Below are positions 1-64,000 of a stretch of DNA of 64,000 nucleotides, piece by piece. The notes under the pieces are model-generated. The model was not told the DNA's origin. It did not search any database and worked only from the letters and a program-made list of their open reading frames with translations. The position numbers were made by a program, and so were the translations under genes. Every line of letters starts with the position of its first letter. Position 1 is the stretch's first letter. Origin of the DNA: Argopecten irradians (Eukaryota > Mollusca > Bivalvia > Pectinida > Pectinidae); contig NC_091134.1 of NCBI RefSeq assembly GCF_041381155.1, positions 34,787,540 through 34,851,539 on the forward strand. The letters run 5' to 3'.

Positions 1-781
1 TGTATTAATTTGTACATATACCGTAGGGTAACATGGTCTAATTTCGACCACCTTTGGATCCACCGCTCAGCCTGCAATTATGGTTATCCTTCCTGATCTT
101 GTTGTCGATTATGTAAGAGTAACCTCCCTTTCCTGTACATGCACAACCACTTACAGAGTTAATAGTCTCATAAATAGACCCCAATTTAACAATATAAACA
201 TGTATGCCTATCAGGGGGAACATCGACCACAGCTAGGGTATCTTAGACCACCATGTTTGGGTTAACTACGACCACACATGGGTAATTTCGACCATTGTAT
301 ATCTTTAATAAAAAAAAAATTGATCGTCGAAAGTCATTTAATTTTTCAAACTTGTGGACATAACAGGTTATCCATACATAGTTCTTTTATATTACATAGT
401 CAAAGATATAATTTTAAATCAAATAGAATCATAAATGATTGTTAAAAATTCTTTTGAATATTAACGATATACACTCACCGTAAATGTATTTGATCGCCAA
501 TGTTTAACCACACAGGTGACATTGTAACGGCTCAGTAACATGTACTTCATGGGAAGAAGGATTACATTCCAAGTGCATCCACTTACTATATGAATGGCAC
601 CTTAGCCAGTCTAGCTCTTTGCAGCTAACTGTGTATCTTCCCAAGCAAATAAAACAAGTTTTGTCCAGTATGGCAAGCCAAGTTACTCATTATTAATTCC
701 AATATCGGACTTCAATTTTTGATATCGGAAATTCTAGTTCCGATATCGGAAATCCAAATTCCTATCGGATATCCAATTCTG

Positions 782-1231
782 TTATGTAACAGTTGTTAGT
801 GCCTGTAACAGAGGTTCAATATCCGAGACATGGATATTGAGTCCTTCATCAACACACGAAGAAGCTACTGGTGATGAAGCCAAGATGGCATTTATTACAG
901 AAACTTGTGATGGAGAGACATGAGTTAGAGATATTGCTTCTTGGTATGATATAACCGAGCCAGGTACTACTGTTTTAGTTACAAAATGTACAGAAGGTAG
1001 CGCGGTACTTTCAGCAGAGGAACTGTGCGATGAAGCATCCATCTTCGAGTTGGCTTTGATTAGACAATGGTGTATCGTAGACTTACGATGGGAAGGAAGC
1101 TGAAGTAGGGATCTGGGAACCATCCTCTGGATACAAACCACAGACTTTGAAGCCCTGATCATATTAGCAGTTGTCATTGCTGCTGTCCATGCCCCGTTAA
1201 ACAGGCTAGGCCAAAATGCCTTATCAACCAC
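782..1231 (-). pseudogene. C-terminal remnant of a pogo/Tigger-type transposase
   Basis: The 149-residue open frame begins with a stretch like the end of the DDE domain of pogo/Tigger/jerky transposases: a block reading FWPSLFNGAWTAAMT, then MIRASKSVVCIQRMVP, where family members usually have a GFRxTGIxPxxP motif. The serine/threonine-rich remainder resembles their variable tails. No DDE catalytic triad and no N-terminal helix-turn-helix DNA-binding domain are visible, so the piece cannot be an active enzyme. It lies antisense inside the terminal inverted repeats at 26-2159, which fits. The family call rests on recalled motif similarity and is moderate. Confidence 0.5.
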
Positions 1232-1672
1232 ATGGTTTGGATTTGCAATGAGGAATTAACAAAGCCGACAATCTTACCTCTGTTCAAATCAGCCGTCAAT
1301 CTTACCTATGTTCAAATACGGACTTTCCAACTTTCGCATCAAGGGTTACCTAGTTCCGGTTTATTACCATACGGAGCTAAGCCTACTGCTAGTCAAAATT
1401 AAACCACCTATATAAATTATATACATTGTAGGGGTAATTTGGACCTCTCATTAGATTTCAATTAGTTGTAATTTATTTCAATTTTTAGTTTAAAAATACA
1501 TATAATTATAAATAATGCACAATATATATAACTTATACATATACGTTGAACTGGTCAGACATCATGGAAGGCATTAAAACTATTATGGAGCCAGGCATGT
1601 TTTGAACACTTATTTTTTGAAATTTGCAGCTTCTCAAATTTTATGTGTATGTTTAATCAGAATGAGATATAC

Positions 1673-2110
1673 TTAAAGGGACAATTCAGTCTAAGAGTAC
1701 ATTAAAATTTGCACATATTTCGGAAACAAACCAATTCTAATAGGAATTAGATTTGTTTGTTTTACTGTGATATGCCAGAAAAGCCTACTCTAGTGAAATG
1801 TATGTGAAATGTTCAAACTCGCTGACTGTCCGCCATTACACATAGTGGTCGGATCTCTTGTATGCGGAACCCTGGCTCTGACTTTGGCTCGGGTAATGGT
1901 ACAGCTTACATGTTGTACCTCCTTAATTGTATTGATCAACAATTTGGAATTTCAACGGTATCAATCAAATTACTTATCAATCTTGTGGAATTTGTCAATA
2001 TTTCTTGCTACCGAGTATATGTTTCATAAGGAATGTAGAACAAAACATTTATGTAATATTTTGCTTCGTGGTTATGTTACAGAATTAGCCTCACTGAATT
2101 GCCCCTTTAA
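1673..2110. mobile_element. 438-bp MITE nested in the transposon
   Basis: The left end reads TTAAAGGGACAATTCAGT and the reverse complement of the right end reads TTAAAGGGGCAATTCAGT, a terminal inverted repeat of at least 18 bp with one mismatch. The outermost TTAA on both sides suggests a TTAA target duplication, as made by piggyBac-type transposases. No conserved coding frame is visible. It sits wholly within the larger transposon and is therefore younger than it. Confidence 0.75.
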
Positions 2111-2159
2111 CAAAATTGGTCGAAAATACCCTCGTGGTCGGAATTAGACCATCTTACCC

Positions 2160-2419
2160 TATTTGACCGAATAAGCGCAACCCTATATGCGTCCCTCCCC
2201 TATTTTTAGGCTTCAATTTCACTTACTTCAAATTAAATGCAGACTGAAAATATAAAAACTGAGTTGATTTTTTGACTTATGTCTTTTGCAAATTGATTTA
2301 TGGCTTACTTAGTAGAATAATCTTAATCATGAAAGGCAAGTCCAAATTTGTTTCTATTAAGTGCTTCCTCATTTGGTTCAATTCTTATGTCCTGGGCGCT
2401 TTTTGGGTCAAATAAGGTA
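2160..2419. mobile_element. MITE family M1, copy 1, split by the transposon
   Basis: This is the main body of a short inverted-repeat element also present at 5068-5339. Shared segments include a CAGACTGAAA-type block, a GTCCAAATTTG-type block and a right end with GCGCTTwTTGG. The first bases of its left end, ATACCGTA, lie at 18-25, on the other side of the transposon. Joining 18-25 to 2162 restores an end that matches the inverted right end of copy 2 (TACCGTATTTGAGCCAATA). Confidence 0.7.
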
Positions 2420-2480
2420 CTTTTATTGATTAGGTTTCTTACCTCAACTGTCATTTTGATATAACAGGAAAGAAGAAAAA

Positions 2481-2585
2481 GAAGCATGCTGATCCTGGGC
2501 TCAAACCCAGGACCTTTGAACATGAGCCAGATGCACTTCTTTCTAATACAGATTACACTACCAACTGGTACTTCCTTGACAGCAC
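2481..2585 (-). mobile_element. tRNA-derived SINE head
   Basis: On the minus strand a degenerate A box (CCAGTTGGTAGTGTAAT) is followed about 55 bp later by a B box (GGGTTTGAGCCC) within a short stem. This is the layout of a tRNA-type internal RNA polymerase III promoter. The insert between the boxes is too long, and the cloverleaf too damaged, for a functional tRNA. A related copy lies at 19655-19736. Confidence 0.6.
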
Positions 2586-2663
2586 ACATGATCAATTCCA
2601 CTACATTGTAATTAATGGTTCAAATTATCTTGACTGTAAAACTTGTTTTCCTTTTCTCTGCAG

Positions 2664-4885
2664 GTGCTTTTTCTAATCAGACATATACTACACCAGAAAT
2701 CAAAAAACTTCTTGTTAGTATGAAGTTTTTCAAGGAAGTCGACCATGTGCCTGATTTTGTTGGGTAAGTACATTTGTATGTGTATTATATTGTATACCAG
2801 GTATATAAATTATAATATATACTTGATATGATAATAAATATAACAAGGACACAGATATTATATGGGATATTTCTTTTCCTATGTAAATCAAGCCATTATA
2901 TCTATAAATTACACGTTAGGATTTTGTTTATAACTTTGTATGTACTTTTAGATTGCTTAAAACTGTATTTATTTTTTGGAATACAAATATTTCAAAAATA
3001 AATGAAACCATATGGCTTTGTTTTTATGATGATAACCTTAAAGTAAAGGGAGCTAAATTAAAAAAAAAAATCAATTATTGTAAAACTCTTAAAAAACTTT
3101 GATACAATAGCCAGAAAAACTTTGATGCAATAGCCAGTTTAAACATTTTAAATAAAGGGGAGATAATATCATATTACATGTAAGAGACTATATTAAAGTT
3201 AGGCAAACAAAAATATGTCCGTTTTAATAGGGTTACATTGGCAAAAAAAAATAGGGTCGGTAGGTCGGGATATTTTTTTTTATGTCTCTCACTCTAAAAT
3301 AATGGCTGGAACCGGAGTCTGAGGCTTTTTAAAAAATAAATCTTGTTAAAGTGGGGAAAAAAATTAGGGTCGGGGTAAAAAATTAAGGTCGGTCGGGTAA
3401 CCCTTAACAGACATATTATATTTTTTGGCCTTATTAGTAATAGTCCATTCAAAATTTAGCAAAATCAAATATAAGAATAAGAGGCCCATGGGCCTTAACG
3501 GTCATCTGACACACGGGACAAAACAACAAAGTCACAGTATGAAGTAGTGGTTAACAACTAATATAAGCAATACAAGCTTAAGGAACTCCTTTGTTGAATA
3601 TGTAAGTTTCTGAAATAGGTAAAGGTCATTTGTTGAACAAACTTGGTAGCCCTTCATTCATATATGATTGTAATCCATTCAAGGATTAAGGAGGAGTCAG
3701 ATTTTAAAGTCAAATTTCTGCCAAGCTCCCAATTTGGACCTCCGCTGCTCTATCCCCATGGGTCTTACCTCAGTTCTTTATAAACTATGATTGTCCTCAC
3801 CTTAAGTTCCTATTCTGAGCTCCGCCACTCTGTCCCCAGGGGTCGGGCCTAACTCATTTATACAAAATATGATTGTCCTTCCCCAATGATGCTTCACACT
3901 AAATATGGATGAAATCCACTCAAGTGTTAATGAGGAGTAGGATTTTAAAGCTAAGATTAAAAAAATTTCCCCTTTTAGGGCCCTACCCCTCAGTCCCTAG
4001 GGATTAGACCAAGCTCATTTACATAAAACATGCTGCCCTTTGCCAATGATGTTTGAAAGCAAATATGAATAAAATCCACTCAAGGGTTAAGAATGAGTAG
4101 GAATTTAAAACTGAAATTAGAAATTTTTCTACTTTTGGGACCCCACCCCTCAGCCCTTAAGGGTTGGACCTAACTCATTTATATAAAATATGATTGCCCT
4201 TCCCCAATCATGTTTCACACCAAATATGGATGAAATCCATCCAAGGATGAAGGAGAAGTAGGATTTTAAAGCTAAAATTAAGAAAATTTCCCCTTTTGGG
4301 GCCCCATCCCTCAGCCCCTAGGGGTCGAAGCAGACTCATTTATATAAAATATGATTGTCCTTCCCCAATGATGTTGCATGCCAAATATGGATGTAATCCA
4401 CTGAAGGGTTAAAGAGGAGTAGGCTTTTGTATAAATAGTCTTACGCACGGCGCACAGGGCACGACGACCGACAAAACACGATGACAATAGGTCATCTTTG
4501 GGTCAGATGACCTAAAAACTAAATTGGGTACGTCTGATGGCCATCGTGGGATTTCTGGGATCGTTTAATATGAGAAAAATCAGCATTGTATTTTAATTAA
4601 ATCCAATGTATATGTAGTAAATATGTACATGTATTTACATTTCTTTCTTTGTCAATATTGTATCCAGTCCTAATTTGTTTTTTCAGATCCGGACTTGTAT
4701 CTCTTGCACATGACTTTTTCCGTGTGAGGATGTTTTTGACCATCATGAACGTGTTATTTTTCATCATTTGGCTAATGTTTATGTGGATAAGGAGGAAAAA
4801 GACAAGGGAATATGTGGAAAGGACCAGTATAAAGTATGAAGCCCATAGATCTAGAGAAGAACAGAATAAATTACGGAGGGAATAA
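2664..4885 (+). CDS. 3' end of an unrecognised single-pass membrane protein gene
   Basis: Two coding exons are visible: 2664-2763 (after a pyrimidine-rich CTGCAG acceptor, before GTAAGT) and 4687-4885 (after TTTTTTCAG, ending in TAA). The split codon restores glycine across the junction. Together they encode about 99 C-terminal residues; earlier exons lie left of the window. The peptide starts AFSNQTYTTPEIKKLL, runs through a short soluble stretch, then a hydrophobic helix (MFLTIMNVLFFIIWLMFMWI) that should span a membrane. It ends in a basic, charged tail (RRKKTREY to NKLRRE) that probably faces the cytosol. I do not recognise the family. An ATTAAA near 4993 could serve as the polyadenylation signal. 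The intron holds an inverted-repeat element and a hairpin-ended minisatellite element. Confidence 0.7.
3203..3430. mobile_element. Short inverted-repeat element (about 228 bp)
   Basis: The left end reads GGCAAACAAAAATATGTCCG and the reverse complement of the right end reads GGCCAAAAAATATAATATGT, followed on both sides by a GGGTTAC block. The interior has A-rich runs and AGGGTCGGTAGG-type segments in mirrored positions. No coding frame. Probably a MITE. Confidence 0.6.
3478..4516 (-). mobile_element. Hairpin-ended minisatellite element (Helentron-like), subfamily 1
   Basis: Read on the minus strand, it starts with a hairpin (GGTCATCTGACCC...GATGACC), has a short CGTC-type tract, then about four degenerate units of roughly 177 bp, and ends in GGCCCATGGGCCTCTTATT. 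The unit contains a conserved block around AATGATGTTTCACACC and a GGGGCCCCACCCCTCAG block. The same subfamily recurs at 43321-44853. No protein is encoded. It lies in the last intron of the membrane protein gene. Confidence 0.65.
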
Positions 4886-5067
4886 TTAATATTTAATTAA
4901 TTGATAAAATGTTTACAGTGTTGACTAATTGTTGAAATGAGAGAGCGAGTATATTGTAATTGTACATTGTAATTATTATTTTCAATTGCTTTTATTAAAA
5001 CTACGATTTTTGAGACAAAACAAAAAGTTGTGTATATTTTATTGATATTTATTAGGCAAAACACAAA

Positions 5068-5339
5068 TACTGTATTCGATCCAATAAGTGCCCAATCCCC
5101 ATGAATGCCCCTCACCCCCCCACCCCCTTTTTTTAGGCCTCACTTTCACTTACCGGTACATCAGATTAAATGTAGACTGAAACTATGAAAACTATTTCTG
5201 TCCCAAATTGATTTCTGACTTACTTTTTGCAGTGATTTTATGAAAGACTAGTCCAAATTTGGTTCTATTACCAGAAACTGCCTCTTTTTTGTGTCCTTGT
5301 ATTAAATGCCCTGAGCGCTTATTGGCTCAAATACGGTAT
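5068..5339. mobile_element. MITE family M1, copy 2
   Basis: Inverted ends: TACTGTATTCGATCCAATAA on the left; TACCGTATTTGAGCCAATAA on the reverse complement of the right. The body aligns by eye with 2160-2419. It contains a C-rich run near 5108-5126. It lies just after the stop codon of the membrane protein gene, so it may be in its 3' UTR or flank. Confidence 0.7.
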
Positions 5340-5446
5340 CTCTTGACTTTTGTGGTTATTGTGAAGAAATCATTTAAAGATTTCAGTATATGACCCCTTT
5401 GAACATATTTGATAGCCTTTTATCTTACTATATGCCTTCAGTTTTA

Positions 5447-6100
5447 TTAGCTCACCTGGCCCGAAGGGCCGGTGAGCTTATGTCATGGCGCGGCGTCCGT
5501 CGTCGTTCGTCCGTCTGTCCGTCAACATTTCCTTTAAATCGCTACTAGTCATAGAGTTCTGCATGGATTGTAACCAAATTTGGCCACAAACATCCTTGGG
5601 GGAAGGGGAACAGAACTTGTATAAATTTTGGCTCTGACCCCCCGGGGGCAGGAGGGGCGGGGCCCAATAGGGGAAATAGAGGTAAATCCTATAAATCGCT
5701 ACTTGTCCTAGAGTTCTGCATGGTTTGTAACCAAATTTGGCCACAAACATCCTTCAGGGAAGGGGAACAGAACTTGTATAAATTTTGGCTCTGGCCCCCC
5801 AGGGGCTGGAGGGGAGGGGCCCAATAGGGGAATTATAGGTAAATCCTATAAATCGCTACTTGTCCTAGAGTTCTGCATGGTTTGTAACCAAATTTGGCCA
5901 CAAACATCCTTGGGGGAAAGGGAACAGAACTTGTATAAAATTTGGCTCTGACCCGCTGGGGGCAGGAGGGGTGGGGCCCAATAGGGGAATTAGAGATAAA
6001 TATTCAAATTCCTTTAGAAAAGAAACAATGAACCAGTATTCACAAACGTACTTGGCATTACAAACCAGGTGAGCGATACAGGCCCTCTGGGCCTCTTGTT
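5447..6100 (+). mobile_element. Hairpin-ended minisatellite element (Helentron-like), subfamily A
   Basis: It begins with a strong hairpin, AGCTCACCTGGCCC facing GGGCCGGTGAGCT, followed by a CGTC/CGTT tract, then three units of about 158 bp (AAATCGCTACTwGTC, TTTGGCCACAAACATCC, GGGGCCCAATAGGGG). It ends with the hairpin GGCCCTCTGGGCC and the tail TCTTGTT. A longer copy of the same subfamily sits at 23294-24591. No coding capacity. Confidence 0.7.
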
Positions 6101-6109
6101 ATGACATAC

Positions 6110-7095
6110 TGTACTACTGGGTAGTCCAGGGATGGATATTAGTTGCAACAGTGATAGTATCCCCGGGAATATCATCGATGGGGTTATTCACTTGAACATA
6201 CTTGGTAGACCTTCATCAAAGCATGTCACAGGCCCATTATCAGGTCTCTAGGACCTCTCTTGGTTATAGAAAAGAACTCAAAGAATTTAGCCTACTTGAC
6301 TCATGTGACCTTGAATGAAGGTCATTGTCATTCATTTGAACAAACCTGATAGCCCTTCATCCTAGCTTGCCACAGCATGCTAGAATAACAGATCGCAATA
6401 CCTCATGGTTATTTACAAGAAGTTCGTCAAATATTTTGGGCATTTTGACCCATGTGACCTTGAATCAAGGTCAGGATAATTCAATTAAAAAAACAACTTG
6501 GTAACCCTTCATCCTACATGCCACAGGCCCAATATCGGGTCTCTATAGAACTTTTATTTAATGACAAGAAGTCACTAAACAAGAGGCCCATGTGCCTGAA
6601 CGGTCATCTAACTCGTGGCACAAAAATATAAAAAAAAATATAAATAAAATATATTATAAATCAAATTTTGTTTCATCCCAGTTTTCTATAGGACCAATAT
6701 CAGGTCTGTAGGCCTCTTATTAATTGAAAAGAGGTTGGTCTAAGATTTTGGCCTACTTTAAACTCATGTGACTTTGAATGGAGACTAAGCTAATTCGTCT
6801 AACAAACATGGTAGTCCTTTATCCCAGTATTCCACAACCCAATACTATGAATCTAGACCTCTTGTTTATTCTGTCAAATATTTCAGCCTTTTATACCCAT
6901 ATGACTTTTAATGAACAAACTTGCAAGCCCTACATCCCAACATGTGACAAAAGCAATTAATGTCTTGAGGCTTCTTGGTTTTTGATTTATCAGTCATTTT
7001 TGAGGAACAATTGACTGCCACAAGGACAGATGGACAACAGACAGATGAAGGACTCTGCACCATACCATAAGGTTACCTGCCCTTTGTTTAGGTAA
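6110..7095 (-). repeat. Degenerate minisatellite element(s), subfamily D
   Basis: The stretch is built from diverged units with recurring blocks such as TGGTAGCCCTTCATCC, CAATATCAGGTCTC and GTGACCTTGAATG. A minus-strand 3' terminus of the common type (AACAAGAGGCCCATGTGCC) occurs at about 6578, and a worn start with a TTACCTGCCCTTTG remnant near 7060-7090. It looks like one old element, perhaps inserted into another. The same core occurs at 8391-9095. Confidence 0.45.
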
Positions 7096-8105
7096 GCAAA
7101 AAACAAGAGTAATACATTTCTATTATAAATCAATTTAATATTCACATATTTCATCAAATGTCACATATTATATTCAGCAAACTGACAGAAACACTAACAA
7201 TCTAGGTAATCTAACTCAGAACACTTGTTCACTAACATAGGTGAACAATGTATTTACCACAGAAACAGCAATGTGTACACATTCAACATGTTTACACATG
7301 GAATTAAAACACCAATTCCCAGATAACATGATAGGTGACCAAAGGCCAAATACTTGTTTAAATATAAAATTATCTTGGTCTTCATGTAGATTTACCATAA
7401 TCATTTAGGGCTATATGCTTTAAACAGGGATGAAAATGTTTAGCCGATTAGCTGATTTCAGAAAATAGGTTCCTGGTATATGTAATTCCATATAATTTCC
7501 CCTCAAAACATAAATTTCAGCCTTTTTCAGATTTTTCAAGTTTCATCACTGTTTAAAATTGTTGAAGTTAAACTAAGTTGATTTAAATGATAAGATGGAA
7601 CAGCCATTTTGACAACAATCAGTTGACATTTTCGTGTAACATTAAACAAATATTGACTTTTTGAAGGTGAATACAAGGAAATGTTAAACCTGAGAAAGGT
7701 GATATTCCCCTACTAGGTAAAAGGTACATAGATACATTTAGACTCTTCTAAATCAAAGAATTGACCAGTCCATTAAGAGAATTTGGGGAATAAGGGGGTG
7801 GGGGTGGGGGTAATCAGTTAAATCATAATTAGGTAGTACCCCTAGGTAGTAGACTTATAGCTCTTCAAACCACCCACTCACACACACTTTTATACATTAT
7901 ATTAGATAAATGATAATCTTCTCTGCCATGCCATGTACAATATTTCATTAGAAAACTTACAATCTTAACTGCATCTATTGTTGTTCCCTTTTAAAACTCA
8001 TCACAGTACAACAGAATTGATATATTGATTTAGTATAAAACTTCTCATTGTTTTTACAGCAATGCAACTTCCACACAATGTCACTATGAAAGTCTATTAC
8101 AATCT
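7096..8105. other. MIX23 3' flank, no gene seen; G-rich run at 7785-7810
   Basis: No coding frame is convincing here. This is the likely 3' UTR and downstream flank of the minus-strand MIX23 gene. An ATTAAA on the minus strand near 7130 could be a polyadenylation signal. At 7785-7810 four G runs (GGGG, then three of five) separated by one to five bases form a canonical G-quadruplex motif on the plus strand. Confidence 0.4.
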
Positions 8106-11100
8106 TCACAGTATAGGTTTAGCTGGAAATTTGTAAGCTGTTCCACATCGTTCATAAAAAGCCTGAAAAAGAAGATATAAAATTAAAAAATTACGATGCA
8201 AAAATTGTCAACAAAATATTAATTCTGTTTTGTTCTATTTAGGGATGTACTCAGAGCCAATTTATTTTCACAAGCAATTAAATTTCATTTATTTTTGCAA
8301 CTGATTATTATTTGTGAAAATAAATTGCCATAAAAGCACTTCAAGTTCAATGTACATTCAAAATAAATCTTTTCAACTATAAATGGCAACAAGAAGCCTG
8401 TTGGCCTTAATGGTCATCTGACTATATTCCAGGATATTGGCACAAATCTACATAGTTACAGTAAACAGTAGTGGCTAACAAATAAGGCAGTACAAGGAAC
8501 TCCTTCCTTAAAGCTGTAAGTTTCTGATATATTTGATGACATTGACTTCAAAAGCAGGTCAAGTTCATTCATTTGAACAAACTTGTTAGCCCTTCATCCT
8601 TGTATGCTACAGGCCAAATGTACAAGGTACTCTAGGCCATATAGTTATTGACAAGAAATTATTTAAAGATTTTGACTGTTTGACCCCTGTGACCTTAAAT
8701 GAAAGTCAAGGTAATAAATTTGAATAAAATTGTTAGCCCTTCATCTACAGACACAATATAAGGTCTCTAATCTCTCAGTTATTCACAAGAAACTGTTTAA
8801 AGATTTTAGCCTTTTTGACCCAATTGTGACTTTAAATGGTGATCAAGGTCATTTATTTGAACATACTTGGTAGTCCTTCATCCCTGCATGTAGATCAGGT
8901 CTCTAGGTCTCTTGGTTAATGACAAGAAGTTGTTTAAAGATTTTAACCTATTTGACCCTTGTGCCATTGAATGAAGATCAAGGTCATTCATTTGAACAAA
9001 CTTTGTAGCCTTTCATTCTACTTTTGAAGAAGAAGCTGTTTAACGATGGACGCAGCACCACGGCATAAGCTTACCTTCGGGCAGGTGAGCTTAAAATGTA
9101 ACCTGATAAAACCTTTGAGCATTCTGTCTGTCGTTAAACACCTGTACACTGTTAAGTAAATTCTTATGCTGACAAATCTTAGCTCTAGTGTCAAATAGAC
9201 TAACTTCTTCACCTCATTTGCTCTTTAATATAAATGAATGATTGTAAGGTCAGAGTGGTACAGTATGTGAACTGATTCTTGTATCCTTGTTCACACCAGT
9301 GACACCCTTCCATAACTTCCAATATTACTTACTTTAAATGTTCTATCATTCACAACTTCATCTACATAGAACTCTGATTTCATTAGCCGCAACTGAAAAT
9401 GCAAAAAAAAAAATTTTTTTTTAAATCAAAACATTTTGCTTAATGCTGTACATGTACATGCAAAATGGATCAAGACTTTCACAGTATTGATAATAAAATT
9501 TCCAAGAATGTACATTGCTAGAAAATTCCAGTTTTAACTTAATGTCAAATATGAGATACATGTATAGGCTACTCTCGATTCAAACTGAACTTGAAGGTAG
9601 TTGTGTTAAAAAGAATTCATAACTGGGTATATCACAGGTACTTTGCTTGCCAACAAACAAACAAAAAATATATTTATTTCTTTTTTTTTGGTCAACCAGC
9701 TAATTATAGTGTACCCTAGCTTTGCAAATTGCTTTTATTCAGGGGGCTTTAATTTCCCTATACAAAAAAATGTATTTGTTGTCAAGTGAATTCGTAAAAT
9801 GTATTATGTTTATACCCACAAATACAATGGAAAAGGGGTAAAAAGGGTAAACTGTATAGTGTATTACTATTAAAAAATGACATTTCTAACAAAAATAAAT
9901 ATACAAGAGATCCCAGAGGGATCTTGGCACCCACTAAAGAATGACCTATATCTGACAAAGGAAAGATGGATCTTTTCTCTACTTTTTAAAATTTGAGATG
10001 GATCGCTTCAGTACTTTTGAGAAATAGCGGTAACAAACTTCAACTATCAAAATCCAAGATGACTCCTTGGCGGCCATCTTGTTGATCAATCAGTCCCAAA
10101 TCACAATATGCACAACTAGGGCCCTAGGGGGAACCTACATATGAAATTTGAGACAGATCCCTTCAGTACTTTCTGAGAAATAGCTATAATAATCTTTGAA
10201 TAACAAAATCCAAGATGGCTGCCAGGCGGCCATCTTGTTGACCGATCGGTCCCAAAATGCAATATGCACAACTAGGTCCCTAGGGGAACCTACATATGAA
10301 ATTTGAGACAGATCCCTTCAGTACTATCTGAGAAATAGCGATAACAAACTTTAACTATCAAAATCCAAGATGGCGGTCCGGCGGCCATCTTGTTGATCAA
10401 TCGGTCCCAAATCACAATATGCACAACTAGGGCCCTAGGGGGAACCTACATATGAAATTTGAGACAGATCCCTTCAGTACTTTCTGAGAAATAGCTATAA
10501 TAATCTTTGAATAACAAAATCCAAGATGGCTGCCAGGCGGCCATCTTGTTGACCGATCGGTCCCAAAATGCAATATGCACAACTAGGTCCCTAGGGGAAC
10601 CTACATATGAAATTTGAGACAGATCCCTTCAGTACTATATGAGAAATAGCGATAACAAACTTTAACTATCAAAATCCAAGATGGCGGTCCGGCGGCCATC
10701 TTGTTCACCGATTGGTCCAAAATTGCAATATGCACAACTAGGGCCCTAGGGGAACCTACATATCAAATTTGAGAAAGATCACTTCAGCACTTTTTGAGAA
10801 ATAGGGATATCAAACCTTAACTATCAAAATCCAAGATGTCCGCCTGGCGGCCATCTTGTTTTTCCTATCAGCCTCAAAATCTGTATGGCACAACTAGGGA
10901 CCAAGGGTAACCTCGTTGTGAAGTTTGAACAAAATCCCTTCAGTAGTTCTCAAGAAATATCGATAACAAACTTCAACTGCCAAAATCAAAGATGGCTGCC
11001 TGGCGGCCATCTTTTTCCCCGATCAGCCTCAAAATCTGTATGGCTCAACTAGGGACCAAGGGTACCCTCCATGTGAAGTTTGAACAAAATCCCTTTAGTA

Positions 11101-14100
11101 GTTCTCAAGAAATATTGATAACAAGTTGCAACTGCCAAAATCAAAGATGGCTATCTGGTGGCCATCTTGTTTTTCCGATCAGCCTCAAAATCTGAATGGC
11201 ACAGCTAGGGACCAAGGGTAACCTTCCTGTGAAGTTTGAACAAAATCCCTTCAGTAGTTTTCAAGAAATATTGATAACAAACTTCAACTGCCAAAATCAA
11301 AGATGGCTGCCTGGCGGCCATCTTGTTTTTCCGATCAGCCTCAAAATCTGAATGGCACAACAAGGGACCATGGGTAACCTCCATGTGAAGTTTGAACAAA
11401 ATCCCTTCTGTAGTTCTAAAGGAATTTCGATAACTAAAGGAATTTCGATAACAAACTTCAACTGCCAAAATCAAAGATGACTGCCTGGCGGCCATCTTGT
11501 TTTTCCGATCAGCCTCAAAATCTGTATGGCACAACTAGGGACCAAGGGTAACCTCCATGTGAAGTTTGAACAAAATCCCTGCAGTAGTTTTTAAGAAATA
11601 ATGATAACAAGCATTATTTATGGATGGATGACAGACGGCGGACAATGGACGACGGACCACAGACGCAGGGCTATTTGAATAGCCCACCATCTGTTGAAGG
11701 GCTAAAAACAGAAAAATGCAATCACCCTGCAAAATCAAACAACTACATGTACCACATATGCATGGTATATAGTACAATATATTACTTACAGTTGGAAAAG
11801 AGCATATATTCTGACAATAAATATTCTATAAATAGATATATAGGAATTAAAGGCTGATATGGATATCTTCACCTTTGTTTGAGCTTTCCGTAGATCTTTT
11901 TGCACATCCATATTGTCTAGGTCATTATCACGCTGTTTACTTAATTCTTTAACATTATCTGCTGCTTCTGTTACACATTTACGTATAGCTCGTTCTCTTG
12001 CCTGGTGTGATTTTATGATCTGTAACATAACAATATACACCACAGGATAATAAATAATGTTACATTTTATGTGTACATTCAATTTTGAACTGTAAATTAC
12101 ATATATGATAATGGTAATACAGGGGTTTCAAGATCCAAAAATGATGTGAGTAAAGTACAATTTACTGTCGATTAGTCCCAACATCTGGTGATTATAACGT
12201 CATCATTTAGCATGAGTTTTATGACATCATAAACACAGAAAGGCCTGACTAATTGATGGTAAATTGTACTTTACCCATATATGTTGTTTTTGGGATCTCA
12301 AAACCCCTATATTGTAATAGTACATATTTTTAATAGCACAACTTGCACTAATATATATGATATCGCTGATTTTATTTTCTCAATTTTTCTGTATGTTTTT
12401 AATGTAGAAATTATTAAAGATGCTCCACCGCCGACAGAGAATAAATGATATTCATTATTTGAACAATAATTGGTGTATTATCGTGTGTATATATGTCTAA
12501 TTAACACAAAAAATAATATAAAATAATTAATTTTGCCTTTGGTGAATGCGCAATCAGTACTTCACTCCATATAGGATATAGTGCTACGGATTTTTTTCGG
12601 GATGCAATTAATTATTTTTCATATCTTTAACTTGAAAATTAGAAGCTCAAACTTTTCAATGTTGGTGATAGTGTAAAGTAAGTAACTTTTGTAACTGAAG
12701 AAAAATACTAAATCGTCTGCTCCTAATTTTGATAGTGAAAATTACCATTTGTCGGCGGTGGAGCATCTTTAAGAATGTGCCTGGAAATGTGATTAGTAAT
12801 ATATATACTGTCTTAGCATACTTTACAATTTTCTTCATAATGACTTGCATTGTTCAACTAAATATAGAATGGGTACTTTTTGATAGGGCATCATTTCAGC
12901 ATGACACATTCATGTCGTGATATTCATTCATGATATAGGAAAAGGCTATGGATTTCAATTTTGGTTACTTTCTACATGTGTGAAAATAAAATTTCAGTCA
13001 TTAATTCCCCCTGAAATTCTATATTGAACTGTTATAGCTTCAGTTTTAGATTGGTTCAATTGTGTCTTCAGGGATGAATAAATTAAGTTAAACTAGTTGA
13101 TTACTCTGAAAATAGAACAGCTAACTCTACAAATATACCCCCTGTTATACTTAGTTGCTTCCATACATATTTCGTCAATCCTTATGATAAGACTCCACCC
13201 GTAGGATAAACATGCTTCATGGCATTAAAAGTGGGGTTGGTAGGGGTATTTTTGGGTCAAATATGGCAATTTGTTTGATCTTACCTCTTCGTAAAGGTTT
13301 TTACATGTTTCTGTTACATCTACTTTCTGTGAAAATAATTTAGTCGGTATTGCAGTATTCAAACCATGTATTATTCTATCGTCAACAATTCGCATTGCCT
13401 TCAGGCCTTCCTGTAACACAAAGAAAAACATCACAGTCTACCGGTACATTGGTTCTACATTAAATATGTGAAAAATTATGATTCTGTCAATTGAAAATAA
13501 CATGCACATTACTTTAACATGACTAATAACAGTATTATTTTTTTTTTAAATGGGGAAAAAAATCACAGTACTACGAGAAAAACCACCAACTGATGTGGTC
13601 AGTATACAGCAACCTCAAAATGCCTCAAATGTATATCCCAGATGTGGAAGGCAGAACATCTCCACTTGGACACTGCAGCCAAAAATCGACTGATCAGTCA
13701 AGCGTCCTATTAAAAGCCTGGATAATTTTAAAATGTGCCAGGTTTATAGGTGAAAAAAACTGTAGCAAGATCTAATACCCCATATGGGTATTAAACTTGC
13801 AACACAGAGGTTGAGGCCTAGCTTGGCCACTGCAGCTTGATCTTCCCAAAATGAGGTCAGTTTCAAAGCAAACAAAGGAAAGATCATTATTAAAAAATTA
13901 TTGAAAAAATGAATAAATACATATCTGGGAAATAGTTTAAATACAAAAAGACAAATTGTAAAATCTTCATTTGGATTATGTTTTTGTTGATGGAAAAATA
14001 TGTGCAGCCAGGCCTAGGTCTTATTTTAAGACATCCCACAAAATTAAGGACATGTGTGGGGTCATATTTGTGGAAGGTGTCTTATTTACATTGAACACGG

Positions 14101-16249
14101 TAATGTCTGAAAATATCTGCAGGCACACAATTATAAGGTTATATAAATACATAAAAGGCTAGTCCACTGAACCTGCCTAATTTATATATATATTTTCTAT
14201 TAGGCAAAAAAAACCATTATATAAATATATAGGCAGGCATTGTTAACACATTTATTGATTTGAATAAACTAGCATATTGTGGAAATGAATATATTTTTTA
14301 TTATGATAAAAAATGTAAAAATCTTTTTTGGAAAGATGTTTTAAAAGCTTGGTATATGTTAGAACAAAAAAATACGTCACTGGAAAAAGGTGTTGAATCA
14401 CTATTGAAAACACCCATTTGGCATAACAATTTATTCAAAATTGAAAACAAAAGTATTTTTTATCACGATTGGTACAGAAAAGGGATTTCTGTAGTTAATG
14501 ATTTTATAAAAAAAGATAATATTTTATATACTTTCAACGAATTTTGTCAACGGTATGATTTAAACATCAACTTTCTCCAGTTTGAAGGCATTGCTACTAG
14601 TGTTAGAAGATATATTGCCAATCATGATCTGACAAATGTAACTCTAAATTTCCCTTATATGCCAATATATCTTAGATTATTTTTTAAGAGTAAAAAAGGT
14701 GCAAAAGATTTCTACAATATACTCAGTTCAAATGATACTATTGCAACAGGACGGAAAAAATGGGAAGACTTTTTTAACTTTGACAATGATAAATGGAAAA
14801 TGATTTATAGAACCCCTTTTCTTGTGTCTCAAAAAAAAAATTGCAGTGGCTACAGTATAGAATAAACCATCATATACTTACAACAAATGTTCATCTTTTT
14901 AGATTATGTATTACAGAAAGCCCTTTTTGTTCGCTATGTAATGATGAAATAGAAACTATTGAGCACGCATTTTGGAACTGTTACAAAATTCAAGAGTTTT
15001 ACAACACTTTGGAATATTTTATTGATGCTCTGCTAATTCCCTTTAGATCTAATAAAGAAACATTGTTTTTCGGATTTCATAATAGAGTAACAAATAGCAA
15101 AATTGATAATGAAATAGTTCTTATGATTAAATGGTATATATATAAGTCAAGATGTCTAAAAACACCATTATCCATCACAGCTTTCATAAATCATATTAAA
15201 GATCAGTACAATATTCAGAAATTTAATATTCAAATTAGTGATAATATACTGAAAGTTAAATTTGACAGGAAATGGGTAAAGTGGCAAAGTTTACTAGAAT
15301 TATCATGATTATTTAAAAAAATAAATAAAAAATGTCACCATACCTTTCTTTCTTAATGCTTTACCAGGTATATTTTTCCAAGTAGTTGACCACCATAGTC
15401 TTTTTTTTTTTTTAAAGCTATATAATTTAATCTAAATGCTTTTCTAATGTATATTGTTATGTTTTGTAAAATGTAGTTTTAGTGTTGTATTTTGTGCAGT
15501 GTTTTGTCTATATGACTATATGTGTGAGGAGTATGTGTGTCTTTGCGTGGGTGGTTTTTTTTTCTGTTTGTTTGTGGAAGTATGATTGATATAATGTTGT
15601 GTATTATACATGTATGATAAAATGGAAAAATAAAAGAAATATAAAAAAAATATATTGGCAGGCTTTATCAAAGGCCAACAGGGAAAGAGAAAGTTGTAGA
15701 CATTGATTTTAACCATTCTTATTTTAACATCCTTAAAACATTTCCATATACTTTTAAGGGTTGATGTCATTTTGCTCTCCATTTTACTTTGATCCTAATG
15801 ACCTCATATGCAAAGGTCAGAATGTAGTTATGCAAAGCACAGTTGTCGTCCCATTATAGATCTATGTCGAACATTTCAATCGTTAGGTTTGACGAATTAT
15901 GTAAATATAAAACCTACAAATAATTACTCAATATTGAAACCCGATTGCGATATATCTATATACATTATCGATAGTGCTAGTTTATTCATTCTTGACAGAA
16001 GTGAAATTGTTGGTATCGTGTGCTAAATTCGAGTTATCGTTCTTGAACCAGTAAGAGCAAGCCTGAAAGTCATATAATCGCTTAAAAATACTAAATAGCT
16101 GTGCCATGAATATCGAACAGATTATCACAATCTTCATTAACATAAAAGTCGGAAACATTCAAAAATACACAAACAGAGTCCATATCTTGAAATACCTGAA
16201 ATTTCATAAAATCACTGCAGTCACATTCCTCGTTCATGGGGGCAGCCAT
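8106..16249 (-). CDS. MIX23: MIX23 (CCDC58), mitochondrial intermembrane-space protein
   Basis: Five coding exons on the minus strand: 16249-16196, 13410-13285, 12019-11873, 9392-9333 and 8162-8106. All junctions are GT-AG and in phase 0, totalling 444 nt and 147 residues; the human protein is about 144. The product starts MAAPMNEECDCSDFMKFQ, then GLKAMRIVDDRIIHGLN (human: KVMRTIDDRIVHELN), a coiled-coil middle, and EVVNDRTFKAFYERC near the end (human: EVVNDRSWKVFNERC). Cysteines fall at about 9, 11, 54, 75 and 135. MIX23-family proteins are cysteine-bearing intermembrane-space proteins linked in yeast to protein import, but I see no cleavable presequence. The start is the first ATG, in a YY1/TISU-like context. 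Introns hold a LINE, two MITEs and two minisatellite elements, and all exons look intact. Confidence 0.95.
8391..9095 (-). mobile_element. Hairpin-ended minisatellite element, subfamily D, in MIX23 intron 4
   Basis: On the minus strand it starts TTTTAAGCTCACCTGCCCG with a paired GGTAAGCTTATG, matching the subfamily A start. It ends GGCCAACAGGCTTCTTGTTG. Between are about four worn units of roughly 145 bp sharing the TTGTTAGCCCTTCATCC and TGTGACCTTAAATG blocks with 6110-7095. The mixed ends and core suggest subfamilies share termini but not cores. Confidence 0.6.
9902..11707 (-). mobile_element. Hairpin-ended minisatellite element with inverted YY1-type motifs, MIX23 intron 3
   Basis: On the minus strand the start holds the hairpin GGGCTATTCAAATAGCCC, then a CGTC-rich tract. 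About ten units of roughly 155 bp follow, and the end reads GATCCCTCTGGGATCTCTTGT (hairpin plus the TCTTGT tail). Most units contain AAGATGGCnGnC facing GGCGGCCATCTTG, an inverted pair of motifs resembling the YY1/Pho site. The units fall into two blocks: at 9950-10800 (CTACATATGAAATTTGAGA) and at 10860-11600 (GTGAAGTTTGAACAAAAT). Open frames here are by-products of the repeat. Confidence 0.7.
12118..12310. mobile_element. MITE family M2 in MIX23 intron 2
   Basis: Inverted ends TACAGGGGTTTCAAGATCC and, on the reverse complement of the right, TATAGGGGTTTTGAGATCC. The two halves also mirror each other internally (TAAAGTACAATTTAC and GTAAATTGTACTTTA), so the whole element can fold on itself. Related to the doubled element at 19135-19463. 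Confidence 0.7.
12414..12772. mobile_element. MITE with TTAA ends in MIX23 intron 2
   Basis: The left end reads TTAAAGATGCTCCACCGCC and the reverse complement of the right end is identical for at least 22 bases, continuing GACA. TTAA at both borders suggests a piggyBac-type target duplication. About 359 bp, no coding frame. Confidence 0.8.
13411..14222. other. Intronic sequence, MIX23 intron 1, no gene seen
   Basis: AT-rich intron. Short open frames show no recognisable motif or exon borders. I see no clear repeat structure here. Confidence 0.4.
14223..15663 (+). mobile_element. 5'-truncated LINE (Tx1/L1-like), antisense in MIX23 intron 1
   Basis: Two overlapping open frames (about 14260-14865 and 14841-15308) encode the C-terminal part of a non-LTR retrotransposon ORF2. 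The first contains the connection region after the reverse transcriptase (NLFWKDVLKAW, then NINFLQFEG). The second contains LQYRINHHILTTN and a zf-RVT-like finger, CSLCND with EHAFWNC. They are out of frame with each other at a run of ten A near 14831-14840, so a one-base slip explains the break. An A-rich tail ends near 15650. Flanking copies of a 16-base sequence (AAATATATwGGCAGGC, one mismatch) at 14223-14238 and 15648-15663 look like the target-site duplication. The endonuclease and most of the reverse transcriptase are missing. Confidence 0.8.
15664..16195. other. MIX23 intron 1 5' portion, no gene seen
   Basis: AT-rich intronic sequence between the LINE and MIX23 exon 1. No feature supported. 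Confidence 0.4.
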
Positions 16250-16480
16250 ATTGCAAAACCGTAATCACGGTAAATCTCAAAATGACGTAAACATTAAAAT
16301 AATGCTGAAAAATTAATTGTAATGCATGACTGACTATATTTTCCCTAAGTATGATTGCACAGTACCCCATATTTTATTTTTATTATCAAAAAATATTTTA
16401 TTTTTCCGCGAAATAACATCTGACGGAAACGCATGCTCGCTTCGTCTTTATATGTGAATGTCGAAGTGGAAGAGAAGAAA
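16250..16480. promoter_or_regulatory. Probable shared promoter of MIX23 (-) and importin alpha (+)
   Basis: The MIX23 start codon (16249, minus) and a candidate non-coding first exon of the importin-alpha gene (plus, ending at 16480 before GTAAGAAT) face away from each other, about 230 bp apart at most. The interval is richer in CG dinucleotides than its surroundings and contains a CRE-like TGACGTAA at 16283-16290 and CCGCGAAATAACAT near 16398. No TATA box placement is clear. The importin first exon is inferred only from the donor site and from the ATG lying at the very start of the next exon. Confidence 0.4.
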
Positions 16481-17135
16481 GTAAGAATCGGAACTGGGAA
16501 CTAAAATCTACACATAAATGCCAATCGAAGTGAGTATTGCAGTCAATATTCTCTATGTAAATGATTTCAAACAAACTTCATTCTTCAATATTACTGACTG
16601 AAACGTAGAATTGTTTCAGACGTCACACAAATTTCAACACAAACAAGTGGTTTTGGTAAAAGAATGATGATTTGGCCCAAACTTATGAATCCCAATGGTA
16701 TACTTCTACACCCGCATATTTGGTTGCTCACGAATCAAATCCACTCAGCAGCAAAGTACTGCCTAATGCCCACAAGGTTTGTTTTTAGTATATATGTGAC
16801 ACCCCATGACCAACCGCCCCAAGTTATGGACTGTCTCTTTTGTAATAATGATGAAAATGAATTTCTTTATTGAATTGTGGAAGATGTCATATGATTCCTT
16901 ATGATGTCATAAAATATATGAAATATCAAATGTATATATAGGCCTAGCTACTCAGAAACCCATGTGAATAGAATTGACAGAAAAGCTACAAATGAACACA
17001 GATTGCAGAATCTATTTTTAGGTTGGCCCTGCTTTATGAATAATCATATAAACCAAAAGTTGAACGACGTTCTGAATGCATGAAAGAAGTAATGGACACA
17101 GGACTAGTTTAAGCTTAACTGTACAGGTCGGGGGA
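16481..17135. other. Importin-alpha intron 1, first part, no gene seen
   Basis: AT-rich intron with no recognised repeat or coding frame. Confidence 0.35.
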
Positions 17136-18954
17136 GAAGTCCTGATACCACTATTATAGTGAAATACGGCTATAATAGCCAAATATAGCTATAGTGTTTT
17201 TTTAACTCTTTTTAAACCACAGGGACCTGGCACGAAATTTTTTAACCAATAGTATACATATATATATATATATATTATAGTATCAAGGGTATGAACTCGG
17301 CGGTCGAGAAAAACGGACCTATTTTTTAAAAACCGTGATTATTTTAATAAATGGGTTCTATACAACAATGACAGTTATCTTACCTTAAAGAGAAATAATT
17401 TACCGTATCTTTCCATTGAGTGCTTGATGAACAAAATTGGCCAAGTATTGACAAAGTTATGGCTCGATGAATCGGGAAATTTACGAAAAATATGCTAGGT
17501 AGACATTTCCCTGTCCGGTCGAAATGTCGTCTCGCCTCTAATGGGTACCTCAAAAACCAAGCCAAAATCACAAAATTTACACTTGTGGTGGTAAACAGTA
17601 CCCATAACTGTGTTCATCCACAATCTCCTTTGTAGGTGTCATGACCCGTACTTTGTAGAAACTCCATTTAAACATCGTGTAGCTCACTTACTTTAACCGT
17701 CACCGCCATGTTCATTTTTCTCTCGGAACGCTTCTCTACTTTACATAATGCGACTACATTATGCAAATTATGTTATGTTGTGCTTGTCGGTAAACTCGAG
17801 AAGCGTTCCGAAAAACAAATGAACATGGCGGTCACGGTAAAAGTAAGTGAGCTACACGATGTTTAAATGGGGTTTCTACAAAGTACGGGTCATGACACCT
17901 CCGAAGGAGATTGTGGATGAACACAGTTATGGATACTGTTTACCACCACAAGCATAGATTTTGTGATTTTGGCTTGGTTTTTGAGGTGCCCATTAGAGCC
18001 GAGACGACATTTCGACCGGACAGGGAAATGTCTACCAAGCATATTTTTCGTAAATTTCCCGATTCATCAAGCCATAACTTCGTCAATACTTGGCCAATTT
18101 TGTTCATTAAGCAGTCAATGGAAAGATAAATTATTTCTCTCTAAGGTAAGATATCCGTCAATGTTGTGTAGAATCCATTTATTAAAATAACCACGGTTTT
18201 AAAAAAATAGGTCCGTTTTTCACGACCACCAAGTTCATACCCTTGATATATATATATGTATACTGTTAGTTTAAAAGTCGTGCCAGGTCCCTGTGATATA
18301 AACAGTGGCAAAACCCATGGAATCTGAATGTTTTTAAAGCAAAAATTGAGTGTTACGGTAAATTGGAATATGATCAATGTACTTAGTTATTACAAAAAAA
18401 CGGATGTTGAAATAAAAAAACTCACCTGATGTGCACTTCTCTTTAAAATCCCTGGTTTTTATCGCCATAATAACTGAATGAACAAAGGCTAGGGATCCCC
18501 AGAATAACTCTAATTGAAGAGAACTCGGACCATACCCAAGTCGGCCCAATGACATTTTCGTTCGCCAATCAAAAAGGGGAAAAAATGTTGTATAAATCCC
18601 CTTCTGGTTGAAGCGACTCTGACTCGATTGACACAAATATGGGAGAACATGTGCAAGTTATTGTGACCTTCAAATAGATTAGAAATTGGTTAATAAGCAA
18701 GCAAATGCAGGCAACAATTGCAATTTCCTGCTAGAAAAACAATGATTTTACAGAAAAAAGCACAGGTGAGTTTTTCATTTATAAACTTTGTTATCGTGTC
18801 AACTTAGGACAAGGAAAACGTACATAGCATCAAAAACTCTCGCTTTTTCCAACATATACCTCTTTTGGAAGAATTCATGCGTTTTGCCACTGTTTATATA
18901 GCCATATTTTGCTATTATAGCCATATTTCACTATAATAGTGGTATCAGGACTTC
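17136..18954. mobile_element. Large fold-back element with a 0.5-kb-arm palindrome
   Basis: Outer inverted ends start GAAGTCCTGATACCACTATT at 17136 and, on the opposite strand, at 18954. They continue into TAGTGAAATAyGGCTATAAT. Inside, arms at 17213-17744 and 17790-18296 are inverted copies over more than 500 bp, separated by only about 45 bp, and they differ by scattered substitutions and small gaps. Shared landmarks include CACAGGGACCTGGCACG, GACCGGACAGGGAAATG and ATGGCGGTCACGG. A further inverted pair (ATAAACAGTGGCAAAAC) brackets 18298-18900. Each arm carries the same short frame (MILAWFLR...), most likely by descent from one sequence. It lies in importin-alpha intron 1. Confidence 0.8.
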
Positions 18955-19134
18955 TACTCGATCTGTTGTAGACAAACTGCACATGTACACTTTACATACT
19001 AGAAACGGCAGGCGGTCTTGTTAATGGTAATCTACTCATCATAATGTCTACTGATCTAGTGTTCACTGTAAACAGTTGATTATATATACAAAAAGTGAGC
19101 TACAACTAGCCGTATGCTAGTCATAGTCTACCAA

Positions 19135-19463
19135 TACAGGGATTTCGAGATCCCAAAGCAACGCGGGTTTAGCACATTTAACCGTCGATTAGTCCCACCA
19201 TCCGGTGATTATGACGTCACAAAACTGATATCATAATCACTGGATGATGGGAATAATCGACAGCAAATTGTGCTTTACTGTCGTCGTTTCGGGATCTTCG
19301 AGATCCCAAAACAGCGCGGGTTTAGTACAATTAACCGTCAATTAGTCACACCATCCGGTGATTATGACGTCACAAAACTGATCTCATAATCACTGGATGA
19401 TGGGCCTAATCGACGGTAAATTGTGCTTTAATGTCGTCGTTTCAGGATCCCGAAACACCTGTA
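19135..19463. mobile_element. MITE family M2, doubled, with CRE motifs
   Basis: Ends AATACAGGGATTTCGAGATC and, on the right, a matching inverted CCCGAAACACCTGTATT. The body is two near-identical, self-complementary units of about 160 bp (19135-19285 and 19290-19463). Each carries a perfect palindromic TGACGTCA (19212-19219 and 19365-19372). A TA flank on each side fits a Tc1/mariner-type MITE. Related copy at 12118-12310. Confidence 0.7.
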
Positions 19464-19654
19464 TTGAAGTAACTGGTCACTAACCAATGACCTGTCTCTT
19501 AAACGTTACAGTCTTCCCTTTGTAATAGAAATTCCACAAAGACACCACCCACAACATGTGTAGATTAAATTATCCCCTTAAACTTACTATAAGTTGTCAG
19601 CTCATTTGAAACAAGGTTTAGTCACAGGCACTGAATGTTTTAGGAGGGGAGTAC

Positions 19655-19736
19655 ACGACCACACCAGGGTTTGAACCTGGAACCTTCAAACACTAGCAGA
19701 GCTTTGGATACTCTACCAATTGAACTTCCTGGTCAC
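19655..19736 (-). mobile_element. tRNA-derived SINE head
   Basis: On the minus strand, TTCAATTGGTAGAGTAT resembles an A box and CCAGGTTCAAACCCTGG is a B box within a perfect stem. The 5' GACCAGGAAG matches the start of the copy at 2481-2585. A tRNA gene is unlikely because the acceptor stem and anticodon arm do not form cleanly. Confidence 0.6.
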
Positions 19737-20038
19737 AGCTGATTAATTTGAACCATCATTTATATTACACCTATTTATAAAAGAGATATAATATACATTC
19801 TGTACCCATAACTGATTTGAATTGAAAATTGATATGGTAGGTAGCTGTGGTTGACTGGCTTTGAAGTTGGACATTTCTGTCTCTGTAATATTCTTCAAGC
19901 TGCCTTCAGTTTTGTTATGATTCATGACATATTCCAGAGGTACATAACAACAGTTTTAGTTACCCCTGCAGTATTGATGATGACCAAATGACAAGGAATG
20001 GTTCCTTTGATAATTTATTTGTTAATTTTCTTCTTCAG

Positions 20039-23000
20039 ATGTCCGCAGATTCATCTAGCCCAGCTAGCCACAGATTGAAGGCTTATAAAAACAAAGCTTT
20101 GGATTCACAAGAATTACGTAGGCGGCGTGAAGAAGAAGGCATCCAAATTAGGAAACAAAAGAGAGATCAACAAGTATGTAACAAAATTCAATATAATTGT
20201 CGTGACTTTTGTATGCAATGGAATTGTGGAAAAAAATCATTATTTAAGTTCTTAAAGAAATAAATGCTGTAAATGTCTCCAAGCGGTTGACAAAAGAAAT
20301 GTTCTATCATTCAAACTGTTCTTTCATGAGTTCCAGTATTTCAACTTTAAAATCAGGATTTGTTTGGTCAATATTATTCATTTTGCTATATATATCATGT
20401 AAAAAAACATTTTTTATTACAAATCATATTCAACAATTTTTCATGTGTTTCAATCCACAGTTATTTAAACGTCGAAATGTTGCTATGCCAACTGGATCTC
20501 CCGAAGAGGTGGCTGGAGAGTTTCAGGACAACTTTGTATCTTCTACTCCATACACAGTAAATTCTTATTTGATGTTTTTTTCATTTGTACAATAGAAATT
20601 AGGGAGAATAAACCACATCCTGTTTACATGTCATAATCCTATGTGGCTTCTTAGTGATTGAAATATTTAGTTCCTGGTGTGGTTTAATCTGCTTTGTCAT
20701 TATGAGTCAGTACTGTTTTGTTTTTTCATTATACCTGGGTAATAACCTTGTATGGCTTTTCCAGATATGCAAGCCTTAATTGTGTATATTATTGTAAGAT
20801 TTTGAATTGATCATACCAGATATACTATGAATATATATTTGTGCATTCATTGTTAATTGCATTCAACTTATAATTTTACTGTATTGTAAATATATATTTT
20901 AAATGCTGATATATATCTATGTATTGAACTTGTCATTGACCATCAAAATTATATGTTTTGTCAAATAAGATTTTTTTCTCCAGGGTGGAATAACACAAGA
21001 AATGGTACAAGTATTATATAGTGATAATTTACAAGAGCAAGAGGTTGCAACTCAGAAGTTTAGAAAACTGCTTTCAAGAGGTAAACATTAAGAATTAGAT
21101 CTTAAGTCATACTACATCTTTTGTCATTATCTTTGTTCTCAATAAATTATCCATATTCAACTGCAATATACCACTGAATCAATTTTAAAAGATTTGTCTT
21201 ATTTATTGATTTTAATACCCTAGACTCTCAGCTAGGCTAACATGTAAACAATACAAATTAACACACATATTTGCTATGATTTTGCCTTATACTTGTGTAT
21301 ATTGAAAAATTTAGCAATATACTTCTCTTTCTTTGCACAACTGTTCATCACTGTTCTCGTTTCACTACAGAACCAAATCCTCCAATAGATGAAGTGATAC
21401 AAACAGGAATTGTACCAAAGTTTGTAGAATTCCTACAGAAAGATGGAAATTGTACTCTACAAGTAAGTAGGGTCAACATAACATTATTATCAGCACTCAG
21501 ATGGTGGTCTGTTCAAATTACTCTTTGTGTGTGGTTTTATAAGCATTCAGAAATATCTTTGAGAATTTTTTTTCACATGAATCGCTGATCTTAAATGAAT
21601 CAGATACAAAATTTACAATTATGAAAAATCATAATTGCCCCATCATATATGTACACATTTGAAGACTTATTTTTGTGAAAACTTTTCTCCACATTAAATT
21701 GTTAAGTAAATTACCATCATTATGTACACATTTTTGGTGTATAATAAAAAGGTGTGAATTTCAAATCAACATATCTTCTTTAGGAATATAATGTCTGGAA
21801 AACTGAGTGTCATTAATCAGTTGTATTTTAACAATAGTGAAATTTTGAAGAGAAGAAAATGACATGAAGAGAAATAAGAGTAAAATTTACATAATAAATC
21901 ATGTTGTAGGAAAGACCTGCAGTATTTGGTTGTTTAAAACATTTAAATTACATATTTCTTTTCGTTTAAGTTTGAGGCTGCATGGGCTCTAACAAATATC
22001 GCCTCAGGTACATCCATACAGACCCGAATCGTCATTGAAGCTGGAGCAGTTCCTATATTTATCAGACTTTTAGCATCAGAAATAGAGGATGTGCAAGAAC
22101 AGGTATGATTATGCTGGAGTGATTTTAGTGAAAATGTCAAACTTTAACCAGATAACCAATCTTTGGTTCTGTTTTGCCATAGCCATTGTATCAACCATTC
22201 ACTCTTGGTTTGTATGACTAATAAATCAAATGTGAGCGGTAAGGTAGATATTATTAAAGATTGTTATGCTGATTTTATGCAAGAATTATAAATACATGAG
22301 TCTGTAAGCATGAAATAATTGGAAACCTGTTAAAAGCATAGAAAATTTTGACCAAGTGATTCTCTGCAGCAAAGCTCCACTAGCGCACATAGGGACCATT
22401 TCGTACCTGGACGGAAAGCATAGTAGTTAGTGTATGTATATTCATTCTACACTTGAAGGTCAAAGAAATAATGATCTTAATATCCAAACGGTCTTTATAC
22501 ACAGGTCAATACTTCAATCAAATTATATTTTAAAACATGGATTAGTTGGTTATAGATTTCTGTTTTATGTGATTTGATCTTTGACATTCACAGGCTGTAT
22601 GGGCCCTTGGAAACATTGCTGGTGACAGTCCAGAGTGTCGAGATTATGTGTTAGGAGAAGGAATCCTTGTCCCTCTATTACAGTAAGTTGTTCTTCTAGT
22701 ACATCATGACTTTCATAAAACTTTATTAAGAATTCATTCTGTACAAAAATAATTTTCCTTTATTAATTTTTGTGTACTAGAAAGAATATGCTTGTGAACA
22801 TTTTAATATCTGTTCTTTGTTTACTGATTTTCTTCGTTTCATCAGGGCATAATTTTTTATAGCAAAGTTCCATGATATTTAGCACAATAATGTTGTCATT
22901 ATGACATCTATGGAATGATTAAAAAAAGAATTGTGCTCAATGTTTACTGTTTTGTGTTTAGGTTACTTAGCAAGAAAACCAGTTTATCAATGACAAGAAA

Positions 23001-26000
23001 TGCAGTGTGGTGTTTGTCCAATTTATGTAGAGGGAAAAATCCACCTCCCGACTTCAGCAAGGTAAAACCTGGGTTACTGTAAACTGGTGTGATTGCATTT
23101 CACTTAGTTATCCCCCGCCCAACGAAGTTGGCGGGGGATATACAAATGGGTTCCTTCCGTCTGTCCGTCTGTATGAATGGTTTCCGGAGCATAACTCTAA
23201 AACCAGTAGAGATATTTCCACGAAACTTCATACACACATTGGTCTTATGGTCTTGTAGTGCCTTTTGCTATTTTTAGGTTTTCATTTTTTGCTTTTTAGC
23301 TTATGTCATGGCGTGGCGTACGTCGTCCGTCCGTCCGTCGTCCGTCCGTCGTCCGTCCGTCGTCCGTCCGTCCGTCTGTCCGTCAACATTTCCTTTAAAT
23401 CGCTACTAGTCATAGAGTTTTGCATGGATTGTAACCAAATTTGGCCACAAGCATCCTTGGGGGAGGGGTAAAAGAACTTGTATAAATTTTGGCTCTGACC
23501 CCCCCGGGGGCAGGAGGGGTGGGGCCCAATAGGGGAAATAAAGGAAAATCCTATAAATCGCTACTTGTCCTAGAGTTCTGCATGGATTGTAACCAAATTT
23601 GGCCACAAACATCCTTGGGGGAAGGGGAACAGAACTTGTATAAATTTTGGCTCTGACCCCCCGGGGGTAGGAGGGGCAGGGCCCAATAGGGGAAATAGAG
23701 GTAAATCCTTTAAAACCCTACTTGTCCTAGAGTTCTGCATGGATTGTAACCAAAATTAGCCACAAACATCCTTGGGGGAAAGGGAACAGAACTTGTATAA
23801 ATTTTGGCTCTGATCCCCCAAGGGCAAGAGGGGCGGGGCCCAATAGGGGAAATAGAGGTAAATCCTTTAAATCGCTACTAGTCATAGAGTTCTGCATGGA
23901 ATGTAACCAAATTTGGCCAGAAATATCCTTGGGAGAATATGAACTGAGTTTGTATGAATTTTGGCTCTGGTCCCGGGGGGGCAGAAGGGCGGGGCCCAAT
24001 AGGGGAATTATAAGTAAATCCTAAAAATCGGTACTTGTCCTAGAGTTCTGCATGGATTGTAACCAAATTTGGCCATAAACATCCTTGGGGGTAGGAGAAC
24101 AGAACTTGTATCAATTTTGGCTTTGACCCTCCGGGGGCAGGAGAGGGGGGGCGCCCAATAGGGGAAATAAAGGTAAATCCTTTAAATCGCTACTAGTCAT
24201 AGATTTCTGCATGGAATGTAACCAAATTTGGCCATAAATAATCCTTTTTGGAAGGGAAACAGAACTTGTATAAATTTTGGCTCTGGCCCCCCGGGGGCAG
24301 AACGGGTGGGGCCCAATAGGGGAAATAAAGGTAAATCCTATAAATCGCTACTTGTCCTAGAGTTTTGCTTGGATTGTGACCAAATTTGGCCATTAACATC
24401 CTTGGGGGAAGGGGAACAGAACTTGTATAAATTTTGGCTCTGACCCCCTGGGGAAGGAGGGGTGGGGCCCAATAGGGGATTTAGAGGTTAATATTAAAAT
24501 TCCTTCAGAAAAGAAACAATGAACCTGTATTCAGAACATTACTTGGCATTACAAACCAGGTGAGCGATACAGGCCCTCTGGGCCTCTTGTTTTTTCGTAA
24601 CCATGGAAACATTGCTGAAAATATCATATTTTTGTACCAGGTTCGTTTCCGGAGCATAACTCTAAAACCAGAAGAGATATTTCCACGAAACTTCATAGAC
24701 ACATTGGTCTTATGGTCTAGTAGTGCCTTTTGCTATTTTAAGGTTTTCACTTTTTGTACTTTTTTCTGTAACTATGGAAACATTGCTGAAAATGGCAGAT
24801 TTTTGTGTAAGAATCGTTTCCGGAGCACAACTCTAAAACCAGCAGAGATATTTCCATGAAACTTCATAGACACATTGTTCTTATGGTCTAGTATGTAGTG
24901 CCTTTTGCTATTTTTAGGTTTTCTTTTTTTGCACTTTTTCGGTAACCATGGAAACATTGCTGAAAATATCATATTTTTGTACCAGTTTCGTTTCCGCAGC
25001 ATAACTGGAAAACCAGTTGAGATATATGCACGGAACTCCATAGGCACATTAGTCTTATGGTCTAGTAGTGCCTTTTGCTATTTTAAGGTTTTCACTTTTT
25101 GTACTTTTTTCTGTAACCATGGAAACATTGCTGAAAATGGCAGATTTTTGTGTAAGAATCGTTTCCGGAGCACAACTCTAAAACCAGCAGAGATATTTCC
25201 ATGAAACTTCATAGACACATTGTTCTTATGGTCTAGTAGTGCCTTTTGCTATTTTTAGGTTTTCACTTTTTGTGCTTCTTTTCTGTAACCATAGAAACAT
25301 TGCTGAAAATATCATATTTTTGTAGCAGGTTCATTTCCGGAGAATAACTCTAAAACCAGCAGAGATATTTCCACAAAACTTCATAGACACATTCTTTTTA
25401 TGGTCTAGTAGTACCTTTTGTTATTTTTAGGTTTTCATTTTTTGCACTTTTTTCGTTACCATGGAAACATTGCTGAAAATATCATGGTAAATGGTAAATG
25501 TTACTTTGCAAAACTCCACCCATCTTTGTGTATATAGTCTAATATAAATGTCAAGGCTGTATATTTGATTCAACAGTTGCAGCCCCGCTCTACTTGAATT
25601 ATACTCCATCTTTCTTTAGCTCAACTTCCTTTTTCCTGGTTTTTTAGGTCATCTGACCCGAAGGGTCAGGATGACCTATAGTCGTCATGTTTCGTCCGTC
25701 GTCGTCCGCCGTCCGCCGTGCGCCGTGCGTTAATCCAAGATGGCCGCCAAAGCCGCCATCTTGAAAACACATTTTTAACTTCTTCTCAAGTTCTACCGGT
25801 GCGATAAGGCTGAAACTTGCATGAAATGATCTTGACATGGTCCCGACAAAGTGTTGTTATTTTTCGGGTCGATCCGAAATCCAAGATGGCAGCCACAGCG
25901 GCCATCTTGAAAACACATTTTGAACTTCTTCTCAAGTTCTACAAGTGCGATTTGGCTGAAACTTGCATGAAATGATCCTGACATGGTCCCGACAAAGTGT

Positions 26001-29000
26001 TGTTACTTTTCGGGTCGATCCGAAATCCAAGATGGCCGCCACATCCGCCATCTTGAAAACACATTTTGAACTTCTTCTCAAGTTCTACCAGTGCGATTTG
26101 GCTGAAACTTGCCTGAAATGATCCTGACATGGTCCCGACAAAGTGTTGTTATTTTTCGGGTCGATCCGAAATCCAAGATGGCCGCCAAAGCCGCCATCTT
26201 GAAAACACATTTTGAACTTCTTCTCAAGTTCTACCAGTGCGATTAGGCTGAAACTTGCATGAAATGATCCTGACATGGTCCCGACAAAGTGTTGTTATTT
26301 TTCGGGTCGACCCGAAATCCAAGATGGCCGCCACAGCCGCCATCTTGAAAACACATTTTGAACTTCTTCTCAAGTTCTACCGGTGCGATTAGGCTGAAAC
26401 TTGCATGAAATGATCCTGACATGGTCCCGACAAAGTGTTGTTATTTTTCGGGTCGATCCGAAATTCAAGATGGCCGCCACAGCCGCCATCTTGAAAACAC
26501 ATTTTGAACTTCTTCTCAAGTTCTACCGGTGAAGTTTGGCTGAAACTGGCATGAAATGATCCTGATATGGTCCCCACAAAGTGTTGTTATTTTTCGGGTC
26601 GATCCGAAATCCAAGATGGCCGCCAAAGCCGCCATCTTGAAAACACATTTTGAACTTCTTCTCAAGTTCTACCGGTGCGATTAGGCTGAAACTTGCATGA
26701 AATGATCCTGACATGGTCCCGACAAAGTGTTGTTATTTTTCGGGTCGATCCGAAATCCAAGATGGCCGCCAAAGCCGCCATCTTGAAAACACATTTTGAA
26801 CTTCTTCTCAAGTTCTACCAGTGCGATTAGGCTGAAACTTGCATGAAATGATCCTGACATGGTCCCGACAAAGTGTTGTTATTTTTCGGGTCGATCCGAA
26901 ATCCAAGATGGCCGCCACAGCCGCCATCTTGAAAATACATTTTGAACTTCTTCTCAAGTTCTACCGGTGCGATTTGGCTGAAACTTGCATGAAATGATAC
27001 TGACATGGTCCTGACAAAGTGTTGTTATTTTTCGGGTCGATCCGAAATCCAAGATGGCCGCCAAAGCCGCCATCTTGAAAACACATTTTGAACTTCTTCT
27101 CAAGTTCTACCGGTGCGATTAGGCTGAAACTTGCATGAAATGATCCTGACATGGTCCCGACAAAGTGTTGTTATTTTTCGGGTCGATCCGAAATCCAAGA
27201 TGGCCGCCACAGCCGCCATCTTGAAAATACATTTTGAACTTCTTCTCAAGTTCTACAGGTGCGATTAGGCTGAAACTGGCATGAAATGATCCTGACATGG
27301 TCCTGACAAAATGTTGTAACTTTTCGGGTCGATCCGAAATTCAAGATGGCCGCCACAGCCGCCATCTTGAAAACACATTTTGAACTTCTTCTGAAGTTCT
27401 ACCAGTGCGATTTGGCTGAAACTTGCATGAAATGATCCTGACATGGTCCCGACAAAGTGTTGTTACATCTCTGGTTGATCCTAAATCGAAGATGGCTACC
27501 ATGACACTATATCTAATTAATTTCCTACATGTTAAGGCCCTTTGGCCTCTTGTTTGAAATAAAATTTGTTGAAAGAAATTGAAAATGATCCTGACATGGT
27601 CCTGACAAATGACACCATATGAAATTAGATTTACTATTGCCAAGGTAGTCAGATGACCGTTAAGGCCCTTTGGGCCTCTTGTTTTCATACACATAAGTCT
27701 CCACAATCAAACTTACTTCAGCTTTGATATCTCCATTAGCGGGGGATCTGAATGACTATGTCCTTGTTTCATAGGCTATTAAAAATTGAGAACATATGTT
27801 TAAGTTTCAATTGTGTTTCAAATATGTAGAATACTGTATTATTTGCATTATAAGCCCCGTCTGTAATAAACACAAATCCGCATCCTCTATTTTCCTAATT
27901 ATATTTATCCAACCTAAGTCACAAAACTTCCCATCAGAACGTCAAATGTTCACACTGTAAATGATATAAAACAAGAGAGTCAGTTTCATATTCATAGCAT
28001 CACATTTGTCTTAGCCATATAAGCTTACGATGATGATATAAACTTGCAAATATTTTGTCACATGTACATGTACTGCACTTTTGCTATTATGTCAAAGAGA
28101 TAAGTCTATATTAAATGTGTACCTAGTTCCTTTGATGTATGAAATGCATGTTCACTTCTCCACATTACAGTTAGAAATTTCTGAAACCTAGGTTTATATT
28201 GAGTGTTGGCTTTAAATCATATTCTGTTATTGTTGATGAATAAATGCTAAATATTATTTCGTTTGTTTTATTATAGGTGTTGCCTTCCCTGCCAGTATTA
28301 GCAAAACTCCTCTTCCACACAGACAAAGACGTCCTTTCCGATGCCTGTTGGGCACTCTCGTACCTGTCCGATGGTCCAAATGAGAAAATACAAGCTGTGA
28401 TAGACTCAGGTGTTTGTAGGAGACTAGTGGAACTCCTCATGTAAGAATGATATTTCTGATATATAAATCAATTGGCAGTGTTGGGTATGCCTCTTCTATG
28501 AATGGGAAAGGCATTTAAAAATATTACCTATGTTTGTCTTATTTGTACTGTCTACAGTCCCATGAAAAGCTGCCCCCACTCTTACATTACAGTAAAGTTT
28601 CATAGGCATTTGTTAACTTTAAAATAATTAAGATAACTTAAAATTGCTATATTGTCAATACTTGATACTACAGAAAAATAACTTTCAAAGACACATATTA
28701 TTGTTGAAACTCTTGTGTGTAATAAAATATTTGTTGAAAGTTTCATGCACAGTTTTTAAATATGTTAAGCATCAATTATTATCCCCCGCGAAACGCGTTT
28801 GCGGGGGATATTGATTTGGGCTCTGTCCGTCCGTCCGTCCGTCCATCCGTCCGTCCGTCTGTCCGAGTATCGTTTCCGGGCTATAACTCCTAAACCGTTC
28901 AACTTGGCTACACGAAACTTTCTGTACATGTTAGGCTAGTGCTCTAGTTGTGCCTTTTGCTAATGGGAACCTTTCATTTTCGATACTTTTTCTGTTACCA

Positions 29001-32000
29001 TGGAAACTTATTCAAAAATACCATATTATTAAAGTTTCCTTTCTATTCCGGGCTATAACTCGAAAACCGTTCAACTTGGCTACACGAAACTTTCTGTACA
29101 TGTTAGGCTAGTGCTCTAGTTGTGCCTTTTTCTAATGGGAACCTTCCATTTTCAATACTTTTTCTGTTACCATGGAAACTTATCAAAAAATACCATATTA
29201 TTAAAGTTTCCTTTCTATTCCGGGCTATAACTCGAAAACCGTTCAACTTGGCTACACGAAACTTTCTGTACATGTTAGGCTAGTGCTCTAGTTGTGCCTT
29301 TTGCTAATGGGAACCTTTCATTTTCGATACTTTTTCTGTTACCATGGAAACTTATTCAAAAATACCATATTATTAAAGTTTCCTTTCTATTCCGGGCTAT
29401 AACTCGAAAACCGTTCAATTTGGCTACACGAAACTTTCTGTACATGTTAGGCTAGTGCTCTAGTTGTGCCTTTTTCTAATGGGAACCTTCCATTTTCAAT
29501 ACTTTTTCTGTTACCATGGAAATTTATTAAAAAAATACCATATTATTAAAGTTTCCTTTCTATTCCGGGCTATAATCGAAAACCATTCAACTTGGCTACA
29601 CGAAACTTTCTGTACATGTTAGGCTAGTGCTCTAGTTGTGCCATTTGCTAATGGGAACCTTTCATTTTCGATACTTTTTCTGTTACCATGGAAACTTATT
29701 CAAAAATACCATATTATTAAAGTTTCCTTTCTATTCCGGGCTATAACTCGAAAACCGTTCAATTTGGCTACACGAAACTTTCTGTACATGTTAGGCTAGT
29801 GCTCTAGTTGTGCCTTTTTCTAATGGGAACCTTCCATTTTCAATACTTTTTCTGTTACCATGGAAATTTATTAAAAAAATACCATATTATTAAAGTTTCC
29901 TTTCTATTCCGGGCTATAATCGAAAACCATTCAACTTGGCTACACGAAACTTTCTGTACATGTTAGGCTAGTGCTCTAGTTGTGCCATTTGCTAATGGGA
30001 ACCTTTCATTTTCGATACTTTTTCTGTTACTATGGAAACTTATTTAAAAATACCATATTATTAAAGTTTCCTTTCTATTTCAGGCTATAACTCAAAAACC
30101 GTTCAACTTGGCTACACGAAACTTTCTGTACATGTTAGGCTAGTGCTCTAGTTGTGCCTTTTGCTAATGGGAATCTTTCATTTTAAACTCTTATTTACAA
30201 TGAGCTTCATTTATTTTATGTTTGAGCTTTCATACACAACTGGGCGCAGGGGATAATGCCAAGCTTTGCGGCTCCTTGTTTTAGACAGAAATTCACACCT
30301 TAATTCTGGAATTAACTCTGGCACAAACAGTCATTTTAATTTTCACTAATACCTTTGTATTTATGACTTTTCCGTTTTCATGTTGCCAGGCACAGCCATC
30401 AGAGTGTGGTATCTGCTGCCCTGCGAGTAGTAGGAAACATAGTGACAGGTGATGATTATCAAACACAGGTATGTCTCAGTTACTTTTCTAAGGGAAGTAA
30501 CTCGTACAAAGTTGTACTAATACATGTAAAGTTTATATGCAGTTAGTATCATTTCCATTTTATTCTTCTTCTGCAAATTAGATAAGTTTTATCATTTGAC
30601 ACATTCTTTAACATGACAGGAGAAAAATTATGCAACTTCAGTTTTGAATTTGTTGATTTATAAAAGTTTTCCTGAATTGAATGTCATATATTTATTTTCC
30701 ATATCTTATATGACTGAAAAACTATGGTTAGAAATTGATTAAAGTGAGGCATGTTTTTTGCAGGTGATTTTGAGCTGTTCAGCTCTGCCTTGTCTTTTAC
30801 ATCTTCTCAGTAGTTCCAAAGAATCCATACGCAAAGAAGCCTGTTGGACAATATCAAATATTACAGCAGGAAACAGAGTACAAATACAGGTCAGTTAGTC
30901 TAAGAAAACCTTAATGTCTTAGATATGGTCAGTTAATACATAATCATAGAAAGTTTAGGATATGGTCAGTTTATACATAATCTCTGAAAGTTTTCTTAAA
31001 TACCTATTAAAGATGTTGTCAGTTAGCACATAATCTTTGAAATCTTACATTTGCCGTCTATCATATGTATTATCATATTGATGAGTTTGTCTTTGTTTTT
31101 CAGTGTGTTATAGATTCAAATATATTCCCAGTGCTAATAGATATATTAGGAAAAGCAGATTTCAAAACGAGGAAGGAAGCTGCATGGGCGATAACAAATG
31201 CAACTTCTGGTGGTTCTCCTGAACAGATCAGGTAACTTAAACCCTTTCTACCTGTAACATACAGAAAATGTCTTTACTTTTGCAACCAGAGTAAATGTTT
31301 AGTAAATGGCAACATCATGTGAAACCATAAAATGTGTTATGACCTCATAATATTGTTGAAGACATTAACTTACAGACCTTTTGAATAAATATTTGAATAT
31401 ACACAAAAACAACAATTTCTTTGTAGGAACAAAATTTAAATATTTTTTTCCTAGGAAAATTACACATAATGACTCTCAAAAACCTTGCCAAGATGGTACA
31501 CTTATTGATTGGTTTGGATTTGTATCACACAGGTTTTTGGTGGATCAAGGCTGCATCTCCCCACTTTGTGATCTTTTGACTGTGATGGACGCTAAGATTG
31601 TTCAGGTGGCCTTGAATGGTCTGGAAAACATCTTGAAGCTCGGAGAACAGGATGCAAAACTACACAATGGCACAAACCCATATGCTGTTATGATTGAGGA
31701 ATGCTATGGTATGATATAGCCTGTTGATTTGATCAGTAGTATAGTACATGCATGAAAATGAATATATGTAGTGAGAGATGTGAGGAGCCCTACTCTACTT
31801 AAGTTGTGCGTGGATTTGTGATTTACATCTTTGTGCTGTGCTATGTTATGCTCTATAACAGCCCTTCTATTGTGTGTCCAGTTTAAGACCTTGAGCCAGT
31901 AAGCCAAATAGAAATACGAGTCAATATATTTTGAATACCCATCAGAAGTCAGATATAAATGTTAAGGCCTTTAGACGTCTTTGTCTATAAATCTTTGACT

Positions 32001-32253
32001 TTAGTTATAAAACACATATCGAAAGTTGTTTTTGAATCATAAAATGTTTTTATCTCTTTCAGGACTAGACAAAATAGAATTTCTACAAAGCCATCAAAAC
32101 AGAGAAATATATCAAAAAGCCTTTGACATGATAGAAAGATATTTTGGCACTGAGGAAGAAGACAAAACAGTTGCTCCTCAAATTGATGAGAACTCACAGC
32201 AGTTTCAATTCAACCCTTCAGAAAATGTCAATGTGGATGGATTTCAGTTCTAA
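20039..32253 (+). CDS. KPNA1/5/6: Importin subunit alpha, KPNA1/5/6 class
   Basis: Thirteen coding exons: 20039-20173, 20461-20556, 20984-21080, 21371-21462, 21971-22102, 22594-22682, 22962-23061, 28277-28440, 30390-30468, 30764-30889, 31104-31231, 31533-31708 and 32063-32253. All have GT-AG borders and matching phases, totalling 1605 nt and 534 residues; human KPNA6 has 536. It binds nuclear localisation signals and hands cargo to importin beta. The IBB domain is residues 1 to about 80, with basic clusters [17 protein letters not shown] and LFKRRN. Armadillo repeats follow with the cargo-binding W/N pairs: [11 protein letters not shown] (W145), [44 protein letters not shown] and [11 protein letters not shown]. 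The tail VDGFQF matches the MEGFQL ending typical of this class. The ATG is the first codon of its exon, so a non-coding exon lies upstream. Confidence 0.95.
23294..24591 (+). mobile_element. Hairpin-ended minisatellite element, subfamily A, nested in B
   Basis: Seven to eight units of about 158 bp match 5447-6100, ending GGCCCTCTGGGCCTCTTGTT. The start reads TTTAGCTTATGTCATGGCG followed by a (CGTC)n tract. It lacks the 5' hairpin present in the other copy. The B unit TTTTTTGC/TTTTTCGTAACC is split around it. Confidence 0.7.
25646..27683 (+). mobile_element. Hairpin-ended minisatellite element, subfamily C, with 12 inverted YY1-type motif pairs
   Basis: It starts with the nested hairpin AGGTCATCTGACCCGAAGG / GTCAGGATGACCT, then a GTCCGTCGTCGTCCGCC tract. 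About 12 highly similar 146-bp units follow from about 25735 to 27480. Every unit contains AAGATGGCCGCC facing GCCGCCATCTT with six bases between. The end reads GGCCCTTTGGGCCTCTTGTT at 27664-27683, and a second, earlier copy of that end lies at 27533-27553. Open frames of about 63 residues on the minus strand simply follow the unit length. Confidence 0.75.
28779..30280 (+). mobile_element. Hairpin-ended minisatellite element, subfamily B, second copy
   Basis: It starts with the hairpin ATCCCCCGCGAAACGCG / TTTGCGGGGGAT, then (CGTC)n. Eight units of 172 bp follow, starting at GGGCTATAAC near 28878, 29050, 29222, 29394, 29566, 29738, 29910 and 30082. It ends AGCTTTGCGGCTCCTTGTT. Units alternate between TTTTGCTAATGGG and TTTTTCTAATGGG variants. 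It lies in an importin-alpha intron (28441-30389). Confidence 0.75.
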
Positions 32254-34661
32254 ATCCACTTCAGAAAGTGACTTCTTGGACATTGGGAAAAGAGAATTTT
32301 TCTGTGCCATTGCAGTTCAATTCTGCTTTGGAATTGGCATCAGGTGTTCCAGTGCAATTGAAGTTTAAGAAACATGTGCAAGTTTTGTTTCTGTTCTGTT
32401 TCAGTTGCAACAAAGAAACAAACTCGGCTAAAGAGTGGATGTCAGCCATTCTGTTACAGAAAAACATAGTGTTGGATAAGGAAACAACCTTTATTTCAAC
32501 CATTATTATATACAACTATTTTGTTGGAAAGATAAAAATGCCAGTGTCTTTTTAGCAAGCTATAGTGGGCTTACAATGGAATATAAACTGTTCAGAATAT
32601 ATATCCTTATATCCTCAGTTTTAATACCATTCAATTTCAATGATTTAAATTAATACTGCAGTTTTACAACAGCAGTGGATATGATCGATATACTAAGGAT
32701 GAAAGGTAGACAATATTATATATGTTAACAATATATTAATTAAAATAATTCTCTCCTTTAGTGTCAAAAAGTATTGATGTGACTAATCAAGTGCTCTGGT
32801 ATTATCAATACTCTAAAAATACAAACATTAGATATCTTCAGATTTCAAACTATATTTTGCGAATTGTTTATATAAAATATTTATGAAAAAGATTTTTTGA
32901 TAACTAGATGATGAGGGAGGGAGAGGATCTAGAGACCTTGTTTTTATTCCCTGGATAGTTTTACAAGTATCTCTCCTCAAGAGTTATAATTATGATAGTT
33001 ATCTCATTAAATACTTTATTTTCTCTCAATTACAACATTTTTATGCCCCCCTGCCCTGGTGTTACCCATATCTTTCATTTTCCGCTTTGAAATAAGGAGA
33101 AAGGGTAGTTTCATAATCATCTGAATATTTAAAAGAAGAAGAAAAATCACACGAAAAAATTGAAATAAAAACATTAAGTTTCATCATTATGGTCATTTCT
33201 TTAATAAAACCCTATTTTGAAACAGTATGGTTTCATGTCAAGATAGACAGACCTTTATGTTTAAAAAGAATTTGTATAAACTTAAGCATGTACATTTGAG
33301 GCTAAAGATGTAAACTAGATACTGGTTCCTTGTTAAGAATTTTGTTATGTGTTATAAGAAATATTTTATTGTAATATACTGGTGCACTACTTGAAAGAGG
33401 CTCAATATGCTTTCTACTGGTTATTATTTTAAGCACTTTCTCTTAATCATGAACAAGACGAGAATTCTGGTATCACAGCAAACTGCAAAATATTTAATAT
33501 TCCTCTGGATAAAAAATGATAGAATCTGCTTTAGCATTCGTTAATTTGTGTATCCACAATTATTCAAAACATTTGGTAACTAACACAACATAGTTATGTC
33601 ATAACATTAATAGCTTTAAGGAAATTGTGACATATGATGTTGTACATAGTTGAGCAGTAAATAATCTGATGCATCAATTGCTCCTGCTTATATATTATAA
33701 TTCAGATGTTATTACTCGAGACATTAAAACAAGACTGTTGATAATAATATATCTGCTATAACAAGGACATGAAACCCCTGCAAATTTACTTTGTCTTTTG
33801 TATCGGGATTACTAATCCACTTTTCATGTGAAAATGTTTTTGGGAAAGTACTAACTTTCATCAGTTCAAATTTTGTACAACGTGATGATTCTGTGAGAAA
33901 AAGACCTGCTTTTAACATCAAAATTGTCGAGTTTAGGATTGTTGATTCACTATATTGTTAGAACTTCATTATATATTACTATTCTAACAGTATGCTGCTG
34001 TACATGTAAGGATTGTTTAAAAAGATGTCAGTTTTTTTGGTTTTATGCTGAACACTCTGCTTATGATCAACAATTCTTGTCCAGCCAATCTAAACCGTAA
34101 AGTTGATAACGATCCTCAAAAAATGAATGAATTTCCGAATCTCTTGGAATGTCTTGGACAGATCCTATATAAAGCTCAATGTTATCATAATTTCTCCTAC
34201 CTACATATATTCCCAAGGTTCATCTAACATATAAGGCTTGCTATATGACCATAGTAGTGTATATAGTTTTATTCTTGCATAATACTAATATAAATATTGA
34301 AAATTACCTTCTCCCTTTAACTGCTTCACTAATATGACTTCTTGCTGGAATCTAGGATTTATTTTTATGCCATATCTTATGGAATGTTTTGCTTGGTAAG
34401 ATTAGATAATCAGAGCTGTAAAACCCAATTCAACTGGCAAAATATTGAGTAAAAGTTTTACCTTGACTTTGCATAAATTTCTTTTCCCAGAATTTTTGTC
34501 ATGATAAATGGACCTGCCAATGTCTTCCTCGTATGAATTAATTAGCTTTTCATCTGTAGTCCGCATAAACTGTTTTAAAAAATCTTGCCTTTTTGACACC
34601 CAATGTAGCAAAACCTCTTTTCTACCTAGTATGAATGACATGTATTTTGTTTTTGCATATT
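32254..34661 (+). other. Importin-alpha 3' UTR and flank
   Basis: No further exon is seen. AATAAA-type signals occur near 33163 and 33200 and are candidates for transcript ends. The rest is AT-rich with no clear repeat. A 79-codon minus-strand frame at 34402-34641 overlaps the next stretch and is not supported as a gene. Confidence 0.4.
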
Positions 34662-34797
34662 ACAGAGTTATCTTCCCTTGATCATAGTTATTGACTATTA
34701 TGTCTTAAGATTTACTGCTCTTAGTAAAATATGACATTATGCTCATTCATGCATGACATCATAATCAATACTCGCATGCAAGAGGAGATAACTCCAT
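34662..34797. mobile_element. Short MITE with AGAGTTATCT ends
   Basis: The left end reads AGAGTTATCTTCCCTTG and the reverse complement of the right end reads GGAGTTATCTCCTCTTGC. About 135 bp long. The AGTTATCTCCC terminus is very common in mollusc repeats. Confidence 0.6.
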
Positions 34798-37700
34798 AAG
34801 ATGTAAATATAGAATGTATTCAGATAACCAATTGTCTAATTCTTGTGATCTTTGCTTTAATTTTGGCTTGCTCTAATTTTGTGTAGTGGATATATAACTC
34901 CATTTCCACTATGAAAGCAAATTATGATTTATTGTTATAAGTAGTGATATAGTATATCCCGTATTCAATCTACAGTGTAAAGTTGTAAAACCCTCGATTT
35001 TGAAAGCTTAGACTCCATTTTGGTAACAAATATATAATCCTGAACATCATGAGAGTCTCTACGTTATCATACATAATGTCTTCTTCAGTATAAATCAGAT
35101 CATTGTACCAGATTTTAAATCTTTTGTAAAGATAAATAGGGGTTTGTGACAGCAGAAGTCAAGTTTTTCAAGTATTGATTTTTTTCTTGTGATTATCTTT
35201 TAAACAGTATAGGTTTGAACAGTTCTTATCCAGGGTGCCATGTTGTTGAATCAAGATTGAGAAAAAAAAGCTTTATAAAGGGAGCTGTGATTGGATATAC
35301 TTATATTTTACCTTCACAAGAAAGTGAGATACATTGATGAATATGTTTTCAGATTTGATTAGCTTTGAAATGTTCTTTGTTTAATTGTTATCAAAAATCT
35401 TATTCTAAAGTTAAAATGTTTTTAAAGCAGTTATAATTAATTATCATTAATGCCACTTAATTTAATATTTCCCCAATAATTATAACAATTCATGAATCAT
35501 CATGTAATTATTATCAACGAGGGCTAAAGTGTACCCTACTACCGCCACCTAAACATTATCCTATGTGTATACGTGTATTTACAATAATATAGGTCTGTTT
35601 ATAGAGTAATTATCCAGATAGTCGTCATTCTTGTTTATTGATAGATGTCCATGTGCAGTATGGCAGTGTATACATTACAGGCTCCTCTCAAAGATATACA
35701 CAATATACAACAATTATGATCATGTAATTGAATACAGCACCATTTTGCAATGCTGAACCTTTATTAATTTTGTTGAATTATATACATTGGTATTTTGATG
35801 AGAATAAAGACATGTATAACTTTTGATTCTAGATTTAAAATAACCATTGTTATTGAATTTTTAATACATGTAAAAAGCAGAAAGGGAAATGAAAAAAACC
35901 TTGTGTGACAGAAATTAGGAAATTATTGCTGTTGTGAATATTGTGGAAAATGTTATTGGACAGTTATTTTCTGTCCTGTATATGAAATTCTAAGGAAAAA
36001 AAATCATAATGATAATAATTTGTTAAGTTCAGCAAAATGTGACATATTATGTGAATTACACGTTGATTGTGAAAATAATTCTGGCAACTGCAAGTACCAA
36101 AAACATATGCATACAAATGAATTAAGATTACTACAAAACAGCAATGACCTTGGTACAGTAATCAGGCTGGGATTTCACTCATTTTGCTAAATACAATTTT
36201 TAATAATCATGAACTTTATAAAGATATTACATCTTTTCAGTACAAAGTGACTATAGCTATACAACAGCACAGATCGATAGAGTGAACACTATATGAGTAC
36301 ACAAGTTCTAATAGGCAGCACATGGGGAACAGATATACCTTACAATAGATGAGCTACACATCATTGATATGTCAACACATTCCATACCTACCTTACAAAG
36401 TATGTATACTACATGTACTATAAATGTTTACCTCGGATTATTGATGTGACTTATAAATTTTGTACTGGAGTTTAAATCCAAATTCTGCTTGATGAAGCTA
36501 AGGTTTCCTTTTTCTGGTAAACCTCTAGATCGAGATATTACAAACCATATAGCTGGTTGTTTATTTGCGGGTGAACATTTTCGAGATTTTAATGTAAAGG
36601 GGGAAAATGCCATCTGGCTTTAAGGGTATTTGAGATTCAAGCATTTCTCAAAATTTTTGCTGATCAAATTGTCATGATCATAGCAATGTCCCGCAAAAAT
36701 AAACGTCTATACGGTTGTAATTAAAGTTAAACAATTTTACTTTTTGTAACAGAAAGAAATAATCACAATGCCTATTATTGTTTTGATTTTGTTTCGTATA
36801 TATATATTTTTTCTGGATGTGTAAGTCTATGGTTTTCTCAAGTAAATCTGTCTTGATATTTCTTGCCAATCTACAAAAGTTATCAACATATTAATGCATG
36901 CAAGCACAAAATGTATAAATACACCAGACATAGAAACCATGTTGTATATATACGTTGTTGTACAGGAGATACAGTATGTCATAGTCAAACATTGTAGCCC
37001 CTGTTACATTTTAAACAAACCCCAAAAACCTCAGAACTACAAGCAGATGATAATATGTATCTTGCCTTAGTTCATTACATTGTACTAGATTACTTGTTTA
37101 ACATTTTCTAATATTGATGACATTAATATGATATCTTGTGGCAGTATCATTCCTCATCTCTATAGATAGTTTTACTCAATACTTGTATATACCTTAAACC
37201 AATGAAACTATCAATTACGCTTATAATTACTATTGAAAAATCTCTCTTTGTGTATGATAATAATATTATGTAGATTTCAATGTAATTATTTCATCATTTT
37301 TAAAAGATATAAATTTTGATGAAATAATATGTTGGGTACATTAACAAAAAACTATTTCATCACTGTCTATGAATATCTATCAAGGCTGATGAAATAATCT
37401 AGAGATTTATACTATTTCATCACTTGTAAGATATTGATTTTGATGATTAAGATTATATATATGACGGTAAGGGCCAATGAAGGTGATACTCATACAATTT
37501 GTATATATACACACACTGGTTAGGGCTTCCCATATATGTAGAAGGATGATACTGTGATTCACTCTACTATACACTTGTATATATCATAGCCAGCCTGGTT
37601 GTGCACCCACAACTTTTTAATACAGGGACTATTTTTATACACATTCTCATAAGATAACAGGGTGGGGCTTAATTTTAATTGCGAGATTTATCGGAAAACT

Positions 37701-40700
37701 GCTAATATTATTGAACCCTCATAATGTAGAGTATAAAGAAATATTGTCAGAGAATGGAAATTCTTTTGATTTTTAGGGCTTGATTTGCTTAAAAAGCTTA
37801 ATGGGGGTATAGTGTCGTGTGATGTACATATACCTAATGCAATACATTTGGGCCAGCTATTTGACTGTTAACGCTAATGGCCAAGTGTTGTTGCATTATA
37901 TAACTGATCTCGTATGTCTTTCAACTGAAAATATAAAATATTTATGTGCAATTTGTTGCATATGTATAAAATAATCTATAGCAATGTTGTACATGTACTG
38001 ACAAATATGATAGAAATCGTTTTCAAGTACTTATCAAGAAATCCATTTCGCTGAATGACAAGGATTTATGATACGCATATCTTTTTTGATGATAAGGATT
38101 TCAATATCATGTTATCATTTCTATATAATGATTCCGTCTTAAATTATTTGTGTAAAGATTTAGTGTTTAACGATAAAAAAAACTTTTGTAATGAAAAAAA
38201 TCAACTCTTGTAGCTACGGGTGTTGTTTTTTTGTAGTCAAAATAGCTGGATATGGCAGTTTGGGAATTTTTTTGGCAGAAATGCATTCAAAAATTCTAGT
38301 CAAATGACTTTATTCATAAATGACTTCATAAATGATTTTTTTTTTGTAATCTTTCAAAAGTTTGCAAAAAGAATCTTTCATATCAGATCTTGACATTTTG
38401 CCATATTAAACATGTATGGTAGCTTACCAAAGTTCAGCCTCCATATATTGATTGTATCGTTTTAATGGTGCTACTGTAATTGGGTACTAGACTAAAATTC
38501 ATAAAACCAAAATAGTATTTTGATTCCGACCCTCCTTCTTAACCGCTAAATTCTGGCCTATGGATTCAATTTTCATTCAATTTTCTTATGAAAATTGTCT
38601 TGGGTTAATAACGAATTATAAGTTTGAGTGTTAAATCCTGTGGATAGGGTATATACCTGAGAGTGGTTCTCAGACTTAGGGTTGGGACATACCATACACG
38701 TATATGACTGTTAACCTACAGTAACATGTTAACAACTGACAGGGAAACACTTACAGTACAAGATGCAAGAACAAAAATGTCTCATGCACAAATACATGCC
38801 ATATATGTTGTCATTATTGTGTGTGATAATTCAATAAAACATCAAAAGAAGATAAATGTGTGTTAGTATTTTTAACAGCTTACCTGAAATGAATGTCCTG
38901 GTACGTTATCTCACGTCTCCGGCAACATCTTGTGTCTTTCTTATTTATTTCCGGGAAATATCAAACAACTCTTGTAAAAAGCCAGCGAAAGCCAAACATT
39001 AATAGGAAAGTTCTGACAACCAAAATTGATGACATGTTTCAGAGAAGTAGGAGCTAGCTAGTCATTTTTTGAAATTATTGCTCAAGAACTCGAGCAAAAA
39101 GCTAAAATGCCAATAGCGTTAAGTTCATGAGTGGTGGATGTAGGAACTGGACCGAATACTAGCGTATATATGCCTTCCAATCTTGTAGGGTATACCATAA
39201 TTCTTAACCATTTTAGCCATAAGAAAACCAAATTGAAATATTGGTTTCAGCGTTAGTCAATAAACGAAAATGATAATGATTAGCAAATTAACTCGACAAT
39301 ACATGTCGCTTTTTCAAATAGATTATCTGCTTTATGAAATTCTCAGTAGTCATTGACCAAAGAACGAGCATATAAAACATTGTTCCTGATTCTGTGGAAG
39401 TCACCGTGCGAGCTATATGCGTATAATGTCTCGGGGCAAATGTCTCTTATATATACATACCCATGAAGCTCAGCTAGCTTTATAAAGTATTACATGTAGT
39501 AGTTCGCGTCACCAATAGTCATTTCAACTCGTTTCCTTTTGGTAGCTATGATAGGATGGATGGTCTTCATTATCGTACATTTTGGTCACTCTGTTGATCT
39601 CATCTTGCATTTCATTTTGTGGAAAAGAATGCATCATGCGTTTAGTTATGATTGCAGGACCGAAATGAATTCAAGAGTAATTCTCTCATATTGAGAAGAC
39701 TTTTTGATAATTACTAAGAAACGTAATTATGTTCGATGATTTTAATAAACATTTATGATCGTGAAAACGGTCACGTGTCTGATTTACCACATGATAACTG
39801 ATCATAATTTTCACATTTCAACAAAAAGTACTTAACATCCCTGTTTTTTGGTTTTCTTTCGTCTCTTGAAACTTAAGTGCTTCTCTGTCAAAGATCCTTT
39901 CACAAACGGATAATCGAAGTTACAGAGATGGTAGCGTACGATATTAATTGTGACCGAGTTGCGAACCAAAAACAAAGTAGGTCCTGTTTTATCACAAAAT
40001 TATCACGTTACAGAGGTCGTGTGAGTTTGAGAGATCACAAAACCATTCATTGAGTGATCCATCATTGACAGAAAAGTTGATAAAATCCAAAATATTACCA
40101 TACTAGTAATTCATTTATGTTAACAATGTTAGAGATTGTGTAAATTATCGAATTAAGAAATCAAAGTTTGTTTATGTTGGCGTTTCTTCTTAACGTGCTT
40201 TTTACCATTTACCCCTGACGCCATGTTTTGAACCTTTCTAATTCAACGACGGGAACAATTCATTTTGAATTTTTAGGGGTGAATGGTTAATGGGATGTTC
40301 CCCTCTCTACCATAAGCATTATGTTAGATAATCCAAAAGGTCTTTTTGGACGACGTGGATGAGCTGTTTCTCTCTTGAAAGTAAGTTTACTTTTCACCAA
40401 TGTAATTGTTTTTCTTTTTAGTTTTCGTCCAAACATAACATACAATATTAATTCATTATTTTTTTACCTTTCTTTTTACTCACTAAAACTAACCTATACT
40501 TATACATCATTTCATTTTGTTACCTAGGAGAGAATTTACATAAGAATTGCCTGTTGTTCAATCTCTTTCAATTTATAAAAATTAAAAAAAAATGTTGAAA
40601 TCACACTGTAAGCAATATTCTGAACATTAGGTATAAATGCACACCGTTCTTTTTCAACTTTAGTACACATAATTGTTTTTTTTTTTTTTGGCATGCGTTT

Positions 40701-41198
40701 TACATGTTTTAATTGTTAAAGAAAAGATAATCTCCAATAATTAAAACATTTTACGTACAGATTAAAGAATTTCTCGATGAACAACAAAACTGCATAGTTT
40801 TTGCTTTCGTATACATCACATTTTCATATTTATTTACATATTCATCTACCACTTGTCCATTGGATTATCATTCACATATAGATGATAGGTACAAATTAAT
40901 ACATCAATTGACAGAAAGTTAATTTTACCAGTACATATAATTGGAGAACACAACATTCTATATGCACTTATGAATCCATCTTCTTATGAAATTATGGAGT
41001 AATGTTGCAGCATTCTTGCCAAAGCATACCCATACAGTTTCCTATGAACCGATGATGATGATAGTTTGCCAATTACCATAACCAATCATTATGTAGTTCC
41101 AGTTAAAACTGAGTCTGTGACATGACACTTTAATTAGTTATCCAACCTTGTCCATATCTTCCTCACATAGATAGTCAGATATTCACCACTGTAACGCT
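34798..41198. other. Gene-free interval, 6.4 kb
   Basis: AT-rich DNA with no frame longer than about 65 codons and no recognised protein. A minus-strand donor-like CATTTCAG/GTAAGC near 38880 and a plus-strand TTGAAA/GTAAGT near 40380 could belong to non-coding transcripts. AATAAA occurs near 35804 and 38832. It contains the hairpin series at 37283-37449. Confidence 0.4.
37283..37449. repeat. Three consecutive hairpins with the same stem
   Basis: ATTATTTCATCA pairs with TGATGAAATAAT in hairpin 1 (37283-37328) and, slightly shortened, in hairpin 2 (37352-37398). A third partial hairpin follows (CTATTTCATCAC, then TTTTGATGATTAA, 37412-37449). The spacing is 60 to 70 bp. Confidence 0.6.
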
Positions 41199-42178
41199 TT
41201 AAAACGTCTCCCGGTTCCTCTTCATTTCAATTGCTTCTCTCCAGTGGTTTTCTAGTTCTTTACGTGCTTCATAACGTTGACGATATCTATTGCATTGATC
41301 TTCCCTCAACCTGTAAATCGTGAATGAATCTGATAAAATTGGACATTTGAATCATTTATGGTAGTGATTTTGGGACTTTGGTTTGTGGGTCTTACTTGAA
41401 CTCGCAAGATGATTTCGAAAAAATATATCATAAATTTACCCATAAACAATATAATAAATCCGTACATATGCTTTCATAATCTAACCTTCGTATTAACACA
41501 TATTCTATTTTAACACAAATGATGTAATATTTTATTACTATTTGGATTACCACCCTTCCGTCTGAGTGATTATCTTCTTTTGTTGACTGAATAAACACAG
41601 TCTGTATTTGTATATATATCTAAATCAATGAGAGTTGCCAAAGGAGCGGTGATAAAATAAAATCTCCTGTTAACTTGACACCACAGACAATATAGATTTT
41701 AAAATCAGACTTTTTCATATTATAATATATACATCGGCCAGTACTTAAATCGATAGAATTCTTAGACCTTATAGGTTTTGAAAAATATATTTTAAATGTT
41801 GGTAAAATGAGCAATAGATTCTTGAAAATTAGCTACATATCTAATACAATAACAAAGATAATCTTATTTGGATGATTAGTTTTATGATATGCTGAAAATG
41901 AATTATCATAATTTGATGATTCTTAATTTATTAATGTTTCATATTCATCTAAATACATATTATATACTTTTAGAGATTGCTTTCTATAGATGATCTATAT
42001 TTCAACAGACCCACCGCCGATAAATAACAGAAAGTGATACAGATCAATCAATTCTTCAATAAAATACATCAATTTACTTACTCCCTTTTTGTCCTCTCCA
42101 GCATGAGTTCTTCCTCTTTCTGTTCTGCCATTCGCTTAATGATAGCATTTCTCTTTTTCTGGGAGGTAATATCCATCT
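41199..42178 (-). pseudogene. Decayed second copy of the CCDC81 3' end
   Basis: Two exons on the minus strand match the last two exons of the CCDC81 gene at 47833-54484. The first (up to 42178, ending 42082 before GTAAGTAA) reads MDITSQKKRNAIIKRM then AEQKEEELMLERTKRE, against LVAQKKREAILKRLNDQKEE of the full gene. The second (41310-41199) reads LREDQCNRYRQRYEARKEL then ENHWREAIEMKRNRETF and a stop. Donor, acceptor and the split glutamate codon are kept. A TAA lies in the aligned frame just upstream of the first exon's readable part, and the stop removes the conserved cysteine-rich tail. Either a partial tandem duplicate now dying, or a truncated expressed paralogue. Confidence 0.6.
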
Positions 42179-42237
42179 CTGATTACACAGAATATATCCC
42201 TAATGCCTTCACCGAGTGTCCTGTCGTAACCAAGTGA

Positions 42238-43219
42238 GTTGAAAACTAGAACGTGTCCCAGTCTCTGCTATGAGTTTCTCTCTGTTGCTAGCTCGGTATG
42301 AATTGCCTGTCGTCTGTCACTCATTTAAAACACAAACCAATCAATCTAGCTGTATACAACACTCTTCACAAATACCGCGCCTGGGTCAATATAAGTAAAT
42401 AATCCACTATGGGATTATACACTTAAAAGTACAATGTGTGGTATACTTATATACTACCGTAATCACTTAAGCATGACATAAATACCAAAACTTCTATTGT
42501 CACTGGTCCCAGATCCTTCTTTACCTGCCGAGGTGTATGTATACTGTTCAATACTTATCGTATCTACATTTTACAATACCAGACTAAGTGTTATACAATT
42601 CCTATACAGGTATAAAATTACAGGTAGATTATCCCTCAATGAAATCACCAGTGCATATATATTGTCAGAGATAGCATTCATTCATTCAAATACAGGTAGG
42701 CAGTGCAATGACATATTGTTATTTTCTCATAGTGGAGAGACATTGAAATTTTCAACATGTTCATTACATATTATATATAAATATAAAAGAGTAAACTGTG
42801 ATTTAAATATACCCAGAACGTAAAATTAATGTCTGTAAAGCGAAGTTGACAGTGAAAGTGAACAAAAATGAATGGAAAAAAAATTACAAAATAGAACCAT
42901 TCTTAAAACGGGGAAAAATCTAGATTTACAACACACACAGAATATCTGTGGATTAAAGATTTTCTCCGGGATGAAATCGATAAGTTGTGTTAAAAAGAGA
43001 TTTACAGTCGAGTTGAACTAAAAGTCTCTCAAAGGAGTGTTTCGGATCGATTCTTATGAATGACTTACATGCTGTAGTTAATAATGAAGCCAATATACTC
43101 TCAGATGACACCAAATTATACAGGAATTTAAACTCCACTGGCAAAAACTTTCCAAAATGAGATGGGCTATCTTTATCTACATTGCGTCAGGCGTCAGTAA
43201 ATGAAAACGACAGAAAACA
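42238..43219. other. No gene seen
   Basis: AT-rich. A minus-strand ATG frame at about 42325 (MSDRRQAIHTELATER) stops quickly and has no recognisable homology. No repeats identified. Confidence 0.35.
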
Positions 43220-44990
43220 TTAATTCAGATATAAGGACAAAGCTACCTTCATAAACCTCATTAAAGCACTAGTTAGGTCTCGCCTACAATATTCATCAAC
43301 ATTTTGGTCACTTATAGTAACAAGAGGCCCATGGGCCTTAACGGTCATCTGACTCATGGCACAAAACAACAAAGTCACAGTATAAAGTAGTGGTTAATAA
43401 TTAATATAAGCAATACATGGAACTCCTTTGTTGAATATGTAAGTTTCTGAAAAAGGTAAAGGTCATTTGTTGAACAAACTTGGTAGCCCTTCATCCATAT
43501 ATAGTTGTAACCCATTCAAGGATTAAAACCTTTGAAACCCCTATAGATCAATTTTCGTTGAGATCAGAGACCGAAACCTGAAAACAGGAAGTGGGCCAGC
43601 AGCCATTTTGGAATACCAAAATCTTTACGAAAATGTTTGCATGTTGTTCGCCATCCTTTAAAACCCCAATTGACCCATTTTCAGTGAGATCGGAGACCGA
43701 AACCTGAAAACATGATGTGGGCCAGTGGCCATCTTGGATTACCAAAATCTTCATACAAAATATGATTGTCCTTCCCTAATGATGTTTTACGCCAAATATG
43801 GAAAAAGGCCACACAAGGGTTAAGGAGAAGTAGGATTTTAAAGATAAATTTCAATGAAGTTCCCCCTTCTGAGCCCCACCCCTCTGTCCTCCCCAGGGGA
43901 ACTCGTTCATATAAAATATAATTGTCCTTCCCAAATGATGTTTCACACCAAACATGGATGAAATCCTATCAAGAGTTAAGGAGGAGAAGGATTTTAGAGC
44001 TAAAATTTAAAAAAAATCCCCTTTTGGGGTCCCACCCCTCAGTCCCTAGGGGTTCAAGCAAGCTCATTTATATAAAATATGACTGCCCTTTGCCCATGAT
44101 ATTTCACACCAAATATGGATGAAATCCACTCAAGGGTTAAGGAGTAGGATTTTAAAACTAAAATCAGAATTTTTTCTTCTTTTGGGGCCCTGCCCCTTAG
44201 CCCCTAGGAGTAGGAGTAGGCTCATTTATGAAAAATATGATTGTCCTTCCCCAATGATGTTTCACACCAAATATGGATGAAATCCATCCAAGGATGAAGG
44301 AGGTGTAGGATTTTAAAGCTTAAATTAAAAAAAATTGCACTTTTGGGGCCCGCCCCTCTGCCCCTAGGGGTAGGACCTATTTCACTTATATAAAATATGA
44401 TTGTCCTTCCCCAATGATGTTTCACACCAAACATGGATGAAATCAATCCAAGGATGAAGGAGGTGTAGGATTTTAAAACTTAAATTAAGAAAATTTGCAC
44501 TTTTGGGGCCCCACCCCTCAGCCCCTAGGGGTCGGACCAAGCTCATTTATATAAAATCTGATTGTCCTTCCCCAATGATGTTTCACACCAAATATGGATG
44601 AAATCCATCCAAGGATGAAGGAGGAGTATGATTTTAAAGCTAAAATTAAGAAAAATTGCCCTTTAGGGGCCCCACCCCTCATCCCCTAGGGGTCGGACCT
44701 ATTTCACTTATATAAAAGTAGCGGAGGAGTAGTGTTTTAAAGGAAAAAGTTTACGCACGACGGACGCACGGCGGACGGCTGACGGCGGACGACGACGGAC
44801 GAATCACGATGACTATAGTCATCCTGACCTTTCGGGTCAGATGACCTAAAAAGAGAAAATTGGTTAACGAAGAGCCATCAAACTAGTAATATCGCCAAAA
44901 TGCGCAGAAGAGTTTCTTGATTTATGACCAACACAACTCCCTGATAAACGAATAAGGATGGACATGATAGAAGAGACCACTGTGACAAAA
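43220..44990 (+). mobile_element. LINE reverse-transcriptase fragment split by a later insertion
   Basis: The left piece (43220-43320) encodes FINLIKALVRSRLQYSSTFW, the thumb-proximal motif of CR1/Jockey-type reverse transcriptases. The right piece (about 44855-44990) encodes RRAIKLVISPKCAEEFLDL and, after a stop, KRIRMDMIE, the motif that follows in the same families. A hairpin-ended element at 43321-44853 lies between. Highly truncated and dead. Confidence 0.65.
43321..44853 (-). mobile_element. Hairpin-ended minisatellite element, subfamily 1, second copy
   Basis: On the minus strand it starts AGGTCATCTGACCCGAAAGG / TCAGGATGACT, with a CGTC/CGTCCGCC tract. It has about six units of roughly 177 bp (AATGATGTTTCACACC, GGGGCCCCACCCCTCAG) and a variant block near 43540-43740. 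It ends GGCCCATGGGCCTCTTGTT. It is the longer relative of 3478-4516. Confidence 0.75.
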
Positions 44991-45046
44991 CGATGTTCAA
45001 ATTCAACAGGCAATATGGAGCTAGGGGTCACTCAGAATTATTATAT

Positions 45047-45168
45047 TAAGGTCAAGCGTTAACAGTTAGGGTCATTTATATTAACAGCTAGGGTCATTTA
45101 TGTTAACAGCTAGGTCATTTATGTTAACAGCTAGGGTCATTTATATTAACAGCTAGGGTCATTTAAGG
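45047..45168 (+). repeat. Short tandem array, 22-bp unit, five copies
   Basis: The unit TTAACAGCTAGGGTCATTTA recurs five times with TATA/TGT variation; one copy has lost a G. A non-coding minisatellite. Confidence 0.75.
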
Positions 45169-46005
45169 CCTACCTCTAGTGTATGCGATGTGTTGTGAGT
45201 GAAATGTGTGCGTATTTTGGGAGACTGCAGTATGTGGAAACATTGTCCTTTTATATAGCTGTTTCATTGAAGTATGTTGCCAGAAACACAGAACCACACT
45301 CCATCTGGTCACATTATACTGACAACGGGCTAACTTCCTTTATGCTGAGCACCAAGCAAGGGCAGAACCTTCCACTTTCATAGAATGTGGTGCATCTCGG
45401 TTAGGGACAAAAACACGAGCCTTGCGTTTTAACACAATGTTTAGGAGAATAAATATTTTTGTTTCATCGTAAAATTCTGTATTAAGCGTTCCATTTGATA
45501 ACATAAAATTTCTCTATTACATTCCTATATATAATATAAGAATGACTACGTATGCCTCTCATTAGATACCATGATATCCGAATTGCCTTTCCAATTATAT
45601 AATATTATATATGTTATTCTTCAAAACCAACAAGCACACCAACCCGTCCTACACAAATGTCATCTATCTTCATTTTTACGTTTCTTTGGTAACTATGGCA
45701 ACCAAATGACATCTGTTGGTTTGAAAACAACCAATCATTGTGTTTCGTTTTTTAAAATCACATCTACCAATGGTCCCATTATTCCTGTGTATATTTATCT
45801 GTTTTGTCCATAGGTCTAAGATGTGTTGTTCGGACAAGACTTGTGGACGCAAGACAGGCAGACAGATTTCAATTTAACACCCTCCATCAACTTCTTTTCA
45901 AGTATTATAACACCGCTCGCCTCTGGAATTTTGTTGTTCTAATTCAGGTTCCTTGTAATTTACCAGTATTATAAAATATAGCAATGTCATTACATAACTT
46001 TCCAA
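45169..46005. other. No gene seen
   Basis: Short frames (for example 45183-45383 and 45571-45813) show no recognised motif or exon borders. Confidence 0.3.
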
Positions 46006-46310
46006 CTCATTGGTCCTCTTGGAATTCTCAACATTGCCCATACTTACCACAACAATTATAATTCAAGATCATTATAGAAATCAACATCGGTTGTGACGGA
46101 TAACAGTATTACAACACTGGCATCAAAACATTAACCTGACTATTCAGTCCGTTGGGCCTCTTGAAATTCTCAACTGTCATCAGTTGGCTACTTAAAATGA
46201 TAGTCCATATTCATGGCAACAATTAAAATCCAAAATGATTGTAGAAATAAAATCAGTTGTGACAGATAACAGTTTTTCAACACTCACACCAAAACCATAA
46301 CCTGGGAGTT
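46006..46310. repeat. Diverged tandem duplication, about 145-150 bp
   Basis: Two adjacent copies share CCTCTTGrAATTCTCAAC, a CAACAATTAwAATyCAA block and GTTGTGACrGATAACAGT. Non-coding, downstream of CCDC81. Confidence 0.5.
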
Positions 46311-46734
46311 CCAACGCCTACACCAAAGTAAATTCTCTCTTCGAGAGACGAGCTAAAAAGTACCCCACTCCACCTTACTATGATTTAAGCACATTTTCGA
46401 ATGAATTTACCCAAATAAATTAATGACACAGTTATCATTCATCTAAAAAATGTTGTTTTTATACTGTAACCAACTTTCTTTCGCGTGCGACTTACTCCCG
46501 CGATTTTCCAGATTACTATAGATTTCCCAAACTTCTTCTGAACGAATTATCAACCCTACTTACTATGAAAAAGGATTTCCAAATCGATTTTTAAATCCGC
46601 AAAAAATACGCGAATAGTAATCTTCGCAAACCTCGAAATTTATATCGAGAAGTTCAGTAGCTGCGAAATAAAGTTGTAATTTTATATAGAATAATACATT
46701 TAAGATCGTAAAGACCGATGTTCAGCATGAATAG

Positions 46735-46740
46735 TTTATT
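46735..46740 (-). terminator. Candidate CCDC81 polyadenylation signal
   Basis: AATAAA on the minus strand, about 1.1 kb beyond the CCDC81 stop codon. Another AATAAA lies nearer, around 47243. Which is used cannot be told from sequence. Confidence 0.3.
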
Positions 46741-47832
46741 CAAAATGGGTAATCACAGACTTAGAAGCATTCAAGAAATACAATGCTTGGCGTAAACCAG
46801 CATACAGGATGATAAATGTGTCTATCTGGTAACAGCTTCAGTTTTTGTACAAAAATTATATATATATCTATATATCTACTCCCTTGCTTCAGCAATGTTA
46901 CAACAGACATTATATATACATAACATGATTTAAATAAATGAAAACTAACGCTTTCTTTAAATATATATCACAGTCAATAGAACTTTCTAAAAACTCCACA
47001 TTAGCTTATAAACGAAGTGGATAAAATGTATGAAATGACACAATAGACAGAACATATACGTTCAATCTGGAATGATTGTTAAACAATTAAATGGAAAAGG
47101 GAAGAGATAAGTATAAAAAGTGAAAGACATTTAGATTAAAAACTTCAGTACAACTTATGTAATAATTATGAACAAACCGTTGTAAATGATTTCAGCAGTA
47201 AATCACATACAAACAACTCCACTTCGTATCCCTCCTAATTGATTTATTAATCCCGGTACTCATTACATTAGTTTTAATAAACTCTAATCGTTTATTGGAT
47301 GATTAGTAGGTATCTACGACGTTCAACACATGATACAAAGCGAGTAAGCATAATCATGTATTAACAAAAATTGACTTGCTTAATCTGATATTAGATTAAG
47401 AATGTAAAAGAAAAAGAGTATCAATTCAAAACGGGTAAAAGTTTGACAACTCCGTGAAAAAAATCTCCCAAGAAGTAAAGATAAATAGCGCTAAAAGAAT
47501 ATTAATTCTTCCCATCAAAAAAAACTAGTACCAAATCTGTTTTGTGCTAGGTGAACATAACAGGGTGCAGTAACAGTGGAGAGAACACAAATCTACAGAC
47601 AAAATAGCACATACAAGTATTTTGTAACATTGAGGCCATGTTTTATATGCTTGAAAACCACTTTAATAATGCCGTATGAGGGAAAAAAAGTTGTGGTCTA
47701 GTCGGCTAATACTGATGAGCTAGAAGTTTTCATTCATATCACAATTTTTCATAATCTATGTTCGTTCGAGATAGAAATTATCAAAAGTTTTCAAATATCA
47801 AAGAGAATATGTTTTCGTTTTATTATACAGTC

Positions 47833-50800
47833 CTACACCATGAGTCGAGATCCAGGAATATAGCGTGATTCGCTCCAGATATTAGACTCTCCACAGTTAA
47901 CCATTTTCCTCTTACACTGGCCACACCGTTTGTATTTATCGCACTGTTCGTGTACAAGAAGACTAGGACTAAGTGCACGTAAGCGCTCCTCCATCTCATT
48001 GTTCTTCTTTATGGTTGCGGCCTTCTGCCAGTCGGTCTCTAAGCGTTTACGCAGGTGATATCTATTATTAAATCTTGTGCCACGATCATCCAGCAATCTG
48101 CGAACGAAAACGAAAAAAATTAATGAAATTGTTAAAATCTAAAATGTTTTTTGATCAATTATGTTTGTAGAATAATGGCAAATACTGTATTAACATAGTT
48201 AAACAGAAGAAACCGTTAATCATAAAGTCAATCAATACTTCATTCTGAAGGTTCAGTATTCTATGAATCCATACTGTCGCATTTCCGTTTAGAAGGCGTT
48301 TACCTCGCGATTTCGCGGCACAATGGTGAAAAATTCGATTTGCGAAATGATGAATAATAGAGAAATCAGTTATACTCTGATCGCCATATCACCAGATATT
48401 ATTTTGCTGAATTCCCGTCGATGGACAGCCACATTGGCACACCGCATATTCGCAATAAGGATATCAATTTTCTGAATTACCTGCTTTCAATTATTTTTTT
48501 TCCATTTTGAAAACAGTTTGATTTCCTCCTTAGTTTCAGTACCACTTACTCTTTCTTTGTCCTTTCCAACACCTCCTCTTCCTCTTTCTGATCATTCAGG
48601 CGTTTCAAGATGGCCTCCCTCTTCTTTTGGGCGACTAGATCCTGTTGATCACGGAACAAATCGTATGCACGGGATCTCCTTGCAGCCATTTTTTCGTTGG
48701 TCATATCATTCTTTCCGAATACCTCGTTGTCGGGTTCTCTGGGTGGCACTTGTAGGGGCTTAAACCGCAACTATAAATTCGAAAGGAATACATTGGGTTT
48801 TTGTTTTTTGGTGTTTTTTTTTATCTTAAACATTTTTTCAAACTTATGTTTTCTAATAGCTACATTTTGATAACGAAAGAAATTGTCTTACATAGAAATT
48901 TTACTATTATATTCTGCTTACATAATAGCTGATTTGTGCTTGCACTTGAGCGTGTAGCATTTCTTTCTATAATAACTAATTTCCGGGTCGTCTTTTCATG
49001 TGTGATTATATTCACTATATTATCACGACAAACACAAAATCAATTATACGTTTACATCAGAAAACATAATTCGCTTGATCAACAACATTATTTCATTACA
49101 TTGAAGCAAGTATGTCCAAGCAAACCACATGCTAGTCAAGCAATAGTCAGATTTAGAAGCACTTAATGACCTCAATACCTCAATGAATTTTTCCAAGGGA
49201 ATAAGCCAATTTTACCGATATCATAATTATAATCATAGACTGTTCCATTAAAATCTTAACCAACGGCATAAGCTGGATTCTTGAAATTGGCGGTTTTTCT
49301 CGTTATGCTTTTATTAATACCAACAAAATTTGACAAAAAACTGGACAATTTCTTTAATATTTGGATTTAATGATTTAGATAGTATATTTCTAATAGATGA
49401 GCGAATATTGTTCAAAAAAAGTGTACTTCGAAAAAACGAAAATTTCGACAAAATAAGCAAAGATAAATGGAGTTGGAAAAGTTGAGTGAGGTTGTTGTTA
49501 ATCTATCTACCCGTGGGAGTTCCTCGTTGAGACGGTCTTTGGAAGAGTTGGAGAAGGGGGATAGGACTTTTGGAATCATAGGAAGGGTGCAGGTGCTAAA
49601 GTTGTGGTGGGGAGGAGGTGTGATTAGGGGAAGCTTAGTCTCGGAGGTTGTCTGTCGCCTTGGCAACACTGCAGTGAGACGATCAGGAGTACGAAGCAAA
49701 CCGTCTGGCTTCCGGAAACGGCTGCGGATCTTAATCTGTATTAAAGTGTTAGTGCAGAAAAAATAGTACAGAAAGTGTAAAGAATGTATTCACAGCAGTA
49801 GAGATTAAGCAAGCATACATTAGTAAGCAATTAGATACACGAGTTAAAGTTAAAGGAAATAAGTGAGCCAGCAATTAGATACCAAAGCACAAATACTGTA
49901 AGTCACTACATAGTTAAAGCAGAAATACTATAATTCCAGTGCTGCAAAGATTGATTATGTTTGATTACAAAGTTAGCTGCCTACAAAAGCAGCGAACTGA
50001 AAGCTACAGATGATTACATGAACAGTGAACGAATTCAGAAAATTACAAAAGCAGCGAATATGAAAGTAATGCAATATCAGCAATTTAACAATAGACACCA
50101 ATTTCATAGCACACATTTGCTTCCCCATACTCTTAATTTTATTGGGTCAAACATTTTGAAATCAAAATCCTATAACGATAAAACAGTGATATTGATGTGG
50201 CCATAATATGAAAATTGATTACGAAATTGCTACAAGCGCTACTCAAAGGCATGCTTCTAAGTAAACAACAAGCTAGGGATACATGCAGACTACTACACAA
50301 AAAAAGCAAGCTTACCTGAACCTCCAGAGCTTTCTTATACATGTCCTGTTGATCATTCTTATCCTTTAGGAACTGTTCACGCTGAGCAGCCAGACTATAA
50401 TGACAAAGATTATAAAAATAATTAAGTGTGAAAAGAGCTTTCATCCCAACATGTTGTAACTTTATTTAATGTTCGTAGTTATAACCTAATTTAGATTTCT
50501 TATTACAACTTATCTTTATTATACATTATTTTTATCATTTTATGGCATCAATAATGAGTTAATTGTAATATATTGAACCGTTATAAGGATTCAATTTGCA
50601 GAGTTTTGTCACTCAATAAAACTTTTACATGGATATTTATCCGTTTCAAATGTTTTCAACTTACTCCTCGGCCAGCTGAACCTGTTCTAATCTCTCGAGG
50701 AACTCTTCATCTGATTGGTGTTTCTTGTGAGTGGACGACTTGGCATCCACCTTAAACAAAGAAAGTACAATTATAGACTCTAAAGGTGAGGAATTGATTC

Positions 50801-53800
50801 TTTAACATGAATAAATACATGTAGTTATTTAGTAAAAAAATAAAGTAGTATACAAGTAAATAAACAATCATTCAATTACGTCTTTTTTCGTGTACTTATA
50901 TAACTTTGTCCAATGAATTTTATTGGATTTATGGTAGAGGCATATATAAATATTTTCCAAAAAATCGGCTTTGCGTCATTCCGAGAAAAGTTTAAGAGCA
51001 TTCATAATAAAAATAATATCAATTCAGTTATGATCTACAGCTTACCTGTGCGGCTAACTCCTTGGAGTATTCCTCTTGTTTGTAAATCTTCGGTGGAGTT
51101 AAAGGCCTTTTTTGAAATATGTAGGATTTCTGAAAACATGAAAACAATACAGAATAAAAGAAATATACAGTGTATACATGTACTGATTATCCTGTTTCCA
51201 ATGATCTAAAACACAGCAAATCTAATACGGAGACCACATTTTCATTCTGTATTTAATGAAGAACTTACATGGAATTCTAAGTCTCTTGCTTTCTTTTTAG
51301 ATAACACAGCTTCAGATACTCCTAGGTTAAAGGCAGCCATCTTTTGAAGGTCATGGCGTTTGGCGAGAAGAGTTTCCTGTAAAAGAAATGGAAATTAGAA
51401 TGAAGAACTAGAATTCAAAATTATTTCTGAAAAGATTCTGGCTAATCAATTATGAACTAGAAGGAAATTTTTCTTGGGTGTGTTGTCACAAACCTAAATA
51501 GTATTTTCTCTTGATCTCTAAGGTAGGTAACACCGATGGAACTTGCTTTCGTTATCATAAAAGAACTCATTTTGTTGAACAAATGTACCAATGTTTTAAC
51601 CAAAGTACCTGTTCTCCGAGTGTGTCCTCAGCATCTTTCATGTACTGAAACTGTTGAAGAAGTCTATCCTCTTCTTCCTCTCGGCGCTTCCTCTCCTCAG
51701 CAAACGAAACAGGGATGTTCCTGCGGGAACGTTGATGACATAGGTAGCACAGCTCCTGGCCAGCGTTGGGATGACCACAGGCCGACATTGGAGGGTTGAG
51801 AGCAGCATTTCTCTGGCCCAATCGGATCTGGTCCACACTCTGTGCTCTTTGAAGAGGAGAGAGTTTGGGAGACGGAGGCTTCATGGGCTGAATTTGTCTA
51901 CAGGTAAAAATATCAAACATGTACCTCTATATAAAAAAAACATCGTTTAAAGTAGTGACTTATGAGTAAAAAAAAACCCAAAAAAACATTCTCTCATTTC
52001 TATTATTATAACATTTAAATAAAACTTCAGAAGGTTTGTCTAGATGATTTAAATGAAAATGATGAAATCGATTATGTCCTATATTGAGTTTGCTACATGG
52101 TAACCAAGTTTTACTGGTTGGTAAAAGGAAATATTCCAGTCATATGGCTATTCAACCAAGCATCCATTTGATTTATGTAACTGTAACATGCACACATGAG
52201 AGACTACCAAAGGCTGTTGATTTAAGCGAAATTCAAATGACTATGAGATATTCTTATGTTAATAGTGACAATGATGCTGAGGAAAAGAGACTGAATCAGA
52301 GTTTCAGCAAGCGAGGAGTGGTAGGAAATAATGGGTACTTTTATAGTTTTTGATATCATGTTCCTAACTACGACACAGCAACATAGTTCATCACTTTTAA
52401 TGTTAATGGTGTACTCAGTAACAATACGCAGTTAATATATATTGATTATACCAATAGCCTAGTGATCAGAAACAAAACTCGCTCTACATGATTAGCCAAG
52501 CCTAACTATCCTACGTACACTATTCCGAAAAATTTCATATCTATGTAAAAGTAGCTCTGATCAGTGTTCTGCTTGAAAGTATATAGATCGAGAGTTCATA
52601 AAGAAATCAAAGAGAACCATTAAATACATGCGAGCCTGAACAAAATTTTCCCTTTAATTAATTAGTCAAATGTTGTTTGATAGTCAGACCAAATAACTGG
52701 TCATGGCACAATTTTAGAGATGTGAAACTTCATTTCAACCTCTCATCACGCGATCCAATTAAAATCCATTTGAGAGTGGGTATATATCAGAGATAGCTCG
52801 TACGTTAAATGCAAACGAAATGTTGATATATAGTTCAATTAAGGATAGGTGTAATGTGAAATCAATAACTACCGACTGAAATCTATTCCACGGGACCTGT
52901 GGTACATTGTACTTAGCCTAATCAGAATGACAGTGACGAATTTATGATGCATACCTAATGAGAGTTTATAAGTGTCACAAACATTATAACATATTACCGG
53001 TTATTTTTCGAGGTTCAAAATTTTCGCGATTTTGCCAAAAAAGGAAAATATTTTTGCAGTTATAAAATATCACGTATATATGGTATGAGTATATTATCTA
53101 TTTTATCAATTTCTTAATATTTCGCTGACCAAATTTTCGTGGCCATAGCAATGTACCGCGAATCCGACAAAAGAACTAGCTGTACGACAACGTAGGTACT
53201 TAGTTACGTACACCACTAAATGTATCGCGTTTATTTAGCCCTCATTGAAATTCATTCACGTTCTACTTGAAGAAAGCAAATTTAATTTCATCCACCATGA
53301 CTAAATTTTAAACAAATATTTACATAAACAAACACGATTAAAGAGCTTAAGTTAATATTGATACATATATACCAAACTTTTAATTAAGTACATCTATTGG
53401 ACACTTGCTGTAAAATATGCATGGCCAACAATAACTATATTATGAATAGCTATAAATTGGTGTAATGTTTCTTGCAGGTAAAAGTAGTTAAATGTTTACA
53501 GGTTTGAATTGAATTTTTGCAATTCAAATGTAAGATGGTATCTTGACTACCTGTATCATTATAAAGATAAATCTTTTGAATACCAAACAGTATTTAAAAG
53601 ATTGTTAAATGATACATACCGTAGCGAAATAAAATCTAATCATATCTCATAAACTTATTTGGTTAGTAAAACATGAACCATAAAAGACTTACCCATCTGC
53701 CAGGTCCCGAGGAGGTGAAGGTATAGGCTTTTGAATAGGTCCTAGAGGGCTAGGAGGTTTTGGGGTATACGAGGACGGGATCAGGTCGTCAAGCAGACTA

Positions 53801-54484
53801 ACACCAGTGGCTTTAGCAAGAGGCATGGCCATTCTTGACCCCGTACGGCTTGGTGCCATGGGTGCCTTCTTCTGGTCTGTAAATGGAAACAGTTCATTAT
53901 ACAACGGTATCCATTGATTGTTACAACCAATCAACTAAAAGCTTGTCTATGATAGATATATAGACATTTGTATTCAAATGTCTACATATCTATCTCCAGG
54001 GAATTAAAGTTATTGCGATTAAAGAACCTACGAGGTTCCATGTTTATAACAATTCCAACCTTTCTTCAACTACCAATCCTTAAAATGAAATGCTTGATAT
54101 TTTAACTTCACTGAAAAAAAATGATATCATTTAAACATGTGTATGTAACACACAAGTTTGTACAATTAAGAATATGTTGTGTAAATTTCCTTTACTTTTT
54201 TATCAAATAGCAAACATTTTTTGAAAAGGTAATTAAGTCTAAATAGATTTTAAAGATAATTTATATTTTAAACACTACCGAGATCTATAAAACATATTAA
54301 AATGTTTCTATATATAACATTTAAGTGCATATACGTATAAATAACAAATACCGTAGTTATCAAGACATTTCAATGTAATGTCAAAATCAAGCAACGTCGC
54401 AGCAATCCCTAAGTAAATAAACAGCAATTACTTACAATAATCATAAAATGAATTTCCAGATTTGAAAATGCCTCCAGAAAACAT
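47833..54484 (-). CDS. CCDC81: CCDC81-like coiled-coil protein, apparently without HU domains
   Basis: Ten minus-strand exons: 54484-54436, 53876-53693, 51897-51609, 51376-51269, 51129-51046, 50750-50665, 50394-50316, 49735-49511, 48770-48550 and 48097-47833. All splice in phase, giving 1590 nt and 529 residues. Matches to vertebrate CCDC81, in order: ATGVSLLDDL; the cysteine block CGHPNAGQELCYLCHQR; MAAFNLGVSEAV; RPLTPP with KQEEYSKEL; RLEQVQLAE; QREQFLKDK; EVFGKND; QKKREAILKRL; the C-x5-C-x2-C block CDKYKRCGQC; and the C-terminus GESNIW...GSRLMV (human GESNLW...GSRLLV). CCDC81 is reported at centrosomes and cilia; most of this product is predicted coiled coil. Vertebrate CCDC81 begins with two HU domains, absent here. 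The start ATG is preceded in frame by TGA. Exon 8 is serine/proline/threonine-rich, 225 nt, with a weak donor, and may be a skipped cassette (454 residues without it). Confidence 0.88.
49511..49735 (-). CDS. CCDC81: Possible cassette exon of CCDC81
   Basis: An acceptor TTTAATACAG precedes IKIRSRFRKPDGLLRTPDRL, and the frame stays open for 75 codons to CGG/GTAGAT. The exon is a multiple of three and sits between phase-0 exons. The neighbouring exons join directly to give VQ-LRFKPLQVPP, which matches the vertebrate protein better. The encoded peptide is basic and rich in P, S and T, unlike the coiled coil around it. Confidence 0.55.
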
Positions 54485-56449
54485 TGTGAATCAAAGATCT
54501 GTACAATCTGCAATGCCTTAAGTGTTTTAATCTTATCCAGAGCCCAAAAGAATTAGATCTGATACATCTCCATCCATTAACACAACAGGAACACAGCATT
54601 AGTTTGTTTAGCATTCATCACTAATTCATAAAGAATATCTATGACAACAAAATGATGACGCGTCCCTCCATACGCTGAGTTATCATGACTAATTGATGTG
54701 TTTAGCCGGCTTTCCCACAGGTGAATACTGGTACTGGGCTTATAGACAGTTGTAAAATCCTATACACATTAGACTACAGCATTGCGATGCGTTGCTAGGT
54801 GAAATTTGGTTTGTAACAAACTAATTAAGTTAGAAGTAACCGAAGGATTCCTTTTTCGAAACCAAAGTTAGTGGTCATAGCCTTTTTGGTTTCAAAGTAG
54901 CCACCGTTTTTTCTGTAAGTATGCAAAATTAATTTCTTTTTCTTTTTATTCTCAGGAAGTGTGCGGCTAGATCAATGAATTTCACCAAGTTAATTCCACT
55001 GAATGACGACAGGCATGCGAACTTTTCAGTAGTGGAATGTGAAGTAGCAGTTTGTACTGCAACTTTAGGTATTCGTACACGTTATCAGTCAATACACAAG
55101 TGTTCATATTGCAGGTTTGTATCTCGTAAAGTTTCTCCAATTTAATCCTCATTTTTCTGTTCAATAATATTCTATTCTATCATACTAAAAATCAAGTATC
55201 TTTTTATATAAAGCTGTAGCAGTCTTAAGATAAGAAAGCATCATATCGTAATTTCTACAGGAATTATTTGCTTTGATTTCACGTTTTGTTAAGTTCAACT
55301 ACATCTTATACGATAAATGTTAAGGGAAATCAATATCAAACAAACCACATTACAGATATAAGAGTAAACCCGTTATTAAAACTGTTTTAATTTTAAGCCA
55401 TGTTTTTTTATAATAAAATTTAAAGACCATGATTTCCATAGACCGTATACTTTCTCAAATACCATAAAATCAAGGTAATTTGTACATTTTGAAATTGAAT
55501 ATAACACAGATTCTTTTTCTTTTGGCTGCTTATCTTTGTGTTTGGTTGGTTACCCATCAACTCAAACTACATAAATGTACTAAAGAGAATATTACTAATT
55601 TTCATGTTCTTGAAAGTCTTAATTCCCATTTTAACTAAAGAAAACCTCTACCATCCTTCTGTGGTTGATACCATTTATTCTAAGACAACTGCCTAACCCT
55701 ACCATACCATCCGCCTACTAATAGCGGTAGGTTCTACCAAATACCAGCTCATTTCATTCTGATTTAAGCAGGTTAGAATGTAACTCAAAGTATAAAGCCA
55801 TAAGCTATCAAAACGTAATTTATTGTTCACAGATTTATTTCAAACTCATAATGAAGACATAATATCTAATCTTTTATTTATTTCTCATTTTCCCGTTTTG
55901 AATTTAGTATGAATCCAAAGTTCATAATATATACCATCAAAGCAAAAATAAGAAACATGAATAGCGAAAACTGAGTGCAAATACGTGGGAACAAATCATT
56001 AAAAAGGTATCCTTATCCTTATTTAGACAAACTTATACCTATTCGCCCTACATCTCCATGAGACAGTGACTAGCCTATTCCATGGGAAATTCGGGATCGA
56101 TGCACTATTCCATGTCTAATAGTGTCAATTTGTAACTAATAAATTAGAACATGATTTGTCTGGCCAATAACAAGACTGCATAATTGATGGGTTCCCATAT
56201 AGTTTATGGGGTGTTAGATGGGTGGTAGTTTTTTCCCTTATCTTTACCTTGCGGTTATTGATTAGAACGGCAGTTTATTCTATATTTAATTAATAGCAGA
56301 ACAGACTGAATCAAATAACGTATACCGAGGCTATACACATGCCATCTCCCTGGTACCCACTATCATTAATTTATGCTTTAAGGATAGACTGCAGACAACT
56401 GATTTTTTTATATCGTTTATTGTCTAGTTTTTGTTGTCCCCGTTCCCTC
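54485..56449. other. CCDC81 5' flank, no gene seen
   Basis: AT-rich. I searched the minus strand for HU-domain exons and found none. No repeat structure recognised. Confidence 0.35.
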
Positions 56450-58400
56450 TTATTGGACAAACCCTCTCTTGCTTACGGGACCCACACCCCCATGCGTAGC
56501 CGACGGGAACCACATGGGTCATCTCCTTCCGCGAAAAGCAGAACTCGGACCCCCTGTGTAGCTAACAGGTCCCACATTCATTGTGAACTAAATGGCTCCA
56601 CGCCCTCTTGTGTAACTAACAGGTCCCACAACATCCTGTGTAAATATCAGGTTCCACAGCCTCTTGTATAACTAAAACGTCCCACACAATATTGCGTAAC
56701 TAACAAGTCCAACGCCCTTTTATGAAGATCCCACACCCTCCTGTGTAGCTAACAGGTCCCACACCATCCTGTGTAGCTAACAGGTCCCACACCCTCCTGT
56801 GTAGCTAACAGGTCTCAAAACCTCCTGTGTAGCTAACATGTCCCTCATCCTCCTGTGTAGCTAACAGGTCCCACACCCTCCTGTGTAGCTAACAGGTCTC
56901 AAAACCTCCTGTGTAACTAACACGTCCAACAACCTTCTGGGTATCTAACATGTCCCACACTCTCCTGTGTAGCTACCATGTCCCACACCATCCTGTGTAA
57001 CTAACAGGTCCCACGCCATCTTGTGTAACTACCAGGTCCCACACCATCCTGTGTAACTAACAGGTCCCACGCCATCTTGTGTAACTACCAGGTCCCATAC
57101 CCCCCTGTGTTGCTTACATGTCCAACACCATCCTGTGTATCTAACATGTCCCACACCATCCTGTGAGGCTAATAAGTTCTACACCCTCTTGTCCCATACC
57201 CCCCTGTGTTGCTTACATGTCCCACACCATCCTGTGAGGCTAATAAGTTTTACACCCTCTTGTGTAACTAACAGGTCCAACAACATCCTTTGTAACTAAC
57301 AGGTCCCACAACCTCCTGTGTAGCTAACATGTCCCACACCATCCTGTGTAACTTACAGGTCCAACAACCTTCTGTGTATCTAACAGGTCCCACGCCATCC
57401 TGTGTAACTAACAGGTCCCACAACCGTCTGTGTATCTAACAGGTTCCACACCTTTCTGTGTAGCTATTAGGTCCCACACCATCCTGTGTAACTAACAGGT
57501 CCTACATCCTCTGGTGTATGTAACAGGTCACACACTCTTCTGTGTAGCTAAACAGGTCCAATACCCTTCTGTGTAGCTAACAGGTCCCACATCCTCCTGT
57601 GTAACTAACAGGTCTCACACCCTCCAGTGTAACTAACAGGTCTCACACCCTCCTGTGTAACTAACAGGTCCCACATCCTCCTGTGTAACTAACAGGTCCC
57701 ACATCCTCCTGTGTAACTAACAGGTCCAACACCCTCCTGTGTAACTAACAGGTCCAACACCCTCCTGTGTAACCAACAAGTCCAACACCCTCCTGTGTAT
57801 CTAAACAGGTCCAATACCCTTCTGTGTAGCTAACAGGTCCCACATCCTCCTGTGTAACTAACAGGTCCCACACTCTCCTGTGTAGCTAACAGGTCTCACA
57901 TCCTCCTGTGTAACTAACAGGTCCCACATCCTCCTGTGTAACTAACAGGTCCCACATCCTCCTGTGTAACTAACAGGTCCCACACCCTCCTGTGTAACTA
58001 ACAGGTCTAATACCCTCCTGTGTAACTAACATATCCCACACCCTCCTGTGTAACTAACATATCCCACACCCTCCTGTGTAACTAACAGGTCTAGTACCCT
58101 CCTGTGTAGATAAGAGGTCCCAAACCCTTCTATGTAGCTAACATGTCCCACACCCTCCTTTTTATCTAACAGGTCCTACACCCTCCTGTTTAGCTAACAC
58201 TAACAGGTCCCACATCCTCCTGTGTAGCTAACATGTCCCACACCCTCCTTTTTATCTAACAGGTCCTACACCCTCCTGTTTAGCTAACACTAACATGTCC
58301 CACATCCTCCTGTGTAACTAACAGGTCCCATACCCTCCTATGTAGATACATGACCCACACCCTTCTTTGTAGCAAACAAGTCCCATATGATCTTGTGAAG
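56450..58400 (+). repeat. Satellite array 1, degenerate 28-bp unit
   Basis: About 65-70 head-to-tail copies of a unit like CCTCCTGTGTAACTAACAGG followed by TCCCACAC. Copies vary in AACT/AGCT, CAGG/CATG and CACAC/CATCC/CAACA. Copies at the left edge (56450-56600) are the most decayed. Longer local duplications occur, for example 58136-58200 and 58223-58290. The plus-strand frame at 56339-56671 is incidental. Confidence 0.9.
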
Positions 58401-58489
58401 AATTTCATGTCCCTAAACCTCTTTTGTAATTCATATGTCTCACTTTTTTGTGAGAAGCTAATAAGACCTCTCTAATATTTTCAAAATAT

Positions 58490-61400
58490 GTACCTAGCGT
58501 GATTCACCCTCTTGTGTAGCTAATGTGATCCAATATATCCTCATATGTACCTAGTGTGATGTTCACCCTCTTGTGTAGCTAATGTGATCCAATATATCCT
58601 CTATATGATTCCCTCTTGTGTAGCTAATGTGATCCAATATATCCTCATATGTACCTAGTGTGATGTTCGCCCTCTTGTGTAGCTAATGTGATCCAATATA
58701 TCCTCATATGTACCATAGTGTGATGTTCACCCTCTTGTGTAGCTAATGTGACCCAATATATCCTCATATGTACCTAGTGTGATGTTCCCTCTGTGTAGCT
58801 AATGTGATCCAATATATCCTCATATGTACCTAGTGTGATGTTCACCCTCTTGTGTAGCTAATGTGATCCAATATATCCTCATATGTACCTAGTGTGATGT
58901 TCACCCCTCTTGTGTAGCTAATGTGATCCAATATATCCTCATATGTACCTAGTGTGATGTTCACCCTCTTGTGTAGCTAATGTGATCCAATATATCCTCA
59001 TATGTACCTAGTGTGATGTTCACCCTCTTGTGTAGCTAATGTGATCCAATATATCCTCATATGTACCTAGTGTGATGTTCACCCTCTTGTGTGTAGCTAA
59101 TGTGATCCAATATATCCTCATATGTACCTAGTGTGATGTTCGCCCTCTTGTGTAGCTAATGTGATCCAATATATCCTCATATGTACCTAGTGTGATGTTC
59201 ACCCTCTTGTGTAGCTAATGTGATCCAATATATCCTCATATGTACCTAGTGTGATGTTCACCCTCTTGTGTAGCTAATGTGATCCAATATATCCTCATAT
59301 GTACCTAGTGTGATGTTCACCCTCTTGTGTAGCTAATGTGATCCAATATATCCTCATATGTACCTAGTGTGATGTTCACCCTCTTGTGTAGCTAATGTGA
59401 TCCAATATATCCTCATATGTACCTAGTGTGATGTTACCCTCTTGTGTAGCTAATGTGATCCAATATATCCTCATATGTACCTAGTGTGATGTTCACCCTC
59501 TTGTGTAGCTAATGTGATCCAATATATCCTCATATGTACCTAGTGTGATGTTCACCCTCTTGTGTAGCTAATGTGACCCAATATATCCTCATATGTACCT
59601 AGTGTGATGTTCACCCTCTTGTGTAGCTAATGTGATCCAATATATCCTCATATGTACCTAGTGTGATGTTCACCCTCTTGTGTAGCTAATGTGATCCAAT
59701 ATATCCTCATATGTACCTAGTGTGATGTTCACCCTCTTGTGTAGCTAATGTGACCCAATATATCCTCATATGTACCTAGTGTGATGTTCACCCTCTTGTG
59801 TAGCTAATGTGATCCAATATATCCTCATATGTACCTAGTGTGATGTTCACCCTCTTGTGTAGCTAATGTGATCCAATATATCCTCATATGTACCTAGTGT
59901 GATGTTCACCCTCTTGTGTAGCTAATGTGATCCAATATATCCTCATATGTACCTGTGTGATGTTCACCCTCTTGTGTAGCTAATGTGATCCAATATATCC
60001 TCATATGTACCTAGTGTGATGTTCACCCTCTTGTGTAGCTAATGTGATCCAATATACTCCTCATATGTACCTAGTGTGATGTTCACCCTCTTGTGTAGCT
60101 AATGTGATCCAATATATCCTCATATGTACCTAGTGTGATGTTCACCCTCTTGTGTAGCTAATGTGATCCAATATATCCTCATATGTACCTAGTGTGATGT
60201 TCGCCCTCTTGTGTAGCTAATGTGATCCAATATATCCTCATATGTACCTAGTGTGATGTTCACCCTCTTGTGTAGCTAATGTGATCCAATATATCCTCAT
60301 ATGTACCTAGTGTGATGTTCACCCTCTTGTGTAGCTAATGTGATCCAATATATCCTCATATGTACCTAGTGTGATGTTCACCCTCTTGTGTAGCTAATGT
60401 GATCCAATATATCCTCATATGTACCTAGTGTGATGTTCACCCTCTTGTGTAGCTAATGTGTGACCAATATATCCTCATATGTACCTAGTGTGATGTTCAC
60501 CCTCTTGTGTAGCTAATGTGATCCAATATATCCTCATATGTACCTAGTGTGATGTTCACCCTCTTGTGTAGCTAATGTGATCCAATATATCCTCATATGT
60601 ACCTAGTGTGATGTTTGCCCTCTTGTGTAGCTAATGTGATCCAATATATCCTCATATGTACCTAGTGTGATGTTCACCCTCTTGTGTAGCTAATGTGACC
60701 CAATATATCCTCATATGTACCTAGTGTGATGTTCACCCTCTTGTGTAGCTAATGTGACCCAATATATCCTCATATGTACCTAGTGTGATGTTCACCCTCT
60801 TGTGTAGCTAATGTGATCCAATATATCCTCATATGTACCTAGTGTGATGTTCACCCTCTTGTGTAGCTAATGTGATCCAATATATCCTCATATGTACCTA
60901 GTGTGATGTTCACCCTCTTGTGTAGCTAATGTGATTCAATATATCCTCATATGTACCTAGTGTGATGTTCACCCTCTTGTGTAGCTAATGTGATCCAATA
61001 TATCCTCATATGTACCTAGTGTGATGTTCACCCTCTTGTGTAGCTAATGTGATCCAATATATCCTCATATGTACCTAGTGTGTGTTCACTCATTTACCTA
61101 GTGTGTTCCCTTTGTGTAGCTAATGTGACCAATATATCCTCATATTACCTGTGATGTTCACCCTCTTGTGTAGCTAATGTGACCAATATATCTCATATGT
61201 ACCTAGTGTGATGTTCACCCTCTTGTGTAGCTAATGTGATCCAATATATCCTCATATGTACCTAGTGTGATGTTCACCCTCTTGTGTAGCTAATGTGATC
61301 CAATATATCCTCATATGTACCTAGTGTGATGTTCCCCTCTTGTGTAGCTAATGTGACCAATATATCCTCATATGTACCTAGTGTGATGTTCACCCTCTTG

Positions 61401-62135
61401 TGTAGCTAATGTGATCCAATATATCCTCATATGTACCTAGTGTGATGTTCACCCTCTTGTGTAGCTAATGTGATCCAATATATCCTCATATGTACCTAGT
61501 GTGATGTTCACCCTCTTGTGTAGCTAATGTGATCCAATATATCCTCATATGTACCTAGTGTGATGTTCACCCTCTTGTGTAGCTAATGTGATCCAATATA
61601 TCCTCATATGTACCTAGTGTGATGTTCACCCTCTTGTGTAGCTAATGTGATCCAATATATCCTCATATGTACCTAGTGTGATGTTCACCCTCTTGTGTAG
61701 CTAATGTGATCCAATATATCCTCATATGTACCTAGTGTGATGTTCGCCCTCTTGTGTAGCTAATGTGACCCAATATATCCTCATATGTACCTAGTGTGAT
61801 GTTCACCCTCTTGTGTAGCTAATGTGATCCAATATATCCTCATATGTACCTCGTAGTTCCTCATATGTACCTAGTGTGATGTTCACCCTCTTGTGTAGCT
61901 AATGTGATCCAATATATCCTCATATGTACCTAGTGTGATGTTTGCCCTCTTGTGTAGCTAATGTGACCCAATATATCCTCATATGTACCTAGTGTGATGT
62001 TTGCCCTCTTGTGTAGCTAATGTGATCCAATATATCCTCATATGTACCTAGTGTGATGTTCACCATCTTGTGTCTCTAATGTGACCCAATATATCCTCTC
62101 TAAAGTGACCCAATATATCCTCATATGTACCTAGT
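58490..62135 (+). repeat. Satellite array 2, homogeneous 59-bp unit
   Basis: Roughly 60 head-to-tail copies of a 59-bp unit with the blocks TGATGTTCACCCTCTTGTGT, AGCTAATGTGATCC and AATATATCCTCATATGTACC. Most copies are identical. Recurrent variants are GATCC to GACCC and GTTCACC to GTTCGCC or GTTTGCC; disrupted copies cluster near 58600, 61080-61200 and 61850. The first half resembles the 28-bp unit of array 1. Confidence 0.95.
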
Positions 62136-64000
62136 GGTTTAACCTAATATATATACTCTTGCGTAGCTAGTGGGATGCCCACCCATTTATATATAGATGA
62201 TGGGTAGCTATATCAGCACTTCCCTTTATTAATTGTTTGTCACCTTTGACATAAAATCCTCTGTCCAATTTTTAATGATTAATGCCGTCCCTCGAGACAA
62301 ATAACTACCTTGGTGATTGATGTAATTACACTTCCCAAGTAGATCCCTATCTGATGGCATGACATGATTGTATTGATTCATTGTATAACAGCCAATTTCA
62401 CCTTACTGTAAGGTGACCCATGACATGTTATATACAATATTAATTGGCCAGCCCCTTACACACCTACACACACAATAAATGCCAACCGTTTGTTGTGGTG
62501 ATTTTCTCTGTTGTTTCTTACTATAATCTTAGCTGACCTAGTCGTTATTCGAAAATTCGGATAAGGAATTCACCCAATACATAGTCCCAGGAGACGATAT
62601 CTCAAGCATTCAGGTAAAAGTGAATAGAGAACTAGATAAAAGCCTCTCTGAATAAAAATATGAGATAAATTCCCTTTTTGTGACCTCAAGTGTGCTGTGG
62701 GATATTGATACCGGGGGAAGAAAAAGGCTTTAGTTGCCAAAACAGCAAAGCTGAATAAAGAATTTTTTGGTTTTAAGACATACCAATATAAAAGAATATT
62801 GGGACACAAAATAAAATGACAGTATGATTGATTATGATTTAATAAAGGGAGGTCAAATGTTTGTATTACAAACTACATGTAGATAAAAGATGTGTGAACC
62901 CTGTGAGATGAAAAAATATCAATGTGCAACGTGTGTTTAAAACCAAACAAAATTATATACCAAAAATATCACTCAACAAACCCTATCCCAGACTCCTGAT
63001 ACAAAAATAAATATACTTTGAAGAAAACAAAGGGTTGCTATTGGACACATTACCAGTTGCTATTGGACACATTACCCCTGACCTCAATAAGAAGAAGTAG
63101 AAAATGGAGTGGCATTATTGGACACTTCATCATGAACAGCTTCAATAGCAGTCAAACCAGTGTGAAAGCAAAATTTTACTATTAGACATTTCACCAGACA
63201 AATCCTTAGCCCTTAGCCTCTAAAAATTGAAAAGTGGAAAAATAGATATAGATATGAAAAATAGATATAGATATGGAAAATATATTAAAGATATATGGCT
63301 TTGATTGATTAGTAAATGCTATCTCAGGTATGAAAGGAAAAGAAATGGGAAATCGGCTCATAACACAGTTACTTAAGATGTTCAGTCCACAATCCATAGA
63401 AATACAAGTATTGTGTAGAGCAAACCTGTCTGTTTAAAAATATGAAAATGAATATGAAACATAAACAATATGATCTTTTTATATATCAAAACAATGAGAA
63501 AATCATAACATTGCATTATTTATTTTGGAATAATATGATTTGTTTATCATTAAAATGCTATTCAAGTTGCTGGATTCTTAAACACTAACAGGTTACAGAA
63601 AGTCCTGAAACATATTGAATCACTCACTGTTAATGAAAACTCAGAAGAACAGACAAACCACAACATCACACAACTTCTATTAAAAAAAATAAATAAAGAA
63701 ACATAAAGAGACAAAATTTCATTCAAACAGCTACAAATTTTGATCCCTTCATTTGTTTAAGAAACTTCACAAGGATTTACTAGTAGGGAAATTCATACTC
63801 ATAATGTGCATGTATCAAACAGAGGCATGCATTAAGATTTACATGTACATGTATAGAAACCCTTCCCTCTATCAATAAGTTAGCACTGCAGTCCCTGACA
63901 ACAAGAATAAATGTGCAGCTGTATAATACATTGAACTACACAGGTATTCATTAGGTATTTGGTACTATTCTGCTATCACTCTATCATAAACTTTGATAGT
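62136..64000. other. Right end of window, no gene seen; 21-bp direct repeat at 63034-63076
   Basis: AT-rich. GTTGCTATTGGACACATTAC occurs twice in direct succession (63034-63054 and 63056-63076), and weaker relatives of the TATTGGACAC motif follow at 63115 and 63180. A small tandem duplication of AAAATAGATATAGATATG lies near 63238-63275. No exon identified. Confidence 0.4.

Follow-up and report, generated by a model that had tools for sequence, protein, structure and literature searches.

The window analysed here, a 64,000 nt stretch of the Argopecten irradians contig NC_091134.1, contains an intronic tandem array of units that carry two facing copies of a motif resembling the binding site of YY1, which raises the question whether this array serves the gene in which it is located, the host genome, or a mobile element of which it is a part.

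The array and its YY1-type motifs

The preliminary description of this locus reported about 12 units of 146 bp with facing YY1-type motifs within an intron of an importin-alpha gene. The units were confirmed by TRF and by the counts and spacings of the motif cores, and the intronic location by a downstream exon encoding an importin-alpha Arm repeat (Table 1). The left core AAGATGGC was found 13 times and the right core GCCATCTT 12 times, the additional left core being located at the array end (27489), with paired cores always separated by 18 bp and successive left cores by 146 bp. The facing pairs were thus as described, but the reported 24 instances of the extended motif were not, as the forms originally given numbered 21 (11 copies of AAGATGGCCGCC and 10 of GCCGCCATCTT). 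Scoring against shuffles, which had been suggested as a check, gave 46 matches to AAGATGGCCGCC with up to two mismatches in the whole window, versus a mean of 1.15 and a largest value of 7 in 100 shuffles. In 11 of the 12 units, departures from the consensus were absent from the arms (0/198 cells), versus 34/1298 in the rest of the unit and 7/110 in the spacer. The proposal that the motif is kept better than its flanks therefore holds within this array, but did not extend to the C copies elsewhere in the genome (see below).

All 13 AAGATGGC and 12 GCCATCTT cores match the YY1 core (GCCAT then CTT, on either strand), with GCCAT and TT described as the important parts of a YY1 site (PMC11602158, excerpt). 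A YY1 ortholog is present in the genome as two exons on one contig (C3), each 95% identical to the human YY1 fingers over query residues 8–63 and 57–118 of 121; among solved structures, the second exon was matched best by 1ubd, YY1 on DNA. The assignment of the motif as YY1-type and arranged in facing pairs was thereby upheld, and binding of YY1 to the array units is likely, as judged from the sequence. The original observation is correct, and is bigger than was stated. Two aspects had been overlooked, namely that the array forms the interior of a transposon, and that the window contains a second array with the facing pair (Table 1).

Structure of the element carrying the array

The array of 146 bp units (C units) is located within an element with left end AGGTCATCTGACCC (at 25646, after a T run) and right end GTCAGATGACCGTTAAGGCCCTTTGGGCCTCTTG, which finishes at 27681 and is followed by TTTT. 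Its anatomy corresponds to that of the non-autonomous Helentrons (HINEs), for which a structural definition and T-rich insertion sites are given in PMC4067079 (excerpt), with subterminal inverted repeats (subTIRs) of at least 11 bp, the left one near the 5′ end and the right one inside the 3′ end, a short inverted repeat adjacent to the 5′ subTIR together with a microsatellite, and a palindrome near the 3′ end. The element lacks coding capacity, as the longest ATG-initiated open reading frame touching it is 117 aa, with the remaining ones being 59–64 aa and recurring with the units. HINE insertion is characterised by T-rich sites and no target-site duplication; at the occupied sites compared, copies were mostly preceded by a T run and followed by TT, with exceptions such as loci L080 and L086. 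There were 104 Helitron_like_N matches in the genome, hence proteins of the superfamily are present; in the three Helitron_like_N loci examined (3/104 matches), neither AAGATGGC nor GCCATCTT was found near the autonomous Helitron genes. A stand-alone regulatory array was considered and rejected, since the C array sits inside a mapped element with recurring ends. By its structure, the C array forms the satellite core in a common non-autonomous Helentron, with nothing that is particular to the importin-alpha intron.

Table 1 Motif-bearing elements, their parts and the neighbouring exon in the 64,000 nt window
Feature	Position	Strand	Basis or remark
Second HINE, family D ends, bearing a YY1-pair array	9904..11703	-	Ends located by comparing loci
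Tandem array of ~155-bp D units	9989..11610	-	Facing YY1-type cores one base closer than in C
Non-autonomous Helentron (HINE), family C ends	25646..27681	+	Both ends recur at other loci with different outer flanks
5′ subterminal inverted repeat GGTCATCTGAC	25647..25657	+	Exact 11-bp complement of 27648-27658
Inverted repeat with pairing potential towards the 5′ subTIR region	25663..25677	+	Read from sequence
Microsatellite of CGTC/CGCC, as is typical at the left end of HINEs	25693..25729	+	Position the same in other copies
Tandem array of C units	25732..27496	+	TRF: period 146, 12.1 copies, 95% matches; 18 bp between facing YY1-type cores
Internal repeat of the 3′ terminal palindrome	27531..27552	+	Found also in loci L024 and L071
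3′ subterminal inverted repeat GTCAGATGACC	27648..27658	+	Read from sequence; ends compared between loci
3′ terminal palindrome GGCCCTTTGGGCC, then TCTTG	27664..27676	+	Read from sequence; ends compared between loci
Importin-alpha exon (Arm repeat)	28277..28441	+	Translation; downstream of the C array

Distribution of the motif over the genome

The motif CAAGATGGCNGC occurs 59,601 times (29,755 + 29,846) in the 845.8 Mb genome, where our own arithmetic predicts approximately 95 occurrences at the G+C content of the window (0.353). Read backwards, the same word was found 62 times, although this control contains a CpG and may be low for that reason, and a permuted form was found 151 times, with many of these within one array. 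Exact facing pairs numbered 12,871, of which 8,476 had the gap of the C units and 4,261 that of the D units (together 12,737), leaving 134 for all other gaps allowed by the search pattern. For the units themselves, there were 9,273 occurrences of a 24-mer from the C flank, 7,132 of an 18-mer from the D flank, 3,412 of a 20-mer from the D 3′ end and 1,290 of a 24-mer from a third unit family (E). The facing pair gave 0 matches in viral contigs. When the first 100 listed motif sites (contig C1, 92442–3446783) were sorted by their flanks, excluding the motif itself, 66 were D, 26 were C, 5 were E and 3 could not be placed, and thus 97/100 belong to the three families of satellite units C146, D155 and E126; these sites come from the first part of a single contig and are possibly unrepresentative of the genome, as D exceeds C there whereas the gap counts favour C genome-wide. 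The E unit is 126 bp long with a single arm, and by eye was located among units of another kind (F161) in an element of which the right end starts like the C end.

With the motif masked, no similarity was found between the three families (z-scores of 0.7 for C-D, −0.9 for C-E and 0.1 for D-E). When ten unit families were compared, the longest word in common was 14 bp for C-D, 14 bp for C-E and 12 bp for D-E, and each of these consisted of the motif, with C and D having been included as arrays present in the window and E sharing the motif by choice, because it was found through it; for the other 42/45 family pairs the longest shared word was at most 11 bp. Homology of C and D outside the motif was considered and rejected, as their alignment score of 75 compares with a mean of 60.9 (sd 8.8, maximum 82) in shuffles, and the masked local scores were at noise level. 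The D units also displayed weak similarity to two further families, A157 (z 4.4) and B172 (z 4.0). At the sequence level, C, D and E are therefore unit families without detectable similarity beyond the motif, and such sharing by unlike transposon repeats suggests that the motif aids the spread of these transposons.

Conservation of the motif and changes on spreading lineages

Per-site conservation across genome copies had been put forward as a further check, and the outcome differed between the families. In sets of loci picked by a flank word rather than by the motif, D arms (62 units from 15 loci) had 0.057 substitutions per site, versus 0.092 in the rest of the unit (base-matched P 0.0011), whereas C arms (40 units from 8 of 30 loci, one per array, with a ninth array, L094-L096, left out) had 0.038 versus 0.031, and thus showed no excess conservation. 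Sets chosen by the motif, from which one exact-arm unit was dropped per locus, gave 0.044 versus 0.101 for D and 0.029 versus 0.032 for C, with the true position of the motif ranking third of 128 offsets in D and 30th of 118 in C.

The changes were subsequently divided over unit trees into deep changes, on branches above units of at least two loci, and local changes, within one locus, with control windows of the same shape each left out of the tree in turn. Deep arm changes numbered 4 in the flank-chosen D set plus the window (control mean 13.4, 3/51 windows as low), 18 in the full D set (mean 48, 0/14), 0 in the flank-chosen C set plus the window (mean 3.6, 4/44) and 1 in the full C set (mean 6.1, 2/30), where the control windows overlap, the units of an array are related and both full sets include motif-chosen loci. 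For these reasons the result is regarded as suggestive, namely that the arms may change approximately 3-fold or more rarely than control windows on spreading lineages. Leaving out the control windows in the same manner made the contrast between deep and local changes weaker, yet it remained. Local arm changes in D were also low (57 versus 83.3 and 117 versus 187.9 in controls), hence some of the reduction in D is not specific to spreading lineages, whereas those in C were ordinary (27 versus 25.9 and 64 versus 52.9). The combination of low deep and ordinary local counts would indicate that arms are rarely altered on spreading lineages, while resident C copies decay freely.

Possible roles of the paired sites

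The explanation towards which we lean is that the facing AAGATGGC cores are putative host YY1 sites within a HINE satellite core, which help the element to spread. YY1 would bind the array in the germ line or early embryo, and the paired, repeated sites could jointly ensure that the element remains in chromatin that is open, transcribed or remodelled, with the result that the Helentron machinery would mobilise those copies whose sites are intact; any influence of the array on the importin-alpha gene would be incidental. Most likely, the sites would function by drawing host YY1 to the element in those cells in which it is mobilised, with the least certain step being what YY1 does at the element. 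This role of YY1 in spread is consistent with the excess of the motif over both controls, the presence of 97/100 first listed sites in three satellite families which have words in common only in the motif, the restriction of nearly all exact pairs to two gaps, the low number of deep arm changes in both C and D, the lower substitution rate of D arms, the absence of compensatory changes in the arms, the conserved fingers of the YY1 ortholog and the mouse L1 precedent (PMC11602158, excerpt; see below). Against it are the lack of excess conservation in C copies, the modest size of the deep-change effect, the low local counts in D and the lack of AAGATGGC in the three Helitron_like_N loci.

The same facing repeats could instead be kept as a stem that forms while the DNA is single-stranded in rolling-circle replication, where it might serve as a decoy for the 3′ terminal palindrome plus CTTG, since the pair folds better than its shuffles (z-scores of −4.9 and −5.3 for two C units and −3.6 for a D unit) and CATCTTG, at the end of the pair, is similar to CTCTTG at the end of the element. 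However, the 12-bp stem originally proposed does not exist, as the C pair folds into 9 bp, a C.C mismatch and then 2 bp, and none of the 25 altered arm positions in C (10 left, 13 right and 2 both) or of the 58 in D (37 left, 19 right and 2 both) was a compensatory change. The lack of compensatory changes argues against a selected hairpin and, together with the C.C mismatch and the single-armed E units, makes the idea of a replication hairpin very improbable; two protein sites would fit the data better than a stem. Alternatively, the motif may be idle, with Helentrons having amplified units that held it by chance and with its sharing by C, D and E reflecting old descent or exchange of units. 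This is in agreement with the unremarkable conservation in C copies and with HINEs being known to amplify arbitrary-looking satellite cores, as in Cg_HINE of Crassostrea gigas (PMC7492417, excerpt), but we consider it unlikely, given that deep arm changes are few in both C and D and that precisely this word was retained in otherwise unlike units, while descent with this word alone being kept is in itself a form of constraint.

A service to the host, in which the intronic array is kept as an enhancer, boundary or YY1 sponge, is suggested by the number and density of the sites and by the effect of YY1 dosage on the imprinted Peg3 domain (PMC4361396, excerpt), but is improbable, because C arms decay as freely as other positions in local comparisons and no host-level constraint is thus visible in resident C copies. 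The proposed enhancer or boundary for the importin-alpha gene was not supported as stated, as the array is a single representative of a core found in thousands of units; with the C motif also being unconstrained, there is no indication of a local role within the intron. The sheer number of sites would make a YY1 sponge conceivable. A wider possibility, which we put forward tentatively and regard as rather doubtful, is that the host YY1 site was reached by convergence, or captured repeatedly, in unlike Helentron satellites since YY1 binding gives mobility, in which case nearly all strong YY1-type motifs in this genome would be transposon-made and the use of YY1 in looping and at promoters may have been rewired genome-wide.

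Comparison with known systems

The element itself is of a known kind, and what is new, as far as our searches show, is the presence in HINE satellite cores of dense, paired YY1-type sites which are common to unlike cores. A literature search, with subscription papers mostly outside its range, returned nothing on a link between YY1 and Helitrons by title or start of abstract. Among the matches listed for three of the terms YY1, satellite, Helitron and mollusc, no paper mentioned YY1, the match for YY1 with oyster concerned amphioxus, the 12-mers of the motif gave none on satellites by title among the matches listed, and the sequences of the element ends gave no match. The available parts of the HINE papers PMC7492417 and PMC4067079 contain no explanation of the function of the satellite cores. 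A host-factor site that is common to unlike cores and changes slowly on spreading lineages would make this function testable, and host-factor recruitment may be a component of rolling-circle mobility. Should the sites be occupied, any regulatory map of this genome would have to take account of YY1 sites carried by transposons in the tens of thousands.

In its architecture, the scallop element resembles Cg_HINE, which has subTIRs, an inverted repeat, a microsatellite and a 3′ palindrome around satellite-like central repeats, with modular ends and cores and many dispersed copies (PMC7492417, excerpt), and it shares the structural definition of DINE-1/HINE elements, with insertion in T-rich sites as a probable further likeness (PMC4067079, excerpt). 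The C and D elements differ from both in their sites, as the excerpts mention no transcription-factor site in the central repeats of Cg_HINE and no YY1 motif in those of DINE-1/HINE. The Peg3 domain likewise has YY1 sites clustered in a gene region, but these form a control region of a single locus rather than the core of a transposon (PMC4361396, excerpt).

Dispersal of regulatory sites by a mobile element has a parallel in Drosophila miranda. The ISX elements of this species are Helitron-like. As is proposed for the scallop, they disperse binding sites of a host regulator, but ISX involves one complex, one new X chromosome and 77 sites, whereas here the factor is a general one and the motif is found in three satellite families (PMC4384637, excerpt). 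A functional likeness may exist with mouse L1 Tf, in which YY1 sites are required by the tandem monomers of the promoter, as mutation of both motifs led to loss of activity of a two-monomer promoter (PMC11602158, excerpt). Both consist of tandem transposon units that each contain a GCCATCTTG-type YY1 site, with these sites acting jointly in L1; the L1 monomers are a retrotransposon promoter with transcription shown to be YY1-dependent, whereas the scallop units form part of a non-coding rolling-circle element and have their sites in facing pairs. By this analogy, the best reading is that the YY1 sites would serve the spread of the scallop element as YY1 sites serve the promoter monomers of mouse L1.

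Modular organisation of HINE ends and cores

Because the C-type ends also enclose a core of 161-bp units unrelated to the C unit, in an element at approximately 43321–44847 of the window, the ends and cores of these HINEs are modular. The 3′ terminal palindrome is present twice in the family C copy of the window (27531–27681) and is likewise doubled in another copy (genomic loci L024 and L071), which looks as though a second terminator was captured. At a further locus (L086), the 5′ end of the C element occurs in two identical copies, at positions 738 and 1201, which lie 463 bp apart with the same preceding bases and represent a local tandem duplication. The window also contains further tandem arrays.

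Further tandem arrays in the window
Feature	Window position	Unit length
Tandem array	3834–4428	
Tandem array	5530–6001	
Tandem array	8643–9021	
Tandem array	23391–24479	
Tandem array	24590–25485	
Tandem array	28874–30184	
Tandem array	43753–44717	
Long minisatellite	56549–62122	28, 56 and 59 bp

YY1-type motifs and zinc-finger genes in the genome

The satellite families do not account for three of the 100 motif sites listed (L053, L055 and L063), which could be ordinary promoter sites. The permuted control pattern matched one array (G000:C2:45080040–45085277), with a spacing of approximately 52–54 bp. Many C2H2 zinc-finger matches to the human YY1 finger region were located on contig C13 of the assembly, among the matches listed, and this contig thus carries large clusters of finger genes. 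Downstream of the YY1 finger exon, at a distance of about 1.4 kb, lies a C-like HINE 3′ end (L016, position 3125). In the E units (L047, L056 and L057), the single YY1-type arm is shortly followed by CACTTCCTG, which resembles an ETS site.
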